64,000 nucleotides of DNA, taken from Streptomyces carpinensis. GTDB taxonomy: Bacteria > Actinomycetota > Actinomycetes > Streptomycetales > Streptomycetaceae. A program made the translations under genes and the position numbers. The stretch's first letter is position 1, and each line of letters starts with the position of its first letter. The notes under the pieces were generated by a model. The model searched no databases. It was not told where the DNA came from and saw only the letters and a program-made list of their open reading frames with translations. Where the stretch lies: assembly GCF_002154505.1 (NCBI RefSeq), contig NZ_MUBM01000017.1:1-64000 (forward strand), written 5' to 3'. Shown here in pieces: positions 1 through 64,000 of the stretch.

Positions 1-1
1 G

Positions 2-187
2 CAGGCCGAGGACCAGCCCGAGGACGGAAGCGACGACGAGGTCATCTCCCCGGACGCGTCGGCCCGTGCGATGAGCGCCATCCACCAGGGGCTCAAGCGG
101 GCCTGGATGTCCGAGGACGACGACACGCCGCACGGTGCGCACGGGCGGCCAAGCGACGCGGCAGGCCCCACTGCCCATGATCTGTGA
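2..187 (+). CDS. cvnA: Conservon sensor kinase CvnA, C-terminal end (5' truncated)
   Basis: Only the last 61 codons are in the window, reading in the frame of base 2 to a TGA at 185-187. The visible tail is acidic and low in complexity, as expected for the disordered C-terminus of the large membrane histidine-kinase-like protein that heads Streptomyces conservons. No catalytic domain is visible. The identification rests on position: roadblock, DUF742 and GTPase genes follow immediately, which is the canonical cvnA-B-C-D order. The next gene begins 12 bases after this stop, so the unit is probably one operon. Confidence 0.7.
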   Translation, partial: QAEDQPEDGSDDEVISPDASARAMSAIHQGLKRAWMSEDDDTPHGAHGRPSDAAGPTAHDL

Positions 188-199
188 GGACGTTACGCA

Positions 200-631
200 A
201 TGAATGAGCAGGTACACACCGGACGCCGGCTGGACTGGCTCCTGGACGGCCTGGTGGACCGGATACCGGAGATCCGGTGCGCCATCGTGCTCTCCGGTGA
301 CGGTCTTCTGATCGGCAAGTCCAAGGACATGCTCCGCGACGACGCCGAACACCTGTCCGCGGTGGCCTCGGGTGTGCACAGCCTCGCCCGCGGCGCCGCG
401 CTTCACTTCCACAGCGGGCGGGTGCAGCAGACGGTCATTCAGATGGACAAGGCGTTCCTCTTCGTCACGGCCGCCGGCAAGGGGGCCAGGCTGGCATCGC
501 TCGCCTCGGAGGAAGTGGATGTGGGGATGATGGCGTACGAGATGGGCACGCTGGTCAAGCAGGTGGGCCAGTACCTGACGGCCGCACCGCGCGTGCAGTC
601 CTCGTCCGGCGGCACCGTTCAGGATGCCTGA
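200..631 (+). CDS. cvnB: Roadblock/LC7 domain protein CvnB
   Basis: A 143-aa single-domain roadblock/LC7 (MglB-like) protein. The core IRCAIVLSGDGLLIG near residues 24-38 followed by an alternating alpha/beta pattern is typical of the family, whose members act as regulators or scaffolds for the partner GTPase. GAGGACG at 186-192 gives a ribosome site 7 bases before the ATG. The 3' end overlaps cvnC by 8 bases, implying translational coupling. In known conservons the four proteins form a membrane-associated complex resembling a G-protein switch; that role here is inferred from gene order. Confidence 0.9.
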   Translation: MNEQVHTGRRLDWLLDGLVDRIPEIRCAIVLSGDGLLIGKSKDMLRDDAEHLSAVASGVHSLARGAALHFHSGRVQQTVIQMDKAFLFVTAAGKGARLASLASEEVDVGMMAYEMGTLVKQVGQYLTAAPRVQSSSGGTVQDA

Positions 632-998
632 ACCGCGCCGGCACGACGTCGAGGAGACCGGACGCTACTTACGGCCGTACGCCATCACGGGCGGACGCAC
701 CCAGCACAGCCAGTACGCGTTCACGCTGATCACTCTGGTCGTCGCACGGTCGGCACACGGTGCGGGGCCGGGTCACCTGGAACCGGAGGCGGCCCATATT
801 CTCGACCTCTGCCGGGACCGTGCGCTGGCGATCGCGGAGATCGCCGCACTGCTGGACCTGCCGGTGAGCGTGGTGAAGGTGCTGTGCGGGGATCTGCTCG
901 ACGCCTCGCTGATCCTGGTGCAGTCGCCGCCCGGGCAGGAGAGCCGGCCGAGTGTGGAACTCATCGAAAGGGTGATGGATGGTATCCGTCAGCTCTGA
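624..998 (+). CDS. cvnC: DUF742 protein CvnC
   Basis: A 124-aa DUF742 protein. The N-terminal RPYAITGGRT block near residues 17-26 is the family hallmark, and the C-terminal two thirds resembles a winged-helix fold (AIAEIAALLDLPVSVVKVLCGDLL). It starts inside cvnB and overlaps cvnD by 20 bases, so the four conservon genes are tightly coupled. No separate ribosome site is evident, which fits coupling to cvnB translation. The biochemical role of DUF742 is unsettled; it is taken as a component of the conservon signalling complex. Confidence 0.9.
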   Translation: MPEPRRHDVEETGRYLRPYAITGGRTQHSQYAFTLITLVVARSAHGAGPGHLEPEAAHILDLCRDRALAIAEIAALLDLPVSVVKVLCGDLLDASLILVQSPPGQESRPSVELIERVMDGIRQL

Positions 999-1575
999 AC
1001 CGGTCATGCCGACCGCGTTGAAGATCCTCATCGCGGGCGGCTTCGGGGTGGGCAAGACCACCATGGTGGCCGCGGTGAGCGAGGTTCCCCCGCTGGAGAC
1101 GGAGGAACGGATGACCGAGGCGAGCCTCGGCGTCGACGACCTGTCCGGCGTGGAGGGCAAGTCCTCGACGACGGTGGCGATGGACTTCGGCCGCATCACC
1201 ATCGCTCCGGAGCTGGTGCTGTACCTGTTCGGCACGCCCGGCCAGGACCGGTTCTGGTTCATGTGGGACGACCTGGCCACGGGCGCGCTCGGCGCGGTGG
1301 TCCTCGCGGACACTCGTCGGCTGGAGGCCTCGTTCGCCTCGATCGACTTCTTCGAGGAGCGCGGCATCCCCTTCGCCGTGGGCGTCAACTGCTTCCACGG
1401 GCAGCGCGACTGCACGACCGAGCAGGTACGGGCGGCGCTGGACCTCGACCCTGCCACCCCGGTGGTGCTGTGCGACGTCCGCGACCGCACCTCCAGCAAG
1501 CAGGTTCTGCTCTGCGCACTGGAGGCGGCCCGCGCCCGGGCGGCAGCGGCGCGTAATGTGACCTACTCCATATGA
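979..1575 (+). CDS. cvnD: Conservon small GTPase-like protein CvnD
   Basis: A 198-aa ATP/GTP-binding protein of the conservon family. The P-loop GGFGVGKTT lies near residues 19-27 and the switch II region GTPGQDRFWFMW near residues 78-89; the family often lacks a perfect NKxD motif and here VGVNCF is seen instead. GAAAGGG at 966-972 is a good ribosome site 6 bases before ATG 979. It closes the conservon; no cytochrome P450 (cvnE) follows, unlike in some conservons. It probably acts as the GTPase controlled by the roadblock partner at the membrane. Confidence 0.9.
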   Translation: MVSVSSEPVMPTALKILIAGGFGVGKTTMVAAVSEVPPLETEERMTEASLGVDDLSGVEGKSSTTVAMDFGRITIAPELVLYLFGTPGQDRFWFMWDDLATGALGAVVLADTRRLEASFASIDFFEERGIPFAVGVNCFHGQRDCTTEQVRAALDLDPATPVVLCDVRDRTSSKQVLLCALEAARARAAAARNVTYSI

Positions 1576-1746
1576 TGGCCCGGAAGTTCCGCCCGGCAGG
1601 CAGTCCCCCACCGGTTCCCTCGGCAGCCGGCTGATCACGGCGATCCCGCGGGCGGGCGGCCCCGCGGCCAGGACCTCCGAGAGTGCGCCGAGCCCGCGCA
1701 CGCACCGCCGTCGTTTTCTCCCGGTGCCGATGGGTACGCGGCGGGC

Positions 1747-2427
1747 ATGATCCCCACTCCGGAGGACGGCCCGGAGGCCGCCACCGTCACCGTCCGGCCG
1801 TACGGCAATCCGCTGCCGCTGGGGTTCTTCTCGTTCGGCATCGGGATGGTGCTGCTGGCGGGTGTCAGCCTCGGCCTGCTCACCGGCGATCAGGTGCGCC
1901 CTGTGGGCATCCTGCTCGCGGTCTTCGTCTTCCCGCTGGAGTTCCTCGCCGCCGTCATGGCCTTCCTGACCCGGGACACCGCCGCGGCCGCGGCGCTCGG
2001 ACTGTTCGCCACGTCGTGGGCGGCGCTGGGGGTGCTGCACATCGTCGCGCCGGCGCAGCAGACCAGCATCGCCCTCGGTATGTATCTGAGCGCCTTCGCC
2101 CTCATGCTGCTGCCCCTGGCCGTGACCGCTTTCATGGGCAAGGCGCTGCTCGGTGCCGTCCTGAGCGTCTCCACGATGCGCGCCGCTCTGGCCGCGGCCT
2201 ATCAGCTCGGCGCGCCGCACCAACTCGAACTCGCCGACGGGGCGGCCGCGTTGCTGCTGGTGGCGCTGGCGCTGTACGCCGGCACCGCGTTCTTGGCAGA
2301 GGACCTGCGCCGGCGTACGGTCCTGCCGATCCTGCGCCGTGGGGACGCCAGGCGGGCCATCGAGGAGGACCCGAAGGGTCGGCACACGGGCCGGGCGCGG
2401 GAGCCGGGCGTCCGCAAGCAGCTGTGA
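1747..2427 (+). CDS. SatP/YaaH (GPR1/FUN34) family membrane protein
   Basis: A 226-aa polytopic membrane protein with about six hydrophobic segments between residues 20 and 190 and a basic, charged C-terminal tail. The sequence GNPLPLGFFSFG near residues 21-32 matches the NPAPLGL signature of the acetate/succinate transporter family (GPR1/FUN34/YaaH). The expected role is uptake of acetate or a similar small carboxylate. No strong ribosome site precedes the ATG. The 171-base gap from cvnD shows nothing obvious. The substrate cannot be decided from sequence. Confidence 0.75.
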   Translation: MIPTPEDGPEAATVTVRPYGNPLPLGFFSFGIGMVLLAGVSLGLLTGDQVRPVGILLAVFVFPLEFLAAVMAFLTRDTAAAAALGLFATSWAALGVLHIVAPAQQTSIALGMYLSAFALMLLPLAVTAFMGKALLGAVLSVSTMRAALAAAYQLGAPHQLELADGAAALLLVALALYAGTAFLAEDLRRRTVLPILRRGDARRAIEEDPKGRHTGRAREPGVRKQL

Positions 2428-2462
2428 CGTCTCGCGCACACCGCCGCATCGCGCCCGGCGCG

Positions 2463-2831
2463 TCAGGACTGCGTGACGGCGAGGGCGAGGAGTACGGCCG
2501 CGGCGAGGACGGCCACGGCGGCGATCACGGAGGCCACGCAACGCGCCCGCAGCTGGGAGTACCGTTCCTCGTACTCCTCGCGCAGGGCGCGGCAGCGGTC
2601 CGCGACGCGTTGCAGGTCCGCACGCGCCCGGACCAGGCAGTCGCGGACGTAGTGCTGTTCGATCTCCTCGCGCTGCGCGGTGGTCAGCCACTCCAGCGGC
2701 TCGGTGAAGGCGCGGGCCCGCTCCTCGGCCTCGGCGACCCGGGCCTGCCACAGCAGATAGCCCTCCACCTGGTTGACGACATGGGCGGACGAGATCGGCT
2801 CGTCGCCCGCGCGTCCCCTCGCGTCCGTCAT
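2463..2831 (-). CDS. Small membrane protein coupled to ctaD1
   Basis: A 122-aa protein with a long charged helical region (about residues 25-95, rich in Glu and Arg, probably coiled coil) and one C-terminal membrane helix (about residues 98-118). Its ATG overlaps the ctaD1 TGA by four bases (ATGA), so it is translationally coupled to the oxidase subunit. I do not recognise a named family. The context suggests an accessory or assembly partner of this oxidase subunit, but that is inference from position only. Confidence 0.75.
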
Positions 2832-4507
2832 GTCGGCAGGCCCAGGTTCTCCCGCTTGTCCGTGAGCGACACCTCGGGATGGCTCAGGTCGAACGCCGGG
2901 GACTCGCTGCGGATCATGGGCAGGGTGACGAAGTTGTGCCGCGGCGGCGGGCAGGAGGTCGCCCACTCCAGTGAGCGTCCGAAACCCCAGGGGTCGTCGA
3001 TCTCGATCTTCCGGCCGTACTTGGCCGTCTTCCACACGTTGTAGAGGAACGGCACCATGGACAGGCCCAGCAGGAACGAGCCGATGGTGGAGATCATGTT
3101 CAGTGCGGTGAAGCCGTCGGCGGCCAGGTAGTCGGCGTACCGGCGCGGCATGCCCTCGGCGCCCAGCCAGTGCTGGATGAGGAAGGTGGTGTGGAAGCCG
3201 GCGAACAGCATCCAGAAGCTCATCTTGCCCAGCCGCTCGTCGAGCATCTTGCCGGTGAACTTCGGCCACCAGAAGTGGAAGCCGGCGAACATGGCGAAGA
3301 CGACGGTGCCGAAGACCACGTAGTGGAAGTGCGCCACCACGAAGTAGCTGTCGGAGACGTGGAAGTCCAGCGGCGGGGAGGCCAGGATGACGCCGGTCAG
3401 ACCGCCGAACAGGAAGGTCACGAGGAAGCCGGTCGCCCACAGCATCGGTGTCTCGAAGGACAGGCTGCCCTTCCACATGGTGCCGACCCAGTTGAAGAAC
3501 TTCACCCCGGTCGGTACCGCGATCAGGAAGGTCATGAAGGAGAAGAACGGCAGCAGCACACCACCGGTGACGTACATGTGGTGGGCCCACACGGTCGCCG
3601 ACAGGCCCGCGATCGAGATGGTCGCGCCCACCAGGCCCATGTAGCCGAAGATCGGCTTGCGGGCGAAGACCGGAATGATCTCCGTGACGATGCCGAAGAA
3701 CGGCAGCGCGATGATGTACACCTCGGGATGGCCGAAGAACCAGAAGAGGTGCTGCCACAGCAGCGAGCCGCCGTTGGCCGGGTCGAAGACATGGGCGCCG
3801 AACTTGCGGTCGGCCTCCAGCGCGAGCAGGGCTCCCGCCAGGACGGGGAAGGCGAGCAGCACCAGGATGCTGGTGAGCAGCACGTTCCACACGAAGATCG
3901 GCATGCGGAACATGGTCATGCCTGGCGCGCGCATGCAGACGATCGTGGTGACGAAGTTGACCGAGCCCATGATGGTGCCGAAGCCGGACAGGGCCAGGCC
4001 CATGATCCACAGGTCGCCGCCGATGCCCGGTGAGTGCACGGCGTCGGTCAGCGGGGAGTAGGCGAACCATCCGAAGTCGGCCGCGCCGTTGGGGGTGAGG
4101 AAGCCGCCCACCGCGATCAGCGAGCCGAGCAGGTACAGCCAGTAGGCCAGCATGTTCAGCCGGGGGAAGGCCACGTCCGGCGCGCCGATCTGGAGCGGCA
4201 TGATCCAGTTCGTGAAGCCCGCGAACAGCGGTGTCGCGAACATCAGCAGCATGACGGTGCCGTGCATCGTGAAGAACTGGTTGAACTGCTCGGTCGACAT
4301 GATCTGCAGGCCCGGACGGGCCAGTTCGGCCCGCATCAGCAGCGCCAGGATGCCGCCGAACAGGAAGAACGCGAACGAGGTGGTCAGATACAGGGAACCG
4401 ATCGTCTTGTGATCGGTCGTCGTCACCCATTTCACCACCACGGAACCGGCCCGCATCCGACGACGGGGACCGGCGGTTTCCGGTGTGATGTGCTGAACGT
4501 CTGTCAT
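2828..4507 (-). CDS. ctaD: Cytochrome c oxidase subunit I (aa3-type), ctaD1
   Basis: A 559-aa haem-copper oxidase subunit I with twelve predicted membrane helices. All redox ligands are present: His82 and His310-region residues for haem, His260, His309 and His310 for CuB, Tyr264 cross-link candidate in GHPEVY, and AHFHYV later. Proton-channel residues are canonical: Asn100, Asp111 and Asn118 ([11 protein letters not shown]), Glu262, and Lys336 in VPTGVK. ATG 4507 is chosen because it starts just before the conserved [13 protein letters not shown] block; a longer frame to 4651 lacks family similarity. No ctaC or ctaE lies adjacent, so this may be an extra ctaD paralogue. Confidence 0.93.
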
Positions 4508-4676
4508 GCGGCCCGTGACACGCTTTCTCTGAAGACATGGATGCGTGAGTTCCGCGGAAGCGTCCGCAGGGCTCGGCACCATCCTCGTGGCTCGGGCATC
4601 CCAAGGGCCGCCTGCCGTCGCCGAGATGGCCCAACAGCGGGCCGATTGCACCCGGACGGCCTACAGGGCGCGTGGG

Positions 4677-5636
4677 TCAGACGGGTCGAGCCGGCTGATC
4701 GGGGCCGACCGCGTACGGCGGCAGTTGCGCCGGGCTCACCCGTTCCCCCAGCACCTCGGCCATGAACTGCACCAGCCACCGCTGGGAGGGGCTGCGGGAG
4801 GACTCGTGCCGGGCGTAGAGGGCGACCTCGATCGGCTCGGTCTCGAAGGGCAGCCGGACCAGCCGCACCCGGCGGGACGTGGTGAAGACCTCGCCGACGT
4901 ACTCGGGGACGATCGCGATCAGGTCGGTCTGCTCCAGCAGGTAGGGGAGCATCGAGAAGCGGGTGGCGTCCACTACCACCCGGTCCAGGAGTTCGTGCGC
5001 GGCGAGGAGCGTCCGCGGAGCGACGTGCCCGCTGGGGCCGAAGACGGTGGCGTGGTGCTCGGCCGCGAGCTCCGCCATGGTGACCGCCTCGCCCCGGATC
5101 CGGGGGTGGTCCGCGGCCACCATGCCGACGTAGCGCTCGAGGAAGAGCGGGATCCGCACCGTCCGGTGGGAGGTCAGCACCGGGGTGGCCACGAAGGCGT
5201 CGAGGTCGCCGCGGCGCAGCTGCTGCTCGGCGTCGTCCACGTCGAGCGGCCGGACGATGAAGGACGCCCGGGGCGCGCGCTCACGGGCCGCCGCGAGGAG
5301 GCGGGGCAGCAGGGTGGCCTCGCCGAGGTCGGAGAGGGCCAGTGTGAAACGCCCCGGCATGGTGGCGGGGTCGAAGTCCTCGGCCTGGCGGATGGTGCCG
5401 TCGATCTCGGTGAGGGCCCGCCGCAGCGGCTCGTACAGCCGGCGGGCGCCGGCGGTGGGCGTCAGTCCGCGTCCCGTGCGCCGGAACAGCTCGTCGTCGA
5501 AGTGCCGGCGCAGCTTGCCCAGGCTGTAGCTGACCGTGGGCTGGGTGACGTGGAGGGTCTCGGCGGTGGCCGTGACACTGCCGGTCTCGTACAGCAGCAC
5601 GAAGACGCGGGCGAGATTGAGGTCGAAGGTCCTCAT
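4677..5636 (-). CDS. LysR-family regulator, divergent from the benzoylformate genes
   Basis: A 319-aa LysR-type regulator. The N-terminal winged helix (FVLLYETGSVTATAETLHVT then QPTVSYSLGKLRR, about residues 10-45) is clear, followed by the two-lobe effector domain (about residues 90-300). ATG 5636 is preferred over an upstream start because it begins directly before the helix-turn-helix block. It is transcribed divergently from the decarboxylase gene across about 95 bases that contain a CCAA-N7-TTGG inverted repeat. It most likely controls the catabolic operon in response to an aromatic acid such as benzoylformate; the effector is inferred. Confidence 0.9.
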   Translation of the reverse strand: MRTFDLNLARVFVLLYETGSVTATAETLHVTQPTVSYSLGKLRRHFDDELFRRTGRGLTPTAGARRLYEPLRRALTEIDGTIRQAEDFDPATMPGRFTLALSDLGEATLLPRLLAAARERAPRASFIVRPLDVDDAEQQLRRGDLDAFVATPVLTSHRTVRIPLFLERYVGMVAADHPRIRGEAVTMAELAAEHHATVFGPSGHVAPRTLLAAHELLDRVVVDATRFSMLPYLLEQTDLIAIVPEYVGEVFTTSRRVRLVRLPFETEPIEVALYARHESSRSPSQRWLVQFMAEVLGERVSPAQLPPYAVGPDQPARPV

Positions 5637-5661
5637 ATCGAGCAAGTCTATATCGCGGCGG

Positions 5662-5676
5662 CCAAACATTTATTGG
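5662..5676. promoter_or_regulatory. Candidate LysR operator, CCAA-N7-TTGG
   Basis: An inverted repeat CCAA-N7-TTGG lies between the divergent LysR gene and the decarboxylase gene. The spacing resembles the palindromic core of LysR recognition boxes, and it abuts the probable -35 region of the catabolic operon, a usual place for an activator site. Seen directly as a short palindrome; its function is inferred. Confidence 0.4.
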
Positions 5677-5703
5677 TGCCCATGTCCGGGCGTTGCCTAG
5701 CGT
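5673..5703 (+). promoter_or_regulatory. Probable promoter of the benzoylformate operon
   Basis: TTGGTG at 5673-5678 and TAGCGT at 5698-5703, separated by 19 bases, form a plausible vegetative promoter. Transcription would start near 5710, leaving a short leader with a GAAAGGA ribosome site at 5718-5724 before GTG 5731. The -35 overlaps the candidate LysR palindrome. Confidence 0.4.
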
Positions 5704-5730
5704 GCGTTGCGTCACTTGAAAGGAACCTCT

Positions 5731-7311
5731 GTGTCATCCGTACGCCGCGTTTCCCACGAGTTCCTCAAGCGCCAGGGACTCACCACCGTCTTCGGCAATC
5801 CCGGCTCCAACGAGCTGCCTTTCCTGGCCGACCTGCCGGAGGGTTTCCGCTACGTCCTCGGCCTGCACGAGGGGGCGGTCGTCGGCATGGCCGACGGCTA
5901 CGCCCAGGCGACCGGGCGGCCCGTGCTGGTCAACCTGCACGCGGCCTCGGGCTCCGGGAACGCGATGGGCGCGCTGACCAATGCCGTGGCATCGCGGACC
6001 CCGCTGGTCGTCGTGGCCGGCCAGCAGGTCCGCCCCGCCGTCGGCCCGGAGGCCAACCTGGCCAACGTCGACGCTCCGGCGCTGATGAAGCCGCTGGTCG
6101 GCTGGGCCGCGGAGCCGGCGTGCGCCGAGGACGTGCCGCGCGCGCTCGCGCAGGCCGTCTTCGAGGCCGGATTGCAGCGGCGGCCGACGTATCTGTCCGT
6201 CCCGTACGACGACTGGGCCGTCGAGGTCGACGACAACTGCCTGGCGGTGCTGGACCGGCGGGTCGAGCGGGCCTCCGTGCCGGACGGGGAGCAGGGCCGC
6301 CGGCTCGCCGAGCGGGTCGCCGCCGCCGAGCGGCCCGCGCTGGTGCTGGGCGGCGACATCGACTCGGCCGGGCTCTTCGACTGCGCCGTGCGGCTGGCCG
6401 AGCGCCTGGGCGGCCCGGTCTGGGCGGCGCCCTCGCTGTTCCGGCTGCCCTTCCCCAACCGGCATCCGCTGTTCCGCGGGGTGCTGCCCGCCGGGATCGC
6501 GCCGATCTGCGCCGCGCTGGAGGGGCACGACCTCGTGCTGGTGCTGGGCGCGCCGGTGTTCCGCTACCACGAGTACCTGCCGGGCCGGTACCTGCCGGAG
6601 GGCACCCGGCTGATCCAGGTGACAGAGGACGCCTCCGCGGCCGCGCGGGCGCCGATGGGCGAGGCGCTGGTCGCCGACCCGCGGGCGGTGATCGAACTGC
6701 TGCTCGAGCAGCTCGGCACCCTTACCGCGCCCACCGGCCCGTACCGGCCGGTGCCCGAGCCGCCCACCGCCGAGGGGCCGCTCCTGCACCCGGAGGAGGT
6801 GTTCGCGGCACTGCGCGATGAGATGCCCGAGGACACCGCGTACGTGGTCGAGTCGACCTCGACGAACTCCTCCTGGTGGCGCCAGATGGACCTGCGCCGG
6901 CCCGGCTCCTACTACTTCCCTGCCGCCGGCGGGCTCGGGTTCGGGCTGCCCGGCGCGGTGGGGGTCGCCCTGGCGCAGCCGGACCGGCCGGTCGTGGGCG
7001 TGATCGGGGACGGCTCGGCCAACTACGGCATCACCGCCCTGTGGACGGCCGCCCAGCACCGCGTCCCGCTGACGATCGTGCTGCTGCGCAACGGGACGTA
7101 CGGGGCGCTGCGCTGGTTCGGCGACCTGCTCGGTGTGCCGGACGCCCCGGGCATGGACATCCCGGGCCTGGACTTCACCCGCATCGCGGAGGGCTACGGG
7201 GTCAGCGCGCGACAGGTCGGCGACGCCGAGGAGCTGCGGGCCGTCCTCGCCGAGCGCCCCGACAAGCCGCGGCTCGTCCAGGTGGACACGGCCCTCACCA
7301 CTCCCTCCTGA
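5731..7311 (+). CDS. mdlC: Benzoylformate decarboxylase (ThDP-dependent)
   Basis: A 526-aa thiamine-diphosphate enzyme predicted to convert benzoylformate to benzaldehyde and CO2. With GTG 5731 as start the catalytic residues fall at the same numbers as in the Pseudomonas enzyme: Ser26 (GNPGSNE), Glu47 (LHEGAV) and His70 (NLHAASG), with the FRYHEYLPG histidine further on. The GDGSANYG metal/ThDP motif lies in the C-terminal domain. GAAAGGA at 5718-5724 supports GTG 5731 over an upstream TTG at 5707. It heads an operon with aldehyde dehydrogenase and transporter genes. Other 2-oxo acid decarboxylase substrates cannot be excluded. Confidence 0.9.
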   Translation: MSSVRRVSHEFLKRQGLTTVFGNPGSNELPFLADLPEGFRYVLGLHEGAVVGMADGYAQATGRPVLVNLHAASGSGNAMGALTNAVASRTPLVVVAGQQVRPAVGPEANLANVDAPALMKPLVGWAAEPACAEDVPRALAQAVFEAGLQRRPTYLSVPYDDWAVEVDDNCLAVLDRRVERASVPDGEQGRRLAERVAAAERPALVLGGDIDSAGLFDCAVRLAERLGGPVWAAPSLFRLPFPNRHPLFRGVLPAGIAPICAALEGHDLVLVLGAPVFRYHEYLPGRYLPEGTRLIQVTEDASAAARAPMGEALVADPRAVIELLLEQLGTLTAPTGPYRPVPEPPTAEGPLLHPEEVFAALRDEMPEDTAYVVESTSTNSSWWRQMDLRRPGSYYFPAAGGLGFGLPGAVGVALAQPDRPVVGVIGDGSANYGITALWTAAQHRVPLTIVLLRNGTYGALRWFGDLLGVPDAPGMDIPGLDFTRIAEGYGVSARQVGDAEELRAVLAERPDKPRLVQVDTALTTPS

Positions 7312-7378
7312 GCACAACCCGCCCGACCCCGACCGCACCCGGGCAACCCGACGAACCGCATCGACGAAAGGGAAACCG

Positions 7379-8833
7379 ATGGCACTCCTGGACAGCGACG
7401 TCTGGGCGAAGAAGTTCTTCAGCGACGGCTGGCGGAATGCCGCCGCCGAACAGCCGGTCGTCGAGCCGGCCACCGGCGACCAGCTCGGCACGGTGGGTCT
7501 GGCCACGGCCGAGGACGTCGGCCGCGCCGCCGCACGGGCGGCCGAGGCCCAGCGCGCGTGGGCGGCGACCTCCCCGCAGCAGCGGGCGGCCGTGCTGCGC
7601 CGGGCGGGCGAGCTGTTCACCGAGCACGCCGCCGAGGTGGAGCAGTGGCTGGTGCGCGAGGCGGGTTCGGTGCGGACCAAGGCGGGCTTCGAGGTGGGGC
7701 TCGCCGTGGGCGAGTGCTTCGAGTGCGCGGGGCTGCCGACGCATCCGCAGGGCGAGGTCCTGACCTCCGAGGAGGCCCGCTGGTCGCTCGCCAGGCGCCG
7801 TCCGGCCGGTGTGGTGAGCGTCATCGCGCCCTTCAACTTCCCGCTGATCCTCGGTCTGCGCTCGGTGGCGCCCGCGCTCGCCCTGGGCAACGCGGTCCTG
7901 CTCAAGCCGGATCCGCGCACCGCGGTGAGCGGTGGCGTCGTCATCGCGCGGATCTTCGAGGAGGCCGGGCTTCCGGCCGGTGTGCTGCACCTGCTGCCGG
8001 GTGACGGCGCGGTCGGCCAGGCGGTCGTCGAGGCCCCCGAAGTGCGGGTGGTCTCCTTCACTGGGTCCACGCCGGTCGGACGGGCGATCGGCGAGCGGGC
8101 GGGCCGGCTGCTCAAGCGGGCCCATCTGGAGCTGGGCGGCAACAACGCACTGGTGGTGCTCCCGGGCGCGGACGTGCACAAGGCCGCCTCGGCCGGCGCG
8201 TTCGGCTCGTATCTGCACCAGGGGCAGATCTGCATGACGACCGGCCGTCACATCGTCCACGAGTCGCTGCTGGCGGAGTACACCGCCGCGCTGGCCGCGA
8301 AGGCCGAGGCGCTGCCGGTGGGCGACCCGGCCCGTGAGGACGTGGCGCTCGGCCCGATCATCGACAGCCGTCAGCTGGAGCGGGTGCACGGCATCGTCAC
8401 CGAGTCCGTGGCGGCGGGCGCGACCCTGGCCGCGGGGGGCGAGATCGCCGGTGCCTGCTACCGCGCGACCGTGCTGACCGGCCTGACGACCGACATGCCG
8501 GCCTGGCGCGAGGAGATCTTCGGCCCCGTCGCTCCGGTCATCGGCTTCTCGACGCTCGAGGAGGCCGCGCGGATCGTCAACGACTGCGAGTACGGGCTGT
8601 CGGTCGGGATCCTCGGGGACGTCGGTACGGCGATGAAGCTCGCCGACCGGATCGACTCCGGCAAGGTCCACATCAACGAGCAGACCGTCAGCGACGAGCC
8701 CAACGCGCCCTTCGGCGGCGTCAAGGCCTCCGGGACCGGGTCCCGGTTCGGCGGCGCGGCGGCCAACGTCGAGGCCTTCACCGAGACCCAGTGGGTCACG
8801 GTCCGGCCGGAGATCGCCGACTACCCCTTCTGA
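7379..8833 (+). CDS. Benzaldehyde dehydrogenase-type ALDH
   Basis: A 484-aa NAD(P)-dependent aldehyde dehydrogenase. The Rossmann region with FTGSTPVGR, the general base Glu in LELGGNN and the catalytic Cys in HQGQICMTTGR are all present. GAAAGGG at 7366-7372 sits 6 bases before ATG 7379. It lies 67 bases after the decarboxylase gene, so the expected substrate is the benzaldehyde produced by that enzyme, giving benzoate. The pair matches the lower mandelate pathway; no mandelate dehydrogenase or racemase gene is in the window. Confidence 0.88.
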   Translation: MALLDSDVWAKKFFSDGWRNAAAEQPVVEPATGDQLGTVGLATAEDVGRAAARAAEAQRAWAATSPQQRAAVLRRAGELFTEHAAEVEQWLVREAGSVRTKAGFEVGLAVGECFECAGLPTHPQGEVLTSEEARWSLARRRPAGVVSVIAPFNFPLILGLRSVAPALALGNAVLLKPDPRTAVSGGVVIARIFEEAGLPAGVLHLLPGDGAVGQAVVEAPEVRVVSFTGSTPVGRAIGERAGRLLKRAHLELGGNNALVVLPGADVHKAASAGAFGSYLHQGQICMTTGRHIVHESLLAEYTAALAAKAEALPVGDPAREDVALGPIIDSRQLERVHGIVTESVAAGATLAAGGEIAGACYRATVLTGLTTDMPAWREEIFGPVAPVIGFSTLEEAARIVNDCEYGLSVGILGDVGTAMKLADRIDSGKVHINEQTVSDEPNAPFGGVKASGTGSRFGGAAANVEAFTETQWVTVRPEIADYPF

Positions 8834-8922
8834 CGCCTGTTCCGGCGCCCTCCGCTCCCGGCGCCGAGCCGGCACCCGCTCCACCTCACCGCCCGCATCC
8901 GTCCCCTGAGGGGTACCTCCCG

Positions 8923-10170
8923 ATGACATCCACCGCCTCGTCCCTTGCCCCGGCGCAGACCGGCACCACCGGGCGCAGCATGTGGACGGTGGTCCTGTGC
9001 TGGATCACCGTCATGCTCGAGGGCTACGACCTCGTCGTCCTCGGCGCCATCATCCCGACGCTGCTCAAGACCCATCACCTGGGCATGACCGCCGGTGACG
9101 CGACCACGATCGCGACGCTCTCGCTCGTCGGCGTGGCCATAGGCGCCGTGTGCGTCGGCCCGCTCGCCGACCGGCTGGGGCGTCGGCTGCTGCTCATCGG
9201 CTCGGTGCTGCTGTTCTCGGTCTTCACCCTGCTGGTGCCGCTGGCCGGCTCGGTGACGGTGTTCGCCCTGCTGCGCCTGGTCGCCGGGCTCGGCCTCGGC
9301 GCCTGCATGCCGGTGTCGCTGACGATGATGGCCGAGCACATGCCGGCGAACCGGCGGGCGCGGGCCAGCACGCTGACGATGACCGGCTACCACACCGGCG
9401 CCGTGATCACCTCGCTGCTGGCGCTGCAGGTGACCGACAACTGGAAGATCCTGTTCTACGTCCTCGGCGTCGCCGGGATCGTCATCGCCGCCATCCAGTG
9501 GTTCCGGCTGCCGGAGTCGGAGGCCTTCGCCCGCGCCAAGCGCGGCCCCGGCGCGGAGCGGGTGCCGTTCACCGAGCTGCTCAAGCCGGCATACCTGCGC
9601 GCGGGCATCGGGGTCTGGGTCGCCTCCTTCATGGGGCTGCTGCTCGTCTACGGCCTCAACACCTGGCTGCCGAAGCTGATGAACGACGCCGGCTACCCCG
9701 TCCCGACGGCCGTCACCCAGCTGCTCGTGCTCAACGTCGGCGGTGTCGTCGGGCTGGTCCTCGGCGGCTTCGTCGCCGACCGGCGGGGCATCAAGGGCAC
9801 CACGCTCGGCTGGTTCGCGGTCTCGGTGCTGATGCTGGCCTGTCTGAGCATCAAGATGGACAGCGACCTGCTGCTCAATGTCGTGGTCTTCTGCACGGGC
9901 GTGTTCGTCTTCTCCGCGCAGGTGCTCGTCTACGCCTACGTGACCGCGTTCTACCCGGCCGCCGTCCGCGGCACCGCCCTCGGCTCGGCCTCCGGGATCG
10001 GCCGGATCGGCTCGATCGTCGGCCCGTCGATCACCGGCGCCCTGGTCACCGCGGGAATCGGACACCCGTGGGGCTTCTACTTCTTCGCCGCGGTCGCGGT
10101 CCTCGGCTTCTTCGCCGTACTGACCCTGCCCCGTGGCCCCGGGACCCCCCAGGCGGCGCCCGCCGAGTGA
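8923..10170 (+). CDS. MFS aromatic acid:proton symporter (BenK/PcaK-like)
   Basis: A 415-aa major facilitator protein with twelve predicted helices. The motif LEGYDLVVLGAIIP in helix 1, the loop GPLADRLGRR and the repeat GGFVADRRG in the second half are typical of the aromatic acid:H+ symporter family. GAGGGG at 8908-8913 is 9 bases before ATG 8923. Placement after the decarboxylase and aldehyde dehydrogenase genes argues for uptake of benzoylformate, benzoate or a related ring acid. The exact substrate is inferred. Confidence 0.85.
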   Translation: MTSTASSLAPAQTGTTGRSMWTVVLCWITVMLEGYDLVVLGAIIPTLLKTHHLGMTAGDATTIATLSLVGVAIGAVCVGPLADRLGRRLLLIGSVLLFSVFTLLVPLAGSVTVFALLRLVAGLGLGACMPVSLTMMAEHMPANRRARASTLTMTGYHTGAVITSLLALQVTDNWKILFYVLGVAGIVIAAIQWFRLPESEAFARAKRGPGAERVPFTELLKPAYLRAGIGVWVASFMGLLLVYGLNTWLPKLMNDAGYPVPTAVTQLLVLNVGGVVGLVLGGFVADRRGIKGTTLGWFAVSVLMLACLSIKMDSDLLLNVVVFCTGVFVFSAQVLVYAYVTAFYPAAVRGTALGSASGIGRIGSIVGPSITGALVTAGIGHPWGFYFFAAVAVLGFFAVLTLPRGPGTPQAAPAE

Positions 10171-10328
10171 CGCCTCGCGGGGCCGTCGCGGCGCTGCCGG
10201 GCGCCGGGACGGCCCCGCAGGGCGTCGCGCTCCCCGAGACCGCTCGCCGAGACCCGGCACCGGCCACCCGCAACCCGCCGTGCCCATACGCAGTTGCTTC
10301 CCTGTACCCCCTGCAACGGAGGCTTCCC

Positions 10329-11768
10329 TTGCGTATGACAGACATCCAGCGCTGCGAGGTCCGGCCCGGGCTGCTCGTCGAATGGAGTCTCGATCCGGCG
10401 GCCGTGCAGGCCGCGACCGGTCTGCCGGACGACACCCGGCCACCGGCGTACATCCAGGAGTCGCACATCAGGACGGCCAGGTCCGTGCGGGAGGACGGCC
10501 TGTTCGTGCCGACCTGGCTGGGCACGGCGTTCGACATCCCGGGCAGAGTGGATCTTGACGTCCTTCAGGGCGCCCTGCGGGACTGGATGCTGCGGCACGA
10601 GACGCTGCGCAGCGGCTTCCGCTGGGTCGGCGACGACATGCGCCGGTTCACGCTGGACGCCGAGGACGTCTCCCTGCACCGCGAGACGATCGGCGAGTTC
10701 CGCGACGCGGACGTGCTGGTGCGATACCTGCAGGATCGCTTCGACGTGGCGGCGGACGCGCTGCGCTGGCCGAACTTCCTCTTCTCGGCCGTGGTCAGGG
10801 CCGACGGAACGAGCGTGTACATGGCCTTCGACCACAGCAACGTCGACGCCTACTCCGTCCAGCGCATTCCGGCCGAGATCCACGAGCTCTACGCCGCGGG
10901 CGTCGAGGGCCTCCGCCCGGAACGCGAACCGGCCGGCAGCTACGTCGACTTCTGCCGGACCGAGCGGACGAACGCGGACGAGATCGACGGCACGGACGCG
11001 ATCGTCGAGCGCTGGCGGGAGTTCATCGGCCGGTGCGACGGCAGACTGCCGAACTTCCCCCTCGACCTCGGTCTGGAGCCCGGCGGGCGGCTGCCGCGGC
11101 AGAAGCTCGTGCGGGAGATGCTCGTCGGCGCCGAGGACGCGGCGGCGTTCGAGGCGTACTGCCGTTCCTTCGGCGGGAGCCTGGTCGGCATCCTGGCGGC
11201 CACGAGCCTCATCGTCCACGAGATCGGCGGTCAGCCGGTGTACCGCACGGTCGTGCCGTTCCACACCAGGAGGAACTCCCGGTGGATGGAATCGGTCGGC
11301 TGGTACGTCGGCGGCGCCCCGCTGGAGATCCACACCGCCCGGGCGCCCGACTTTTCGAGCCTGCTGCGGACGGTGAGCACCCAGCTGCGCGCCAACAGGT
11401 CGCTGGCCCGGATGCCGCTCGCCCGCGTGCTGCGCCTGCTGGGCTCGGACTTCCGTCCGACCTCGCCCGACCTGTACTCGATCGTCTCGTTCGTCGACGC
11501 CCGCGGCATCCCGGGCTCGGAGCGCTGGGCGGAGCTCAAGGCCTACGGCCTGATCAGGGTGTCGTACGGCGACCAGGTGTGCGCGTGGGTCACCCGGCTC
11601 CACGAGGGGCTGCAGTTCGCGAGCCGCTACCCGGACACCGAGATCGCGCACAAGAACCTGCGGTTGTACGTGGAGCAGCTGCGGGAGGTCGTCGTGTCGG
11701 TGGCCCGCTCTCAGGGCTCCTGCGAGTCCTCCGGCAGGGCCAGTTCCGCCCAGATCACCTTGCCCTGA
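10329..11768 (+). CDS. Stand-alone NRPS condensation-domain-like protein
   Basis: A 479-aa protein resembling a single condensation or acyltransferase domain. The HHxxxDG active-site motif appears in the degenerate form FDHSNVDAYS near residue 170, keeping the second His and the Asp. GGAGG at 10318-10322 is 6 bases before TTG 10329 and 12 before ATG 10335; the TTG is preferred. No adenylation or carrier domain is nearby. Linkage to the benzoylformate operon suggests an acyl transfer involving an aromatic acid or its ester, but this is inference. Its 3' end overlaps the convergent phosphatase gene by 58 bases. Confidence 0.75.
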   Translation: MRMTDIQRCEVRPGLLVEWSLDPAAVQAATGLPDDTRPPAYIQESHIRTARSVREDGLFVPTWLGTAFDIPGRVDLDVLQGALRDWMLRHETLRSGFRWVGDDMRRFTLDAEDVSLHRETIGEFRDADVLVRYLQDRFDVAADALRWPNFLFSAVVRADGTSVYMAFDHSNVDAYSVQRIPAEIHELYAAGVEGLRPEREPAGSYVDFCRTERTNADEIDGTDAIVERWREFIGRCDGRLPNFPLDLGLEPGGRLPRQKLVREMLVGAEDAAAFEAYCRSFGGSLVGILAATSLIVHEIGGQPVYRTVVPFHTRRNSRWMESVGWYVGGAPLEIHTARAPDFSSLLRTVSTQLRANRSLARMPLARVLRLLGSDFRPTSPDLYSIVSFVDARGIPGSERWAELKAYGLIRVSYGDQVCAWVTRLHEGLQFASRYPDTEIAHKNLRLYVEQLREVVVSVARSQGSCESSGRASSAQITLP

Positions 11769-14401
11769 GGGGTGTAGCGCGTGCCCCAGCGCTCGGTCAT
11801 CTGGGACACCAGGAACAGGCCCCGGCCGCCCTCCTCGGTGGTCGCGGCGTAGCGCAGGTGCGGGGAGGTGCTGCTGCCGTCGGACACCTCGCAGATGAGG
11901 GTGCGGTCGTGGATCAGCCGCACATGGATGGGCTCGGAGCCGTAGCGCAGGGCGTTGGTGACGAGTTCGCTCAGGACGAGCTCCATGCTGAAGGCCAGTT
12001 CACCGAGGCCCCACTCGTCGAGTTTCGCGCTGGCCGCGTCGCGGATCCGCGCGACGGCGGCCGGGTCGGGCGGCACGTCCCAGTCGGCGATGCGGCCGGA
12101 CGGCAGCGCCCGGGTACGGGCGATGAGCAGGGCGACGTCGTCCTTGGGCCGCGGCGGCAGCAGAGCCTCCAGCACGGCCTGGCAGCTCTGCTCCGGCGGC
12201 CGGTCGGGGTGACCGGCGAGGGCTTCGCGCAGCAGTTCCATCCCCTCGTCGAGGTCGCGGCGGCGGTCCTCGACCAGGCCGTCGGTGTACAGCACGAGCT
12301 GGGTGCCCTCCTCCAGTTCCAGCTCGGCCGTGCGGAACGGCATGCCGCCCAGGCCCAGCGGCGGCCCGAAGGGCAGGTCGGGGAAGGTGGCGCTGCCGTC
12401 CGGACTGACCAGCACGGGCGCGAGGTGTCCCGCGCGTGCCATGGCGCAACGGCGGGTCACGGGATCGTAGATCGCGTACAGGCAGGTGGCGCCGACGACG
12501 CCCGCGGCCACCTCCTCAGAGGCCTCGTCCTGGTCGATCCGGCCGACCAGGTCGTCCAGGTGGCTGAGCAGCTCGTCGGGTGGCAGGTCGAGCGTGGAGA
12601 AGTTGTGCACCGCGGTGCGCAGACGGCCCATCGTGGCCGCGGCGTGCAGGCCGTGGCCGACGACGTCTCCGACGACCAGTGCGACCCGGCCGCCGGGCAG
12701 GGGGATGACGTCGAACCAGTCGCCGCTGACGCCCGACTGGGCGGGCAGGTAGCGGTAACCGGCCTCGATGGCGCTCTGCTCGGGCAGGGCCCGCGGCAGC
12801 AGGCTGCGCTGGAGGGTGACCGCCATGGCGTGCTCGCGGGCGTAGCGGCGGGCGTTGTCGATGCTGACGGCGGCGCGGGCCACCAGCTCCTCCGCCAGGT
12901 TCAGCTCCTCCTCGTCGAACGGGCCGTGCTCCTTGGAGCGCCAGAAGTTGACCACGCCGAGCACGGCACCGCGGGCCAGGATCGGGGCCGTGATGAGCGA
13001 GTGGATGCCGTAGTCCACCATCCGTGCGGCGCGCTCCGGGTCCTGCATGTACCAGCCGTCGGCGGTCGACAGGTCGGTCACCAGCTCGGAGTGGCCGGTG
13101 TCGTAGCCGCGGGCCTGGGGGCTGGAGGGCGCGAAGTCGATCAGCCGGCCCTTCTCGTAGAGCGGATGGTCGTCCCGGACGCCGTGCACGGTGATCCGCC
13201 GGACGCCCGGCGCCGTGGTGCCCGGTTCCTCGCCCTCGAGTACGCCGTCGGCGAGGTCGACGGTGACGAAGTCGGCGAAGCGGGGGACGGCGATCTGCGC
13301 GAGTTCGTCGGCGGTGCGGGTCATGTCGAGGGAGGTGCCGATGCCCAGTCCGGCGTCGTACAGGAGTTTCAGCCGCTCCCGGGCGACCTCCGCCCGGCCG
13401 GAGAGGGCCTGCAGTTCGGTGGAGTCGCGCAGGGTCACGACCGTGCCCTTGGGGCCTCCGTCACGGTCCGTGGGCCGCTGGTTGACGGCCAGCAGCAGGC
13501 CACCGGCGAGGTGGACCTCGTCGGTGGCCTCCCGGCCGGAGGCGAGCAGGCCGACGGTGTCGGGGTCCAGGCCCGACAGCTTCGTCACGTGCCGGCCCTC
13601 CACGTCCGGGGGCAGGTTCAGCAGCCGTCTCGCCTCGTCGTTCGCCAGCAGCAGCCGTCCGTCGTCACCGACGATGAGCACACCTTCGCGCACGGAGTGC
13701 AGCACCGCGTCGTGGTGGTCGTACATGCGGTTCATCTCGTCCGGGGCGAGGCTGTGGGTCTGGCGGCGCAGCCGCCTGCCCACGAGCGCCGTCACGCCGG
13801 TGGCCGCGCCGAGCGCGACCGCCCCGGCGGTCAGGATGATCGGGATCTGCCGGTCCACCTGGCTGGTGACGTTCTTGACCTTCAGCCCTGCGGACACCAG
13901 CCCCACCACCCGGCCGGCGGGGTTCTCGACCGGGACGGTGGCCTGCATCTCCTCGCCGAGCGGTCCGTGGACGCTCTCGGTGTAGACCTTGCCCGCCAGG
14001 GACGGCCCGATCGTGCCCACGAAGCGCTGCCCGATGCGGTCGGGCAGGGGGTGGGTGTACCGGATGCCGTGCGTGTCCATGACCACGATGAAGTCGACGC
14101 CGGCGGACTTGCGCCCCGCCTCGGTCAGCGGCTGGAGAATCGCCGACGGGTGGGGGGCCTGCAGTGCGGCCACGACTCCCGGAGAATGCGCGAAGGTCTG
14201 GGCGACGGCTATGGAGCGGCGTTTGGCCTCGGCGCTGGTGTCCCGCTGGGACTGCAGGACGAGGGCGAAGACGGCGAAGGCCACAAGCAGCACCACGAGA
14301 GCCACCTGGAGCACGAACATCTGTCCGGCGACGCTTCGCGGACTCTTTCCCACCAGCGACCGCCGTGATATCCGTCGAAGACGGGCAAAACGGTCTGCCA
14401 T
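11711..14401 (-). CDS. Membrane sensor SpoIIE phosphatase with HATPase domain
   Basis: An 896-aa multidomain regulator. In order: membrane helix (about residues 27-50), extracellular single-cache-like sensor (about 60-185), second membrane helix (about 190-210), PAS (about 230-330), GAF (about 350-520), SpoIIE/PP2C-type phosphatase with SGDWFDV and LYTDGL (about 540-750), and a C-terminal HATPase_c domain with ELVTNALRYG (about 770-890). It combines an anti-anti-sigma phosphatase and an anti-sigma kinase on one chain. AAAGG precedes the ATG by about 5 bases. A 23-bp perfect palindrome lies 22 bases upstream of the start. Confidence 0.92.
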   Translation of the reverse strand: MADRFARLRRISRRSLVGKSPRSVAGQMFVLQVALVVLLVAFAVFALVLQSQRDTSAEAKRRSIAVAQTFAHSPGVVAALQAPHPSAILQPLTEAGRKSAGVDFIVVMDTHGIRYTHPLPDRIGQRFVGTIGPSLAGKVYTESVHGPLGEEMQATVPVENPAGRVVGLVSAGLKVKNVTSQVDRQIPIILTAGAVALGAATGVTALVGRRLRRQTHSLAPDEMNRMYDHHDAVLHSVREGVLIVGDDGRLLLANDEARRLLNLPPDVEGRHVTKLSGLDPDTVGLLASGREATDEVHLAGGLLLAVNQRPTDRDGGPKGTVVTLRDSTELQALSGRAEVARERLKLLYDAGLGIGTSLDMTRTADELAQIAVPRFADFVTVDLADGVLEGEEPGTTAPGVRRITVHGVRDDHPLYEKGRLIDFAPSSPQARGYDTGHSELVTDLSTADGWYMQDPERAARMVDYGIHSLITAPILARGAVLGVVNFWRSKEHGPFDEEELNLAEELVARAAVSIDNARRYAREHAMAVTLQRSLLPRALPEQSAIEAGYRYLPAQSGVSGDWFDVIPLPGGRVALVVGDVVGHGLHAAATMGRLRTAVHNFSTLDLPPDELLSHLDDLVGRIDQDEASEEVAAGVVGATCLYAIYDPVTRRCAMARAGHLAPVLVSPDGSATFPDLPFGPPLGLGGMPFRTAELELEEGTQLVLYTDGLVEDRRRDLDEGMELLREALAGHPDRPPEQSCQAVLEALLPPRPKDDVALLIARTRALPSGRIADWDVPPDPAAVARIRDAASAKLDEWGLGELAFSMELVLSELVTNALRYGSEPIHVRLIHDRTLICEVSDGSSTSPHLRYAATTEEGGRGLFLVSQMTERWGTRYTPQGKVIWAELALPEDSQEP

Positions 14402-14423
14402 CTGGCCTTTCTAGCACCCAGTC

Positions 14424-14446
14424 GCCCAAGTCGTCACGACTTGGGC
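14424..14446. promoter_or_regulatory. 23-bp perfect palindrome upstream of the SpoIIE-type sensor gene
   Basis: Arms GCCCAAGTCGT (14424-14434) and ACGACTTGGGC (14436-14446) are perfect reverse complements around a single base. A nested second inverted repeat pairs CGTCACGAC (14432-14440) with GTCGTGACG (14457-14465). The site is 22 bases upstream of the phosphatase ATG on the minus strand. A one-base centre is too tight for an RNA hairpin, so a dimeric repressor site is more likely than a terminator. Confidence 0.5.
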
Positions 14447-14837
14447 CGATAATCCCGTCGTGACGGATGTCACGAAACCGGCTGGAGGAAGGGCGGCCGG
14501 ACGGAGCGGTCCGCGAACGGACCGCCGCCGCTGAAGGCCGGAGCGGCGCGGCGTTCGCCGATACGGCCGTGGGTGGCGGCGTCGGGGGTGCCAGTCGGGC
14601 AGCGGCGGTTCCGCGGCGCCGGACGCGCCGTGGAGGCAGCGGAGAGTGCCGGCCGGTCCGGGCCGGTGCCCGGCCGTCCCGGCGGTCGTTCGGAGCACCG
14701 GGCGCGGGCCCGGACCGGCAGCCGGTGCGGCAGGACGCCGTGCGCGGTGCGCTCCGGATCGAAGGCGGCGCACAGGAGGTCCGCGGTGATGGTCGTGGCG
14801 ATATAGCGGGGCTCGGCGGCGGTGCGGGTGCGGTGGT
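14447..14837. other. Intergenic stretch without a convincing gene
   Basis: About 390 bases between the phosphatase gene and the TetR gene, both on the minus strand. A minus-strand frame stays open across it and reads a protein-like stretch (RYIATTITADLLCAAFDPER around 14800-14740), but it has no start codon or ribosome site and runs on out of frame through the TetR gene. It may be the eroded end of a former gene; nothing firmer can be said. Confidence 0.3.
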
Positions 14838-15407
14838 TCAGGTCGCGGGCCGGCCGCGCAGCAGGGCGTCCAGGCGGTCCAGGATCCACTCCCAGGTCTC
14901 CTGCGAGTCGGGGGCGCTGTGACTGAAGCCTCCGGCCAGCTCCAGGCTGACGTAGCCGTGGAACACGGAGCCCAGCAGCCGGACGGCATGGGTCTGTTCC
15001 GGTTCCGTCAGGTCGTAGCCGCGCAGGACGGCCCGCATCATCTGCGCGTGCCGCACACCGGCGCTCGCGGCCGCGGTCTCCGGGTCGAGGCGGAGCCGGG
15101 CGGCGGCGTAGCGGCCGGGGTGTTCCCGTGCGTAGTCGCGGTAGACGTCGGCGAACGCGGCCAGGGCGTCCCTGCCGGCCCGCCCGGCCAGGGCGTCGGC
15201 GGCCCGGTCGGCGAGCTCCTCCAGCGCCAGCAGGGCGATTCGGGTCTTGAGGTCCTGGGAGTTCTCCAGGTGCGAGTACAGGCTGGCGACCTTGACGTCG
15301 AACCGTCTGGCCAGCGCCGAGACGGTGACCTGGTCGAAGCCGACCTCGTCGGCCAGTTCGGCTCCCGCCCGGACCAGGCGGTCGGTGGTGAGTCCAGCGC
15401 GCGGCAC
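14838..15407 (-). CDS. TetR-family repressor
   Basis: A 189-aa TetR regulator. The N-terminal helix-turn-helix (VTVSALARRFDVKVASLYSHL, about residues 28-48) is clear, and the C-terminal domain looks like the WHG/TetR_C_33 type. GTG 15407 is preceded by AAGGGA 6 bases away. Upstream lies a promoter with an embedded CCTAA-N5-TTAGG inverted repeat, a likely autoregulatory operator. The flavin oxidoreductase gene is just upstream in the same direction and may be controlled too. The ligand is unknown. Confidence 0.9.
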   Translation of the reverse strand: MPRAGLTTDRLVRAGAELADEVGFDQVTVSALARRFDVKVASLYSHLENSQDLKTRIALLALEELADRAADALAGRAGRDALAAFADVYRDYAREHPGRYAAARLRLDPETAAASAGVRHAQMMRAVLRGYDLTEPEQTHAVRLLGSVFHGYVSLELAGGFSHSAPDSQETWEWILDRLDALLRGRPAT

Positions 15408-15433
15408 GGCGATCCCTTCGTTTACCTGAAGGG

Positions 15434-15463
15434 ATTGTGCCCTTTCCTAAAAATGTTAGGCAA
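15434..15463 (-). promoter_or_regulatory. Probable tetR promoter with embedded operator
   Basis: Read on the minus strand, TTGCCT (15463-15458) and CACAAT (15439-15434) are separated by 18 bases. The spacer contains the perfect inverted repeat CCTAA-AAATG-TTAGG (15446-15460 on the plus strand). An operator between -35 and -10 is classic for TetR autorepression. Confidence 0.5.
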
Positions 15464-15568
15464 GCCGCGCCGACGGCCGGGCCCCGGAGGCGGCCGAGCG
15501 GAAGGGACCGGACACCAGGCGCGGGAAGAAGGTGTGCCCGGTCAGGGCCGGGCGCTCGTCCGGGGTCG

Positions 15569-16852
15569 TCAGCGGGCCGCCCTCCGGTCGGCCAGGGCAC
15601 GGGCGACCCGCGTGGCCGCGTACTCCACGCCGGCGACGAAGCGCATCATCGGGCCGAACATCGGGGCGGCCAGCGATCCGGTGAAGTGCAGGCCGGGCAC
15701 GGACGACTCGAACCCGGCCGACAGGCGGGGAGCGCTCGAGCCGGGCACGCACTCCAGCGCACGGCGCACCGCCGGTGAGAGGAAGGAGACCGCCTCCAGG
15801 TCGAGGCGGTAGCCGGTGGCGGCCAGCACGTGGTCGACGGCGAGGGTCTCCACCGCGCGGCCCGGCCCCGCGACCTCCAGCCGGACGGTGGACCCGGCCG
15901 CCTCGGCCCCGGTGACCCGGCACGACGTACGCACCGTCACGACACCCTCGACCCGGTCCCGCAGCCACCATCCGCCCGAGGGCCGCAGCGCGCGGCGGAA
16001 CAGCAGCAGCCGGGCCGCGGCGGGCAGGTGCCGCACCCCGCCCGGGGCCCGGCAGACCGCGGCCAGGACCCAGCCGGTACCCAGCGGGGAGCCGGGCCGG
16101 GCGATCCGCAGCGGCCACGGCCGGGTCAGGGTCGGGGTCGTCCCCCACAGCAGGCTCCGCTCCCGTACCAGCACCTGCGCCCGGGCCCCGGCCTCGTGCA
16201 GCAGCGCCGCGCTCTCCAGAGCGGACTGGCCACCGCCGATCACGGCGACCCGCCGGCCCGCGTAGCGGGACAGGTCGGTGTGGTGACTGGTGTGCGACAC
16301 CAGGGCTTCGGCGCCCGGACCCTCGGGCGCGAGACGCCGCAGCTCCTGCGGTATGTGGGCGAGCCCGTTCAGGCCCGTGGCCACGACGACGGTCCGGGCG
16401 GCGAGCTCCTGCCCGTCGTCCAGGCGCACGGCGAACCCGGAGCCGTCCGCCGCCCGGTCGACGGCCACCACCCGCGCCGGTTCCACCTCACCCACGTACC
16501 GCTTCTGGAACCACTGGCCGTAGCGGACGAACACGTCGCACGGGATCGGTGTCAGCTCCGTCAGCTCCTGCTCCCCGTGCACCCGCAGGAAGTCCGCCAG
16601 CCGCCCGCCGGGCTCCGGCGCGGACAGATCGACGGCGTCCGGGGTCGACTTCAGGAACATCCCGGTCGCCATGGCGTGCCGCCAGCTGCCCATGACCTCA
16701 CCGAAGACCCGCACCGGCAGACCGCGAGCCCGCAGGTGTGCCGCGACGGACAGTCCGTACGGGCCGGCACCGATCACGGCGACCGGAAGCTCCGGATCCC
16801 CGGTGAACACCTCTTCGCGGGCAGGGCGTTGCCCCGGCAGCGACTGCGTCAT
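15569..16852 (-). CDS. Flavin-dependent monooxygenase-like oxidoreductase
   Basis: A 427-aa FAD/NAD(P) enzyme. The FAD-binding GAGPYGLSVAAHLRARG lies near residues 27-43, the second dinucleotide fold VAVIGGGQSALESA near residue 195, and a C-terminal ATGYRLD motif is present. The layout resembles flavin-containing monooxygenases and lysine/ornithine N-hydroxylases rather than simple reductases. A G-rich run directly before ATG 16852 supplies the ribosome site. It lies upstream of the TetR gene with a 161-base gap. The substrate is unknown. Confidence 0.8.
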   Translation of the reverse strand: MTQSLPGQRPAREEVFTGDPELPVAVIGAGPYGLSVAAHLRARGLPVRVFGEVMGSWRHAMATGMFLKSTPDAVDLSAPEPGGRLADFLRVHGEQELTELTPIPCDVFVRYGQWFQKRYVGEVEPARVVAVDRAADGSGFAVRLDDGQELAARTVVVATGLNGLAHIPQELRRLAPEGPGAEALVSHTSHHTDLSRYAGRRVAVIGGGQSALESAALLHEAGARAQVLVRERSLLWGTTPTLTRPWPLRIARPGSPLGTGWVLAAVCRAPGGVRHLPAAARLLLFRRALRPSGGWWLRDRVEGVVTVRTSCRVTGAEAAGSTVRLEVAGPGRAVETLAVDHVLAATGYRLDLEAVSFLSPAVRRALECVPGSSAPRLSAGFESSVPGLHFTGSLAAPMFGPMMRFVAGVEYAATRVARALADRRAAR

Positions 16853-17105
16853 TCATCCCCCCGGCTGGTCCCCTCGCCGCCTTCCCCAAGGCCGGCGCGA
16901 CACTTCGGGACGGCACGCCGGCACGGCGCCGCCGCGCACCTCCCCCCTCCGCCGCACAGTGTTACCCATCGGCCGCCGCCGGAATGCCAAATGGGGCCAC
17001 GTTGCCAAAAGATGGTCAAACCGTTGACCGGCGCTCGCCCCGGAGCGCCCCGCCGGTCACACCCGACTCGCTCCCCTCGCAGCCCTTGCGGCGGCGCGCA
17101 CGGGA

Positions 17106-17151
17106 CGAAGGCCTGCCCGCCGAGGACATCGCCCCGGCGGGCAGGCCTTCG
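17106..17151 (-). terminator. Strong hairpin terminator
   Basis: A perfect 17-bp stem (17106-17122 with 17135-17151) around a 12-base loop, 11 bases beyond the stop of the small CxxC-type gene at 17163. It can serve both strands. The rest of 16853-17105 shows no gene. Confidence 0.8.
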
Positions 17152-17162
17152 CGCGCGGACCG

Positions 17163-17384
17163 TCAGTGATCCGTGCCGGCGGGAGAGCTGACGGCTGGTG
17201 GTGCGGTCATCAGCTTCCCGAACAGGGCCATGCAGGTGGAACAGTGACCAGCCCGCTGTGCGCTCGCCCCATCGACGCGTTGACCCAGCCGACGACCGCA
17301 CAACGTCTTGGCCGCGTTCTTGGCCATGACATGCCACACCAATGCGCCGCCGGGCTTGTCGACTCCTGCACACATCTCATACAT
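17163..17384 (-). CDS. Small Cys/His protein, possible zinc binding
   Basis: A 73-aa protein with spaced Cys and His residues: LVWHVMAKNAAKTLCGRRL then GHCSTCMALF, a pattern resembling small Streptomyces treble-clef-like proteins of unknown function. GGGAG lies 7 bases before the ATG and a strong terminator follows the stop, so it is a self-contained gene. I do not recognise a named family and assign no function. Confidence 0.7.
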   Translation of the reverse strand: MYEMCAGVDKPGGALVWHVMAKNAAKTLCGRRLGQRVDGASAQRAGHCSTCMALFGKLMTAPPAVSSPAGTDH

Positions 17385-17521
17385 GATCGGCTCCCTTGAT
17401 GGACGCCTCTCTCACTCCAGGAGACACCCGATCAGCCCCACCCACGCTGCCACGGACGGCCATTCGAGTGACACGCCCCATCGGGGGGCCGGGGACCAGG
17501 CGTTCGAACCGCGATGGAATC

Positions 17522-18262
17522 ATGGACGCCATGCGAAGCAGTGGTGCGATACGCACGGCGGCCGTGGTGGCCCTGTGCGGTGCGGTGACGATGTCCCTGA
17601 CGTCCTGCGGCGGTTCCGGTCACAAGGGCGCGGCGGGCAGCGACCGGCGCACGGACGACGCACCGCCGCAGCCGACCGCCTGGAAGCGCGTGCCCGACAT
17701 CGGCGACCGGATGTGGCAGCGCATACCCGGCGACTCCCGCCAGGTCGTCGCCGTCTACGGCGCCGGACCCGACTCGCCGAACTCGACCGTCGAGCTCTTC
17801 GTCAAGCAGGGTTCCACCTGGAAGCGCGACCGGTCCTGGGCGGCGCACAACGGCAGGAAGGGCTGGACCGCGGACCACCACGAGGGCGACAAGCGCAGCC
17901 CCATCGGGGTGTTCACACTGAGCGACGCCGGCGGCGTCCTGGACGACCCGGGAGCCAAGCTGCCGTACACCAAGTCCGCCTCGTTCCAGGCACCCCACTA
18001 CTGGAACAAGGCGTACTGGCACGACTTCGACTACGTCATCGCCATCGACTACAACCGGGTCAAGGGCACCTCGCCCAACGACCCCACACGGCCCGAGGGA
18101 CAGAGCAAAGGCGGCAGCATCTGGCTGCACATGGACCACGGCAGCGGCACCTCGGCATGCGTGAGCCTGCCCAAGTCGGCGATGCAGTACCTGCTGCGCA
18201 CCCTCGACCCGCGACAGCACCCGGTCGTGGTGATGGGCGACACACAGGACCTCAAGGCCTGA
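17522..18262 (+). CDS. L,D-transpeptidase-like lipoprotein (YkuD fold)
   Basis: A 246-aa exported lipoprotein. A basic N-terminus and hydrophobic stretch end in the lipobox LTSC (about residues 27-30). The C-terminal half carries the YkuD catalytic signature as HMDHGSGTSACVSLP, with the nucleophile Cys preceded by Ala rather than Gly and the Arg after it absent. The predicted role is peptidoglycan cross-linking or editing outside the membrane. The start is uncertain: ATG 17522 has GGAA only 2 bases away, ATG 17531 has it 11 bases away. The 3' end overlaps the convergent ATPase gene by 11 bases. Confidence 0.8.
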   Translation: MDAMRSSGAIRTAAVVALCGAVTMSLTSCGGSGHKGAAGSDRRTDDAPPQPTAWKRVPDIGDRMWQRIPGDSRQVVAVYGAGPDSPNSTVELFVKQGSTWKRDRSWAAHNGRKGWTADHHEGDKRSPIGVFTLSDAGGVLDDPGAKLPYTKSASFQAPHYWNKAYWHDFDYVIAIDYNRVKGTSPNDPTRPEGQSKGGSIWLHMDHGSGTSACVSLPKSAMQYLLRTLDPRQHPVVVMGDTQDLKA

Positions 18263-18734
18263 CGGCGGACGCGTCGCCGACCGGGTCGCCGACCAGGGCG
18301 ACGCGGGCGATGACGCGTTTGCCCACGGGCTCCCGCCGCACCTCGAACCCCTGCACCACGGCCATCACGATCTCCAGGCCGTGCTGCCCGACCCGGCCCG
18401 GGTCGGCGGCCCGGGCCACCGGCAGCACCGGATCGCTGTCCCAGACCGCGACCTCCACCGCGTCACCGTCACCGGCGACCAGCAGGTCCATGAGGATGGG
18501 CCCGGAAGCGTACTTGCGAGCGTTGGTGACCAGTTCGCTGACCACCAGCTGGGTCAGGTCCATGGCCCGGTCGGAGACCGGCAGGGCGTGCTCGGCCCGT
18601 ACCCGGGTCAGAAAACCGACCGCGAGACGGCGGGCCTCGGCGATGCAGGTGCCGTCCCCGTGGAGGGCCGCCGCCGCACGTATCACGCCGGCGTCAGAGG
18701 CCTTGCCCTCACCTCCGAGGAGTACGGATTCCAT
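18252..18734 (-). CDS. Anti-sigma-type HATPase (RsbW-like)
   Basis: A 160-aa protein with the GHKL ATPase fold used by RsbW/SpoIIAB anti-sigma kinases. The N box appears as LTQLVVSELVTNARKYA (about residues 60-76), and the glycine-rich lid as GRVGQHGLEIV. ATG 18734 is preferred because AAGG is 8 bases upstream; longer frames lack family similarity. Many such single-domain proteins occur in Streptomyces and regulate sigma factors or anti-anti-sigma proteins. The partner is not adjacent. Confidence 0.85.
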   Translation of the reverse strand: MESVLLGGEGKASDAGVIRAAAALHGDGTCIAEARRLAVGFLTRVRAEHALPVSDRAMDLTQLVVSELVTNARKYASGPILMDLLVAGDGDAVEVAVWDSDPVLPVARAADPGRVGQHGLEIVMAVVQGFEVRREPVGKRVIARVALVGDPVGDASAVRP

Positions 18735-18976
18735 GTCCACCGCCTTCACCACGCTGTTCACCGGGCTGCGTATACCCCTTTTCCAGCCAGACACGCCCAG
18801 GCAGTTCCTGTCTGCTGTGTCACACCAGCACCGGCGGTGACGGCCGGCCGTCCGACAGTCCGGCCGTCCATCAACCGGACGGTCCGGCGGCGACGCGCCG
18901 ACCGCGTCTACCGTCTGTACCGCCGTGCGGCGAAGGTCGAGCGAGCCGAGTCGAACGTGTCGAGGGGAGACCGGAG

Positions 18977-19807
18977 ATGACGGAGGAGACGCCACAGCCG
19001 GGACCGGCGGCCCCCGGGGCCGTCGTCACGCTCCGGCAGGTGAGCGTACGCCGCTACACCACCGACCAGGTCATCCTCGACGACATCGACTGGACGGTCC
19101 GGCCCGGAGAGCACTGGGCGCTCCTGGGCGCCAACGGCGCCGGCAAGACCACACTGCTGCGCCTGCTCGGCGCCCTCATGCACCCCACCACCGGCGCCGT
19201 CGAGGTTCTGGGCAGCCGGCTCGGGCGGGTCGACGTGCGGGAACTGCGCGCCCGCATCGGGCATGTGACCTCGGCCCAGCGCGTGCCCCAGGACCTCGAC
19301 GCCCACACGGTCGTGCTGACCGGCCACACCGGCACCGTCCAGCCGCTGTGGCGGATGTACGACGAGCAGGTACGGCAGCGGGCCCACGAGCTCCTGGGCG
19401 AACTGGACATCAAGGAACTGGCGGACCGGCCGTACGGGGTCTGCTCGGGCGGACAGCGGGCGCGGATCCTCATCGCCAGGGCCCTGATGGCCGAGCCGGC
19501 CCTGCTGCTCCTGGACGAGCCGTTCAACGCCCTGGACCTGCCCTCCCGCGAGGATCTCGTCGAGGCCATGCACCGGCTGGCCGAGGGCCGTCCGCGGCTC
19601 GCCACCGTGACGGTCACCCACCATCTCGAGGAGCTGTCGCCCGCGGTCAGCCATGCGCTGCTGCTGCGCGAGGGGCGGGTCCTGACCCAGGGGCCGGTGG
19701 ACGAGGCGCTGACCGGCACGTGGCTGACGGCCTGCTTCGGCCGCCCCATCGCGGTGAACCGGCACGAGGGCCGCTGGTGGGCGTACTCCGGGCGGCAGGG
19801 CTCGTAA
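18977..19807 (+). CDS. Stand-alone ABC transporter ATP-binding protein
   Basis: A 276-aa ATPase. Walker A GANGAGKTT (about residues 53-61), signature CSGGQRAR (about 155-162), Walker B LLLLDEP and the H-loop VTHH are all intact. No permease or binding-protein gene lies next to it. The closest family type is the single-domain ModF/YlmA-like ATPase. GGGGAGACCGGAG before ATG 18977 gives a ribosome site. Transport substrate and partner are not visible. Confidence 0.88.
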   Translation: MTEETPQPGPAAPGAVVTLRQVSVRRYTTDQVILDDIDWTVRPGEHWALLGANGAGKTTLLRLLGALMHPTTGAVEVLGSRLGRVDVRELRARIGHVTSAQRVPQDLDAHTVVLTGHTGTVQPLWRMYDEQVRQRAHELLGELDIKELADRPYGVCSGGQRARILIARALMAEPALLLLDEPFNALDLPSREDLVEAMHRLAEGRPRLATVTVTHHLEELSPAVSHALLLREGRVLTQGPVDEALTGTWLTACFGRPIAVNRHEGRWWAYSGRQGS

Positions 19808-19915
19808 CGGTCGGTCACCGCCGGTTTCGTGGCACAGCGTGGCCGGATGCCGCTTTCCACTACCGGCAGTAACGTGATCAACTTTGCCTCCAGGCGCTCT
19901 CCACAACCGAGTTGA

Positions 19916-20119
<204 letters not shown>

Positions 20120-20129
20120 CCCGGCGGGA

Positions 20130-20166
20130 GCGGCGGCAGGACCGGAGGTGCCGGTCCTGCCGCCGC
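20130..20166 (+). terminator. Hairpin terminator after the small CxxC gene
   Basis: A perfect 16-bp stem (20130-20145 with 20151-20166) with the 5-base loop aggtg, beginning 10 bases after the stop at 20119. It may also end transcription from the minus side. Confidence 0.85.
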
Positions 20167-20188
20167 CGCGTTGCGGCCCGCGGTGTGG

Positions 20189-20383
20189 TCACCTGCGGCG
20201 CCCGATGCGCCGCAGCAGCAGGAAGCCCGCCATCACGAGCACCGCGCCCTCGACCGCCGGCCTCAGCCGCGTACCGGTCTCGGCCGACTTCCCCCGGCCT
20301 GCCGCTGGTCGGGTCCGGTCACCCGCGCAGCCGCGAGGTGCGTCCCACGGACGTGCTCCTGGACGTCGTGGCCGGGTGTTCAA
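20189..20383 (-). CDS. Possible small single-helix membrane protein
   Basis: A 64-aa frame whose C-terminal third (VEGAVLVMAGFLLLRRIGRRR) is a convincing membrane helix capped by positive residues, while the N-terminal part is Arg/Pro/Gly-rich and unconvincing. It resembles the C-terminus of small Streptomyces membrane proteins. No clear ribosome site is seen. It could be the remnant of a longer gene or a chance frame. Confidence 0.3.
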   Translation of the reverse strand: MNTRPRRPGARPWDAPRGCAGDRTRPAAGRGKSAETGTRLRPAVEGAVLVMAGFLLLRRIGRRR

Positions 20384-20549
20384 ACGTCTGCTTCATTCAC
20401 AGCAGCCTCATGGGCGCTCCGGTGGGCCGCCGACCGGGTGACGACGCCCTGGCAGTCGGGCCGCGCCGCTGCGCAATTGGGGGTCGACATGCCCGGACGC
20501 GCCGCCCCGGTTCTCCCACATACCGGCACAGAACGTGTGTTATTCATTC
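20384..20549. other. Region before the multicopper oxidase gene
   Basis: No gene is seen in this stretch. No Shine-Dalgarno sequence precedes ATG 20550, so the promoter of the oxidase gene must lie here, but no clear -35/-10 pair was recognised. Confidence 0.3.
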
Positions 20550-22181
20550 ATGCACTCACCTACGCGGCGCACCTTGCTCAGTGCCTCGATCCTGGCTGCC
20601 GGCTCGGGACTCCTCGGCGCCTGTTCCGGGTCCGACTCCAGGTCGGGCCCGCACCCGGGGACCTCGCGGGGTGCGGAGTCGGGCTCCGGCAGGGCCGGGC
20701 CTTTCGTGCCCAAGGGACCGAAGGGGTACGTGAACCCGTCCGACCCCGAGGTCCTCGCCGCCGAGCGGAAGCGCGGGGCCGGACCGGTGCGCACGTTCAA
20801 GCTCACCGCCGCCGAGACGTCGCACGACCTCGGCGGACACACCGTCAGGACGTGGACGTACGGGGACTCGATGCCCGGCAGGGTGGTCCGGATCACCAAA
20901 GGTGACATCGTGAATCTCACGCTCGCCAACCGCCTGCCCGTGTCGACGACGCTGCACTCGCACGGCGTGCGTCTGCGCTGCGACATGGACGGCGTGCCGG
21001 ATCTCACCCAGGCGGGCATCGAGCCCGGCGCGGAGTTCACCTACCGCTTCGCCGTGTCCCACCCGGGCACGTACTGGCTGCACTCGCACTCCGGCATGCA
21101 GCTCGACCGCGGCCTGTACGCGCCGCTGATCGTGGACGACCCCAAGGAGCCGCTCACGTACGACAAGGAGTGGATCGTCGTCCTGGACGACTGGGTGGAC
21201 GGTGTGGACGGCTCCACCCCGGACGGCGTGCTGACCCAGCTGCACAAGGGAAAGCGCCCGCCGATGGGCATGGACATGGGCGGCTCGGGCCAGCACCACG
21301 GATCCGCGGGCCGGCAGGCGCCGTCCGACACGGCCGGCGGCCCGTCGCGTGTGCTGCGGGGCTCCCACAGCGATCTGCTGCACAGCATGGGCGGCAATGT
21401 GAACTTCCCCTATTACCTGGTCAACGGCCGCCTGCCGCAGGCTCCCTCGGTCTTCAGGGCCCGCCCCGGGGAACGCATCCGGGTGCGGATCATCAACGCC
21501 GCCGCCGACACCGCCTTCAGGGTGGCCCTGGGCGGGCACCAGATGACGATCACGCACACCGACGGCTACCCGGTCCAGCACAAGAACACGGACGCCCTGC
21601 TTCTGGGCATGGCCGAGCGCTACGACGTCCTGATCACCGCCCAGGACGGAGTGTTCCCCCTGGTCGCGATGGCCGAGGGCAAGAAGGCCAGGGCGCTGGC
21701 GGTGCTGCGTACCGACCAGGGCAGAACACTGCCCACGCCCTCCGTGTACCCCGACGAACTGGACGGCCAGATCGTGCTGGCCCGGCGCCTGGTGCCGGAC
21801 GAGTCCGTGGCCTACAGCGACCGCAAGCCGGACCGGCAGATCCGGATCAGGCTGACCGGCAACATGAGGCAGTTCAACTGGAGCTTCGACCACAAGCCGT
21901 ACTCCGTCGAGCAACGCCATCCCGTCCACCAGGACGAACGGGTCCGGCTCACGCTCATCAACGCCACCGACATGTGGCACCCGCTGCATCTGCACGGTCA
22001 CACGTTCGCCATGACCGGCCTCGATGCCGTCGGCGCACGCAAGGACACGGCGATCGTGCTGCCGCACCGCAAGCTCGTGGTCGACTTCTACGCCGACAAC
22101 CCCGGTCTGTGGATGGTGCACTGCCACAACCAGTACCACTCCGAGTCCGGCATGATGACCATCCTCGGCTACCGCAGATGA
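20550..22181 (+). CDS. Tat-exported multicopper oxidase
   Basis: A 543-aa multicopper oxidase. The N-terminus has a twin-arginine SPTRRTLL and a hydrophobic stretch ending in LLGAC, so it is a likely Tat lipoprotein. Copper ligands are complete: HSHG, WLHSHSG, HPLHLHGH and the C-terminal HCHNQYHSESGMM, which includes the type 1 Met. A Met/His-rich insert (MGMDMGGSGQHHG) near residue 240 resembles copper-binding loops of CueO-like enzymes. ATG 20550 is chosen because it begins the signal peptide. It overlaps the next gene by 4 bases. The likely role is copper detoxification or phenol oxidation outside the membrane. Confidence 0.9.
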   Translation: MHSPTRRTLLSASILAAGSGLLGACSGSDSRSGPHPGTSRGAESGSGRAGPFVPKGPKGYVNPSDPEVLAAERKRGAGPVRTFKLTAAETSHDLGGHTVRTWTYGDSMPGRVVRITKGDIVNLTLANRLPVSTTLHSHGVRLRCDMDGVPDLTQAGIEPGAEFTYRFAVSHPGTYWLHSHSGMQLDRGLYAPLIVDDPKEPLTYDKEWIVVLDDWVDGVDGSTPDGVLTQLHKGKRPPMGMDMGGSGQHHGSAGRQAPSDTAGGPSRVLRGSHSDLLHSMGGNVNFPYYLVNGRLPQAPSVFRARPGERIRVRIINAAADTAFRVALGGHQMTITHTDGYPVQHKNTDALLLGMAERYDVLITAQDGVFPLVAMAEGKKARALAVLRTDQGRTLPTPSVYPDELDGQIVLARRLVPDESVAYSDRKPDRQIRIRLTGNMRQFNWSFDHKPYSVEQRHPVHQDERVRLTLINATDMWHPLHLHGHTFAMTGLDAVGARKDTAIVLPHRKLVVDFYADNPGLWMVHCHNQYHSESGMMTILGYRR

Positions 22182-22870
22182 CGAGCACGTCCGCGGAGAC
22201 CGGGCCGGCGCAGCAGGCGCTTCGGACTCCGTGGGCGGCCGGGCTCGCGGGGGTCCTGTTCGCGCTGCTGCTGGCGGCGGCGATGGTGCTGATCCGGCTG
22301 GGCATTCCGGAGGGCTCGGGAGCGGTCACCGCCCGGGGGTTCACCGACTCGGCCCAGCGCGACGCGGTACGGACGGCGCTCGCTCTCGTGCCGCTGGCCG
22401 GGATCTTCTTCCTCTGGTTCGTCGGGGTGCTGCGCAACCACGTCGGGGCGGCCGAGGACAAGTTCGTGGCCACCGTCTTCCTGGGCAGTGGCCTCGTCTT
22501 CGTGGCCACGATGTTCGGGGCCGCCGCGGCCGGCACCGCCGTACTGGCCGTCGGGCACCCGTCCGGTGCGTCGCCGAGCCCGGCCGCCTGGGACTTCGGC
22601 CGCCACTTCGCGTTCACGCTGATGACCGAATACGCGATGCGGATGGCGTCCGTCTTCACTTGCTCGCTGTCGGTCATGGGGCACCGGCTGAGGATCCTGC
22701 CGCGGTGGCTGACCGTGCTGGGCCTGCTCGTCGCCCTGACACTGCTGTTCCTCTCGTCGAACGTGCCCTGGGCCGAACTGGTCTTCCCGGCCTGGGCGCT
22801 GATTCTGAGCTCGCACATCCTCGTGGTGACCGGCCGCCGCCCCGGCCCGGGTGCCGCTCCGGCGGCCTGA
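22178..22870 (+). CDS. Polytopic membrane protein coupled to the multicopper oxidase
   Basis: A 230-aa protein with about six membrane helices and no recognised domain. Its ATG overlaps the oxidase TGA (ATGA), so it is translationally coupled and probably works with that enzyme. Helix 3 to 5 contain conserved-looking polar residues (DFGRHFAFTLMTEYAMRM), a possible cofactor or metal site. No function is assigned beyond the operon link. Confidence 0.75.
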   Translation: MTSTSAETGPAQQALRTPWAAGLAGVLFALLLAAAMVLIRLGIPEGSGAVTARGFTDSAQRDAVRTALALVPLAGIFFLWFVGVLRNHVGAAEDKFVATVFLGSGLVFVATMFGAAAAGTAVLAVGHPSGASPSPAAWDFGRHFAFTLMTEYAMRMASVFTCSLSVMGHRLRILPRWLTVLGLLVALTLLFLSSNVPWAELVFPAWALILSSHILVVTGRRPGPGAAPAA

Positions 22871-22892
22871 CGCCCGACGGCGCCGCGCCGAC

Positions 22893-22914
22893 GCCGGCCG
22901 GCAACCTGGCCGGC
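22893..22914 (+). terminator. Weak hairpin after the oxidase unit
   Basis: GCCGGCC and GGCCGGC form a 7-bp stem with an 8-base loop, 22 bases after the stop at 22870. GC-only stems are common in this genome, so the call is tentative. Confidence 0.35.
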
Positions 22915-22929
22915 TGCGCCGCCGCCGAC

Positions 22930-23023
22930 GCCCGGGCGAACCTGTGTCCTACCCGAGCCCCGGCGACTGTCGTTCTGCTGTGTTCTGCCCGGCGAACCTG
23001 TCTGCCGCCCGAGCCCGGCGACC
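22930..23023 (+). repeat. Imperfect ~38-bp direct repeat pair
   Basis: The stretch 22930-22969 recurs imperfectly at 22987-23023 (shared blocks GCGAACCTGT and CCCGAGCCC plus GGCGAC). It lies in the 336-base gap between the oxidase unit and the ferredoxin gene, which holds no gene. Confidence 0.5.
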
Positions 23024-23054
23024 TGCGAGCGGTGGCCGTCCGCGTCCGGGTCGT

Positions 23055-23096
23055 CACTCCTTCGGCGGCTCCCCGCACTCCTTCGGCGGGTCCCCG
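23055..23096 (+). repeat. 21-bp tandem duplication
   Basis: Two adjacent 21-base copies (23055-23075 and 23076-23096), differing at one base, each containing CTCCTTCGGCGG. It lies in the leader region of the P450 operon, about 110 bases before the ferredoxin start. Confidence 0.7.
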
Positions 23097-23206
23097 CGCG
23101 CGGGCGGCCGGGCGCGCCTTCGATCCTGGCGGGGGGAAGATGACCACCGTCCGAGGCTGCCGGCCGAGCAGGTGGTCGCCGAGGACCTGGCCGCCGGAAG
23201 GGCGGG

Positions 23207-23458
23207 ATGCCAATGAGGCTTGTCGTCGATCTCAACAAGTGCCAGGGATACGCACAGTGCGCGTTCCTCGCGCCGGACGTGTTCACCATGCACGGCGAGG
23301 AGACGCTCGTCTACAGCCCCTGGGCCGACGAGGAGCAGCGGGAGAAGGTGGCACGGGCCGTGGCGGCCTGCCCGGTGCAGGCGATCACGGCGGACGGACT
23401 CGACGGGGCGGGCGACCGGTCCACCGGTGCCGCGCAGGGGGCGTCCGATGCCCGCTGA
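23207..23458 (+). CDS. 3Fe-4S ferredoxin for the P450 system
   Basis: An 83-aa ferredoxin. Three cluster Cys are visible: Cys at CQGYAQC (two, five residues apart) and CPVQA near the end, the pattern of [3Fe-4S] ferredoxins that serve actinobacterial P450s. The starts at 23207 and 23213 are both possible; GGAAGG at 23196-23201 is 5 and 11 bases away. It overlaps the reductase gene by 11 bases and the P450 follows, forming a complete electron-transfer unit. Confidence 0.9.
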   Translation: MPMRLVVDLNKCQGYAQCAFLAPDVFTMHGEETLVYSPWADEEQREKVARAVAACPVQAITADGLDGAGDRSTGAAQGASDAR

Positions 23459-24842
23459 GGAGTTCCACGAATGGCTCAGGCGCGAGGGGCGCATCGTCGT
23501 CGTGGGTGCCTCGCTGGCCGGCCTGCGGGCAGCCGAGACATTGCGCGCCGAGGGTTTCGCCGGCTCGCTGACCATGATCGGCGACGAGCCGTACCAGCCG
23601 TACGACCGTCCGCCGCTGTCCAAGGCGGTGCTGCTCGGCAAGGCGTCGCCGGACCACACGGAGCTGCCCCGGCGCCGTGACATCGACGCCACCTGGCGGC
23701 TGGGCGTGGCCGCGACCGGCCTCGACCTGGCGGCCAAGCGGGTGCGGCTCGCCGACGGCGACGAGGTGCCCTACGACCGCCTGCTCATCGCGACCGGAGT
23801 GCGCGCACGACCGTGGCCGAAGGAGGAGGAGGCCCAGCTCGACGGGGTCTTCGTGCTTCGTACCCGGGACGACGCCGTCCGGCTGCACCGGCGGCTGAAG
23901 GCCGCACCGCGTCGCGTGTTCGTCATCGGTGCCGGATTCACCGGGTCCGAGATCGCCTCCGCCTGCCGGGACCAGGGCATCGCCGTCAGCGTGGCGGAGC
24001 GCGCCGACGGTCCGCTGGTGGGCGCCCTCGGCGGGGTGATCGGCGCGGTGGCCGCGGAACTGCACCGTGACAACGGGGTGGACCTGCGCACCGGGGTCAT
24101 GGTCACCGGCCTGGAGGGCGACTCGGTCGGACGGGTGCGCGCCGCCCATCTGTCCGACGGCAGCGTGGTCGAGACGGACGTCGTGGTCGTCTCGCTGGGG
24201 GCGACCCGCAACACCGACTGGCTGACCGGTTCCGGGCTGGGCGCCGGACCGCGCGGCATCGCCTGCGACGCGGGCTGCCGGGCCTTCGACTTCCGTGGCA
24301 TCGTCACCGACGACGTGTTCGTGGCCGGCGACGTCGCCCGTTCCCCGCACCCGCTGTTCGGCTACCAGTTCCTCTCCCTGGAGCACTGGGGCAACGCCGT
24401 GGCCCAGGCCGAGGTGGCCGCGCACAACATGATCAGCCCCAGTTCCGACCGGCGCCCGCACATGTGGGTGCCCGCGTTCTGGTCCTCGCAGTTCGGTGTG
24501 AACATCAAGTCGATCGGTGTTCCGTCCATGGGCGACGAGATCATGATCACGCAGGGTTCGCTCGCCGAGCGCCGGTTCGTCGGGGTCTACGGCTACCAGG
24601 GGCGGATCATCGCCGCGGTGAGCTTCGACAACACGCGGTGGCTGGAGTTCTACGAGCGGCAGATCGAGATGGGCGCGCCGTTCCCGGTGGAGTACCCGAC
24701 GGTGGACCGCCGGCCCGAGGGCCGCAAGCCGGTTCCGGCCGACTTCCCCGACCCGTCGCTGCCGACCCACGGTCCGACCGTGACGCTCAGCGGTTACTCC
24801 CCCTCCGACCGGCGCCTGGTCTTCACCCCGGCCCGCCACTGA
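23448..24842 (+). CDS. FAD-dependent ferredoxin reductase
   Basis: A 464-aa reductase of the pyridine nucleotide-disulfide fold without a redox disulfide. The FAD fold VVVGASLAGLRAAETLR (about residues 17-33), the central NAD fold VIGAGFTGSEIAS (about 158-170) and VFVAGDVARS (about 288-297) are typical of rubredoxin/ferredoxin reductases. The C-terminus extends about 40 residues beyond the usual end. It overlaps the ferredoxin gene and precedes the P450, so it should pass electrons from NAD(P)H to that ferredoxin. Confidence 0.88.
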   Translation: MPAEEFHEWLRREGRIVVVGASLAGLRAAETLRAEGFAGSLTMIGDEPYQPYDRPPLSKAVLLGKASPDHTELPRRRDIDATWRLGVAATGLDLAAKRVRLADGDEVPYDRLLIATGVRARPWPKEEEAQLDGVFVLRTRDDAVRLHRRLKAAPRRVFVIGAGFTGSEIASACRDQGIAVSVAERADGPLVGALGGVIGAVAAELHRDNGVDLRTGVMVTGLEGDSVGRVRAAHLSDGSVVETDVVVVSLGATRNTDWLTGSGLGAGPRGIACDAGCRAFDFRGIVTDDVFVAGDVARSPHPLFGYQFLSLEHWGNAVAQAEVAAHNMISPSSDRRPHMWVPAFWSSQFGVNIKSIGVPSMGDEIMITQGSLAERRFVGVYGYQGRIIAAVSFDNTRWLEFYERQIEMGAPFPVEYPTVDRRPEGRKPVPADFPDPSLPTHGPTVTLSGYSPSDRRLVFTPARH

Positions 24843-24864
24843 CCTCCCGACCCGAGGACCTCCC

Positions 24865-26103
24865 ATGACGCACGCCTCGCTCCTGCGCCGGATCACCGAC
24901 TTCTCCAGCCGCGCCGACCCGTATCCGCTGTACGAGGAGCTCCGCCGGACGCCGGTGCTGCACGAGGAGGAGGGAGGTCCATACGTCATCAGCTCGTACT
25001 ACGACATCCTGGGCCTGCTCCACGACCCCCGGATCAGCTCCGACGCCACCAATCTCATCGCGCCGGGCGCGGACGAGCTGTCGGATCCGGAGGCCACCGG
25101 CCTGCCGCCGAGCTTCATCCGGCTCGATCCGCCCGAGCACGACCGGCTGCGGCGGATCGCCAACGGCTCCTTCGGCCCGCCGCACCGGCCGCGCCGGATC
25201 GACTCCATGCGCGGCGAGCTCCGCCGGATCGTCACCGAGCTCATCGACGGCATCGGGGACGCCCGGCGGATCGACCTCGTCGACCAGTTCGCGTACCCCT
25301 TCCCGGTGACCGTGATCTGCCGGCTGCTCGGAGTGCCGAGGGAGGACGAGCCGCGCTTTCGCGCCTGGGTCGACCCGATCGTCGCCGCGCTGGATCCGGA
25401 GAGCCGGGACAACCCCGAGGCACCGGTCCAGCGGGCCGCGCAGGAGGCACGGGTCCAGCTCGGCATGTACCTGGCCGGGCTGGTCGAGCAGCGCACCAGG
25501 GAGCCACGCGAGGACATGCTGTCCGACCTGGTCGTCAGCCATGGCCCCGACGGCTCGATGTCGATGATGGAGGTGCTCAGCACGGCCGTCCTGCTGCTGA
25601 TCGCCGGGCACGAGACGACGGTCAACCTCATCACCAACGGCATGCTCACCCTGCTGCGTCACCCCGTGCACCTGGAACGGCTGCGTGAGGACCCGGGGGT
25701 GGCCGCCAACATCGTCGAGGAACTGCTGCGTTACGAGCCGCCGGTGCAGCTGGTGCCGCAGCGCACCTGCATCACGGACATCGAGCTGCGCGGCGTCACG
25801 ATCCCCAAGGGCTCGCGGATCTGGCTCGTCCTGGCCGCGGGCAACCGGGACCCGGAGCGGTTCAAGGATCCGGACCGGTTCGACCCGGACCGCGAGGACC
25901 TTCAGCACCTCGGTTTCGGCAGCGGCATCCACAGCTGCTTCGGCGCGCCGCTGGCCCGGGTGGAGACGCAGATCGCGCTCGTCGAACTGGCTCGTCGCCT
26001 CGACAACCCGCGCCTGGTCGAGGACCCGCCGCCGTACCGGGAGAACGCGGTGCTGCGCGGCCCGCGGCATCTGAACCTCGACATCGACGGGGTGCGTCCC
26101 TGA
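24865..26103 (+). CDS. Cytochrome P450
   Basis: A 412-aa soluble P450. The oxygen-binding AGHETT is at residues 247-252, ExxR at 286-289 (EELLR), and the haem loop FGSGIHSCFGAPLAR has Cys358 as proximal ligand. GAGGACC before ATG 24865 is the ribosome site, 22 bases after the reductase gene. Ferredoxin, reductase and P450 form one operon, so it should be active without other partners. No biosynthetic neighbour reveals the substrate; xenobiotic or secondary metabolite hydroxylation are both possible. Confidence 0.92.
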   Translation: MTHASLLRRITDFSSRADPYPLYEELRRTPVLHEEEGGPYVISSYYDILGLLHDPRISSDATNLIAPGADELSDPEATGLPPSFIRLDPPEHDRLRRIANGSFGPPHRPRRIDSMRGELRRIVTELIDGIGDARRIDLVDQFAYPFPVTVICRLLGVPREDEPRFRAWVDPIVAALDPESRDNPEAPVQRAAQEARVQLGMYLAGLVEQRTREPREDMLSDLVVSHGPDGSMSMMEVLSTAVLLLIAGHETTVNLITNGMLTLLRHPVHLERLREDPGVAANIVEELLRYEPPVQLVPQRTCITDIELRGVTIPKGSRIWLVLAAGNRDPERFKDPDRFDPDREDLQHLGFGSGIHSCFGAPLARVETQIALVELARRLDNPRLVEDPPPYRENAVLRGPRHLNLDIDGVRP

Positions 26104-26200
26104 CGTCTCGCACGGGCATCCGCCGTCTGGCTTCGGCGGTCGATCGGGCTTCGGCGGCCGGTCGCGCAGCGTACGGGGTCGATTACACCGAAGATTCTTC

Positions 26201-26228
26201 TGGACAACTTAGAAAAATCAGACAAAAT
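26201..26228 (+). promoter_or_regulatory. Probable vegetative promoter of the small zinc-ribbon gene
   Basis: TGGACA (26201-26206) and CAAAAT (26223-26228) with a 16-base spacer inside an unusually AT-rich stretch. It precedes the gene at 26270, whose ribosome site AAGGAG lies at 26254-26259. Confidence 0.5.
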
Positions 26229-26269
26229 GGTGTGACGTCCACCACGCGACTTCAAGGAGCCGCCTCCGC

Positions 26270-26470
26270 ATGGCGTACGGAGCCCACCACAGCCCCACCC
26301 CGCCTCCCCACCCCGATCTGAGCCTTGCCCGTGACTGCGAGCACTGCCTGGGGTGGGGAACCGTCATCACCCGCGACGGCCAGCACGAGTTGTGCGACAC
26401 CTGCCAGCCAGAACCCGGATACGGCGACCCGCCGTTCGGCCCGCCCACGCACCGGCGGTTCCCCGGCTGA
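26270..26470 (+). CDS. Small double-CxxC protein
   Basis: A 66-aa Pro-rich protein with CEHC and CDTC motifs about 20 residues apart, a probable zinc ribbon. AAGGAG about 10 bases upstream and an AT-rich promoter support expression. Small proteins with this spacing are common in Streptomyces and have no known function. Confidence 0.7.
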   Translation: MAYGAHHSPTPPPHPDLSLARDCEHCLGWGTVITRDGQHELCDTCQPEPGYGDPPFGPPTHRRFPG

Positions 26471-26558
26471 GCCCGACACCGGCGCGTCCGAGTGGTGCGA
26501 CCTTCGGCACGGTCGTAGCGTCAGTACAGAGATCAGATGTCGTCGGCTGGGAGTGATC

Positions 26559-27023
26559 ATGGGCACACACACAGTGAGGGCAGCAGTCACACTGGGTGCC
26601 GCCGCACTGCTCAGTGCGGGTCTGGCCACGGCCTCCGCCGCACCGGCGGCACAGTCGTCAGCGACGCCGGAGCACGCGAAGCCACCGCGGCCCGTACTCG
26701 TCGACTGCTTCTGGAAACCGCAGGCGCGCCCCGACGCGTTCATCCTCGCCTGCGGTGACGCCAACAGCCGTCTCGCCTCGCTGCACTGGTCGGCGTGGAA
26801 CGCCAGGTCCGCGGTGGCCCGGGGCGTCAACTTCGTCAACGACTGCAAGCCGTACTGCGCGGCCGGCACCTTCCACTCGTATCCGGTCATCGTGCGGCTC
26901 GATCGCCCGGAGCCTTGGAAGAAGAACCCGCAGATGAAGCACTTCACCCGGATGAGCCTGGTGTTCACGGGCGCGCGGCCGGACGGGGCCCCGCGGGTGG
27001 TGACCTACCCTCTGTGGAACTGA
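26559..27023 (+). CDS. Secreted protein of unknown function
   Basis: A 154-aa exported protein. A Sec signal peptide covers about residues 1-29 and ends at ATASAAPA. The mature part has four Cys (DCFW, ACGD, DCKPYC) that could form two disulfides, plus a conserved-looking C-terminal beta region. GGGAG 5 bases before ATG 26559 fixes the start. It resembles small extracellular proteins frequent in Streptomyces; no enzymatic motif is visible. A hairpin terminator follows. Confidence 0.75.
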   Translation: MGTHTVRAAVTLGAAALLSAGLATASAAPAAQSSATPEHAKPPRPVLVDCFWKPQARPDAFILACGDANSRLASLHWSAWNARSAVARGVNFVNDCKPYCAAGTFHSYPVIVRLDRPEPWKKNPQMKHFTRMSLVFTGARPDGAPRVVTYPLWN

Positions 27024-27084
27024 CATCGCGGTGACTCCCACTTGTGGGACCGACCTCCCTCGTCGGACCGAGGTGATGTGGGGC

Positions 27085-27108
27085 GGGTGCCCGCGAAAGC
27101 GGGCACCC
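27085..27108. terminator. Bidirectional hairpin terminator with GAAA tetraloop
   Basis: GGGTGCCCGC and GCGGGCACCC pair perfectly over 10 bp around GAAA. It sits between two convergent genes ending at 27023 and 27116. Confidence 0.85.
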
Positions 27109-27115
27109 CGTGTCG

Positions 27116-28096
<981 letters not shown>

Positions 28097-28422
28097 GCCG
28101 GTGCTCCATCCTGGCCGGTGCCGCTGCGCACGCTACCGGCCGCCGTCTGGTCGGGTGCCGAGAACCTGGACGATGCGTCCAGGACATGGGACGAGCAGTC
28201 TAGATCGGTGGCCCGGCACGGCGTTCCGGCAGCCTGGGGGCGCTGCGCACATCGCGTCGTCCCGACAGCCGGACCCGTCGGGCTGCCGGCGTGTTTTCTC
28301 CTGCTGTTTCGCCGTCTCCACGGATGGAACCCGGAGGAGTCAACGGATGGAACCCTGAGAACCCGTCGGTACCCGAGTCAGGACCGCCCCACCGCACCAC
28401 CACGACCCAGGGAGCGCCCGGG
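28097..28422. other. Intergenic region with a short direct repeat
   Basis: No gene is seen in these 326 bases between divergent genes. The 13-mer ACGGATGGAACCC occurs at 28320-28332 and 28343-28355, with a 23-base period, just upstream of the gene at 28423. It could be a regulator half-site pair. Confidence 0.4.
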
Positions 28423-28875
28423 ATGCACTCGATCACCAAAGGCCTGCTGGCAGGCGCCGCGGGCACTCTCGCACTCGACACGGCGAGTTACGGCGACATG
28501 CTGCTGCGCGGCCGGGCCGCCAGCGAGGTCCCGGCCCAGGTCGTGGGCCGTGTCGCCGATCGCGCCGGTGTACCACTCGGGGACGGCGAGGAGAAGGACA
28601 ACCGCGCCGAGGCGGCCGGTGCGCTCTTTGGGTACCTCACCGGCATCGGGGCCGGTGCGGCGTACGGGTTGCTCCGTCACCGCAGGGCTCCCCTGCCGAA
28701 CTGGGTGGCCGGGCCGCTGCTCGGCGCCGCCGTCATGGTGGGCGCCAACGGCCCGGCCACCGTCCTGCGGCTGACCGACCCCACCTCCTGGGACCTGACG
28801 TCATGGGTGTCCGACGTCGTACCGCACCTGGCGTACGGCCTGACGGCAGCCGCGGCCTACCGGGCGCTGGGCTGA
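28423..28875 (+). CDS. Small membrane protein
   Basis: A 150-aa protein with three or four membrane helices (AGAAGTLALDTASYGDML, ALFGYLTGIGAGAAYGLL, VAGPLLGAAVMVGANGP, a C-terminal helix). AGGGAG 8 bases before ATG 28423 supports the start. The next gene begins 52 bases later and may be cotranscribed. I recognise no family and assign no function. Confidence 0.7.
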   Translation: MHSITKGLLAGAAGTLALDTASYGDMLLRGRAASEVPAQVVGRVADRAGVPLGDGEEKDNRAEAAGALFGYLTGIGAGAAYGLLRHRRAPLPNWVAGPLLGAAVMVGANGPATVLRLTDPTSWDLTSWVSDVVPHLAYGLTAAAAYRALG

Positions 28876-28927
28876 ACGGACGGACCGGCCGGCCACTCCG
28901 GAAGAACCACAAGGACAGGAACGAGCC

Positions 28928-30166
28928 GTGACGCTGCGCATCGGGGCGGAGGAGGAGTTCCACCTGCTGGACGCTCGCAGCGGCCTGCTGGTGTCGCGCG
29001 CCCGCGCGGTGCTCGACCGGCTGCCCGGGCACGGATTCGGGCCCGAATTCCGTCAGTGCGTCGTGGAGAGCAACAGCGGGGTGCACGAAACGCTCGACGG
29101 TCTCCGCGCCGACCTGGCCTCCTCCCGGCGCCGCCTGCACGCCGCGGCCGCCCAGCTGGGCCTCGCGCCGGTGGCCGCCGGTACCGTGCCGTTGGCCCGG
29201 CTCGGCTCGCGCGACGAGGTCACCGACGCTCCCCGCTACCGGCACATGGCCGACGAGTACCGCCGGGTCGCCGACGAGCAGCTGATCTGCAGCGCGCAGG
29301 TGCACGTCGACGTACCCGACCGGGACACGGCGGTACGCGCCATGTGCCGGGTCTCGCCCTGGCTGGCGCCCCTGCTCGCGCTGTCGGCGAGTTCGCCCTT
29401 CTGGCTCGGCGGGGACACCGGTTACGCCAGCTGGCGGACGATGGTGTGGCAGCGCTGGCCCACCGCCGGACCGGCCGGGTGCTACTCCGGTGCCGCCGAC
29501 TACGACGCGGCACTGGAGGAGCTGATCGGCTCGGGCGTCATCACCGACCCGGGAATGGTCTACTACGACGTACGGCCCTCGGCGCACCAGAGCACGCTGG
29601 AGCTGCGGATCTGCGACGCCTGCCCTCGGGTGGAGACGGTCGTCCTGGTCGCCGGGCTCTTCCGGGCCCTGGTCCACGACGCGTGCGTGCGGCCGGCCCG
29701 CCGGGTCGGCCCCTCGTGCGGCGGCCACCACGAATGGCTGCGGGCCGCCGCCTGGCGAGCCGCCCGCTCCGGCCTCGAAGGCCCGCTGGTCGACCCGGTC
29801 ACCCGGCGCGCGGTCCCCGCCCGCGTGGCCCTGGCGGGCATGCTGGCCCGGCTGCGCCCGGCGCTGGAGGCGTCCGGCGACTGGGAGACCGTGCACGAAC
29901 TGCTGGACCGGGCCCTGGCCGACGGCAGCGCCGCGCGCCGGCTGCGGCGGGCCGCCGAGAGCGGGGGCCTGCGCGCCGCGGTCCGTCTGCTGATCACCGA
30001 GACCCGCGGCGACACGCTGCCGGTGAGTGCTTCGGCGCCGACGGGCCCGGCTGATCCTCTGTCCTCGACCACGCGGTGTCCGAGGAGTGACGATGTGGAA
30101 GCCGAAGAAGCGCGAGGAGCGCGAACAGCGGGAGAAGCGCGCAAGGAGGCGCCGACGACCCGTTGA
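28928..30166 (+). CDS. YbdK-type carboxylate-amine ligase (glutamate-cysteine ligase 2 family)
   Basis: A 412-aa protein of the glutamate-cysteine ligase 2/YbdK family. The N-terminal IGAEEEFHLLD (about residues 5-15) binds ATP/metal and HVDVPD, RPSAHQSTLELRICD continue the active site. The expected reaction is ATP-dependent gamma-glutamyl amide formation; the substrate is uncertain. The last ~45 residues are low in complexity and overlap the next gene by 74 bases, so the original C-terminus may have been shorter. Start GTG 28928 follows AAGGACAGGA. Confidence 0.82.
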   Translation: MTLRIGAEEEFHLLDARSGLLVSRARAVLDRLPGHGFGPEFRQCVVESNSGVHETLDGLRADLASSRRRLHAAAAQLGLAPVAAGTVPLARLGSRDEVTDAPRYRHMADEYRRVADEQLICSAQVHVDVPDRDTAVRAMCRVSPWLAPLLALSASSPFWLGGDTGYASWRTMVWQRWPTAGPAGCYSGAADYDAALEELIGSGVITDPGMVYYDVRPSAHQSTLELRICDACPRVETVVLVAGLFRALVHDACVRPARRVGPSCGGHHEWLRAAAWRAARSGLEGPLVDPVTRRAVPARVALAGMLARLRPALEASGDWETVHELLDRALADGSAARRLRRAAESGGLRAAVRLLITETRGDTLPVSASAPTGPADPLSSTTRCPRSDDVEAEEARGARTAGEARKEAPTTR

Positions 30167-30521
30167 GTCGCTGCCGTTGGAGTTGTGCGACCTGTGCGCC
30201 GTGACCTTCCCGGTGGACGAGGCGGTGCGCGGATACGTGCCCGACTCCTCCTATGTCCATCCCACGCACGACTGGTTCGACGGGCTGCGTCCCGTCATCA
30301 CGTGCAGTGACGCCCACTTGGAGGTGATCCGGGACCGGTACCGGCTGCGCCCCTTCGTCCAGGAGGAGTTCTGGGCGGCCAAGATCGAGCGCGCCCTGAG
30401 CGGTGACACGCCGGTGCTCACCATGGAGCAGCTCGGCTGCCGCACCGGACTGCAGGCCCCGGAGATCCGGCGCGGCATCGCCTGGCACAACGAGCACCGT
30501 GGGGAGGAGACACCGCACTGA
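30093..30521 (+). CDS. Conserved-type hypothetical protein with Cys motif
   Basis: A 142-aa protein with a very basic N-terminus (KKREEREQREKRARRRRR) and then LELCDLCAV, possibly half of a metal site, followed by a mixed helical domain with a GCRTGL turn. GAGGAG at 30082-30087 sits 5 bases before ATG 30093, a strong start even though it lies inside the preceding ligase gene. The function is unknown; nucleic-acid binding is possible from the basic tail. Confidence 0.65.
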   Translation: MWKPKKREEREQREKRARRRRRPVESLPLELCDLCAVTFPVDEAVRGYVPDSSYVHPTHDWFDGLRPVITCSDAHLEVIRDRYRLRPFVQEEFWAAKIERALSGDTPVLTMEQLGCRTGLQAPEIRRGIAWHNEHRGEETPH

Positions 30522-30657
30522 CGCGCCGCGCACCCGCGCTTCACGCGGCGGGCCGCCTCGAGCGCCGTTTCGGACGCGCGCCGTGCGGGCACCCGTGCCA
30601 GGCTCGTTGAGGAGCACGGGACGGTGGCGCGCGCGGCGGCAGAAAGGCGGGCAGGGC

Positions 30658-32295
30658 GTGGCGGAGTCCTACGAACGCCTCTGGTCGCCGCCCTCCCGCG
30701 GCGAGCGGGTGGCGGCCGCGCTGGACAAGCGGATGCCGCTGAGCGCTACGGGCAAGCAGTTCCTGCGCAAGGCGTTCCCGGACCACTGGTCGTTCCTGCT
30801 CGGCGAGATCGCGCTGTACTGCCTGCTCGTCCTGGTGGTCACCGGCGTCTTTCTGAGCTTCTTCTTCCATCCGGACATGACGGAGCAGCCGTACACCGGT
30901 TCCTACGCGCCCTTGCACGGCAGGATGACGTCGCAGGCGTACGCATCGGTGCTGCACATCAGCTTCGACGTCCGCGGCGGCCTGCTGCTGCGGCAGATCC
31001 ACCACTGGGCGGCGCTGGTGTTCGTCGCGGCGATCGGGGTGCATCTGCTGCGGATCTTCCTCACCGGTGCCTTCCGCCGGCCCAGGGAAGTCAACTGGAC
31101 GATCGGCGTGACACTGTTCGGGCTGGCCCTGCTGGAGGGCTTCTGCGGCTACTCGCTCCCCGACGACCTGCTGTCCGGTACGGGTCTGCGCACGGCCCAG
31201 GGCATCATGCTGTCGATCCCGGTCGTCGGAACGTACCTCCAGTTCTTCGTCTTCGGCGGCCAGTTCCCCGGGCACGAGATCATCCCGCGCATGTACGTGT
31301 TCCACATCCTGCTGCTGCCGGGCCTGCTCCTCGCGCTCGTCGGCGTCCACCTGGGGTTCGTCGTGCACCACAAGCACACCCACTGGGCGAAGCCCGGCCA
31401 CACCAATCGCAACGTGGTCGGCAAGCCCATGGTCCCCCAGTACTCGGCGAAGTCCATCGGCCTGTTCTTCACCCTGACGGGCGTACTGGCCCTGATGAGT
31501 GCGCTGATGCAGATCAACCCGGTGTGGTCCTTCGGCCCCTACCGCGCCGACCACGTCTCCCTGGACGCCCAGCCGGACTGGTATGTGGGCTTCCTGGAAG
31601 GCGCGCTGCGCCTGATGCCGGCCGCGGAGACGAACGTCGCCGGGCACACCGTCGTGTGGGACGTGTTCCTGCCGGGCGTCGTCCTGCCCACGACGGTCTT
31701 CGTCGTCCTGTACGCCTATCCCTTCTTCGAGCGGTGGGTCACGGGCCCCACGCCGGAGCGGCACCTGTGCGACCGGCCGCGCAACCAGCCCACGCGCACG
31801 GCCCTGGGGGTCGCGGCCGTCTCGGTGTACGCGGTGCTGCTCATGGCGGGCGGTCAGGACGTCCTGTCGTACGTGTTCCACGCACCCTTCGAAGTGCTGA
31901 CGTACTCCTTCCGGGCGCTGCTGTTCGTGCTGCCCGTGGTGGCCTACCACCTCACCAAGCGGGCGTGCCTCGGCCTGCAGGCGGCCGACCGGCGCCGCCT
32001 GACGGAGGGTCGGGCCACGGCCGAGGTGCGGCGCACCCCGGGCGGCGGTTACCAGGTGGTGCGCACGCCCCTGTCCGGAGCGGAGGCGTACCGCATCCTC
32101 GTGCGCGACGAACCGCGGCCCCGCGCGCACGGGACGGAGGTGTGGCGCTGGTTCCGCAAGCACCGGATCCGCAACGCCCTGAGCCGGTGGTACTTCGCCC
32201 AGCGGGTGGAACTGCCCACCACCGAGTGGCAGCGCAAGCGCATCGAGGTGGCGCGGGCCGCCCCGGAAGAGGCCCAGAACAGCGGCGAGAGCTGA
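30658..32295 (+). CDS. QcrB-like cytochrome b, orphan paralogue
   Basis: A 545-aa cytochrome b of the actinobacterial QcrB type. Haem His pairs are visible in ISFDVRGGLLLRQIHHW with GVHLLR, and in FHILLLPG with GVHLGFVVHH. GAAAGG at 30642-30647 is 10 bases before GTG 30658. No qcrA (Rieske) or qcrC is adjacent; instead a four-cluster Fe-S protein and an NrfD-type subunit follow directly. It may be the quinone-linked haem subunit of a formate dehydrogenase complex, or feed the alternative oxidase downstream; both are inference from context. Confidence 0.88.
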   Translation: MAESYERLWSPPSRGERVAAALDKRMPLSATGKQFLRKAFPDHWSFLLGEIALYCLLVLVVTGVFLSFFFHPDMTEQPYTGSYAPLHGRMTSQAYASVLHISFDVRGGLLLRQIHHWAALVFVAAIGVHLLRIFLTGAFRRPREVNWTIGVTLFGLALLEGFCGYSLPDDLLSGTGLRTAQGIMLSIPVVGTYLQFFVFGGQFPGHEIIPRMYVFHILLLPGLLLALVGVHLGFVVHHKHTHWAKPGHTNRNVVGKPMVPQYSAKSIGLFFTLTGVLALMSALMQINPVWSFGPYRADHVSLDAQPDWYVGFLEGALRLMPAAETNVAGHTVVWDVFLPGVVLPTTVFVVLYAYPFFERWVTGPTPERHLCDRPRNQPTRTALGVAAVSVYAVLLMAGGQDVLSYVFHAPFEVLTYSFRALLFVLPVVAYHLTKRACLGLQAADRRRLTEGRATAEVRRTPGGGYQVVRTPLSGAEAYRILVRDEPRPRAHGTEVWRWFRKHRIRNALSRWYFAQRVELPTTEWQRKRIEVARAAPEEAQNSGES

Positions 32296-32312
32296 GCTAA
32301 GGAGGTCGGAGC

Positions 32313-33362
32313 ATGACCGAGGGCAAGACCACGGCCGTGAACGCGGCGGGCGGCGATCCGCCCCCGTCCAGGAAGCTGTTCTCCGGGCCGCAGCCGAACG
32401 TGGCGCAGGCCGCCGGTTACCCCGACGCGCCGCCGCGCATGGGCTTCTTCACCGACACCTCCGTCTGCATCGGCTGCAAGGCCTGCGAAGTGGCGTGCAA
32501 GGAGTGGAACTCCGTGCCGGAGGACGGCCTGGAGCTGACCGGCATGTCCTACGACAACACCCAGGGGCTGGGCGCGGACACCTGGCGGCATGTGGCCTTC
32601 ATCGAGCAGCGCAAGCCGCTGGGCGGCCAGGAACCCGGCGTCGACCACAGCGGTTTCGACGTGTTCGAGGCAGCCCGCAACCTCGGCAGTTCCCCTGCCT
32701 CCCCCGGCCCCGGGGCCACCGCTCCCTCACCCGAGTCGGCGCCCGCGGGGGCGCCGGCCGGGTCGATCTCCCCGGTGTCGCCCGACGGGCGGACCGAGCT
32801 GCGCTGGTTGATGTCCTCCGACGTGTGCAAGCACTGCACGCACGCGGCCTGCCTCGACGTCTGCCCCACGGGGGCGCTGTTCCGCACCGAGTTCGGCACG
32901 GTGGTGGTGCAGGAGGACGTGTGCAACGGCTGCGGGTACTGCGTGCCCGCCTGCCCGTACGGGGTCATCGACCAGCGCAAGGAGGACGGCCGGGTCTGGA
33001 AGTGCACGCTGTGCTACGACCGGCTCGGTGTCGGCATGGAACCGGCCTGCGCCAAGTCCTGCCCCACCGATTCCATCCAGTTCGGCCCGCTGGAGGAGCT
33101 GCGCGAGCGGGCCGCTGCCCGGGTGGCGCAGCTGCACGCGGCCGGTGTCACCGATGCCCGGCTGTACGGCGAGAGCCCGGACGACGGGGTGGGTGGTGAC
33201 GGAGCGTTCTTCCTGCTGCTCGACGAACCCGAGGTCTACGGCCTGCCGCCGGACCCGGTGGTCACCACCCGGGACCTGCCGGCGATGTGGAAGCACGCGG
33301 CGATGGCCGCGGCCTCGCTCGCCGCGCTGGGCTTCGCCAGTTTCGTCAGGAGGCCCCGATGA
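32313..33362 (+). CDS. fdhB: Formate dehydrogenase Fe-S subunit (FdhB/FdnH-like)
   Basis: A 349-aa electron-transfer subunit with sixteen Cys in four [4Fe-4S] motifs: CIGCKACEVAC, CKHCTHAACLDVC, CNGCGYCVPAC and CTLC with CAKSC. A Pro/Ser/Ala-rich insert (about residues 128-155) separates clusters one and two. A C-terminal hydrophobic segment (about residues 325-345) could anchor it in the membrane, as in FdnH. AAGGAGG at 32299-32305 precedes ATG 32313. It overlaps the NrfD gene by 4 bases. It should take electrons from the selenocysteine formate dehydrogenase encoded at 39951. Confidence 0.9.
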   Translation: MTEGKTTAVNAAGGDPPPSRKLFSGPQPNVAQAAGYPDAPPRMGFFTDTSVCIGCKACEVACKEWNSVPEDGLELTGMSYDNTQGLGADTWRHVAFIEQRKPLGGQEPGVDHSGFDVFEAARNLGSSPASPGPGATAPSPESAPAGAPAGSISPVSPDGRTELRWLMSSDVCKHCTHAACLDVCPTGALFRTEFGTVVVQEDVCNGCGYCVPACPYGVIDQRKEDGRVWKCTLCYDRLGVGMEPACAKSCPTDSIQFGPLEELRERAAARVAQLHAAGVTDARLYGESPDDGVGGDGAFFLLLDEPEVYGLPPDPVVTTRDLPAMWKHAAMAAASLAALGFASFVRRPR

Positions 33363-34399
33363 GTGAATCGGATGTCACCCGCAAGGGTGTCGAGGGGGCG
33401 CGGCCGGGGCGCGAGGCCCTGACGGGCGCTCGTGCCGGGCGGCGCAGGCGGCGGCGTGGCCGCGGAGAGCAGCCGGTGGTCCCCGACGCCCGGTTCTCGT
33501 CGTACTACGGCAAACCGGTCCTGAACAAGCCCACCTGGAAACCCCTCGACATCGCCGGTTACCTCTACCTCGGCGGTCTGGCCGGCGGGGCGTCGCTGCT
33601 GGCGGCGGGCGCCCACGCCACCGGGCGCCCGGACCTGGCGCGCGTGACGAAGCTGGGTGCGGCAGGCGCCATCACCGTGTCGCTGGGCGCGCTCGTGCAC
33701 GACCTGGGCCGGCCCGCTCGTTTCATCAACATGCTCCGCGTCGTCAAGCCCACTTCGCCGATGAACATGGGCTCGTGGCTGCTGGCCGGGTACGCGCCGC
33801 TGACGATGGCCGCCGCTGCCGCCGATGTGGCCGGCCGCTACCGCCTCGTCGGCGCGGGCGCCACGGCGGCCGCCGCCGCGCTGGGTCCGGCGGTCGCCAC
33901 CTACACCGCGGTGCTGCTCTCCGACACGGCGGTGCCGTCCTGGCACGAGGGCTACCGGGAGTTGCCCTTCGTCTTCGCCGGTTCCGGAGCCAGTGCGGCG
34001 GCAGGCCTGGCGCTGGCCTTCGTGCCGGCTGCCCAGGCCGGTCCGGCTCGCCGCATGGCGGTGCTCGGTGCCGCGCTGGAGCTGGGCGCGTTCCAGCTGA
34101 TGAAGCGGCACATCGGTCTGGCGGCCGAGCCGTTCGAGCAGGGCAGGCCGCACAAGCTGCTGCGGGCCGCGGAAATGCTCACGGCGGGTGGCGCCGCGCT
34201 GGCGGCGTACGCGGGTGCGGGCGCGGGTCCGCGTGCCGGGTGGCGGGGCAGGGCGCCGGCGGTCGCGGCCGGGCTGGCCCTGCTGACCGGTTCCGCCGCA
34301 CTGCGGTTCGGGGTGTTCCACGCCGGGGTGCACTCGGCGGAGGACCCGAAGTACACGGTCGTACCTCAGCGGGAGCGGATGCGGGCCCGCGCCGGCTGA
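33359..34399 (+). CDS. NrfD/PsrC-type membrane subunit
   Basis: A 346-aa NrfD-family protein. A basic cytoplasmic N-terminus (residues 1-40) precedes eight or nine hydrophobic segments, with GGLAGGASLLAAG in helix 1 and HDLGRPARFINMLRVVKPTSPM typical of NrfD/PsrC. The family passes electrons between Fe-S subunits and quinone without haem. ATGA overlap with fdhB shows coupling. It is the probable quinone-reactive subunit of the formate dehydrogenase. Confidence 0.9.
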   Translation: MSESDVTRKGVEGARPGREALTGARAGRRRRRRGRGEQPVVPDARFSSYYGKPVLNKPTWKPLDIAGYLYLGGLAGGASLLAAGAHATGRPDLARVTKLGAAGAITVSLGALVHDLGRPARFINMLRVVKPTSPMNMGSWLLAGYAPLTMAAAAADVAGRYRLVGAGATAAAAALGPAVATYTAVLLSDTAVPSWHEGYRELPFVFAGSGASAAAGLALAFVPAAQAGPARRMAVLGAALELGAFQLMKRHIGLAAEPFEQGRPHKLLRAAEMLTAGGAALAAYAGAGAGPRAGWRGRAPAVAAGLALLTGSAALRFGVFHAGVHSAEDPKYTVVPQRERMRARAG

Positions 34400-34402
34400 C
34401 GA

Positions 34403-34453
34403 GGACCGGCCGGCGCCCTGGCGGGCGGAGCCGAGGGCCTCTCCGGCCGGTCC
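34403..34453. terminator. Inverted repeat between convergent genes
   Basis: GGACCGGCCGG (34403-34413) pairs perfectly with CCGGCCGGTCC (34443-34453) across 29 bases, immediately after the NrfD stop. It probably terminates the cytochrome b-fdhB-nrfD unit. Confidence 0.6.
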
Positions 34454-34598
34454 CGTCGGATCGGTGTGCGGCGTCTGCCTGCGTGCGTCGCGACACGGGG
34501 GGCGCCCACTGCTGGTTGCCGTACCGGCCGTACGAGGGCGCCCGACGGCGCGGCGTGGAGCCGGGCGTCGCGGGCCCGTCGGAGATCTCCAGGCCTCG

Positions 34599-35285
34599 TC
34601 AGGCCCCTCCCAGACGCCGGGCGAGGTCTCGCAGGCCGGTCGCGGCGACGTCGGCGGGACGGAAGGCGGACGGGTAGGGCTGGGGCGTGCGGCTCAGCCA
34701 TGCGGTGCGCAGGCCCGCGCGGGCGGCCCCGTCGACGTCCCAGGGGTGCACCGCCACGAGCATCGCCGAACCGGCCGGCACGCCGGCCGCCCGAACGGCG
34801 TGGGCGTAGGCGGCCGGGTGCGGCTTCCAGCGGCCACCGGCGCCCTGGATGTCCAGATGGGCTTCGAAGCAGTCCGCCAGGCCGGCCTTGGCCAGGACCG
34901 CGCGGGTGGTGTCCGCCGATCCGTTCGTCAGCGTGATCAGCCGGTGCCCGGCCCTGTGCAGGGCGCGTACGCCGTCGGGGACGTCCGGGTGGACCGGCAG
35001 TTCCGGCAGCGCGGCCAGGACGCGCCCGGTCAGGGGCTCGGGGTCCTCGCCGGGCCGATCCCGTGCCAGCAGGGTCCGCAGTCCGTCCGCGGCGACGTCC
35101 GAGAAGGGGGCGTGGCCACCGGCGAGAGTCAGGGCGATACCGTCGCGCAGCACACCGGCGAACCACAGTGGCAGTACGTCGGCCGAGAGCCCCGCCGCGC
35201 CCAGGCAGGCGCCGAGCGGGCTCATGTCGGTGAGGGTTTCGTTGACGTCGAAGACGAGGACGTCCGGGCGGGTGTCAAGGGGCAT
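34599..35285 (-). CDS. HAD-family hydrolase (haloacid dehalogenase type II)
   Basis: A 228-aa HAD hydrolase. Motif I is VFDVNETLTD (about residues 9-18), motif II ITLTNGS, motif III WKPHP and motif IV LVAVHPWDVDGA, the arrangement of type II haloacid dehalogenases, although the substrate may be a phosphate ester. GGAAGG 8 bases before ATG 35285 fixes the start. It overlaps the preceding membrane protein gene by 11 bases, so it is part of the alternative oxidase operon, perhaps by chance. Confidence 0.85.
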   Translation of the reverse strand: MPLDTRPDVLVFDVNETLTDMSPLGACLGAAGLSADVLPLWFAGVLRDGIALTLAGGHAPFSDVAADGLRTLLARDRPGEDPEPLTGRVLAALPELPVHPDVPDGVRALHRAGHRLITLTNGSADTTRAVLAKAGLADCFEAHLDIQGAGGRWKPHPAAYAHAVRAAGVPAGSAMLVAVHPWDVDGAARAGLRTAWLSRTPQPYPSAFRPADVAATGLRDLARRLGGA

Positions 35286-35808
35286 GGGGGCCACCTTCCG
35301 GGGAGGGGACGAGGGTGCGGGCGGCCAGCCGCTCCTCCCGGTTCGCCCAGGACCAGGTGATCGCCGCCGCGGCGACACCGATCGGCAGCATGCCCGCGAT
35401 CATCGCGATCCCCTGCGCCGGCTGACCGGCCGCGACGACGCCGACGGCGGGCAGGTCCAGCAGCGGCGCGGCGAGGAACAGGTACAGGCACCGGCCGGCG
35501 TCACCGAGGCGGTGCCGGGTGCGGGCGAGCACGGGAATCCAGAAGAGCACCGCTGCGGCCAGCAGCACCGGCTCGCTCACCCACGCGCCGCCCGGGAGAC
35601 CGTCGTGCGGCAGGCCGCCGAGCACCACCCCGGCGTGCAGCAGTACCAGCAGCGGCAGGGCGACGCCCGCGGGCACGCTCACCCGCTGCCACAGCGGCGA
35701 GCGCCGGGCGAGCATCAGCACAGCCGGGACCACGGCGGCCGGCACGAAGCCGGAGAGCCCCATCGCGACGACGGACGACAGGGAGGCCGGGTCCGTCGAG
35801 TGGTGCAT
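35275..35808 (-). CDS. Membrane protein resembling CtaG-type oxidase assembly factor
   Basis: A 177-aa protein with four or five membrane helices. The C-terminal pattern CLYLFLAAPLLDLPAVGVVA and a final helix ending in EERLAART resembles the C-terminal half of caa3_CtaG assembly proteins, but the family match is from memory and partial. GGAGG 8-10 bases before ATG 35808 supports the start. It lies directly after the oxidase genes on the same strand, consistent with a role in CuA/CuB assembly. Confidence 0.55.
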   Translation of the reverse strand: MHHSTDPASLSSVVAMGLSGFVPAAVVPAVLMLARRSPLWQRVSVPAGVALPLLVLLHAGVVLGGLPHDGLPGGAWVSEPVLLAAAVLFWIPVLARTRHRLGDAGRCLYLFLAAPLLDLPAVGVVAAGQPAQGIAMIAGMLPIGVAAAAITWSWANREERLAARTLVPSPEGGPHAP

Positions 35809-35813
35809 GCGGA

Positions 35814-36173
35814 TCACCCCTCCGAGGCCGTGGTGCCGTGCAGGGCCAGCGCGATCGCCACGCCGAACAGCGGGACGGCGAGCGCCAGCAGCCACAGGCC
35901 GTAGACGAAGGCCAGCGCGACGAGCGCGCAGCCGAGGGCCACGACCGGTACCGCCCCTGCCCCGCGATCCGGCACCCGGTAACGGACGTGCTGGTCGGGG
36001 CCGGTACGCGAGGAGGCAAGCACGGCCAGCGCGGCCACTTCCAGCAGCGCGACGACACCTCCGTACAGCCAGAAGACCAGGGAACTCTCGCCGTAGATGC
36101 CGAGCACGGCCAGCAGGAGTCCGTTGAGCGCGCCCCAGCCGGCGACGACCACGTACGGCAGATGGCGTTTCAC
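35814..36173 (-). CDS. Small membrane protein of the alternative oxidase unit
   Basis: A 119-aa protein with four hydrophobic segments; a possible analogue of small oxidase subunits such as CtaF. Its GTG overlaps the ctaD2 stop by four bases (GTGA), so it is translationally coupled. No family is recognised with confidence. Confidence 0.65.
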   Translation of the reverse strand: MKRHLPYVVVAGWGALNGLLLAVLGIYGESSLVFWLYGGVVALLEVAALAVLASSRTGPDQHVRYRVPDRGAGAVPVVALGCALVALAFVYGLWLLALAVPLFGVAIALALHGTTASEG

Positions 36174-37864
36174 GATCCGCTCGCCCCCTCCTGCTCCGCT
36201 CCCACCGCCGCCCCGCTCGCCCGTCGCTCCCGCAGGTCGAGGAGCGGGGCGAAGCTGGTGATGGGCGGCAGCGACCGGTCCGCGGCGAAGTTGAACCGGG
36301 GCGGCGGCGAGGACGTGGCCCATTCCAGGGTGTGCGCCTGCCACGGGTCGTCGCCGGCGTTCCCCGACCGGCCCAGGGCCACCTTGCGCAGCGTCCACAG
36401 CACGTTCACGACGAAGACGCCGATGCCCACGGCGAGGAAGCCCGCCCCGATGCTGGCGAGCAGGTTCAGCCAGGCGAAGCCGTCGAAGGAGGCGTAGGTC
36501 GCCACCCGGCGCGGCATGCCCTGGTAGCCGAGGGCGAACATGGGCAGGAACGTCAGGTTCGTGCCGACCACCAGCAGCCAGAAGTGCAGCCGGCCGAGCC
36601 GCTCGCTCAGCATCGCCCCGGTGACCTTCGGGGTCCAGTAGTAGACGGCCGCGAACAGACCGAAGGCACTGCCGGCGAAGAGCACGTAGTGCAGGTGGGC
36701 CACGACGAAGTAGCTGTCGGTGACGTGGTAGTCGATCACCGGGGTGCCGACCATGATGCCGGTGAGCCCCCCGATCAGGAACTGCGGGATGAAGGCGAGG
36801 GCGAACAGCATCGGCGTACGCAGGCGGATCCGGCCGCCGAGGATCGTGCCGATCATGCCGAAGTACTCCACGCCCGCGGGGACGAGGAGGGCGATGGACG
36901 TCAGGGAGTAGTAGTCGTTGGTGGCCTGTCCGGTGGCGAACATGTGGTGGCCCCACACGCTCATGGACAGGGCGGCGAAGACCAGCAGCGACAGGGCTGT
37001 GCCCTTGTAGCCGAAGAACCGGCGGCCGGAGAAGACGGCCAGCACCTCCGCGACGGCGGCGAGGTAGGGGAAGAACATCACGTACACGACCGGGTGACCG
37101 TAGAACCAGAACAGGTGCTGGTAGCCGATGTTCCAGGTGTTCGAGGTGAAGACGGAGGCGTCGGCGCGGCCCACGGCCAGCAGGGCGAGCGCCGCGAGCA
37201 GGGCGGGGAAGGCACCGATCACCATCAGACAGCTGGCGATCATCGACCAGCAGAACACGGGCAGGCGCAGCATCGTCATGCCCCGCGCGCGGCGTCGCAG
37301 CACCGTCCACAGCACGGTCCAGCCCATGATGATGACGCCGGTGGTGGCCAGGAGGACCCCTGCGATCCACAGGTCCGACCCGAGGCCGGGCGAGTGCACC
37401 TTGTCCGCGAGCGGCGGGTAGGAGAACCAGCCGCCCGCGTGGGCTCCCTGGGGCGTGGCGAAGCCGGAGAGCATCAGCACGGCGCCGAGCACGTAGAGCC
37501 AGTAGCCCAGCAGTGTCAGGCGCGGTGCGGCGATGCCTGGTGCCCCGATCTGCAGCGGCACCAGGTAGGTCCCCATCCCGACGGCGAACGGGGTGAGCAC
37601 CATGTAGATCATGCCGGAACCGTGGATGGTGAAGAGCTGGCTGAAGGTGGCCGGGTCGACCACGTGCAGGTCGGGCTGGGCGAGCTGGCTGCGCATCAGC
37701 AGGGCGAGAACGCCCATGAGCAGGAAGATGACCAGCGAGGTGCCGATGGTCAGCAGCCCGATGCGCTTGTGGTCCGTCGAGGTCACCCAGCCCAGCCAGC
37801 CGCCCGGGACGACCGGCCGGCCCCCGGTGTCCTCGGTGCCGGCGGCGGGGGACGCGACTGTCAC
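36170..37864 (-). CDS. Divergent cytochrome oxidase subunit I (ctaD2)
   Basis: A 564-aa haem-copper oxidase subunit I with twelve predicted helices. Haem and CuB ligands are complete: His81, His257, His306, His307, His390, His392, plus Tyr261. Compared with ctaD1 at 2828, the proton-channel residues are replaced: Asn to Thr99, Asp to Gly110, Asn to Thr117, Glu to Val259 (GHPVVY), Thr to Ala330 and Lys to Glu333 (VPAGVE). The start is GTG 37864, overlapping the ctaC2 stop. It pairs with the subunit II gene upstream; no subunit III is nearby. It may be a non-pumping or specialised oxidase. Confidence 0.92.
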   Translation of the reverse strand: MTVASPAAGTEDTGGRPVVPGGWLGWVTSTDHKRIGLLTIGTSLVIFLLMGVLALLMRSQLAQPDLHVVDPATFSQLFTIHGSGMIYMVLTPFAVGMGTYLVPLQIGAPGIAAPRLTLLGYWLYVLGAVLMLSGFATPQGAHAGGWFSYPPLADKVHSPGLGSDLWIAGVLLATTGVIIMGWTVLWTVLRRRARGMTMLRLPVFCWSMIASCLMVIGAFPALLAALALLAVGRADASVFTSNTWNIGYQHLFWFYGHPVVYVMFFPYLAAVAEVLAVFSGRRFFGYKGTALSLLVFAALSMSVWGHHMFATGQATNDYYSLTSIALLVPAGVEYFGMIGTILGGRIRLRTPMLFALAFIPQFLIGGLTGIMVGTPVIDYHVTDSYFVVAHLHYVLFAGSAFGLFAAVYYWTPKVTGAMLSERLGRLHFWLLVVGTNLTFLPMFALGYQGMPRRVATYASFDGFAWLNLLASIGAGFLAVGIGVFVVNVLWTLRKVALGRSGNAGDDPWQAHTLEWATSSPPPRFNFAADRSLPPITSFAPLLDLRERRASGAAVGAEQEGASGS

Positions 37865-38517
37865 GTCGCGGTCCCTGTCCCGGTGCCGATCGGCTGCCCG
37901 TGCAGGTACCGGTCGTACTCCTCGGGCGAGACGGCCTTGATCCAGAAGTCCATGGCGTAGTGCCTCTCACCGCAGAACTCCGCGCACCGGCCCCGCCAGC
38001 GGCCCTCATGGTCGAGGGTGAGGGTGAAGGTGTTCACGTGGTCGGGGAAGGCGTCCATCTTGTAGCGCAAGTCCGGGACCCACAGCGAGTGGATGACGTC
38101 GTTGGAGGTCAGTCGCAGCTCCACGGGGCGACCGGTGGGCACGACCAGCGTGGGCAGGTCCTTGCCGCGGCAGGTGCCGGTGACGCTGACCTTGGCGGGG
38201 GACTGCGGGTAGCCGAACTTCCAGCACCATTGGAAGCCCATCACGTCGACGCGGACGGGTGTGCGGTTCGGTGGGCGGTGCTCCTCGTGGTTCTGCCAGG
38301 CGGTCCAGGCGACGAGGAACGCCGCGAAGGCGGCGAGGACACCGACGTAGTACTTCTCCAGCACGGGACGTTGGGGCCTGTCCGAAGGGGTCGGCTGCCG
38401 GCCGGCACGCCGCCTGACGACCGCGTGGCACACCAGGGCGAGGACGACCAGGAACACGAATGCGGCGACGGCCGACTCCAGGGTGAAGACGGTGCCGAAG
38501 ACACGGCGCTGGATCAC
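37861..38517 (-). CDS. Cytochrome oxidase subunit II (ctaC2) with CuA site
   Basis: A 218-aa subunit II. Two membrane helices (about residues 10-32 and 55-73) precede a cupredoxin domain with the CuA ligands His in NDVIHSLWVPDL, then CAEFCGERHYAM. An aromatic electron entry patch is present as GFQWCWKF. No c-type haem motif (CxxCH) is present, so electrons must come from a separate cytochrome. GAAAGGG 7 bases before GTG 38517 supports the start. It heads the ctaC2-ctaD2 unit. Confidence 0.92.
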   Translation of the reverse strand: MIQRRVFGTVFTLESAVAAFVFLVVLALVCHAVVRRRAGRQPTPSDRPQRPVLEKYYVGVLAAFAAFLVAWTAWQNHEEHRPPNRTPVRVDVMGFQWCWKFGYPQSPAKVSVTGTCRGKDLPTLVVPTGRPVELRLTSNDVIHSLWVPDLRYKMDAFPDHVNTFTLTLDHEGRWRGRCAEFCGERHYAMDFWIKAVSPEEYDRYLHGQPIGTGTGTAT

Positions 38518-38833
38518 CGTGCCACCCTTTCGGCCGACCGGTCCGCGCCCGATGTGCCGTCCGGGCGAGGGGACGGGGCACCCGCCACGGCTCCCCGGTG
38601 GACCCGCTCGACCATACGATCACTCCCCTCGCATCCCGCCGGACCGCGGCCACCCGGACATTACGGGCATGCCGGATGCTCTGCGAGAAGACACACCGCC
38701 ACGCCGCTGCCGGCAGTCCCCCCGGCGACCGCGGCTCACACCTTCCGTGCCGTGCTTCGCCCGTTTCACCCGATCAACCACGGGTACTTCGCAGCACCGG
38801 AGGGAAGTCGGCCGGACGGAAGGAGGCGATCCA
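38518..38833. other. Divergent promoter region without a gene
   Basis: These 316 bases separate the minus-strand oxidase unit from the plus-strand hemerythrin gene. No coding frame or clear palindrome was found. The promoters of both units must lie here. Confidence 0.4.
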
Positions 38834-39823
38834 TTGCCCAGCCGCAGCCAGGTGCGGCGTCTGCTCGCGGACGGCCTCGACTACGAGGAGGCCGGACGGC
38901 GGCTCGGTGTGCCCCCGGGTCAGGCCTTCCTGATCGCCACCGGTCTGCCGGCCGACGGCGGCGGCACGCTGCCCACGGCGGAGCAGCACCGTCCCGGCAT
39001 GCCACAGGAGTCCACCCAGCACTTGGCGAACCCGCCCACGGAGAACCCCACCGGCAAGGACGAGACCAGGCAGTGGCTGAAGCACCGGGCCGCCGCCGAC
39101 CGGCAGATGCGGCAGGCCGCCGAGCAGCGCGACGCCTGCCCGGAAGGCGAGCGCGCGCCCGGTGACGTGCACGAGCTCACCGACGTGCTGACCCGCGACC
39201 ACGACCGGGTCACCGCGCTGCTGAAGCAGCTGCAGGCCCTCCCGGGCAGGAAGCAGGGCGGCACGGAGGCCCAGCGGCTGCGCCGGCAGTCCGTCGTGGA
39301 CCTGATCGCCGAGGCGCTGGCGAGTCACGAGCCGGCCGAACAGCGCCATCTGTGGCCGACCGTGCGTCAGGTACTGGACGACGGGGACCGGCTGGCCGAC
39401 CAGGCGCTGGAGCAGGAGAGCCAGAGCACCCGCACCCTGTCGGACCTGCGGCGCGCCTCGCCGCACGGCGAGGAGTTCGACGAGCTGGCCGGGCAGCTCG
39501 GGACCCAGCTGCGCCGGCACGTCGCCTTCGAGGATGCCGTGTTCGCCCGGCTGCGCGAGAATCTCGCGCAGGACGACCGTGAGCTGCTGGGCTCAAGGAT
39601 CGTCCAGACCTGGCGAACCGGACCGACCCGGCCCCAGCCGCACGCCCCGGCACGTCCGCCGGCCGCGGTGGCCGACGCCGGCGCGGCGGCCGGGCTGATG
39701 GACCGGATCAGCGACACGGTGGGCGAGCGCCACGCGGACCGCAAGGGAACCGAGCGCGCGGACCACGAGAACCCGGAGCAGCACGAGGAGAGCGAACCGA
39801 GACCTCGTCCAGAAGGGTCCTGA
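38834..39823 (+). CDS. Hemerythrin-like HHE-domain protein
   Basis: A 329-aa protein. A central four-helix domain (about residues 115-260) carries the expected metal ligands: DHDRV, SHEPAEQRHLWP, and RRHVAFEDAVF. It probably binds a di-iron centre and senses or carries oxygen or NO. The N- and C-terminal regions are low in complexity and charged. AGGAGG at 38821-38826 is 7 bases before TTG 38834, fixing a TTG start. It lies 127 bases before the selenocysteine formate dehydrogenase gene and may protect it from oxygen, which is inference. Confidence 0.85.
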   Translation: MPSRSQVRRLLADGLDYEEAGRRLGVPPGQAFLIATGLPADGGGTLPTAEQHRPGMPQESTQHLANPPTENPTGKDETRQWLKHRAAADRQMRQAAEQRDACPEGERAPGDVHELTDVLTRDHDRVTALLKQLQALPGRKQGGTEAQRLRRQSVVDLIAEALASHEPAEQRHLWPTVRQVLDDGDRLADQALEQESQSTRTLSDLRRASPHGEEFDELAGQLGTQLRRHVAFEDAVFARLRENLAQDDRELLGSRIVQTWRTGPTRPQPHAPARPPAAVADAGAAAGLMDRISDTVGERHADRKGTERADHENPEQHEESEPRPRPEGS

Positions 39824-39950
39824 CGACACTCAGGACTCATCCGGCGGACGCCAGTGGAAGACGGCGGCCGGACCGCCCCCGAGGCACGAAGAGGCACGAA
39901 GAGCAGGACCCGGGCAGCACCGCACGGGCTCACGCGAAAGGGCTCACGTC

Positions 39951-42900
39951 ATGGGCGTACGCACCTGGATCGACTCCTGGCCGGTCTACCGCCAGCTCAA
40001 GGGCACCGACCCCCTGGGCCGCGGGGCCGCCGCCAAGAGCGGACCCAGCGCACGGCTCACGCCCCGGGTCGCCTCCGCGGACCGGGTGGTGAAATCGGTC
40101 TGTCCGTACTGCGCCGTGGGCTGCGGCCAGAACGTCTACGTGGAGGACGAACGGGTCACGCAGATCGAGGGCGACCCGGACTCCCCCATTTCCCGTGGCC
40201 GGCTGTGCCCCAAAGGCGCAGCCAGTCTCCAGCTGACCACCGGGGAGGCCCGGGAGCACTACGTCCTCCACCGGCGCCCGTACGGCACCGAGTGGGAGCG
40301 CCTCGACCTGGACACGGCGATGGACATGATCGCCGACCGGGTGATCGAGGCCCGCCGCGCGGGCTGGCAGTGGGAGGTCGACGACGTCCGCACCCGGCGC
40401 ACGCTGGGCATCGCCAGCCTCGGTGGAGCCACCCTGGACAACGAGGAGAACTACCTGATCAAGAAGCTCTTCACCGCCCTGGGAGCGATTCAGATCGAGA
40501 ACCAGGCGCGTGTTTGACACTCCTCCACCGTTCCCAGTCTGGGAACCTCGTTCGGCCGCGGCGGCGCGACCACCTTCCAGCAGGACCTGCAGAACTCCGA
40601 CTGCATCGTCATCCAGGGCTCGAACATGGCCGAGTGCCATCCGGTCGGGTTCCAGTGGGTGATGGAGGCCAAGGCCCGGGGCGCGAAGGTGATCCACGTC
40701 GACCCGCGGTTCACCCGGACCAGCGCGCTGGCCGACCTGCACGTGCCGCTGCGCGCGGGCTCCGACATCGCCTTCCTCGGCGGGATCGTCAACTACGTCC
40801 TCAGCAACGACAGGTACTTCCGTGACTACGTCGTCGCCTACACCAACGGACCCGTGGTGCTGAGCGAGGACTTCTGCGACACCGAGGACCTCGACGGCGT
40901 GTTCTCCGGGCTCGACCGGGACAGCCGCAGCTACGACAACAGCAGCTGGCAGTACGAGGGCATGGAGATCCAGGCGGCCTCCGGGCAGCGCGACGCGGAG
41001 TACGACAAGCGCACCGGTGCCGGCGCCTCGGTGAGCGCGGCGGGCCGCGGAGAGGCCCACGGGTCGGGCGGCGCCGACATCGGCGAGGGCGAGCCGCAGC
41101 GGGACGAGACGCTGACCCACCCGCGGTGCGTCTTCCAGGTGCTCAAGCGGCACTACGCCCGGTACACCCCCGAGATGGTGGAGCGGATCTGCGGGGTGCC
41201 GCAGGACCTGTTCCGGCAGGTGTGCGAGCTCGTCACGGAGAACTCCGGGCGCGAGCGGACCACCGCGTTCGCCTACGCGGTCGGCTGGACCCAGCACACC
41301 GTGGGGGTGCAGTACATCCGGGCGGCCGCCGTGCTGCAGAGCCTGCTGGGCAACATCGGCCGACCGGGCGGCGGCATCCTCGCGCTGCGCGGGCACGCCT
41401 CCATCCAGGGCTCCACGGACATCCCCACCCTGTTCAACCTGCTGCCCGGGTACATCCCGATGCCGCACGCGCACAAGCGGGAGGATCTCGACGCCTTCGT
41501 CAAGGCCGAAGCGGCGAGCAAGGGCTACTGGGGCAACATGCGTGCCTACATGGTGAGCCTGCTCAAGGCGTACTGGGGCGACGCGGCCACGCCCGACAAC
41601 GACTTCTGCTTCGACCATCTGCCGCGCCTGACCGGCTCGCACTCCACCTACGAGACGGTCATGGCCCAGCTGGAGGGGACCTGCAAGGGCTACTTCCTGA
41701 TGGGCGAGAACCCCGCGGTGGGCTCGGCCAACGCCAAGATGCAGCGGCTGGGCATGGCCAACCTGGACTGGCTGGTCGTGCGCGACTTCTCGCTCATCGA
41801 GTCGGCCACCTGGTGGAAGGACGGCCCGGAGATCGAGACCGGGGAGCTGCGCACGGAGGACATCCGCACCGAGGTGTTCTTCCTGCCGGCCGCCGCGCAC
41901 ACCGAGAAGGACGGCAGCTTCACCAACACCCAGCGGCTGCTGCAGTGGCACCACCAGGCCGTCGAACCGCCCGGCGAGGCCCGCAGCGACCTGTGGTTCA
42001 CCTTCCACCTCGGCCGGCTGATCCGGCAGAAGCTCGCCGGGTCGACCGATCCGATGGACCGGCCGGTGCTCGACCTGACGTGGGACTATCCGACGAAGGG
42101 CGCCACCGCCGAGCCCGAGGCGGAGGCGGTGCTCGCCGAGATCAACGGCTACGACGCCGAGGGCAACCCGCTGTCCTCCTACGAGCAGCTCAACGCCGAC
42201 GGCTCGACCGCGTGCGGCTGCTGGATCTACTGCGGTGTCTACAGCGACGGCGCCAACCAGGCCGCCCGGCGCAAGCCGGGCAAGGAGCAGAACTGGGTGG
42301 CCAACGAGTGGGGCTGGGCCTGGCCCGCCAACCGCCGCATCCTGTACAACCGGGCCTCGGCGGACCCGGACGGCAGGCCGTGGAGCGAGCGCAAGGCACT
42401 GGTGTGGTGGGACGAGGCGAAGGCGGAGTGGACCGGCCACGACATCGCCGACTTCGCCAAGGACAAGTCCCCCTACCACCGGCCGCCCCCGGACGCGACC
42501 GGCGCCGAGGCGCTGTCGGGCACCGACGCGTTCATCATGCAGGCCGACGGCAAGGCCTGGCTGTACGTGCCGTCCGGGCTCACCGACGGCCCGCTGCCCA
42601 CTCACTACGAGCCGCAGGACTCGCCCTTCCCCAACCTGCTCCACGAGCAGCAGCGCAATCCCGTACGGCAGTTGATGCCTTCGCACCCCGACAACCGCTA
42701 CCAGCCCAGCGGCGACGAGCCGGGCTCGGAGGTGTTCCCGTACGTGGCGACCACCTACCGGCTCACCGAGCATCACACCGCGGGTGGCATGTCGCGCTGG
42801 CTGCCGTATCTGGCGGAGCTCCAGCCGGAGTTCTTCTGCGAGGTGTCACCGGAACTCGCCGCCGAGCGCGGTCTGGAGCACACCGGCTGGGCGACGATCG

Positions 42901-43211
42901 TCAGCGCCCGGGGCGTGGTCGAGGCGCGGGTGCTGGTCACCGACCGGGTGCCGCCGCTGACCGTGCACGACCGCACCCTGCACCAGGTGGGGCTGCCCTA
43001 CCACTGGGGGCCGAACGGCTACAGCACGGGCGACGCCGCCAACGAGCTGGTGCACCTGTCGCTCGACCCCAACACCCACATCCAGGAGACCAAGGCGTTC
43101 GCCGTCGACATCCGTCCGGGGCGCCGCCCCCGGGGTCCGGCCGCCGTGGAACTGGTGCGCGCCTACCAGGCACGGGCAGGCATCGACGACCGTACGGGCA
43201 CCGAGCCCTGA
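39951..43211 (+). CDS. fdhA: Formate dehydrogenase catalytic subunit, selenocysteine-containing
   Basis: A 1086-aa molybdopterin enzyme that oxidises formate to CO2. The N-terminal [4Fe-4S] motif has Cys51, Cys54, Cys58 and Cys86 (CPYCAVGC then CPKG). The reading frame contains one TGA at 40515-40517, codon 189, in QARV-U-HSSTV, exactly where selenocysteine sits in FdnG/FdhF, followed by the invariant His. The frame then continues unbroken for 897 codons through the molybdopterin domains. GAAAGGG at 39936-39942 precedes ATG 39951. There is no twin-arginine signal, so the enzyme should face the cytoplasm. Membrane partners fdhB and NrfD lie at 32313-34399. Confidence 0.95.
40515..40546 (+). 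promoter_or_regulatory. Selenocysteine codon with downstream SECIS-like hairpin
   Basis: UGA at 40515-40517 is followed 12 bases later by a hairpin: GTTCCCA (40530-40536) pairs perfectly with TGGGAAC (40540-40546) around GTC. The apical AGUCUG resembles the GGUCU loop of the Escherichia coli fdhF SECIS, and the 19-base distance from UGA to the loop G fits the bacterial window. It should recruit the SelB encoded at 47311-49128. Confidence 0.85.
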
Positions 43212-43266
43212 CCGAGCGGAGGCCGCGGGCGCGCGGCAGGGCGGGCGGAGGCGGCCCGCGCGGGTC

Positions 43267-44292
43267 TCACCTGAGGACCACCGAGTGGGGCCCGCGCGGG
43301 AGGAGTTCGCCGATCACCGGGGCGCCGGGGATCTCGCCGGCGACGAGCAGACCCCCGGAGGTCTGGGCGTCGGCCAGCAGGAGCCGGGTGTCCGGGTCCG
43401 TGTCGCCGAAGTCGGTGAACGGCGCCACCCACTCGAGGTTCCGCCGGGTGCCGCCGCTGACGTAGCCGTCCCGCACGGCCTGACGGGCCCCGTCCAGCCA
43501 GGGCACGGCGGCGGTGTCGACGACCGCGGTCACGCCCGAGGCCCGGGCCAGTTTGTGCAGATGGCCGAGGAGGCCGAAACCCGTCACGTCCGTCGCGCAG
43601 GAGGCGCCACTGGCGAGCGCCGCCTCGGACGCGTCCCGGTTGAGGGCCACCATCGTGGCCACGGCCTGCTCGAACCGTTCGCCGGTGGCCTTGTGACGGT
43701 TGTTCAGCACGCCCAGGCCGAGCGGTTTGGTCAGCGACAGGGGCAGGCCGGGCCGGCCGGCGTCGTTGCGCAGCAGCCGTGCCGGGTCGGCGAGGCCGGT
43801 GACAGCCATGCCGTACTTGGGCTCGGGGTCGTCCACGCTGTGTCCGCCGCCGACGTGGCAGCCGGCCTCGGCGGCGATCTCCAGGCCGCCGCGCAGCACC
43901 TCTCGGGCCAGGTCGAACGGCAGCAGGTCACGTGGCCATGCCAGGAGGTTCACGGCGAGGAGCGGACGGCCGCCCATGGCGTACACGTCGGACAGGGCGT
44001 TGGCCGCCGCGATGCGCCCCCAGTCGTACGGGTCGTCGACGACCGGCGTGAAGAAGTCCGCGGTCGACACCATGGCCTGGGCGGCGGCACCCTCGGGTGC
44101 GGGCAGGGTGACGACGGCCGCGTCGTCACCGGTGGCCAGTCCCACCAGCAGGGGGGCGTTGCCCGGAGACGGGAGCGCGGTCGCCAGGCCGCCCAGCATG
44201 TCCTCCAGTTCGCCGGGCGGGATCTTGCAGGCGCAGCCGCCGCCGTGGGCGAACTGCGTCAGCCGTACGGGTGTTTCGGGGGTGGCGGTCAT
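43267..44292 (-). CDS. selD: Selenide, water dikinase SelD
   Basis: A 341-aa selenophosphate synthetase, making selenophosphate from selenide and ATP. The catalytic motif is HGGGCACK near residues 16-23, with Cys20 at the position of Escherichia coli Cys17 and Lys23 at that of Lys20; it is a Cys form, not a selenoprotein. Further motifs TGDDAAV, GGHSVDDPEPKYG and TDVTGFGLLGH are intact. GAAGGA 6 bases before ATG 44292 supports the start. It is convergent with fdhA and divergent from the tRNA-Sec gene, 31 bases away. Confidence 0.95.
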   Translation of the reverse strand: MTATPETPVRLTQFAHGGGCACKIPPGELEDMLGGLATALPSPGNAPLLVGLATGDDAAVVTLPAPEGAAAQAMVSTADFFTPVVDDPYDWGRIAAANALSDVYAMGGRPLLAVNLLAWPRDLLPFDLAREVLRGGLEIAAEAGCHVGGGHSVDDPEPKYGMAVTGLADPARLLRNDAGRPGLPLSLTKPLGLGVLNNRHKATGERFEQAVATMVALNRDASEAALASGASCATDVTGFGLLGHLHKLARASGVTAVVDTAAVPWLDGARQAVRDGYVSGGTRRNLEWVAPFTDFGDTDPDTRLLLADAQTSGGLLVAGEIPGAPVIGELLPRGPHSVVLR

Positions 44293-44323
44293 GCCGGGTC
44301 CTTCCGGTAGCCTTGCGGGCGGT

Positions 44324-44416
44324 GGAGGCGTGTGGGTGCCTGGTGGCCCTCCCGGTCTTCAAAACCGAGGTGCCCGAGGATCTCGGGCAGGCGGGTTCGA
44401 TTCCCGTCCGCCTCCG
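44324..44416 (+). tRNA. selC: tRNA-Sec (anticodon TCA)
   Basis: A 93-base tRNA. The anticodon loop CTTCAAA carries TCA and sits on a CGGT/ACCG stem. The acceptor GGAGGCG (44324-44330) pairs with CGCCTCC (44409-44415). The long variable arm forms an 8-bp stem TGCCCGAG/CTCGGGCA, and the T loop TTCGATT closes a 6-bp stem with one G-U pair, giving the 13-bp acceptor-T helix of selenocysteine tRNAs. CCA is not encoded. TAGCCT at 44308-44313 is a plausible -10 box. Confidence 0.92.
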
Positions 44417-44418
44417 TC
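44398..44418 (+). repeat. tRNA-Sec 3' end copy of a direct repeat (att-like)
   Basis: The bases 44398-44418, covering the T loop to four bases past the acceptor, recur at 47326-47346 with one mismatch (20 of 21; the first 16, CGATTCCCGTCCGCCT, are identical). Duplication of a tRNA 3' end is the usual footprint of a tyrosine-recombinase integration. Confidence 0.65.
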
Positions 44419-45485
44419 GTCTACCTGTACCGATGTGAATCCCGGCCAAACGTGGGCCTGACCCACCTGCCGCGCCTCCCCTGACCTGCTGACTCCAAGA
44501 CCGCCGCGACGGCGACCGGGAGAGCGAGAGGTCGGCAAGCGCAGCGCCAACGCCGGCCTGTTCACGCCGGCCGCCGCGCTCGAACCCGTCCGCCTCTTCC
44601 GCGCCGAAGCACGCCGCATCGCCGCACCGGCAGGCCGCGGAGCAAAAGACTTCGTCTCCTACGACGGCCACACGATCGGCCTGTCCAGCGTGTGACGACC
44701 ACGTCGACCGCCACCGAGTCGCGCCCAACTGCGCCATGCCCGGTACCGGCTGGACGACCGGCATCCCCTCAGCGTCTGCGTGATCGTCTCCCAGGACGGC
44801 ATCACCACCGGCCACCGGGCCGAAGCATGACCGGACCGTCCAGCACCCCACGCGGCGAACGCGTCGGCACCCGCGGCCGGACCCGGGAGCGAGAGATCGT
44901 CTCCAACGGCGAGGTCATCGTCGACCTGAACGCCGACGAGAGCCCATTCGGTTGGCGCGACGTGCCCGATCCGGCGCGCGCGCAGCACGAAGGAAGACGT
45001 GACCGGCCGGCTCACCGTTGACACGATCACCGGCGACCGACTCGGCCGGCTGTCATTCCGAGCCGGGCGGCGTCGCCTCGCCGCAATCGCCATCCGGCCC
45101 CTCACCCACCGGGCGAATCGATTCTTTGGTCACTCTCCGACGCCGGGGCTTCCCCCCAGCCACCGAGACAGCAGCACGCGCCAGCTCCGCCCTCAGCTGG
45201 TCGAACGCCGGCGACCCTGACAGATCCCGAAACCTGGGACTTCGGCTCATACACAGCCAACGACCCACCGTCCGGACGGTAACCGCAGTTCCGTCGAATG
45301 GAGCAGCAGCGCAGGCTCGGCGGCTGTGGCGGCGTCAGCCCAGCCCGGCCGTCCTCGCAGGAAAAACCCAGGCCGGCCCGACGGCGGGAGTCAAGCAGCC
45401 CCCATCGCGGGCAATCACGCCCGCCGGGCACCAGGATCGTATACAGGCGTCACACGGCCCCGCTGCCTGACTCGGTCGAGCAGGG
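44417..45485. other. Decayed region downstream of tRNA-Sec
   Basis: No intact gene is seen across about 1.07 kb. Protein-like fragments occur in different plus-strand frames: GLFTPAAALEPVRLFRAEAR to a stop near 44695, YRLDDRHPLSVCVIVSQDG ending near 44830, and NGEVIVDLNADESPFGWRD near 44910-44970. On the minus strand SRSPRFRDLSGSPAFDQLRA (about 45190-45250) also looks coding. The pattern suggests remnants of genes brought in at the tRNA and since broken. None is recognised. Confidence 0.5.
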
Positions 45486-46238
45486 TCAGGCGGTGGTCCG
45501 CCGGCGGCCGGCGAACGCGCCGTACGCCAGGCCCGCAGCGCCGACGACGACACCGACGACACCGAGGACGCGAGCCGCGGTGTCACTGCTGCTCATGTGG
45601 CTCATGGCGGTGGCCGTGGTCTCCTGGACGACGGGCTTGGAGTCGTCGGTGGCTTGCTGGGCCGCAGCTGCGGGGGCGTCGCTGTCGGCGGCGGCAGCCA
45701 ACTGGAGTACGGGCGCCGGGTTGTCGGGCTCGGCCTGTCCGTTCTGCGGCACCTCGATCCAGCGGACGACCTCCTTGTCGGAGTACGTCTGCAGTGCCTT
45801 GAAGACGAGCTGGTCGGCGTCCTCGGGCAGCTGGCCGACGGAGACCGGGAACTTCTGGAAGTAGCCCGGCTCGACGCCCTTGCCGTCGGCGGTCCAGGTG
45901 ACCTTGGTGACGGCCTCGGAGATCTCCTTGCCGTGCACCTGCAGCGGCTTGGCCAGCTTGGACTTGGTGATCTGGATCTTCCAGCCGTCCATCGGCTGCG
46001 GGGCGACCGAGGACAGCGGGTGGTCGGTGGGGAAGTTGACCTCCAGCTTGGTGGTGGAGGCGTTGTCGCGCTCGTTGGGGACCTTGAAGTCGACGACGGT
46101 GTAGCCGCCCTTGGCCGCGGTACCCTCCGGCTGCACGGAGACGTGCGCGAACGCGGGGACGGACACGGCGAGGACGGCCGCGCCCGCGAGGACGCCGACG
46201 GTGGCGAGCCGAGAGGTCTTGCGGCTGACGGCCTTCAT
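45486..46238 (-). CDS. YcnI-like DUF1775 secreted copper protein
   Basis: A 250-aa exported membrane-anchored protein. The signal peptide ends at FAHVSVQPEGT, leaving a mature N-terminal His, the copper ligand of the YcnI/DUF1775 family. The DUF1775 domain covers about residues 35-180; a Ala/Pro-rich linker and a C-terminal helix with GRRRTTA follow, as in other actinobacterial members. ATG 46238 is preferred because GGAG lies 11 bases upstream. No copper chaperone neighbours are present here. Confidence 0.88.
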   Translation of the reverse strand: MKAVSRKTSRLATVGVLAGAAVLAVSVPAFAHVSVQPEGTAAKGGYTVVDFKVPNERDNASTTKLEVNFPTDHPLSSVAPQPMDGWKIQITKSKLAKPLQVHGKEISEAVTKVTWTADGKGVEPGYFQKFPVSVGQLPEDADQLVFKALQTYSDKEVVRWIEVPQNGQAEPDNPAPVLQLAAAADSDAPAAAAQQATDDSKPVVQETTATAMSHMSSSDTAARVLGVVGVVVGAAGLAYGAFAGRRRTTA

Positions 46239-46463
46239 GGCAGAGGGCACTCCACATCGGGTCAGTTCCAGTGGTCACCGGTGCATACCCGAGCGTGGCA
46301 GTGGTGAAGAGCAACGCGCGAGCGCATGTGGGTGACCCTGTCCGGAGGTGGACACGCGCGCGTGCCGCACGAGGACGGTCGCTGCGTCAGGCAACGCTGG
46401 CCCCGTCGTGGCGGTAGCGTTGTCGGCCGGATGGGATCTCGTACCGAGGCATGGGGGCGATTC

Positions 46464-46910
46464 ATGAACCAGCAGTTGAACCTGGTCACATTGGGTGTCG
46501 AGAACTTGAAGGTCAGCCGCCAGTTCTACAGCCATGGCCTGGGCTGGACACCGCTGCTCGATCTGGATGAGATCGTCTTCTACCAGATCGGCAAGGGCCT
46601 GGTCCTGGCGCTCTTCCCTCTGGCTGACCTCGGTGCCGACACCGGACATCCGGCGACAGCGGGCACGCCCTTCACCCTCGCCCAGAACCTCGACTCACCC
46701 GCCGAAGTCGACGAGGCCGTGCAGCGGGCCCGTGCGGCAGGGGCGACTGTCCTCAAAGAACCGCAACGCGCGGCGTTCGGCGGCTACCACGGCTACTTCG
46801 CGGACCCCGATGGCCACCGCTGGGAGGTGTGCCACAACCCTGGCTGGTCGGTCGCGGACGACGGCACCGTGACACTGACGGCTGTCGAGGCGGCGGACGC
46901 GCAGGATTGA
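46464..46910 (+). CDS. VOC/glyoxalase-fold protein
   Basis: A 148-aa protein of the vicinal oxygen chelate superfamily. The first half reads NLVTLGVENLKVSRQFY and the second YFADPDGHRWEVCHNP, the usual metal-ligand positions of bleomycin-resistance/glyoxalase proteins. The start ATG 46464 follows a G-rich run; an in-frame ATG at 46431 would add 11 residues. It lies alone inside the tRNA-Sec to selB interval. The ligand is unknown. Confidence 0.85.
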   Translation: MNQQLNLVTLGVENLKVSRQFYSHGLGWTPLLDLDEIVFYQIGKGLVLALFPLADLGADTGHPATAGTPFTLAQNLDSPAEVDEAVQRARAAGATVLKEPQRAAFGGYHGYFADPDGHRWEVCHNPGWSVADDGTVTLTAVEAADAQD

Positions 46911-47310
46911 TGCCGTTTCGACCCTCTTGGCCGTCGAGCTGTGCGGCGCTGAACACCGCCGCGGGCCGATCCGCTGCTCCCGCCGCAGCCGCACGACCCT
47001 GCTTCCGCGGTTCAGCGAAGAAGGCCTCCAGACAATAGCTGTACGCAGAGTGATCGAGCCCTCCGTACAGGCCGACCGGCCGCCCTCCGCTCCGCAGGCC
47101 TGGGCGGTACGGTCACGGCCCTCCGGCAGCAACTTGCCGGAAGGCTCGGTCGTTCAGGGCGATCTGCACTCACCGCTGTTGGGCCAGGAGACTCGCCCGC
47201 CGCCCGCTCGGCCCGGACCGGACCGAGCCGCATTCACCGGCATTCAGAGCCATCGAGCGTCATCGAGACGACGCCATTTGTCCCAGTTCACTGCCTTGTC
47301 GCAGGCCACG
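46911..47310. other. Non-coding stretch before selB
   Basis: About 400 bases without a convincing gene on either strand. The open plus-strand frame crossing it is a compositional artefact. The distal copy of the tRNA-Sec 3' repeat lies just beyond, inside the last codons of selB. Confidence 0.45.
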
Positions 47311-49128
47311 TCAGAGAGTCGGGGCCGATTCCCGTCCGCCTTCGTCCCTCTCCCCCGTACGGCAGCGTCTGCGCTGGGCGTCGACGCGTTCCGTCAGTCC
47401 CCGGGCGTCGAGGAACTCCAGCAGCGGGACGGCGACCCTGCGGGTGGTGTCGAGCGCCTTGCGGGCCTCGCTGAGGGTGAAGGGCTGCGGCAGTCCGCGG
47501 AGCACCTCGGCGGCCCGGGCGTCCGACCCCGGGAGCAGGACGACGGCGTCGGTGATCCGCAGCAGCGCGCCCGCGCGGACGGCGGCGGCCACGGTCCGGC
47601 GGGTGAGCCCGAGTTCCGTGAGCCGGTCGGCCTCCGGCGCGCGGAACGGCGCCTTCTCCAGCTCCTGCCGTACCGCGTCGACGGCGGCCTGGACGGGCGG
47701 GGGCAGGCAGGGGCTGCTGCTGTCGGGGCGGTACAACCGGCCCTGACGGCACAGCAGTCGGCTGTCGCCCGGGGTGTCGGCCAGGGCGTCCACCAGGGCC
47801 CGGTCGGGAAGCCCCAGCAGCCGCCGGGCCGCCTCGGTCGGCAGGCCCGGTTCCATGGGGTGCTGCCGTGCGTGCCGCTCGACCTCGGCGGCCAGGCGCT
47901 CGCGCAGCCGGGCCCAGTGCGCCGGGTCGGCGAGCCAGTCGCCGGTGACCGGCTCGCCGGGCGCGGGCACACCCATCGCCAGCAGGTCCGTACGGCGGAC
48001 GAGCCGGCGGCGCCGCAGTTCCGCCGCGCCGTCGGGACGCCCCGTCATCTCCGCCAGCTGCGCCGCCCTGGCCCGGCCCGCGCCCCGCCGGGCCAGGCGC
48101 GGTGGGCGCACGTCCAGCACGACCACGGCGAAGGGCGGGCGTCCGCCGCCCGGTTCGCGCAGCACCGCCCGGTCCCCGACGCGCAGCGGCAGCGGCCGGC
48201 TCAGCGTCAGCCTGGCGGTGTCGTCGCCCAGGGGTCGGACGGTCACGGGCACCGCGGCGGTGCCGATGTGCAGGCCCACCGTCCGGGGCAGCCGGTCCAC
48301 GGTCTCGCCGGTGACGCGGACGTCGACCAGGCCGGTGAGCAGCCACCGGTCCGGGGCCAGCAGCACCTGACCGCGCCGCAGCTCACCGTCCCGGTCCCCG
48401 TGCACGTTGACCGCCACCCGCGCCACCCCGCTGACGACGGTCCGCTCCTGCTGGAGGCACTGCAGTCCGCGCACCCGCAGCACCGCCGAGCCGTCGCCGG
48501 TCGCCAGCCGGTCCCCGATGCGCAGGGTGCCGGCGCCCAGCGTGCCCGTCACGACGGTGCCGTGTCCGCGCACCGTGAAGGCCCGGTCCAGCCACAGCCG
48601 TACGTCGGCGTCGGCGGACGGTACGGGCAGCGTGCGGGCGAGCCGGGACAGCTCGGTGCGCAGGCCGTCCAGTCCGGCGCCGGTCACCGCGCTCACCGCG
48701 ACGGAGGGGACGGGACCCAGCGAGGTCTCGGCCAGCCGCCGCAGCGCGTCGGCGCGCACCGGTTCGGGGTCGGCGAGATCGCTGCGGGTCACGGCGAGCA
48801 CGGCGTGCCGTACGCCGAGGGCGTCCAGGATCGCCAGGTGCTCCTGCGACTGGGGCTGCCACCCCTGGTCGGCGGCGACCACGAACAGCACGGCGGGCAC
48901 GGGACCGACCCCGGCCAGCATGGTGGCCACGAACCTCTCATGCCCCGGCACGTCCACGAAGGCCAGGTGCTCGCCGTCCGCGTCCGGCCCCGTCCATACG
49001 AAGCCGAGGTCGAGGGTGAGTCCGCGGCGCTGTTCCTCCGCGTAGCGGTCGGGCTCCATCCCGGTCAGCGCCCGCACCAGGGCGGACTTGCCGTGGTCGA
49101 CGTGGCCCGCGGTGGCCAGAACCCGCAT
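47311..49128 (-). CDS. selB: Selenocysteine-specific elongation factor SelB
   Basis: A 605-aa translation factor that delivers Sec-tRNA to UGA at a SECIS hairpin. The GTPase motifs are AGHVDHGKS (residues 7-15), DVPGHE and VTRSD in place of NKxD. EF-Tu-like domains follow, then the C-terminal winged helices that bind SECIS RNA (about residues 350-590). ATG 49128 is preferred over GTG 49137 because GGTGG is about 7 bases upstream. The last 15 residues (TGERDEGGRESAPTL) fall on the duplicated tRNA-Sec sequence and may be a replaced C-terminus. It lies 9 bases after selA. Confidence 0.93.
   Translation of the reverse strand: MRVLATAGHVDHGKSALVRALTGMEPDRYAEEQRRGLTLDLGFVWTGPDADGEHLAFVDVPGHERFVATMLAGVGPVPAVLFVVAADQGWQPQSQEHLAILDALGVRHAVLAVTRSDLADPEPVRADALRRLAETSLGPVPSVAVSAVTGAGLDGLRTELSRLARTLPVPSADADVRLWLDRAFTVRGHGTVVTGTLGAGTLRIGDRLATGDGSAVLRVRGLQCLQQERTVVSGVARVAVNVHGDRDGELRRGQVLLAPDRWLLTGLVDVRVTGETVDRLPRTVGLHIGTAAVPVTVRPLGDDTARLTLSRPLPLRVGDRAVLREPGGGRPPFAVVVLDVRPPRLARRGAGRARAAQLAEMTGRPDGAAELRRRRLVRRTDLLAMGVPAPGEPVTGDWLADPAHWARLRERLAAEVERHARQHPMEPGLPTEAARRLLGLPDRALVDALADTPGDSRLLCRQGRLYRPDSSSPCLPPPVQAAVDAVRQELEKAPFRAPEADRLTELGLTRRTVAAAVRAGALLRITDAVVLLPGSDARAAEVLRGLPQPFTLSEARKALDTTRRVAVPLLEFLDARGLTERVDAQRRRCRTGERDEGGRESAPTL
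47326..47346 (+). repeat. Distal copy of the tRNA-Sec 3' direct repeat
   Basis: Matches 44398-44418 at 20 of 21 bases and lies inside the 3' end of selB. With the copy in the tRNA it brackets 44419-47325. Confidence 0.65.
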
Positions 49129-49137
49129 GGCGCCCAC

Positions 49138-50547
49138 CTACCTTTCCGCCCTCGGGGTGGCCGACCGTACGGCCTCGGCCAGCCGGTCGTCGTCCTCCTG
49201 TGCCACCGCCCGCAGGTCCAGCAGGCATCGCCCGGCCTCCAGGCGGCCCACCACGGGGACGGTGCCGGTGCGCAGCACGGCCGCGTACGGCTCCGGCAGC
49301 GACAGGGCGGCGCTGGGCAGGGTCACGCCCGGTGCGCCCCCGCCGCCGACCGTGGCGGTGCTGGCGACGGCCCGTACGTCGGCACCGGCGGCGCTCAGCG
49401 CGGCGGCGAGCCGTTCGGCGCGGCGCATGAGTTCCCGCGGGTCGGCGGTCAGGGACGCGGCGGTCGGGGTGCCGGGGCCCGTGAGGGTCGCCTCCAGCGC
49501 GGCCAGGGTGAGCTTGTCCACGCGCAGCGCACGGGCCAGGGGGTGCCGGGACACGGCGCGGACGATGTCCTCGTCGCCGAGGAGCAGTCCGCACTGGGGT
49601 CCGCCGAGCAGCTTGTCCCCGCTGGCGGTGACCAGCGACGCGCCGGCCCTCAGCTGCGTCTCGGCATCGGGCTCGTCGGGCAGCAGCGGGTGCGGGGCGA
49701 GCAGCCCGGAGCCGATGTCGACGACCACCGGCACGCCGAGTGCCGCCAGTTCGCGGGTCCCGGCGGCGCGGGTGAAGCCGGTGATGCGGAAGTTGGAGGG
49801 GTGGACCTTCAGGACGAAGGCGGTCTGAGGGCCGATGGCGTCGGCGTAGTCCTCGACGCCCGTGCGGTTGGTGGTCCCGACCTCGCGGAGCCGGGCACCG
49901 GTGGAGACCAGCAGGTCCGGCAGCCGGAAGCCGTCCCCGATCTCCACCATCTCCCCGCGGCTGATGACGATCTCCCGGCCGGTGGCGAGCGCGGTGGCGG
50001 CGAGGACGAGGGCGGCGGCGCCGTTGTTGACGACGTGTGCCGCGGCGGCGGACGGCACCCGGCCGCGCAGCGCGTCCAGGGCGGAGCGGCCCCGGCGGGC
50101 CCGGACACCGGTCCGCAGGTCCAGCTCGACGTCGGTGGGTCCGGCGGCGTCCAGCACCGCCTGCCGGGCCGCCGCCGACAGCGACGCCCGGCCGAGGTTG
50201 GTGTGCAGCAGCACGCCGGTGGCGTTGATCACCGGTCGCAGCCCGCAGGCCGCGCGCGGCAGCAGCGTCACCGCCCTGTCCGCCACCTCCTCGGGCGGGA
50301 GCCCGCCGTGGCGAGCCTGCCGCTGTGCCTGCCGGACGGCGGCTTTCACGGGTCCCGGCCCCAGCCGCGCCGCCGCCTCCAACAGGCGCGGGTCGCGCAG
50401 GACGGCATCGGTGCGCGGAATCCGCCGTCGCGGGTCGGTGTCGGTGCCCGCCCGCGTGGGCCCGGAACGGTGGCCGGGGCCGTCGCCTCCGGCCGGTCCC
50501 GCGCCGTGCCGATCCGTCTCGCTCTCCTCCGCGACCCGCTGGTCCAC
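49138..50547 (-). CDS. selA: L-seryl-tRNA(Sec) selenium transferase SelA
   Basis: A 469-aa PLP enzyme that converts Ser-tRNA(Sec) to Sec-tRNA(Sec) using selenophosphate. The PLP lysine lies in ASGDKLLGGPQ; the N-terminal NATGVLLHTNLGRA and VVDIGSGLL motifs are family-typical. GGAGGGG 5 bases before GTG 50547 supports this start over the longer frame to 50634. It is the first gene of a selA-selB unit with 9 bases between the genes. With selD and tRNA-Sec it completes the Sec pathway. Confidence 0.94.
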   Translation of the reverse strand: MDQRVAEESETDRHGAGPAGGDGPGHRSGPTRAGTDTDPRRRIPRTDAVLRDPRLLEAAARLGPGPVKAAVRQAQRQARHGGLPPEEVADRAVTLLPRAACGLRPVINATGVLLHTNLGRASLSAAARQAVLDAAGPTDVELDLRTGVRARRGRSALDALRGRVPSAAAAHVVNNGAAALVLAATALATGREIVISRGEMVEIGDGFRLPDLLVSTGARLREVGTTNRTGVEDYADAIGPQTAFVLKVHPSNFRITGFTRAAGTRELAALGVPVVVDIGSGLLAPHPLLPDEPDAETQLRAGASLVTASGDKLLGGPQCGLLLGDEDIVRAVSRHPLARALRVDKLTLAALEATLTGPGTPTAASLTADPRELMRRAERLAAALSAAGADVRAVASTATVGGGGAPGVTLPSAALSLPEPYAAVLRTGTVPVVGRLEAGRCLLDLRAVAQEDDDRLAEAVRSATPRAER

Positions 50548-50706
50548 GCGGCCCCTCCGTTCCTGGCCCGGCCTCACGGCTGTGCAGGCGCCACGCCCAT
50601 CGTCTCCCGGTCCCCGCGGCCGCCCGTACGACACGCCGGTACCCCGGCAGCGGCGGGCGATGCGTCCGCACGCTCGGGGCCGACCGCGTGCCGGCCGCCC
50701 CCGCTG

Positions 50707-51149
50707 TCACGGAGGCGGCCGGTTGCCGAAGGTGCTGTCGTCAGGGGTCGAGGGACCGGTCGTCCCTCGCGGGTCGTCGACGAAGTGGCTCTGCACGGCG
50801 CGCCAGCGGTCCCGGAAGCCCTGTTCCTCGTCCGCAGTCGGCAGCCGGGGTGTCTCCTCGTCGGGAGCCGTCGGCTGCGCCGGGGCCGTGTCCGTGCCCG
50901 TTGCCGGAGTGGTGCCGGTGTCCCTGTCCGTACCTGCGGTGGTGGACTGCTCCCCGGTGGGTCGCCGAGTCGCGCCTCGCCCGTGCTCTCGCCGGGACAG
51001 ACCGGGGCCGTGGAGGCAGCTCCCTCCGGCTGTCCGGTGCCCGGTGGGCGTGGTGTGCCGTGGGCCGCCGGGCCACCGGAGGTCTCCTGGGCGAGACCCT
51101 CGGGGGACGGACCGCCACCGAAGCGGCTCGGTTTCTCGTTGCTGCGCAC
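50707..51149 (-). pseudogene. Frameshifted small gene upstream of selA
   Basis: Translation from GTG 51149 (GGAGG about 11 bases upstream) reads VRSNEKPSRFGGGPSPEG... in one frame to about 50956. The protein-like sequence then continues in another frame through EQSTTAGTDRDTG, EEQGFRDRWRAVQSHFVDDP to a TGA at 50707. A single missing G in the run complementary to 50952-50955 joins them into 147 residues. The DRWRAVQSHFVDDP block resembles a motif of small Streptomyces proteins of unknown function. It is either a recent pseudogene or a sequencing error. Confidence 0.6.
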
Positions 51150-51206
51150 GGTGTTCCGTTCCTCCCTGCCGGGCGGGCGCCGCGCACCGGCCGCATCATG
51201 CGCATT

Positions 51207-51370
51207 CGTGACTCTTTCCCGGCGTTTCATTCCTTTGCCGCGCACCCGTTTGCCCGCCCTCCATGCCTTCGCGGCACACCTGTTTGCCCATCCTCCATGC
51301 CTTCGCGGCGCATTTGTCTGCCCGCTTTGTACGTCTCAGTCGCGCACCCGTGCTGCGCGCCTGAGTGCAC
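51207..51370 (+). repeat. 34-bp imperfect tandem repeat array
   Basis: Copies at 51241-51274 and 51275-51308 are nearly identical (both end CTCCATGCCTTCGCGG), a third at 51309-51342 is diverged, and partial copies flank them at about 51207-51240 and 51343-51370. The unit is not a multiple of three and no gene is open across it. It lies in the 570-base gap before the His/Gly-rich gene. Confidence 0.75.
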
Positions 51371-51719
51371 TGCCACCTGCGCATGCCGTTCTCCTGCGCC
51401 TTTTCCGGCCGGAGCCAAGGGTGTTGCCGAGGCGCCGCTCGAGATGCCGACCGACCGCGATGCGGTTAGCGTCTTTAGATGAGAGCCGCAACGGGGGCAC
51501 GCCCCGTCCGGCGTGGTCTCCACAGAGGGGGCCCGTTGCCACAACGCTCGCCCGTGGCATCCGACGCGGGCGGGAAGTGGCGTCGGAGACAGAGACGTGC
51601 TTCTCACATACAGCGGCGACACCTCAGACCGCGCCGCACATTCCCATCCACTCGGTGCGCGCGGCCATCATCCTCGTGCGGTTGACTCGCGCGAGACGAT
51701 GGAAGGAAAGGTATTTCCC

Positions 51720-52064
51720 ATGCGAGCACAGCGCGTTAGGCGTCTCTTCGCCGTGTCCGCGGCCGGCATCGTCCTGGCCGGTGGGGCTGCGATCGGCGCA
51801 GCGGGGACCGCTTCGGCTCACGACTCGACCTACGACAGCCACTCCAGCTACAGCAGGGGCTGCGGCGGTGGCGACGACTGGTGGGGCGGCGGCGGAGACC
51901 ACGGCGGCCGCGGCGGCCACCACGGGTACTACGGCGACCGCGGGGACTTCCGCGGCGGCGGAGACCACGGCGGCGACCATGGCGGCCGCGGTGACCACGG
52001 CGGCGACCACGGTGGCGACCACGGTGGACGCGGCGGCGACCACGGTGGGCGCGGCGGCTACTGA
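51720..52064 (+). CDS. Secreted His/Gly/Asp-rich repeat protein
   Basis: A 114-aa exported protein. The signal peptide (about residues 1-30) ends in GTASAHD. The mature chain is almost entirely Gly, His, Asp, Arg and Tyr, with tandem GGDHGGRG/GGDHGGDH units in its second half. Such His/Asp repeats bind metal ions, and a short mature chain with no hydrophobic core suggests a disordered wall or extracellular protein. GGAAAGG at 51705-51711 is 8 bases before ATG 51720. A strong terminator follows. No named family is recognised. Confidence 0.75.
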   Translation: MRAQRVRRLFAVSAAGIVLAGGAAIGAAGTASAHDSTYDSHSSYSRGCGGGDDWWGGGGDHGGRGGHHGYYGDRGDFRGGGDHGGDHGGRGDHGGDHGGDHGGRGGDHGGRGGY

Positions 52065-52115
52065 GGCCGCTGGTCCGGGAACTGAGTCTCCGACGCACCA
52101 CTGATCCAACAACAG

Positions 52116-52153
52116 CCGCGGTGTGCGATCCGGTACTGGACCGCACACCGCGG
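52116..52153. terminator. Hairpin terminator
   Basis: CCGCGGTGTGCG (52116-52127) pairs perfectly with CGCACACCGCGG (52142-52153) over 12 bp; the loop can extend the stem further. It lies between convergent genes ending at 52064 and 52176. Confidence 0.85.
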
Positions 52154-52175
52154 TGTGTCCGCACCCGCGCGGGAC

Positions 52176-52589
52176 TCAGCCGCTCGCGTTCTCGACGCGC
52201 AGCCGTACCTGGTCCTCCAGCCGCCGCAGGCTGTCGTCGAGGGCCTGAAGAGCCGCCCGCTCGCCCGGGTCGTGGCTGTCCTCGAAGAACGACAGGTGCA
52301 CGGTCACCTCGCTGGCGCCGCCGCCGATGCCGGCGACCTGGAGCCAGCCCGCGTAACTGCCCTGCTCGCGGGTCCCCCACTCGATGCGCATCTGCTCGCG
52401 CTCGGCACGCAGCAAGGCCGATGTGTCCTGGTCGGTCTGGTCCTCGTGCACCGTGACGGCGGGCGGTTCCTCGGCGTGCACGTGCAGGGCGTCCGGCAGC
52501 CAGGCGTCGAGCTGGCCGACGTTGGCGGCCTGGTCGAAGACCTGCTCCGGCTGAGCGGGCATCGTGCGTGAACGTTCGTACTCGGACAT
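52176..52589 (-). CDS. SRPBCC/START-like domain protein
   Basis: A 137-aa protein with the SRPBCC ligand-binding fold: an N-terminal strand ERSRTMPAQPEQVFDQAANVG, curved beta strands, and a long C-terminal helix (about residues 105-130). It probably binds a hydrophobic ligand. AGAGGA lies about 12 bases before ATG 52589. No catalytic residues are recognised. Confidence 0.8.
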   Translation of the reverse strand: MSEYERSRTMPAQPEQVFDQAANVGQLDAWLPDALHVHAEEPPAVTVHEDQTDQDTSALLRAEREQMRIEWGTREQGSYAGWLQVAGIGGGASEVTVHLSFFEDSHDPGERAALQALDDSLRRLEDQVRLRVENASG

Positions 52590-52676
52590 CGCGGCACCGT
52601 TCCTCTGCTGATCGGAGGCTGTACCTGGAACGCGTGCCCCTTCTGCCGCGGCCGAAAAGCTCCGGGAGCCGCCACG

Positions 52677-53864
52677 CTAGGGCGGTGCCGACCGCAGCGC
52701 GGACAGGACCGCCCAGACGACCGAGACGAACGGGACGGCGACGATGGCACCGATCACACCGGCGACGATGCTCCCGGCGATGACGGAGACGGCGACGACG
52801 AGCGGATGCAGGCGGACCGCCCAGCTCATCACCAGGGGATGCAGGACGTGCCCCTCGATCTCGCCGATGACGACGATGAGCACCAGCACGGCCAGCGCCG
52901 TGATCGGGCCGCGCCCGGCCAGGGCGACAATCGTGGCCACGCCGAGCGCGACCGGCGAGCCCACCAGCGGCACGAACGTCGCGAAGAACTCCAGCAGCAT
53001 CAGCGGCAGCGCGAGCGGCACCCGCAGCAGGAACAGGGCGACACCGACGAGTACGGCGTTGGAGGCGGCCACGAGGATGATGCCGCGGGTGTACCCGGCG
53101 AAGGCACGCCAGGCCGCGTGTCCGGCCCGGTCCCACCTCGGGCGGGCCCCGCCGGGCAGCAGCACGTCGCGCACCCAGCGCCAGAGGCGGTCGCCGGAGT
53201 GGATGAAGAAGACCGAGATGAACAGCGCGAGCGCCCCCGCGGTCACCAGCTCCACGATGCGGCCCAGGCCGCTGAGGGCGCTGTTGAGCAGGCTCGCCCG
53301 GTGCGCGGACAGATAGGCCAGGAGCTGGTCCTGCAGCGCGGAGAGCTTGCCGTGACTGATCCGGAAGGGCGGGCGCTGAAGCCACTGCTCGATCCGGTGG
53401 ATGCCGCCCCGCAGCTCGTTCGCCAGCTTCCCCCACTCCCCCGCCACCGCCTCGCCCACGAGGGCGAGCAGGCCGAACACGAACAGCATGCTGCCCACCA
53501 GGACGACGGCGACGCACAGCGGCCGCGGCAGCAGCCGGTTCAGCAGGTCGGCGAGGGGACGCAGGACCGCGGTGACGACGAGCGCGATGAAGAAGGCCAC
53601 CGCGATGAGGTGGAAGCGGCCCAGGACCGTGAAGACGCCGTAGACGACGACGCCGACGAGGATGAGCCGCCAGGCGTAGGCCGCGGCGACGCGCAGCCAG
53701 GGCACCGTCCGCTCGGCCAGGGGGTGCTCGGCGGCGGGGACCGTCGTAGCGGAGCGCGAACGCGGCGGCAGCTTCACGGAGTGCGCCGGCCGGCTGCCCA
53801 GCACCACCGGGCCCGACCGGCGCCCGCGGCGCCGCCCGGACGCCGGAGTGCCCGCATCCGCCAC
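52677..53864 (-). CDS. AI-2E family transporter
   Basis: A 395-aa membrane protein of the AI-2E/PerM family. A basic N-terminal tail (about 55 residues) precedes eight predicted helices. The family-typical second half contains FATFVPLVGSPVAL and EGHVLHPLVMSWAVRLHPLVV. Members are proton-linked exporters or Na+/H+ antiporters; substrate unknown. GGGAGG 4 bases before GTG 53864 supports the start. Confidence 0.9.
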   Translation of the reverse strand: MADAGTPASGRRRGRRSGPVVLGSRPAHSVKLPPRSRSATTVPAAEHPLAERTVPWLRVAAAYAWRLILVGVVVYGVFTVLGRFHLIAVAFFIALVVTAVLRPLADLLNRLLPRPLCVAVVLVGSMLFVFGLLALVGEAVAGEWGKLANELRGGIHRIEQWLQRPPFRISHGKLSALQDQLLAYLSAHRASLLNSALSGLGRIVELVTAGALALFISVFFIHSGDRLWRWVRDVLLPGGARPRWDRAGHAAWRAFAGYTRGIILVAASNAVLVGVALFLLRVPLALPLMLLEFFATFVPLVGSPVALGVATIVALAGRGPITALAVLVLIVVIGEIEGHVLHPLVMSWAVRLHPLVVAVSVIAGSIVAGVIGAIVAVPFVSVVWAVLSALRSAPP

Positions 53865-53998
53865 CGCGCCTCCCGTTGCCGACCGACGGTCACGTCCACA
53901 GCACGGTACGGGCCGCCCGGTCGGGTGTCCGGGCGCAACGCGCCAGGGCGCCGGTCATCGGGCGAACACGGATGCCCGTCCGGCGCAGGTGGCGCCGA

Positions 53999-54742
53999 TC
54001 ACGGCGTGGTCGCCTCGAGCAGGTCGGGGCCGTTGTTGCGGACGTCGTTGACGGCCGTCGAGACGGGCCGGGCGTCCAGGTGGCCGCCCGCCGGAGGGCT
54101 CAGCAACTCCCGCAGCCCGCCGGGGTCCTGATGGCGGGGGTCGAGCCAGGCGTCGTAGTGGTCCGGGGTGAGGGCGAGCGGCATGCGGGGGTGCACGCGG
54201 CCGGCCGCGTCGGTGGCCTCGGTGGTGAGGACGGTGCACGTCGTCACCCAGGCGGAGGGGTCGTCGTCCCGCGCCACCTCCGGGTCGCGCCAGTACTCGT
54301 ACAGACCGGCGAGCGCCATCACCCGGCCGTCCTCGGGGTGGATGAAGTACGGCTGCTTGCGCGTTCTGCCGGTGTCCTCGGGCCCGGCCTTCTGCCACTC
54401 GTAGAAGCCGTCGGCGGGCAGCAGGCAGCGGCGTTTGACGAAGGCACGGCGGAAGGCCGGTTTCTCGTGCACGGTCTCCACCCGGGCGTTGATCAGCCGC
54501 GCGCCGATCCGCAGATCCTTCGCCCAGGACGGCACCAGCCCCCAGCGAAGCACCCTCAGTTCCCGGCGCGCCGAAGCCTCGTCACGGTCCTCTCGCGGGG
54601 TGCGCTCCAGAACGGCCCACACCTGGTCGGTCGGGGCGACGTTCCAGCTCGGCTCCAGTGCCTCCTCGGGGCGCCACTCGGTCACCCTGAAGTGCCGGAC
54701 CAGGTCCTCGGGGCTGCGTGTGGAGACATAGCGACCGCACAT
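53999..54742 (-). CDS. SRAP/HMCES abasic-site crosslinking protein
   Basis: A 247-aa SRAP-domain protein (YedK/HMCES family). The catalytic Cys2 follows the initiator Met in MCGRY, which fixes the start, and the partner residues are in INARVET, FYEWQ and HPRMPL. It forms a thiazolidine link to abasic sites in single-stranded DNA. It has an acidic and Pro-rich insert before residue 60. It is divergent from the epimerase gene. Confidence 0.93.
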   Translation of the reverse strand: MCGRYVSTRSPEDLVRHFRVTEWRPEEALEPSWNVAPTDQVWAVLERTPREDRDEASARRELRVLRWGLVPSWAKDLRIGARLINARVETVHEKPAFRRAFVKRRCLLPADGFYEWQKAGPEDTGRTRKQPYFIHPEDGRVMALAGLYEYWRDPEVARDDDPSAWVTTCTVLTTEATDAAGRVHPRMPLALTPDHYDAWLDPRHQDPGGLRELLSPPAGGHLDARPVSTAVNDVRNNGPDLLEATTP

Positions 54743-54866
54743 GCCGCCAGGGTGCCACGCGCGGGCCCCGGCGGCCCGTTCCGCCTCGTCCCCGTCCGCG
54801 GAGAGGTGGTCTTACGGAGTGATGACGTGGTGGGCGCGGTCGTACGGTCCGGCGCGGTCGCCCGCC

Positions 54867-54872
54867 TAGCGT
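54867..54872 (+). promoter_or_regulatory. -10 box of a probable leaderless epimerase transcript
   Basis: TAGCGT ends 7 bases before ATG 54880, placing the transcription start at the start codon. No Shine-Dalgarno sequence is present. The -35 is unclear. Confidence 0.5.
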
Positions 54873-54879
54873 GGGCCGC

Positions 54880-55902
54880 ATGCGCGTACTGGTCACCGGC
54901 GGTGCCGGGTTCATCGGGTCCCACGTCGTAAAGGCGCTGGCGGAGCGCGGGCACGAGCCCGTGGTGTTCGACCTGCGCGCCGCCGGTGATGACGTGCGGG
55001 ACCGGGATGCGGTCGGCCGCGCGCTGTCCGGCGTGGACGCCGTGTGCCACCAGGCGGCGATGGTCGGCCTCGGCAACGGCGTCCTGGACGCGGCCGAGTA
55101 CGTCTCCCGCAACGACCTCGGCACCGCCGTCCTGCTCGCCTCGATGGCCGAGACGGGGGTGCGGCGCCTGGTGCTGGCCGGGTCGATGGTGGTCTACGGG
55201 GAAGGGCGGTACGAGTGCCGGGACCACGGGGTCGTGCGGCCGGGTCCGCGGGCCGTGCGCGACCTGGACGCGGGCCGGTTCGATCCGTTGTGCCCGCGGT
55301 GCGGCCGGGTGCTCTGCCCGGGACTGGTCGGTGAGGACGCCCCGGCCGATCCCCGGAACGTCTACGCGGCGACCAAGCTGGCCCAGGAGCACCTGGCGGC
55401 GGCCTGGGCGCGGTCGACGGCGGGGGCGGCGGTGTCGCTGCGCTACCACAACGTCTACGGGCCCCGGATGCCCCGCGACACCCCGTACGCGGGTGTCGCC
55501 TCCTTCTTCCGTTCCGCGCTGGCCCGCGGCGAGGCGCCGCGCGTCTTCGAGGACGGCCGGCAGCGGCGCGACTTCGTGCATGTGCGGGACGTGGCCGCGG
55601 CCAACGTCGCGGCGCTGGAGGCGGACGCCCCGCCCGGCGTGCTCACCGTCTACAACACCGGCAGCGGCGTTCCGCACACGGTCGGCGCGATGGCGCGGGA
55701 ACTGGCCGCCGCGTACGGCGGGCCCGAGCCCGTCGTCACCGGGGAGTACCGCCTGGGCGACGTACGGCACATCACCGCGGACTCCTCACGGCTGCGGGCC
55801 GAGCTGGGCTGGAAGGCCGAGGTCGGCTTCGAGGAGGGGATGCGGGAATTCGCCCGGTCAGCCCTGCGTGACGAGAACCCCGAGGGCTTCACTCCGCGGT
55901 AG
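54880..55902 (+). CDS. NAD-dependent epimerase/dehydratase
   Basis: A 340-aa extended short-chain dehydrogenase acting on nucleotide sugars. The NAD-binding GGAGFIGS is at residues 7-14, the catalytic Tyr-Lys pair is YAATK, and FVHVRDVAAANVAAL is typical of UDP-sugar epimerases. A Cys-rich insert (CPRCGRVLCPG) near residue 145 is unusual and could bind zinc. ATG 54880 is preferred since TAGCGT lies 7 bases upstream. The substrate sugar is unknown; glycosyltransferase genes follow at 57970. Confidence 0.88.
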   Translation: MRVLVTGGAGFIGSHVVKALAERGHEPVVFDLRAAGDDVRDRDAVGRALSGVDAVCHQAAMVGLGNGVLDAAEYVSRNDLGTAVLLASMAETGVRRLVLAGSMVVYGEGRYECRDHGVVRPGPRAVRDLDAGRFDPLCPRCGRVLCPGLVGEDAPADPRNVYAATKLAQEHLAAAWARSTAGAAVSLRYHNVYGPRMPRDTPYAGVASFFRSALARGEAPRVFEDGRQRRDFVHVRDVAAANVAALEADAPPGVLTVYNTGSGVPHTVGAMARELAAAYGGPEPVVTGEYRLGDVRHITADSSRLRAELGWKAEVGFEEGMREFARSALRDENPEGFTPR

Positions 55903-55966
55903 GCGCCTGGCGGGGGCGGGTGGTCGCGTCGCGGTGTGCGCCCGGGTCGTTCGGCGGGGGCGGGGC

Positions 55967-57079
55967 TCAGGTCTCCGCCGTGGGCAGGGTCACCTCGAAG
56001 CGGCAGCCGCCGGGGATGTTGCGTACGGCGGTGTGCCCCTGGTGGGCCTCGACGATGCCCCGGACGATGGCGAGCCCCAGGCCGGCGCCGGCCGGGGGCG
56101 TTCGCGCGTGGGTGCCGCGCCAGCCGGTGTCGAAGACCCGGGGCAGGTCCTCCTCGGGGATGCCGCCGCAGCCGTCACTGACCGACAGGACGACGCCGTC
56201 GGGCGAGCGTTCGGCGGCGACGGCGACCGTGCCGTCCGCGGGTGTGCGACGGATCGCGTTCACCAGCAGGTTGCCCAGCACACGGCTCATCTCCTTGCCG
56301 TCCACCTCGATCGGGACCGGCTCCACCCGGTCGCCCACGAGGCGCACGCCGTACTCCTTGGCCAGCGGGTCCGCCCCGGCGAGGGCGTCGCCGACGAGGT
56401 CGTACAGCGAGATCCGCGAGCGGGTCAGGGCGAGGCTGCCCGCGTGGATGCGGGAGAGCTCGAACAGGTCTCCCACCATGTCGTTCAGGCGCTCCACCTC
56501 GGCCCGGATCTGCCGGAGGTAGCGGTCCGGGTCGGTGGCGACCCCGTCCTCCAGCGCCTCCGACATGGCGCGCAGCCCGGCCAGCGGGGTGCGCAGGTCG
56601 TGCGAGATCCAGGCGACGAGCTCCCGGCGCGAGGACTCCAGGGCGCGCTCGCGCTCCCGGGACTGGGCGAGCCGCGCGCTGGTGGCGGCCAACTCGCGGC
56701 TGAGGGACTCCAGTTCGGCGGTCGCCGGGACGACGGGCGCGGAGAAGTCGCCGCCGTCGCCGAACGAGCGGGCGGCCAAGGCGAGTTCCCGGCTGCGGGC
56801 CACGACCCAGCGGCCCAGCAGAAGCGCGGTGACCAGGGAGACCACCGCCGCCATCGCCACCACGGTCGTGACGACGGACAGGTCGTGCGAGGACAGGAAC
56901 ATCGCCTGCGCCACCACCAGGGTCCCGGCCAGCATCGCGCCCACCGCCACGGCGGCGACCACCGCGAGGGAGGCGGTGAGGGAGCGCCGGCGGATCAGCC
57001 GCAGCACACCCGCCCCGGCCAGGCCGGTCGCGGCGGCGCCGAGGAAGGCGTACAGGGCGATCAGCAGCATGTCACGCAC
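55967..57079 (-). CDS. Sensor histidine kinase
   Basis: A 370-aa membrane kinase. Two or three N-terminal helices (residues 1-95), then a HAMP-like linker, the phosphoacceptor helix with AWISHDLRTPL (His near residue 155), N box LVNAIRR, and ATP lid motifs DGCGGIP and GAGLGLAI. GGGAG 6 bases before GTG 57079 supports the start. It lies 2 bases after the response regulator, its evident partner. The signal is unknown. Confidence 0.93.
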   Translation of the reverse strand: MRDMLLIALYAFLGAAATGLAGAGVLRLIRRRSLTASLAVVAAVAVGAMLAGTLVVAQAMFLSSHDLSVVTTVVAMAAVVSLVTALLLGRWVVARSRELALAARSFGDGGDFSAPVVPATAELESLSRELAATSARLAQSRERERALESSRRELVAWISHDLRTPLAGLRAMSEALEDGVATDPDRYLRQIRAEVERLNDMVGDLFELSRIHAGSLALTRSRISLYDLVGDALAGADPLAKEYGVRLVGDRVEPVPIEVDGKEMSRVLGNLLVNAIRRTPADGTVAVAAERSPDGVVLSVSDGCGGIPEEDLPRVFDTGWRGTHARTPPAGAGLGLAIVRGIVEAHQGHTAVRNIPGGCRFEVTLPTAET

Positions 57080-57081
57080 GG

Positions 57082-57846
57082 TCAGCTCCCTTCGCCCGCT
57101 CGTGCGGTGGGGTCGAAGCGGTAGCCGACGCCCCACACGGTCTGGATCAGGCGGGGCCGGGCGGGGTCGTCCTCCACCTTGCCGCGCAGCCGCCGGACAT
57201 GGACGGTGACCGTGGAGAGGTCGCCGAAGTCCCAGCCCCACACCTCGCGCATCAGGTCCTCCCGGCTGAAGGCGCGGCCGGGGTGCGTCAGGAAGAAGGC
57301 GAGCAGGTCGAACTCGCGCAGAGTGAGGGCGAGTTCGGACCCGTTCTTGGTGGCGCGGCGGGCGGCCGGGTCGACGGCGAGACCGGCCGCGGCCGGTGGC
57401 CGCGCCGCGGCGGCGGGCCGGGTGCGGCGCAGCACCGACTCCACGCGCAGGACGAGTTCGCGGGGGCTGAACGGCTTGGTGACGTAGTCGTCTGCGCCGA
57501 CCTCCAGCCCCAGGATGCGGTCGTCCTCGTCGCCGCGGGCGGTGAGCATGATGACCGGCACCGGGCCTTGTCCGCGCATCCGGCGGCACACCTCCAGGCC
57601 GTCCATGCCGGGCAGCATCAGGTCCAGCACCACCAGGTCCGGCCAGTGGGCGGCGGCGCGGGCCAGCGCCGTCGGCCCGTCCCCGGCCCGGTCCACGACA
57701 TGGCCCGCTCGGTCAAGGTAGCCGGAGACCACCTCGGCGACGGTGGGGTCGTCCTCCACGACCAGGACGCGGGCGGCCGGGGCCGGCCGCCGCTCGGCGG
57801 CTTCGGCGTCGCGACCGCCCGCTGAGGGCTCGTACGGCTGCTGCAT
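57082..57846 (-). CDS. OmpR/PhoB-family response regulator
   Basis: A 254-aa regulator. The receiver domain has VVEDDPTVAEVV and the phosphoacceptor Asp in DLVVLDLMLPGMDG, with Lys in YVTKPFSP. The C-terminal winged helix (about residues 155-245) carries LTLREFDLLAFF and VHVRRLRGKVE. It begins a two-gene unit with the kinase at 55967 and is divergent from the glycosyltransferase unit, which it may control. Confidence 0.93.
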   Translation of the reverse strand: MQQPYEPSAGGRDAEAAERRPAPAARVLVVEDDPTVAEVVSGYLDRAGHVVDRAGDGPTALARAAAHWPDLVVLDLMLPGMDGLEVCRRMRGQGPVPVIMLTARGDEDDRILGLEVGADDYVTKPFSPRELVLRVESVLRRTRPAAAARPPAAAGLAVDPAARRATKNGSELALTLREFDLLAFFLTHPGRAFSREDLMREVWGWDFGDLSTVTVHVRRLRGKVEDDPARPRLIQTVWGVGYRFDPTARAGEGS

Positions 57847-57956
57847 GCGTCCAGCCTGGCACCACGGCCCCCGGAGTGCCGCCGCCGGTCGCCTCCCGGC
57901 CTCCGACGTCCGCGTTTCGTAAGAAGCCGACATCCGGTATGCCCTTTTTGTGTTCG

Positions 57957-57962
57957 TAGGGT
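57957..57962 (+). promoter_or_regulatory. -10 box of a probable leaderless glycosyltransferase transcript
   Basis: TAGGGT ends 7 bases before GTG 57970, in the same geometry as the epimerase promoter at 54867. This favours GTG 57970 over GTG 57961. Confidence 0.5.
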
Positions 57963-57969
57963 GAGAGCC

Positions 57970-58704
57970 GTGACGACCTCTCCCACACCACCGGACGTCG
58001 ACGTGGTGCTCCCCTGCCTGAACGAGGCCGACGCCCTGCCCTGGGTGCTCGCCCGTATCCCCGAGGGCTGGCGCGCCCTGGTCGTGGACAACGGCTCCAC
58101 CGACGACTCGGCCACGCTGGCGCGTCAACGGGGCGCGACCGTCGTGCCCGAGCCGCGCCGCGGGTTCGGTGCCGCCTGCCATGCGGGGCTGACCGCCGCC
58201 ACCGCCGAGATCGTGTGCTTCTGCGACTGCGACGGCTCGCTCGACCCGGCGCTGCTGGTGCCCTTCGTCCGCGAGGTGCGCAGCGGCGCGGCCGACCTGG
58301 TGCTCGGCCGGCGCCGGCCGCAGGGCCGGGGCGCCTGGCCCGCGCACGCCCGGGCCGGGAATCTCGTGCTCGCCCGGATGCTGCGCCGCCGCACGGGTCT
58401 GCGCCTGCACGACCTGGGCCCCTTGCGGGCGGCGCGCCGTGCGCCGCTGCTCGCCCTCGGCCTCACCGACCGCCGCAGCGGCTATCCGCTGCAGATGGTC
58501 GTGCGCGCCGCCGACGCGGGCTGGCGCGTCACCGAGCACGACGTGCCGTACCTGCCGCGGACCGGCGCCTCGAAGGTGACGGGCACCTGGCGCGGGACCT
58601 GGCAGGCGGTGCGGGACATGAGCCGGGTGCTGGCCGAACCGGGCCCCCACACCGCCTCCCGAGTCCCTGCGGAGCCGCACAGCACCCGGGGAGTGCCACG
58701 GTGA
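57970..58704 (+). CDS. Family 2 glycosyltransferase
   Basis: A 244-aa GT-A fold transferase. VVLPCLNEADALPWVLARI (about residues 12-30), DNGSTDDS and FCDCDGSLDP (DxD-type metal site) are typical of dolichyl-phosphate-sugar synthase-like GT2 enzymes; no membrane helix is present. It overlaps the next gene by 4 bases. The acceptor is unknown; a polyprenyl phosphate is likely, which would fit the polytopic transferase-like protein at 61976. Confidence 0.88.
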   Translation: MTTSPTPPDVDVVLPCLNEADALPWVLARIPEGWRALVVDNGSTDDSATLARQRGATVVPEPRRGFGAACHAGLTAATAEIVCFCDCDGSLDPALLVPFVREVRSGAADLVLGRRRPQGRGAWPAHARAGNLVLARMLRRRTGLRLHDLGPLRAARRAPLLALGLTDRRSGYPLQMVVRAADAGWRVTEHDVPYLPRTGASKVTGTWRGTWQAVRDMSRVLAEPGPHTASRVPAEPHSTRGVPR

Positions 58705-59318
58705 CCACGCTGCTCGTCATCGCCAAGGAGCCGCTGCCGGGGAGGGTCAAGACCCGGCTGACGCCGCCGTTCACCCCGCGGGAGGCGGCAGAGCTCGCCG
58801 AGGCGGCCCTCACGGACACCCTGCTCGCCGTGGCCGCGGCTCCCGCCGCACGGCGCGTCCTCGTCCTCGACGGCGCGCCCGGCCCCTGGCTGCCGCCCGG
58901 CTTCGACGTCGTGCCGCAGTGCACGGGCGGCCTGGACGAGCGGCTGGCCGCGGCCTTCGCGGGCTGCACCGGACCGGCCCTGCTGATCGGGATGGACACC
59001 CCGCAGGTGACACCGGAACTGCTCACCGTGGACCTCGCCTCCTGCGACGCGTGCATCGGCCCGGCCGAGGACGGCGGCTTCTGGGCTCTGGGGCTGGCCG
59101 AACCGGACCCCTCGCTGCTGCGGGGCGTGCCCATGTCGACGGCCGTGACGGGCGCCGTGCAGCGGGAAAGACTCGTCGCCGCGGGTCTGCGGGTGCGCGA
59201 TCTGCCGCGGCTGCGCGACGTGGACACCGCCGCCGACGCCAGGGCGGTCGCCGCCCGCGCCCCGCGCAGCCGGTTCGCCGCGCGGCTCGCCCACTGCACG
59301 GCGGTCACCGGCCGATGA
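58701..59318 (+). CDS. TIGR04282/DUF2064 glycosyltransferase-like protein
   Basis: A 205-aa protein of the DUF2064 family (LLVIAKEPLPGRVKTRLTPP, residues 4-23; LLIGMDTPQVTP). The family has a nucleotidyl/glycosyltransferase A fold and regularly accompanies GT2 genes like the one before it. GTGA overlap on the 5' side and ATGA overlap on the 3' side show tight coupling. It probably makes or transfers an activated sugar. Confidence 0.88.
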   Translation: MTTLLVIAKEPLPGRVKTRLTPPFTPREAAELAEAALTDTLLAVAAAPAARRVLVLDGAPGPWLPPGFDVVPQCTGGLDERLAAAFAGCTGPALLIGMDTPQVTPELLTVDLASCDACIGPAEDGGFWALGLAEPDPSLLRGVPMSTAVTGAVQRERLVAAGLRVRDLPRLRDVDTAADARAVAARAPRSRFAARLAHCTAVTGR

Positions 59319-60202
59319 GCACCGCCCACGAGATCGCGCCGACCACCGGCCCGGGCCCGACCGCACCGGCGTCAGGGACCACGCGGACCACCGATGGGCG
59401 TGCGGGGGCTGCGGGCGCGCCCGCGGGGACCGCCGACAGGCCCGAAGGCAGTGCGGCCGGGCCCGCATGGACCGCCGACGGGCCCTACTCCGCCGCCCTG
59501 CGCACGGGCCGCGGGCCGCTCTTTCTGCGTCGCGCCGACGGGTGGCTGCTGCCGCTGGAGGTCGAACGGTGGTGCGCCGACCCCGACGCGGTGGATCTGG
59601 AGGTGCTGGGCCGCTGCGAGGGGACGGTGCTCGACGTCGGATGCGGGCCGGGCCGGCTGGTCGCGGCGCTCGCGGCGCGGGGACGGCCCGTTCTGGGCAT
59701 CGACGTCAGCGAGGCCGCCGTGGCCCGTACCGTCGGCCTCGGCGGGCCGGCGCTGCGCCGCTCGGTCTTCGAACCGCTTCCCGGTGAGGGCCGGTGGGAC
59801 ACCGCGCTCCTGATGGACGGCAACGTCGGCATCGGCGGTGAGCCGCACGTCCTGCTGTGCCGGCTGGCCCGGCTGCTGCGGCCGGGGGGCCTGCTGATCG
59901 TCGAGGCCGCGCCCGTGGACGTCGACGAACGCGTCGAGGTCCAGGTCGTCCATCCGGCGGACGCGGGAGGCGGCGCGGGCAGCCCCTTTCCCTGGGCGCG
60001 GGTCGGCGCTCCGGCCCTGCTGTGCCACGCCGAGCGGGCGGGCTGGCGGGCCGTCGATCAGTGGACGGCCGGCGGCCGGTGCTTCGCCGCCCTGCGCAGC
60101 CGCAGTACGAGGACCAGCGCCGAACCCCCGAAGAGCACGGCCGTGATCAGCAACCAGCGGGCGAGGAAACCGTCCGGCGGCAGGCCGGTGGCGAGCAGGT
60201 AG
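59315..60202 (+). CDS. SAM-dependent methyltransferase
   Basis: A 295-aa class I methyltransferase. A 55-residue Ala/Gly/Thr-rich N-terminus precedes the SAM-binding motif VLDVGCGPGRLVAAL (about residues 103-117) and LLMDGNVGIGG. The tail after about residue 250 runs antisense to the convergent gene at 60058 for 145 bases and has poor complexity, so the true end may be nearer 60070. It is coupled to the preceding gene by ATGA. The acceptor is unknown. Confidence 0.82.
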   Translation: MSTAHEIAPTTGPGPTAPASGTTRTTDGRAGAAGAPAGTADRPEGSAAGPAWTADGPYSAALRTGRGPLFLRRADGWLLPLEVERWCADPDAVDLEVLGRCEGTVLDVGCGPGRLVAALAARGRPVLGIDVSEAAVARTVGLGGPALRRSVFEPLPGEGRWDTALLMDGNVGIGGEPHVLLCRLARLLRPGGLLIVEAAPVDVDERVEVQVVHPADAGGGAGSPFPWARVGAPALLCHAERAGWRAVDQWTAGGRCFAALRSRSTRTSAEPPKSTAVISNQRARKPSGGRPVASR

Positions 60203-60603
60203 CGCCGCCGGTCCACCTGGCCGGCGATCAGCGGGAACCACACCAGGAGCAGCAGCCCTGACAGGGCCGCCGGGATCCGGACGTACGCCACCCACGGGCG
60301 GCGGCCGGCCCGTCCCGCGGCCCGCAGGACGGCGCGGTCGGCCGCCGCGTACAGCGGCAGCAGCACGAGGTCGTGCAGCAGCGCCGCCCCCACGAACCAC
60401 AGCGCGACCCCCCGCCAGTCACCGGCGAAGAGGCGCACCCCCGCGTATCCGGCCAGCGCGAACGAGCAGGCCAGCAGCAGAAGCCGCAGCGGGCTGCCGA
60501 GGGGGAGGCGGCGCGGGCGAGGAACGCGGCGGGCACGAGGGGCGGACGGCGTACGCAGGAAGCGGGGGAGGCGCGGCATGCGCGCGATGCGCGGCGTTAT
60601 CAC
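60058..60603 (-). CDS. Membrane protein coupled to the molybdopterin oxidoreductase
   Basis: A 181-aa protein with a basic Pro/Arg-rich N-terminus and four membrane helices (RLLLLACSFALAGYAGV onward). GTG 60603 overlaps the preceding stop (GTGA), implying translational coupling; ATG 60579 is an alternative start. It overlaps the convergent methyltransferase gene. It may be a membrane partner of the oxidoreductase. No family is recognised. Confidence 0.7.
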   Translation of the reverse strand: MITPRIARMPRLPRFLRTPSAPRARRVPRPRRLPLGSPLRLLLLACSFALAGYAGVRLFAGDWRGVALWFVGAALLHDLVLLPLYAAADRAVLRAAGRAGRRPWVAYVRIPAALSGLLLLVWFPLIAGQVDRRRYLLATGLPPDGFLARWLLITAVLFGGSALVLVLRLRRAAKHRPPAVH

Positions 60604-61862
60604 AGGGCTCCGAAGGTCAGCCGGGCCACCCACTTGGTGTTCAGCACACCGGGTGCCGCGGGCACGATGACGCGGGCCGGGTAGCCGTGGTCCGGGGTCA
60701 GGTCCTCGCCGTTGACGTACAGGGCGAGCAGGGAGAGCGGGTCACGCACCTGGTTGGCGCGCAGCCCGGCCCGCCGGAAGGCACCGTGCCGCTGGAGCGA
60801 CTCCACGAGGACGTCGGGGACGCCGTCGGCGTCCCCGTAGCCGACGAGCGCCGCAAGGTCGCTCAGCCGGACACCGCGCCACCACTGGTCGGAGGTCGAC
60901 CAGCCCTCCACGCAGGCGATGGGCAGCGCGGAGCTGTGCAGGGGCAGGCGGAGCAGATCGGCGCGGCCGAGCCGAACGGTGCCGGTGCGGCCGGTGACGA
61001 CCAGCCGCCATGCCTCCTCGCTCGTCTCGGCCGCATCGATCCCGGCGTACGCGGCCGTCTTGTTGATCTGGAAGCCGCCCGGGCCGGTGCCGGGGTCGGC
61101 GCCGCCGTGCGGGGCCAGCAGGGCGGTCTGCCGCAGCGGTCCGTCGAAGCTGCGGCCCGCCGTGGTGGCGAACAGCAGCAGCGAGCCGCCCCCGACCAGC
61201 CACAGGGCCCCACGGCGCGACACGCTGGGCGGATCCGGTCGGGGGGACACCAGGTCCCCCTCCTCGCGCTTCGGCGTGGGTTCGCCGTCCGCTCCGCGTG
61301 CGCGGCGCACGTGCCGCAGCGCCGTGGGCAGCTTCAGGGCGACGTGGACGGCGAAGGCGGCGAAGAAGACCCAGGCGCCGTAGAAGTGCAGTGGGTAGAA
61401 CGAGCCGGGGAAGACGTAGTCCAACTGGACGTTGAGCACCCCGGTGACGAACTCGAACAGGCCGCCCCCGACCAGCAGGAGCAGCGAGATCCGTTCCAGC
61501 GCGTGGGTGAGGGACCGGGCCGGCGGCAGCGCGAACAGCCGGGGCACGACCGACCACAGCTTGGCCAGCAGGACCGGGATCAACGTGATCCCGAGCGTCA
61601 CGTGGACGCCCTGCGTGAGCCGGTACAGCCAGCGCGGACGCGTCGGCCAGTCGAAGAGGTAGAAGCCCAGGATCCCCTTGCCGGGGGTCTGGTCGTTCAC
61701 CGGTGTGAGGCCGGGGTTGTAGGCGGCGTACGACACCAGCCCGGTCACGAACAGCACGGTGATGCCGGCGAGCAGCACCAGTCCGAGCACCGAGGTGAAC
61801 CAGGGACCGCGCAGCGGGCTGCGCCAGAAGCCGGGAGAGCTCGGGAGCCGTCGATCGCTCAT
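60600..61862 (-). CDS. Membrane-anchored molybdopterin oxidoreductase (sulfite oxidase-like)
   Basis: A 420-aa fusion. The N-terminal half has five membrane helices with paired His (LTQGVHVTLGI, YPLHFYGAW, AVHVALKL) like a cytochrome b561 fold. The C-terminal half (about residues 230-420) is an oxidoreductase molybdopterin-binding domain, with the molybdenum Cys in IACVEGWS and HGYPARVIVPA. Start ATG 61862 lies 6 bases after a TACCGT -10-like box, with no ribosome site, so it may be leaderless. The substrate is unknown; family members act as sulfite or methionine sulfoxide reductases. Confidence 0.88.
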   Translation of the reverse strand: MSDRRLPSSPGFWRSPLRGPWFTSVLGLVLLAGITVLFVTGLVSYAAYNPGLTPVNDQTPGKGILGFYLFDWPTRPRWLYRLTQGVHVTLGITLIPVLLAKLWSVVPRLFALPPARSLTHALERISLLLLVGGGLFEFVTGVLNVQLDYVFPGSFYPLHFYGAWVFFAAFAVHVALKLPTALRHVRRARGADGEPTPKREEGDLVSPRPDPPSVSRRGALWLVGGGSLLLFATTAGRSFDGPLRQTALLAPHGGADPGTGPGGFQINKTAAYAGIDAAETSEEAWRLVVTGRTGTVRLGRADLLRLPLHSSALPIACVEGWSTSDQWWRGVRLSDLAALVGYGDADGVPDVLVESLQRHGAFRRAGLRANQVRDPLSLLALYVNGEDLTPDHGYPARVIVPAAPGVLNTKWVARLTFGAL

Positions 61863-61963
61863 GTGATGACGGTAGGCCGCCGACCGCACATGAAGGGGTG
61901 CTCAACCCATGACGAAACACTGACGTCCGAGCCGCGGACCGGCGCTTTCACCGTCCGCCGCCC

Positions 61964-61969
61964 TAGCGT
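61964..61969 (+). promoter_or_regulatory. -10 box of a probable leaderless transcript
   Basis: TAGCGT ends 6 bases before GTG 61976, and no ribosome site is present. It is divergent from the molybdopterin oxidoreductase gene, whose own -10-like TACCGT lies on the other strand. Confidence 0.5.
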
Positions 61970-61975
61970 GCCGAT

Positions 61976-63460
61976 GTGATCCGCACTCTTCTCCGCGACC
62001 TGTACGCCGTCGTGGCCGCCGTCCTGCTCGTCGTGGCAGCGGTCGTCGTCGGCCGCCGCATCCAGTCGGCCCACCACACGCTGTTCGTCCACTGGCCCCC
62101 GCTGTTCGCCGACTGGGATCCCCACGTGGGGCCGGGCACACCGGCCGCCGTGCTGGTGGCCGCGGCGGTGGTCGCCTACGGGCCGGCCCTCGCCCTGCGG
62201 CTGCCGTGGCGTGCGCTGCTCGCCGCCGCCTGGGGCACGGCCATGGCCTGGACCTGGTCGCTCGCCCTCGTCGACGGCTGGCACCGCGGCGTGGCCGGAC
62301 GGCTCACCACCGCCAACGAGTACCTGCGGGTCATCGGCCGCTTCCACGACATCCCGGCCACGCTGCGTGACTTCACCCACCACATCGTGGCCGGCTCCCC
62401 GGCCCCGTGGCCCGCCCATGTCGCCGGCCACCCTCCGGCCGCGACGCTCACCTTCGTGCTGCTCGACCGCGTCGGGCTGGGTGGCGGAGGCTGGGCCGGC
62501 GCCTGGTGCATCACCGTCGGCACCACGGCGTGCGTGGCGGTGCTGGTGGCGGTGCGGGTGCTGGCCGGGGAGGATCTGGCGCGCCGGGCGGCGCCGTTCC
62601 TGGTGGCGGCGCCGGCCGCGGTGTGGGTCGGTGCGTCCGCCGACGGCTACTTCGCGGCCGTGGCCGCCTGGTTCGGGGCCCTGCTCGCCCTGGCGGTGCG
62701 CGGGCGGACGGGCGCCGGAAGGCGGGTGGCCACCACCGTGGGATCAGGGCTGCTGTTCGGCCTCACCTGCTACCTCTCCTACGGCCTCACGTTGTTCGCG
62801 CTGATCGGGGCGGGCGTGGTGCTGCTCGGGCGGCCACGACCGGGCGACCTGCTGCGCGGGCTCCCGCTGTTCCTGGCCGGGGTGGCCGTCGTTCCCCTGC
62901 TGTTCACCCTGGCCGGTTTCGACTGGTGGGAGGCCTACCGGCTGCTGGTCACGCGCTACTACCAGGGCGTCGGCGGCACCCGGCCCTACGGCTACTGGGT
63001 GTGGGCCAACCTGGCCTGCACCGTGCTCGTCACGGGCCTGGCGACGGCGGCCGGACTGGGCCGGGCGGCCACCACGCCGGCCTGCCTGCGCGCTGGTGCC
63101 GCGGGTGCTGCCGATGCCGATGCCGCCGGTGTCGCCGGTGACGGCGGTGCCGCCGGTGTCGTCGGTGGCAGCGGTGACGGCGGTGACGGCGGCATCAGCC
63201 ACGGCGCCGGGTCGGTGACCGGCTCCGTGGCAGACTCCCGCGCCGAGGCCCGGCTCGCCGTGCTCGTGTTCTGTGCCCTGCTGGCGCTCGTCGTCGCCGA
63301 CGTCTCCGGCATGAGCAAGGCGGAGACCGAACGCATCTGGCTGCCGTTCGCAATGTGGCTGCTCCCGGCCTGCGCACTGCTCACGCGTCCCCGTGTGTGG
63401 CTCGCCGCCCAGACCGCCCTCGCGCTGCTGATCAACCACCTGCTGTTGACCGGCTGGTGA
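61976..63460 (+). CDS. Polytopic glycosyltransferase-like membrane protein
   Basis: A 494-aa protein with about eleven membrane helices and an early extracytoplasmic loop (residues 30-55) containing FADWDP, a layout resembling GT-C type mannosyltransferases. A low-complexity insert (about residues 373-422, Ala/Asp/Gly-rich from imperfect GCCGATGCC and GGTGACGGC units) interrupts the C-terminal half. GTG 61976 follows a TAGCGT box by 6 bases. With the GT2, DUF2064 and methyltransferase genes it may assemble an exported glycan; that is inferred from proximity. Confidence 0.8.
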   Translation: MIRTLLRDLYAVVAAVLLVVAAVVVGRRIQSAHHTLFVHWPPLFADWDPHVGPGTPAAVLVAAAVVAYGPALALRLPWRALLAAAWGTAMAWTWSLALVDGWHRGVAGRLTTANEYLRVIGRFHDIPATLRDFTHHIVAGSPAPWPAHVAGHPPAATLTFVLLDRVGLGGGGWAGAWCITVGTTACVAVLVAVRVLAGEDLARRAAPFLVAAPAAVWVGASADGYFAAVAAWFGALLALAVRGRTGAGRRVATTVGSGLLFGLTCYLSYGLTLFALIGAGVVLLGRPRPGDLLRGLPLFLAGVAVVPLLFTLAGFDWWEAYRLLVTRYYQGVGGTRPYGYWVWANLACTVLVTGLATAAGLGRAATTPACLRAGAAGAADADAAGVAGDGGAAGVVGGSGDGGDGGISHGAGSVTGSVADSRAEARLAVLVFCALLALVVADVSGMSKAETERIWLPFAMWLLPACALLTRPRVWLAAQTALALLINHLLLTGW

Positions 63461-63539
63461 CCTACCGTCAAGAAGGTCACGAACATGTATCGGACATTCC
63501 ACACTTCAACCTTCACGCAAGGCACACATGTTCGCTAAG

Positions 63540-63675
63540 TTGACGCCCAGGCCGCACGATGACCTCCGGCGAGTCCCGTCGGATCGTGCGGTCTCCGCCG
63601 AGTCCGGTACGCCGCACGGCAGCCGGAGCCGAGCACCCGATCGACATCGTGGTGAGTCGGCCCAAGCGCGGCCTA
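63540..63675 (+). ncRNA. Probable c-di-AMP (ydaO/yuaA-type) riboswitch
   Basis: The leader of the NlpC/P60 gene contains blocks recalled from actinobacterial ydaO elements: GACCTCCGGCGAGTCC, CCGCCGAGTCCGGTACGCCG with a following GGCAGCCGGAGCC helix strand, and a terminal AAGCGCGGCC. These leaders commonly sit before secreted wall hydrolases in Streptomyces. The full pairing was not computed, so the boundaries are approximate. Confidence 0.6.
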
Positions 63676-63694
63676 CGGAAGGAGCACGTCTTCC

Positions 63695-64000
63695 TTGGCG
63701 CCGGAACGAACCTCGCCCTCGGGCGGCATCAGCCTCCCCGACCCGCGCGGCTCCCCTGGCTCGTCCACGGCCCCCGGCGACGGCGGGCCCAGCCGCGCCG
63801 AGGTTCAGCGGCGGGTCAGCAGCCTCTACGACCGGGCCGAGACCGCCACCGGCAACTACAACGCGACCCGCGCGATGAGCAGGGGGCGGCGCACGCGGGT
63901 GAACCCCGCCCCTCGGAACGCCTCCGGAGCTTCCGCTCCCGCGCTCGACGCCGTGGCCAGGGAGTGGTTCGACGCGACCCGTGCCCGGTTGGGCCCGTCC
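63695..64000 (+). CDS. NlpC/P60-type secreted hydrolase, N-terminal part (3' truncated)
   Basis: The first 102 codons are visible. The sequence RRVSSLYDRAETATGNYNATR around residues 49-69 is the coiled-coil start found in RipA-like NlpC/P60 peptidoglycan hydrolases of Streptomyces, and EWFDATRARLGPS continues it. GGAAGGAG at 63677-63684 is 10 bases before TTG 63695. The catalytic domain lies beyond the window. A probable riboswitch precedes it. Confidence 0.7.
   Translation, partial: MAPERTSPSGGISLPDPRGSPGSSTAPGDGGPSRAEVQRRVSSLYDRAETATGNYNATRAMSRGRRTRVNPAPRNASGASAPALDAVAREWFDATRARLGPS

Follow-up and report, generated by a model that had tools for sequence, protein, structure and literature searches.

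Probable selenocysteine-containing formate dehydrogenase encoded in Streptomyces carpinensis, and a candidate selenoprotein family sharing the selenium machinery of the genus

A formate dehydrogenase (FDH) alpha subunit gene of Streptomyces carpinensis, located in a window of 64,000 nucleotides (the whole stretch of DNA analysed here), is predicted from its sequence and from comparison with its relatives to encode a selenocysteine (Sec)-containing enzyme of the FdnG/FdoG type, with Sec inserted at the in-frame UGA of codon 189. We assign this reading a probability of about 0.97. Read directly, the frame has a single internal stop ahead of its terminal TGA, flanked by the residues QARV-U-HSSTV. 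This bears out an earlier note on this DNA, which had claimed that one TGA alone interrupts the catalytic gene and that standard gene calling would misread it; plain calling splits the gene in two. The complete product matched NF041513, an actinobacterial formate dehydrogenase model, over residues 6-1074 with 2038.6 bits (cut-off 1400), as well as the full-length FDH alpha model TIGR01553 with 946.3 bits (cut-off 814.2), and contained the Pfam domains Molybdop_Fe4S4, Molybdopterin and Molydop_binding. The coordinates of all features are given in Table 1.

Table 1. Features of the window and loci of the candidate selenoprotein family, with the basis of each assignment.
Feature	Position	Strand	Basis
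Probable FDH iron-sulfur (beta) subunit	32313..33362	+	Cysteine clusters by eye
NrfD-type membrane subunit, probable FDH gamma	33287..34399	+	Pfam NrfD 53.8 bits (cut-off 25.8)
FDH alpha subunit gene (1086 residues if UGA189 specifies Sec)	39951..43211	+	Family models NF041513 and TIGR01553
In-frame UGA, predicted Sec codon 189	40515..40517	+	Sole internal stop; structure alignment; genus alleles
Predicted SECIS hairpin, 7-bp stem, GUC loop	40530..40546	+	Folding; kept in UGA alleles
selD, selenide water dikinase	43267..44292	-	TIGR00476 371.6 bits (cut-off 125)
tRNA-Sec (selC), anticodon UCA	44324..44415	+	Rfam RF01852 77.3 bits (gathering 47); ARAGORN
selB, Sec-specific elongation factor	47311..49137	-	TIGR00475 239.5 bits (slightly below cut-off 242.25)
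selA, selenocysteine synthase	49138..50634	-	TIGR00474 410.5 bits (cut-off 267.9); Pfam SelA
Candidate selenoprotein family, about 245-270 residues	Genus loci L110-L121; GTDB contigs L122-L201; e.g. L104:13046-13783, L097:12354-13154	+ (both examples)	

The earlier note had placed the TGA at the position of the active-site Sec and proposed an alignment with FdnG as a check. In that alignment, codon 189 fell under the non-standard residue X of E. coli FdnG (1kqf, NQARVXHG), and it also fell under the X of the tungsten FDH 1h0h (HQARIXHS), so that the UGA coincides with a known active-site Sec in both. The two enzymes share with the window protein not only this residue but homology over two long stretches, and differ from it in that the window protein has extra residues (about 337-379) between both aligned stretches.

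The genes of the Sec machinery, selD, tRNA-Sec, selB and selA, were all found within 8 kb past fdh, and the assignment of SelB was further supported by the Pfam domains SelB-wing_3 and GTP_EFTU, both above cut-off. As for the remaining FDH subunits, relatives of the probable beta subunit adjoin other UGA-containing fdh genes (for example L087 and L091-L095), and relatives of the probable gamma subunit were likewise found beside such genes; the start listed for the gamma candidate falls within the preceding gene and has probably been set too far upstream. The FDH genes of the window are split by several kilobases because minus-strand genes (34599-38517) lie between beta/gamma and alpha; by eye, these resemble genes for cytochrome oxidase (subunits I and II) and for a dehalogenase-like protein. 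The same genome carries a second UGA-containing fdh gene (L091; contig C430, 6456-9677, minus strand), which is 65% identical, has the UGA at the same place and a hairpin of the same kind, and is adjoined by FDH beta- and gamma-like genes.

Past the UGA, the sequence GUUCCCA-GUC-UGGGAAC can pair into a 7-bp stem capped by a loop of 3 nt. The earlier note had given its length and its start, 12 nt past the TGA, correctly, but the AGUCUG described there as the tip takes in the uppermost pairs as well as the loop. According to PMC13188914, bacterial SECIS elements have a loop of 3-9 nt, an upper stem of 4-16 bp, a G within the first two positions of the loop, a UGA-to-loop spacing of 16-37 nt and a minimum free energy (MFE) of at most -7.5. 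As the note had expected of spacing and loop, the fdh hairpin lies within all of these limits (a 3-nt loop, GUC, on a stem of 7 bp; UGA-to-loop spacing 19 nt; MFE -9.4 kcal/mol), which chance sequences often satisfy too. The folding energy of the 7-bp hairpin was average: it was not below that of dinucleotide shuffles (z -0.11; 81 of 200 at least as stable), nor was it exceptional among synonymous recodings (P = 0.435). Folding energy was therefore rejected as proof of a SECIS element. Stems of at least 7 bp obeying the loop and spacing rule arose in 22% of 20,000 synonymous recodings, and a comparable stem of at least 7 bp followed 77 of the 1040 other fdh codons.

A search with bacterial SECIS models, another check that had been suggested, gave a divided answer. 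Rfam SECIS_3 (RF01989) did cover the site, at 40512-40570 (28.9 bits, E 7.5e-5 in a search of 201 bases), but remained below its gathering threshold of 63; applied to the whole window at gathering thresholds, Rfam returned tRNA-Sec only and no SECIS match. The UGAC start and the CCAGUCUGG tip of SECIS_3 align with the window hairpin, whereas the hairpin does not form several of the pairs that the Rfam consensus has in its lower stem. When plasmids were searched with the SECIS region, 54 records of related DNA were retrieved, mostly 60-80% identical. In a single sequence, then, the hairpin is weak evidence that proves little, and it is the comparison across the genus that decides.

For this comparison, a sample of 295 Streptomyces genomes was searched, 77 of which contained fdh at E <= 1e-100. 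At most two fdh candidates were scored per genome, and at most nine for the candidate family described below, so the fdh counts are lower bounds and further copies of either gene may be missed. A total of 82 fdh alleles were read, once two loci of the window genome had been removed as duplicates and one motif match as a chance hit; a fragment from genome G152 (residues 1-182) stops short of the codon and stands outside the set. Codon 189 was TGA in 42 alleles from 40 genomes, TGC in 36 and TGT in 4. All seven hairpin pairs were present in the same register in 42/42 UGA alleles but in 0/40 Cys alleles, in which four (30 alleles), five (8) or six (2) of the pairs were formed; another stem of at least 7 bp somewhere in the allowed range was found in 5/40 Cys alleles. 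Mean heterozygosity among UGA alleles was 0.03 in the hairpin codons (6 columns) versus 0.18 beyond them (73 columns), while among Cys alleles the hairpin codons were more variable (0.33) than the rest (0.24). The earlier note had named Cys homologues combined with an unconserved hairpin as an outcome that would speak against Sec; Cys homologues do exist, and they are the ones without the hairpin, every UGA homologue having it. The genus thus provides a natural control, in which the hairpin is retained by UGA alleles and lost by Cys alleles.

This pattern bears on the possibility that near-cognate readthrough places an ordinary amino acid at the UGA, the hairpin being merely a by-product of the coding sequence. 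The frequency of comparable stems among synonymous recodings fits such readthrough, but neither the register fixed in all UGA alleles and lost from all Cys alleles nor the company of tRNA-Sec does, and we consider it very improbable. Two further positions separate the allele classes. Codon +6, which lies in the stem, encodes Pro (always as CCC) in 42/42 UGA alleles and Ala in 40/40 Cys alleles, so that the RNA seems to determine the residue at this position. The base preceding the codon (40514 in the window) is T in 42/42 UGA alleles and in 0/40 Cys alleles, and is perhaps part of the recoding context. Since TGA is one base away from both TGC and TGT, a Cys allele could be turned into it by faulty sequencing or assembly; such an error, though, would hardly recur at one codon in 42 alleles together with these linked differences, and its likelihood is negligible. 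Covariation within the hairpin was thin: among 18 distinct rows every pair was kept and one pair changed on both sides (U-A to C-G, in two rows), and the evidence for the hairpin is conservation more than covariation.

The distribution of tRNA-Sec followed that of the UGA alleles. It was detected with at least 68.6 bits in 52 of the 295 genomes, the next matches scoring at most 51, and was present in 39/40 genomes with a UGA fdh compared with 3/37 having a Cys fdh only (Fisher P = 3e-17 within fdh carriers, uncorrected for kinship). The exception with a UGA fdh, G102, in which tRNA-Sec was not found, is a draft of 1420 contigs. A true stop at codon 189, leaving either a recent pseudogene or two separately expressed pieces, would be compatible with the sequence taken alone and with a thermodynamically ordinary hairpin; it is about as improbable as near-cognate readthrough, for the TGA aligns with a known Sec, and the same TGA and hairpin have been kept throughout the UGA alleles almost only where tRNA-Sec is present. 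Together with the structure alignment and the sel genes of the window, this co-occurrence argues for the Sec reading proposed in the earlier note.

By analogy with the known family, we infer how the Sec-containing FDH would work. SelB carrying Sec-tRNA-Sec would bind the hairpin past UGA189 and deliver Sec there, with selA, selB, selC and selD, which lie a few kilobases from fdh, providing the machinery. Sec189 would then be a ligand of the active-site molybdenum or tungsten, formate would be oxidised, and the electrons would exit via the iron-sulfur and NrfD-type subunits. An enzyme of this type is already known in Streptomyces, and an NCBI family model exists for it. The 2015 genome announcement of Streptomyces incarnatus NRRL8089 reported a Sec-containing FDH-O with an opal codon in frame, a SECIS element immediately behind that codon, and a cluster of selA, selB, selC and selD close to the gene for the alpha subunit (PMC4498112). 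By that published description, the strain resembles the window in genus, enzyme type, opal codon with SECIS element and nearby selABCD, and the arrangement reported here is therefore not new. FDH alpha is also the first entry in the table of prokaryotic selenoproteins in PMC13188914.

Thirteen genomes of the genus sample had tRNA-Sec but no UGA fdh, and the question of why some genomes retain tRNA-Sec in this situation led to a second finding. Recoding of a sense codon as Sec was rejected for the three genomes that combine tRNA-Sec with an fdh without TGA (G037, G156 and G271), because in all three the tRNA-Sec anticodon is TCA (L100, L105, L109), the fdh codon is TGC (L077-L079) and a different UGA-containing gene is present. 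That gene emerged from a scan for UGA codons in the sel gene neighbourhoods of L087 and of the 13 exceptional genomes, which yielded many chance candidates and one recurrent candidate, a membrane-protein ORF with a single in-frame TGA in the context SGSV-U-TRNSA. In the genus search it was found in 12/295 genomes, with TGA in each and tRNA-Sec in 12/12, and it was carried by 11 of the 13 genomes (Fisher P = 3e-10, uncorrected for kinship). UGA fdh and this gene together cover 50 of the 52 tRNA-Sec genomes. The other two (G215, locus L102, and G276, locus L107) possess tRNA-Sec, selA, selB and selD, neither UGA gene having been found in them, and may encode a further selenoprotein. No member was found in the window genome with queries P0002 and P0003 or profile A1.

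GTDB species genomes were then scanned with conserved stretches that lie downstream of the TGA and are distinct from it. This gave 155 relatives, 80 of which were kept, from Streptomyces, Micromonospora, Stackebrandtia, Actinomadura, Actinoallomurus, Actinophytocola, Thermomonospora and others. All 80 had the TGA, which brings the UGA to 92/92 loci of the family proper, and tRNA-Sec reached at least 66.7 bits in 50/50 of the non-Streptomyces genomes checked (out of 57 such loci). Two tRNA-Sec matches of at least 69 bits were seen in 8 of these 50 (G685, G699, G701, G706, G717, G718, G720 and G721). The family has its own SECIS-like hairpin, UCGCCA-GGU-UGGCGR with a flanking C-G pair, whose loop lies 33 nt past the TGA. 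An alignment of 73 of the 92 loci (60 distinct rows) showed pairing in 97.9% of cells; one pair changed on both sides in three rows and was broken in six. Covariation does not single out this register, as sliding the partner by -1 gave two two-sided pairs versus one, but pairing in the slid register dropped to 53%.

Against Pfam and NCBIfam, the family proper had no match at E <= 1. Modelled with C in place of U, the read-through protein was predicted to adopt one confident helical fold (pLDDT 91.6, pTM 0.90). Fold searches with this model returned no convincing solved relative; CcdA (5vkv) was a weak match at rank 2 in Foldseek (E 0.24, TM 0.32) and was absent from the matches listed by VIA. 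At L150 and L143 a MauE gene lies upstream of the UGA gene, which is immediately preceded by a gene for a protein with a peptidoglycan-binding domain whose first half is, by eye, cysteine-rich and exported-looking; at L150 the intervening ORF appears thioredoxin-like by eye.

When 396 genomes of the phylum were searched with a profile, 11 gave matches, and these revealed distant relatives with the motif WSP-U-GES. TGA occupied the aligned position in L203, L205, L206, L208, L209 and L210, with tRNA-Sec above cut-off in 6/6, and TGC in L204 and L211, with a tRNA-Sec match above cut-off in 0/2. One exception, L212, a weak match (20.6 bits), has TGA and no tRNA-Sec above cut-off. In L207 the site is masked, and L202 and L213 are pieces from G594, a genome with tRNA-Sec and one TGA. 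With Pfam DsbD_TM and DsbD_2, four distant relatives had E values of 0.0006 to 0.11 and one of 8e-5, all below cut-off; the best scores were 23.0 bits for DsbD_2 (cut-off 24.9) and 19.9 bits for DsbD_TM (cut-off 27.1).

The family therefore combines, the weak L212 aside, a conserved UGA, a SECIS-like hairpin, co-occurrence with tRNA-Sec and Cys homologues in genomes without tRNA-Sec, and as a selenoprotein family it looks like a strong prediction. A literature search, with subscription papers mostly outside its scope, found no paper on such a protein, and the accessible portions of PMC5029168 and PMC5330540 make no mention of it. Table 1 of PMC13188914, which holds 119 families or subfamilies by the text of that paper, contains in its accessible part no entry matching the family by motif or description; the nearest entry there, by name, is TsoB (rhodanese/DsbD-like).

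On these genomic grounds, the selenium machinery of the genus probably serves both FDH and an undescribed membrane selenoprotein family (SGSV-U-TRNS) with its own SECIS hairpin. Its members may pass electrons across the membrane, using selenium where distant relatives use cysteine. Of the 13 genomes in the genus sample where tRNA-Sec persists without a Sec-containing FDH, the family would account for 11 if this is true. This probable new selenoprotein family spans several actinomycete families and, if real, would alter the view of selenium use in these mostly aerobic soil bacteria.
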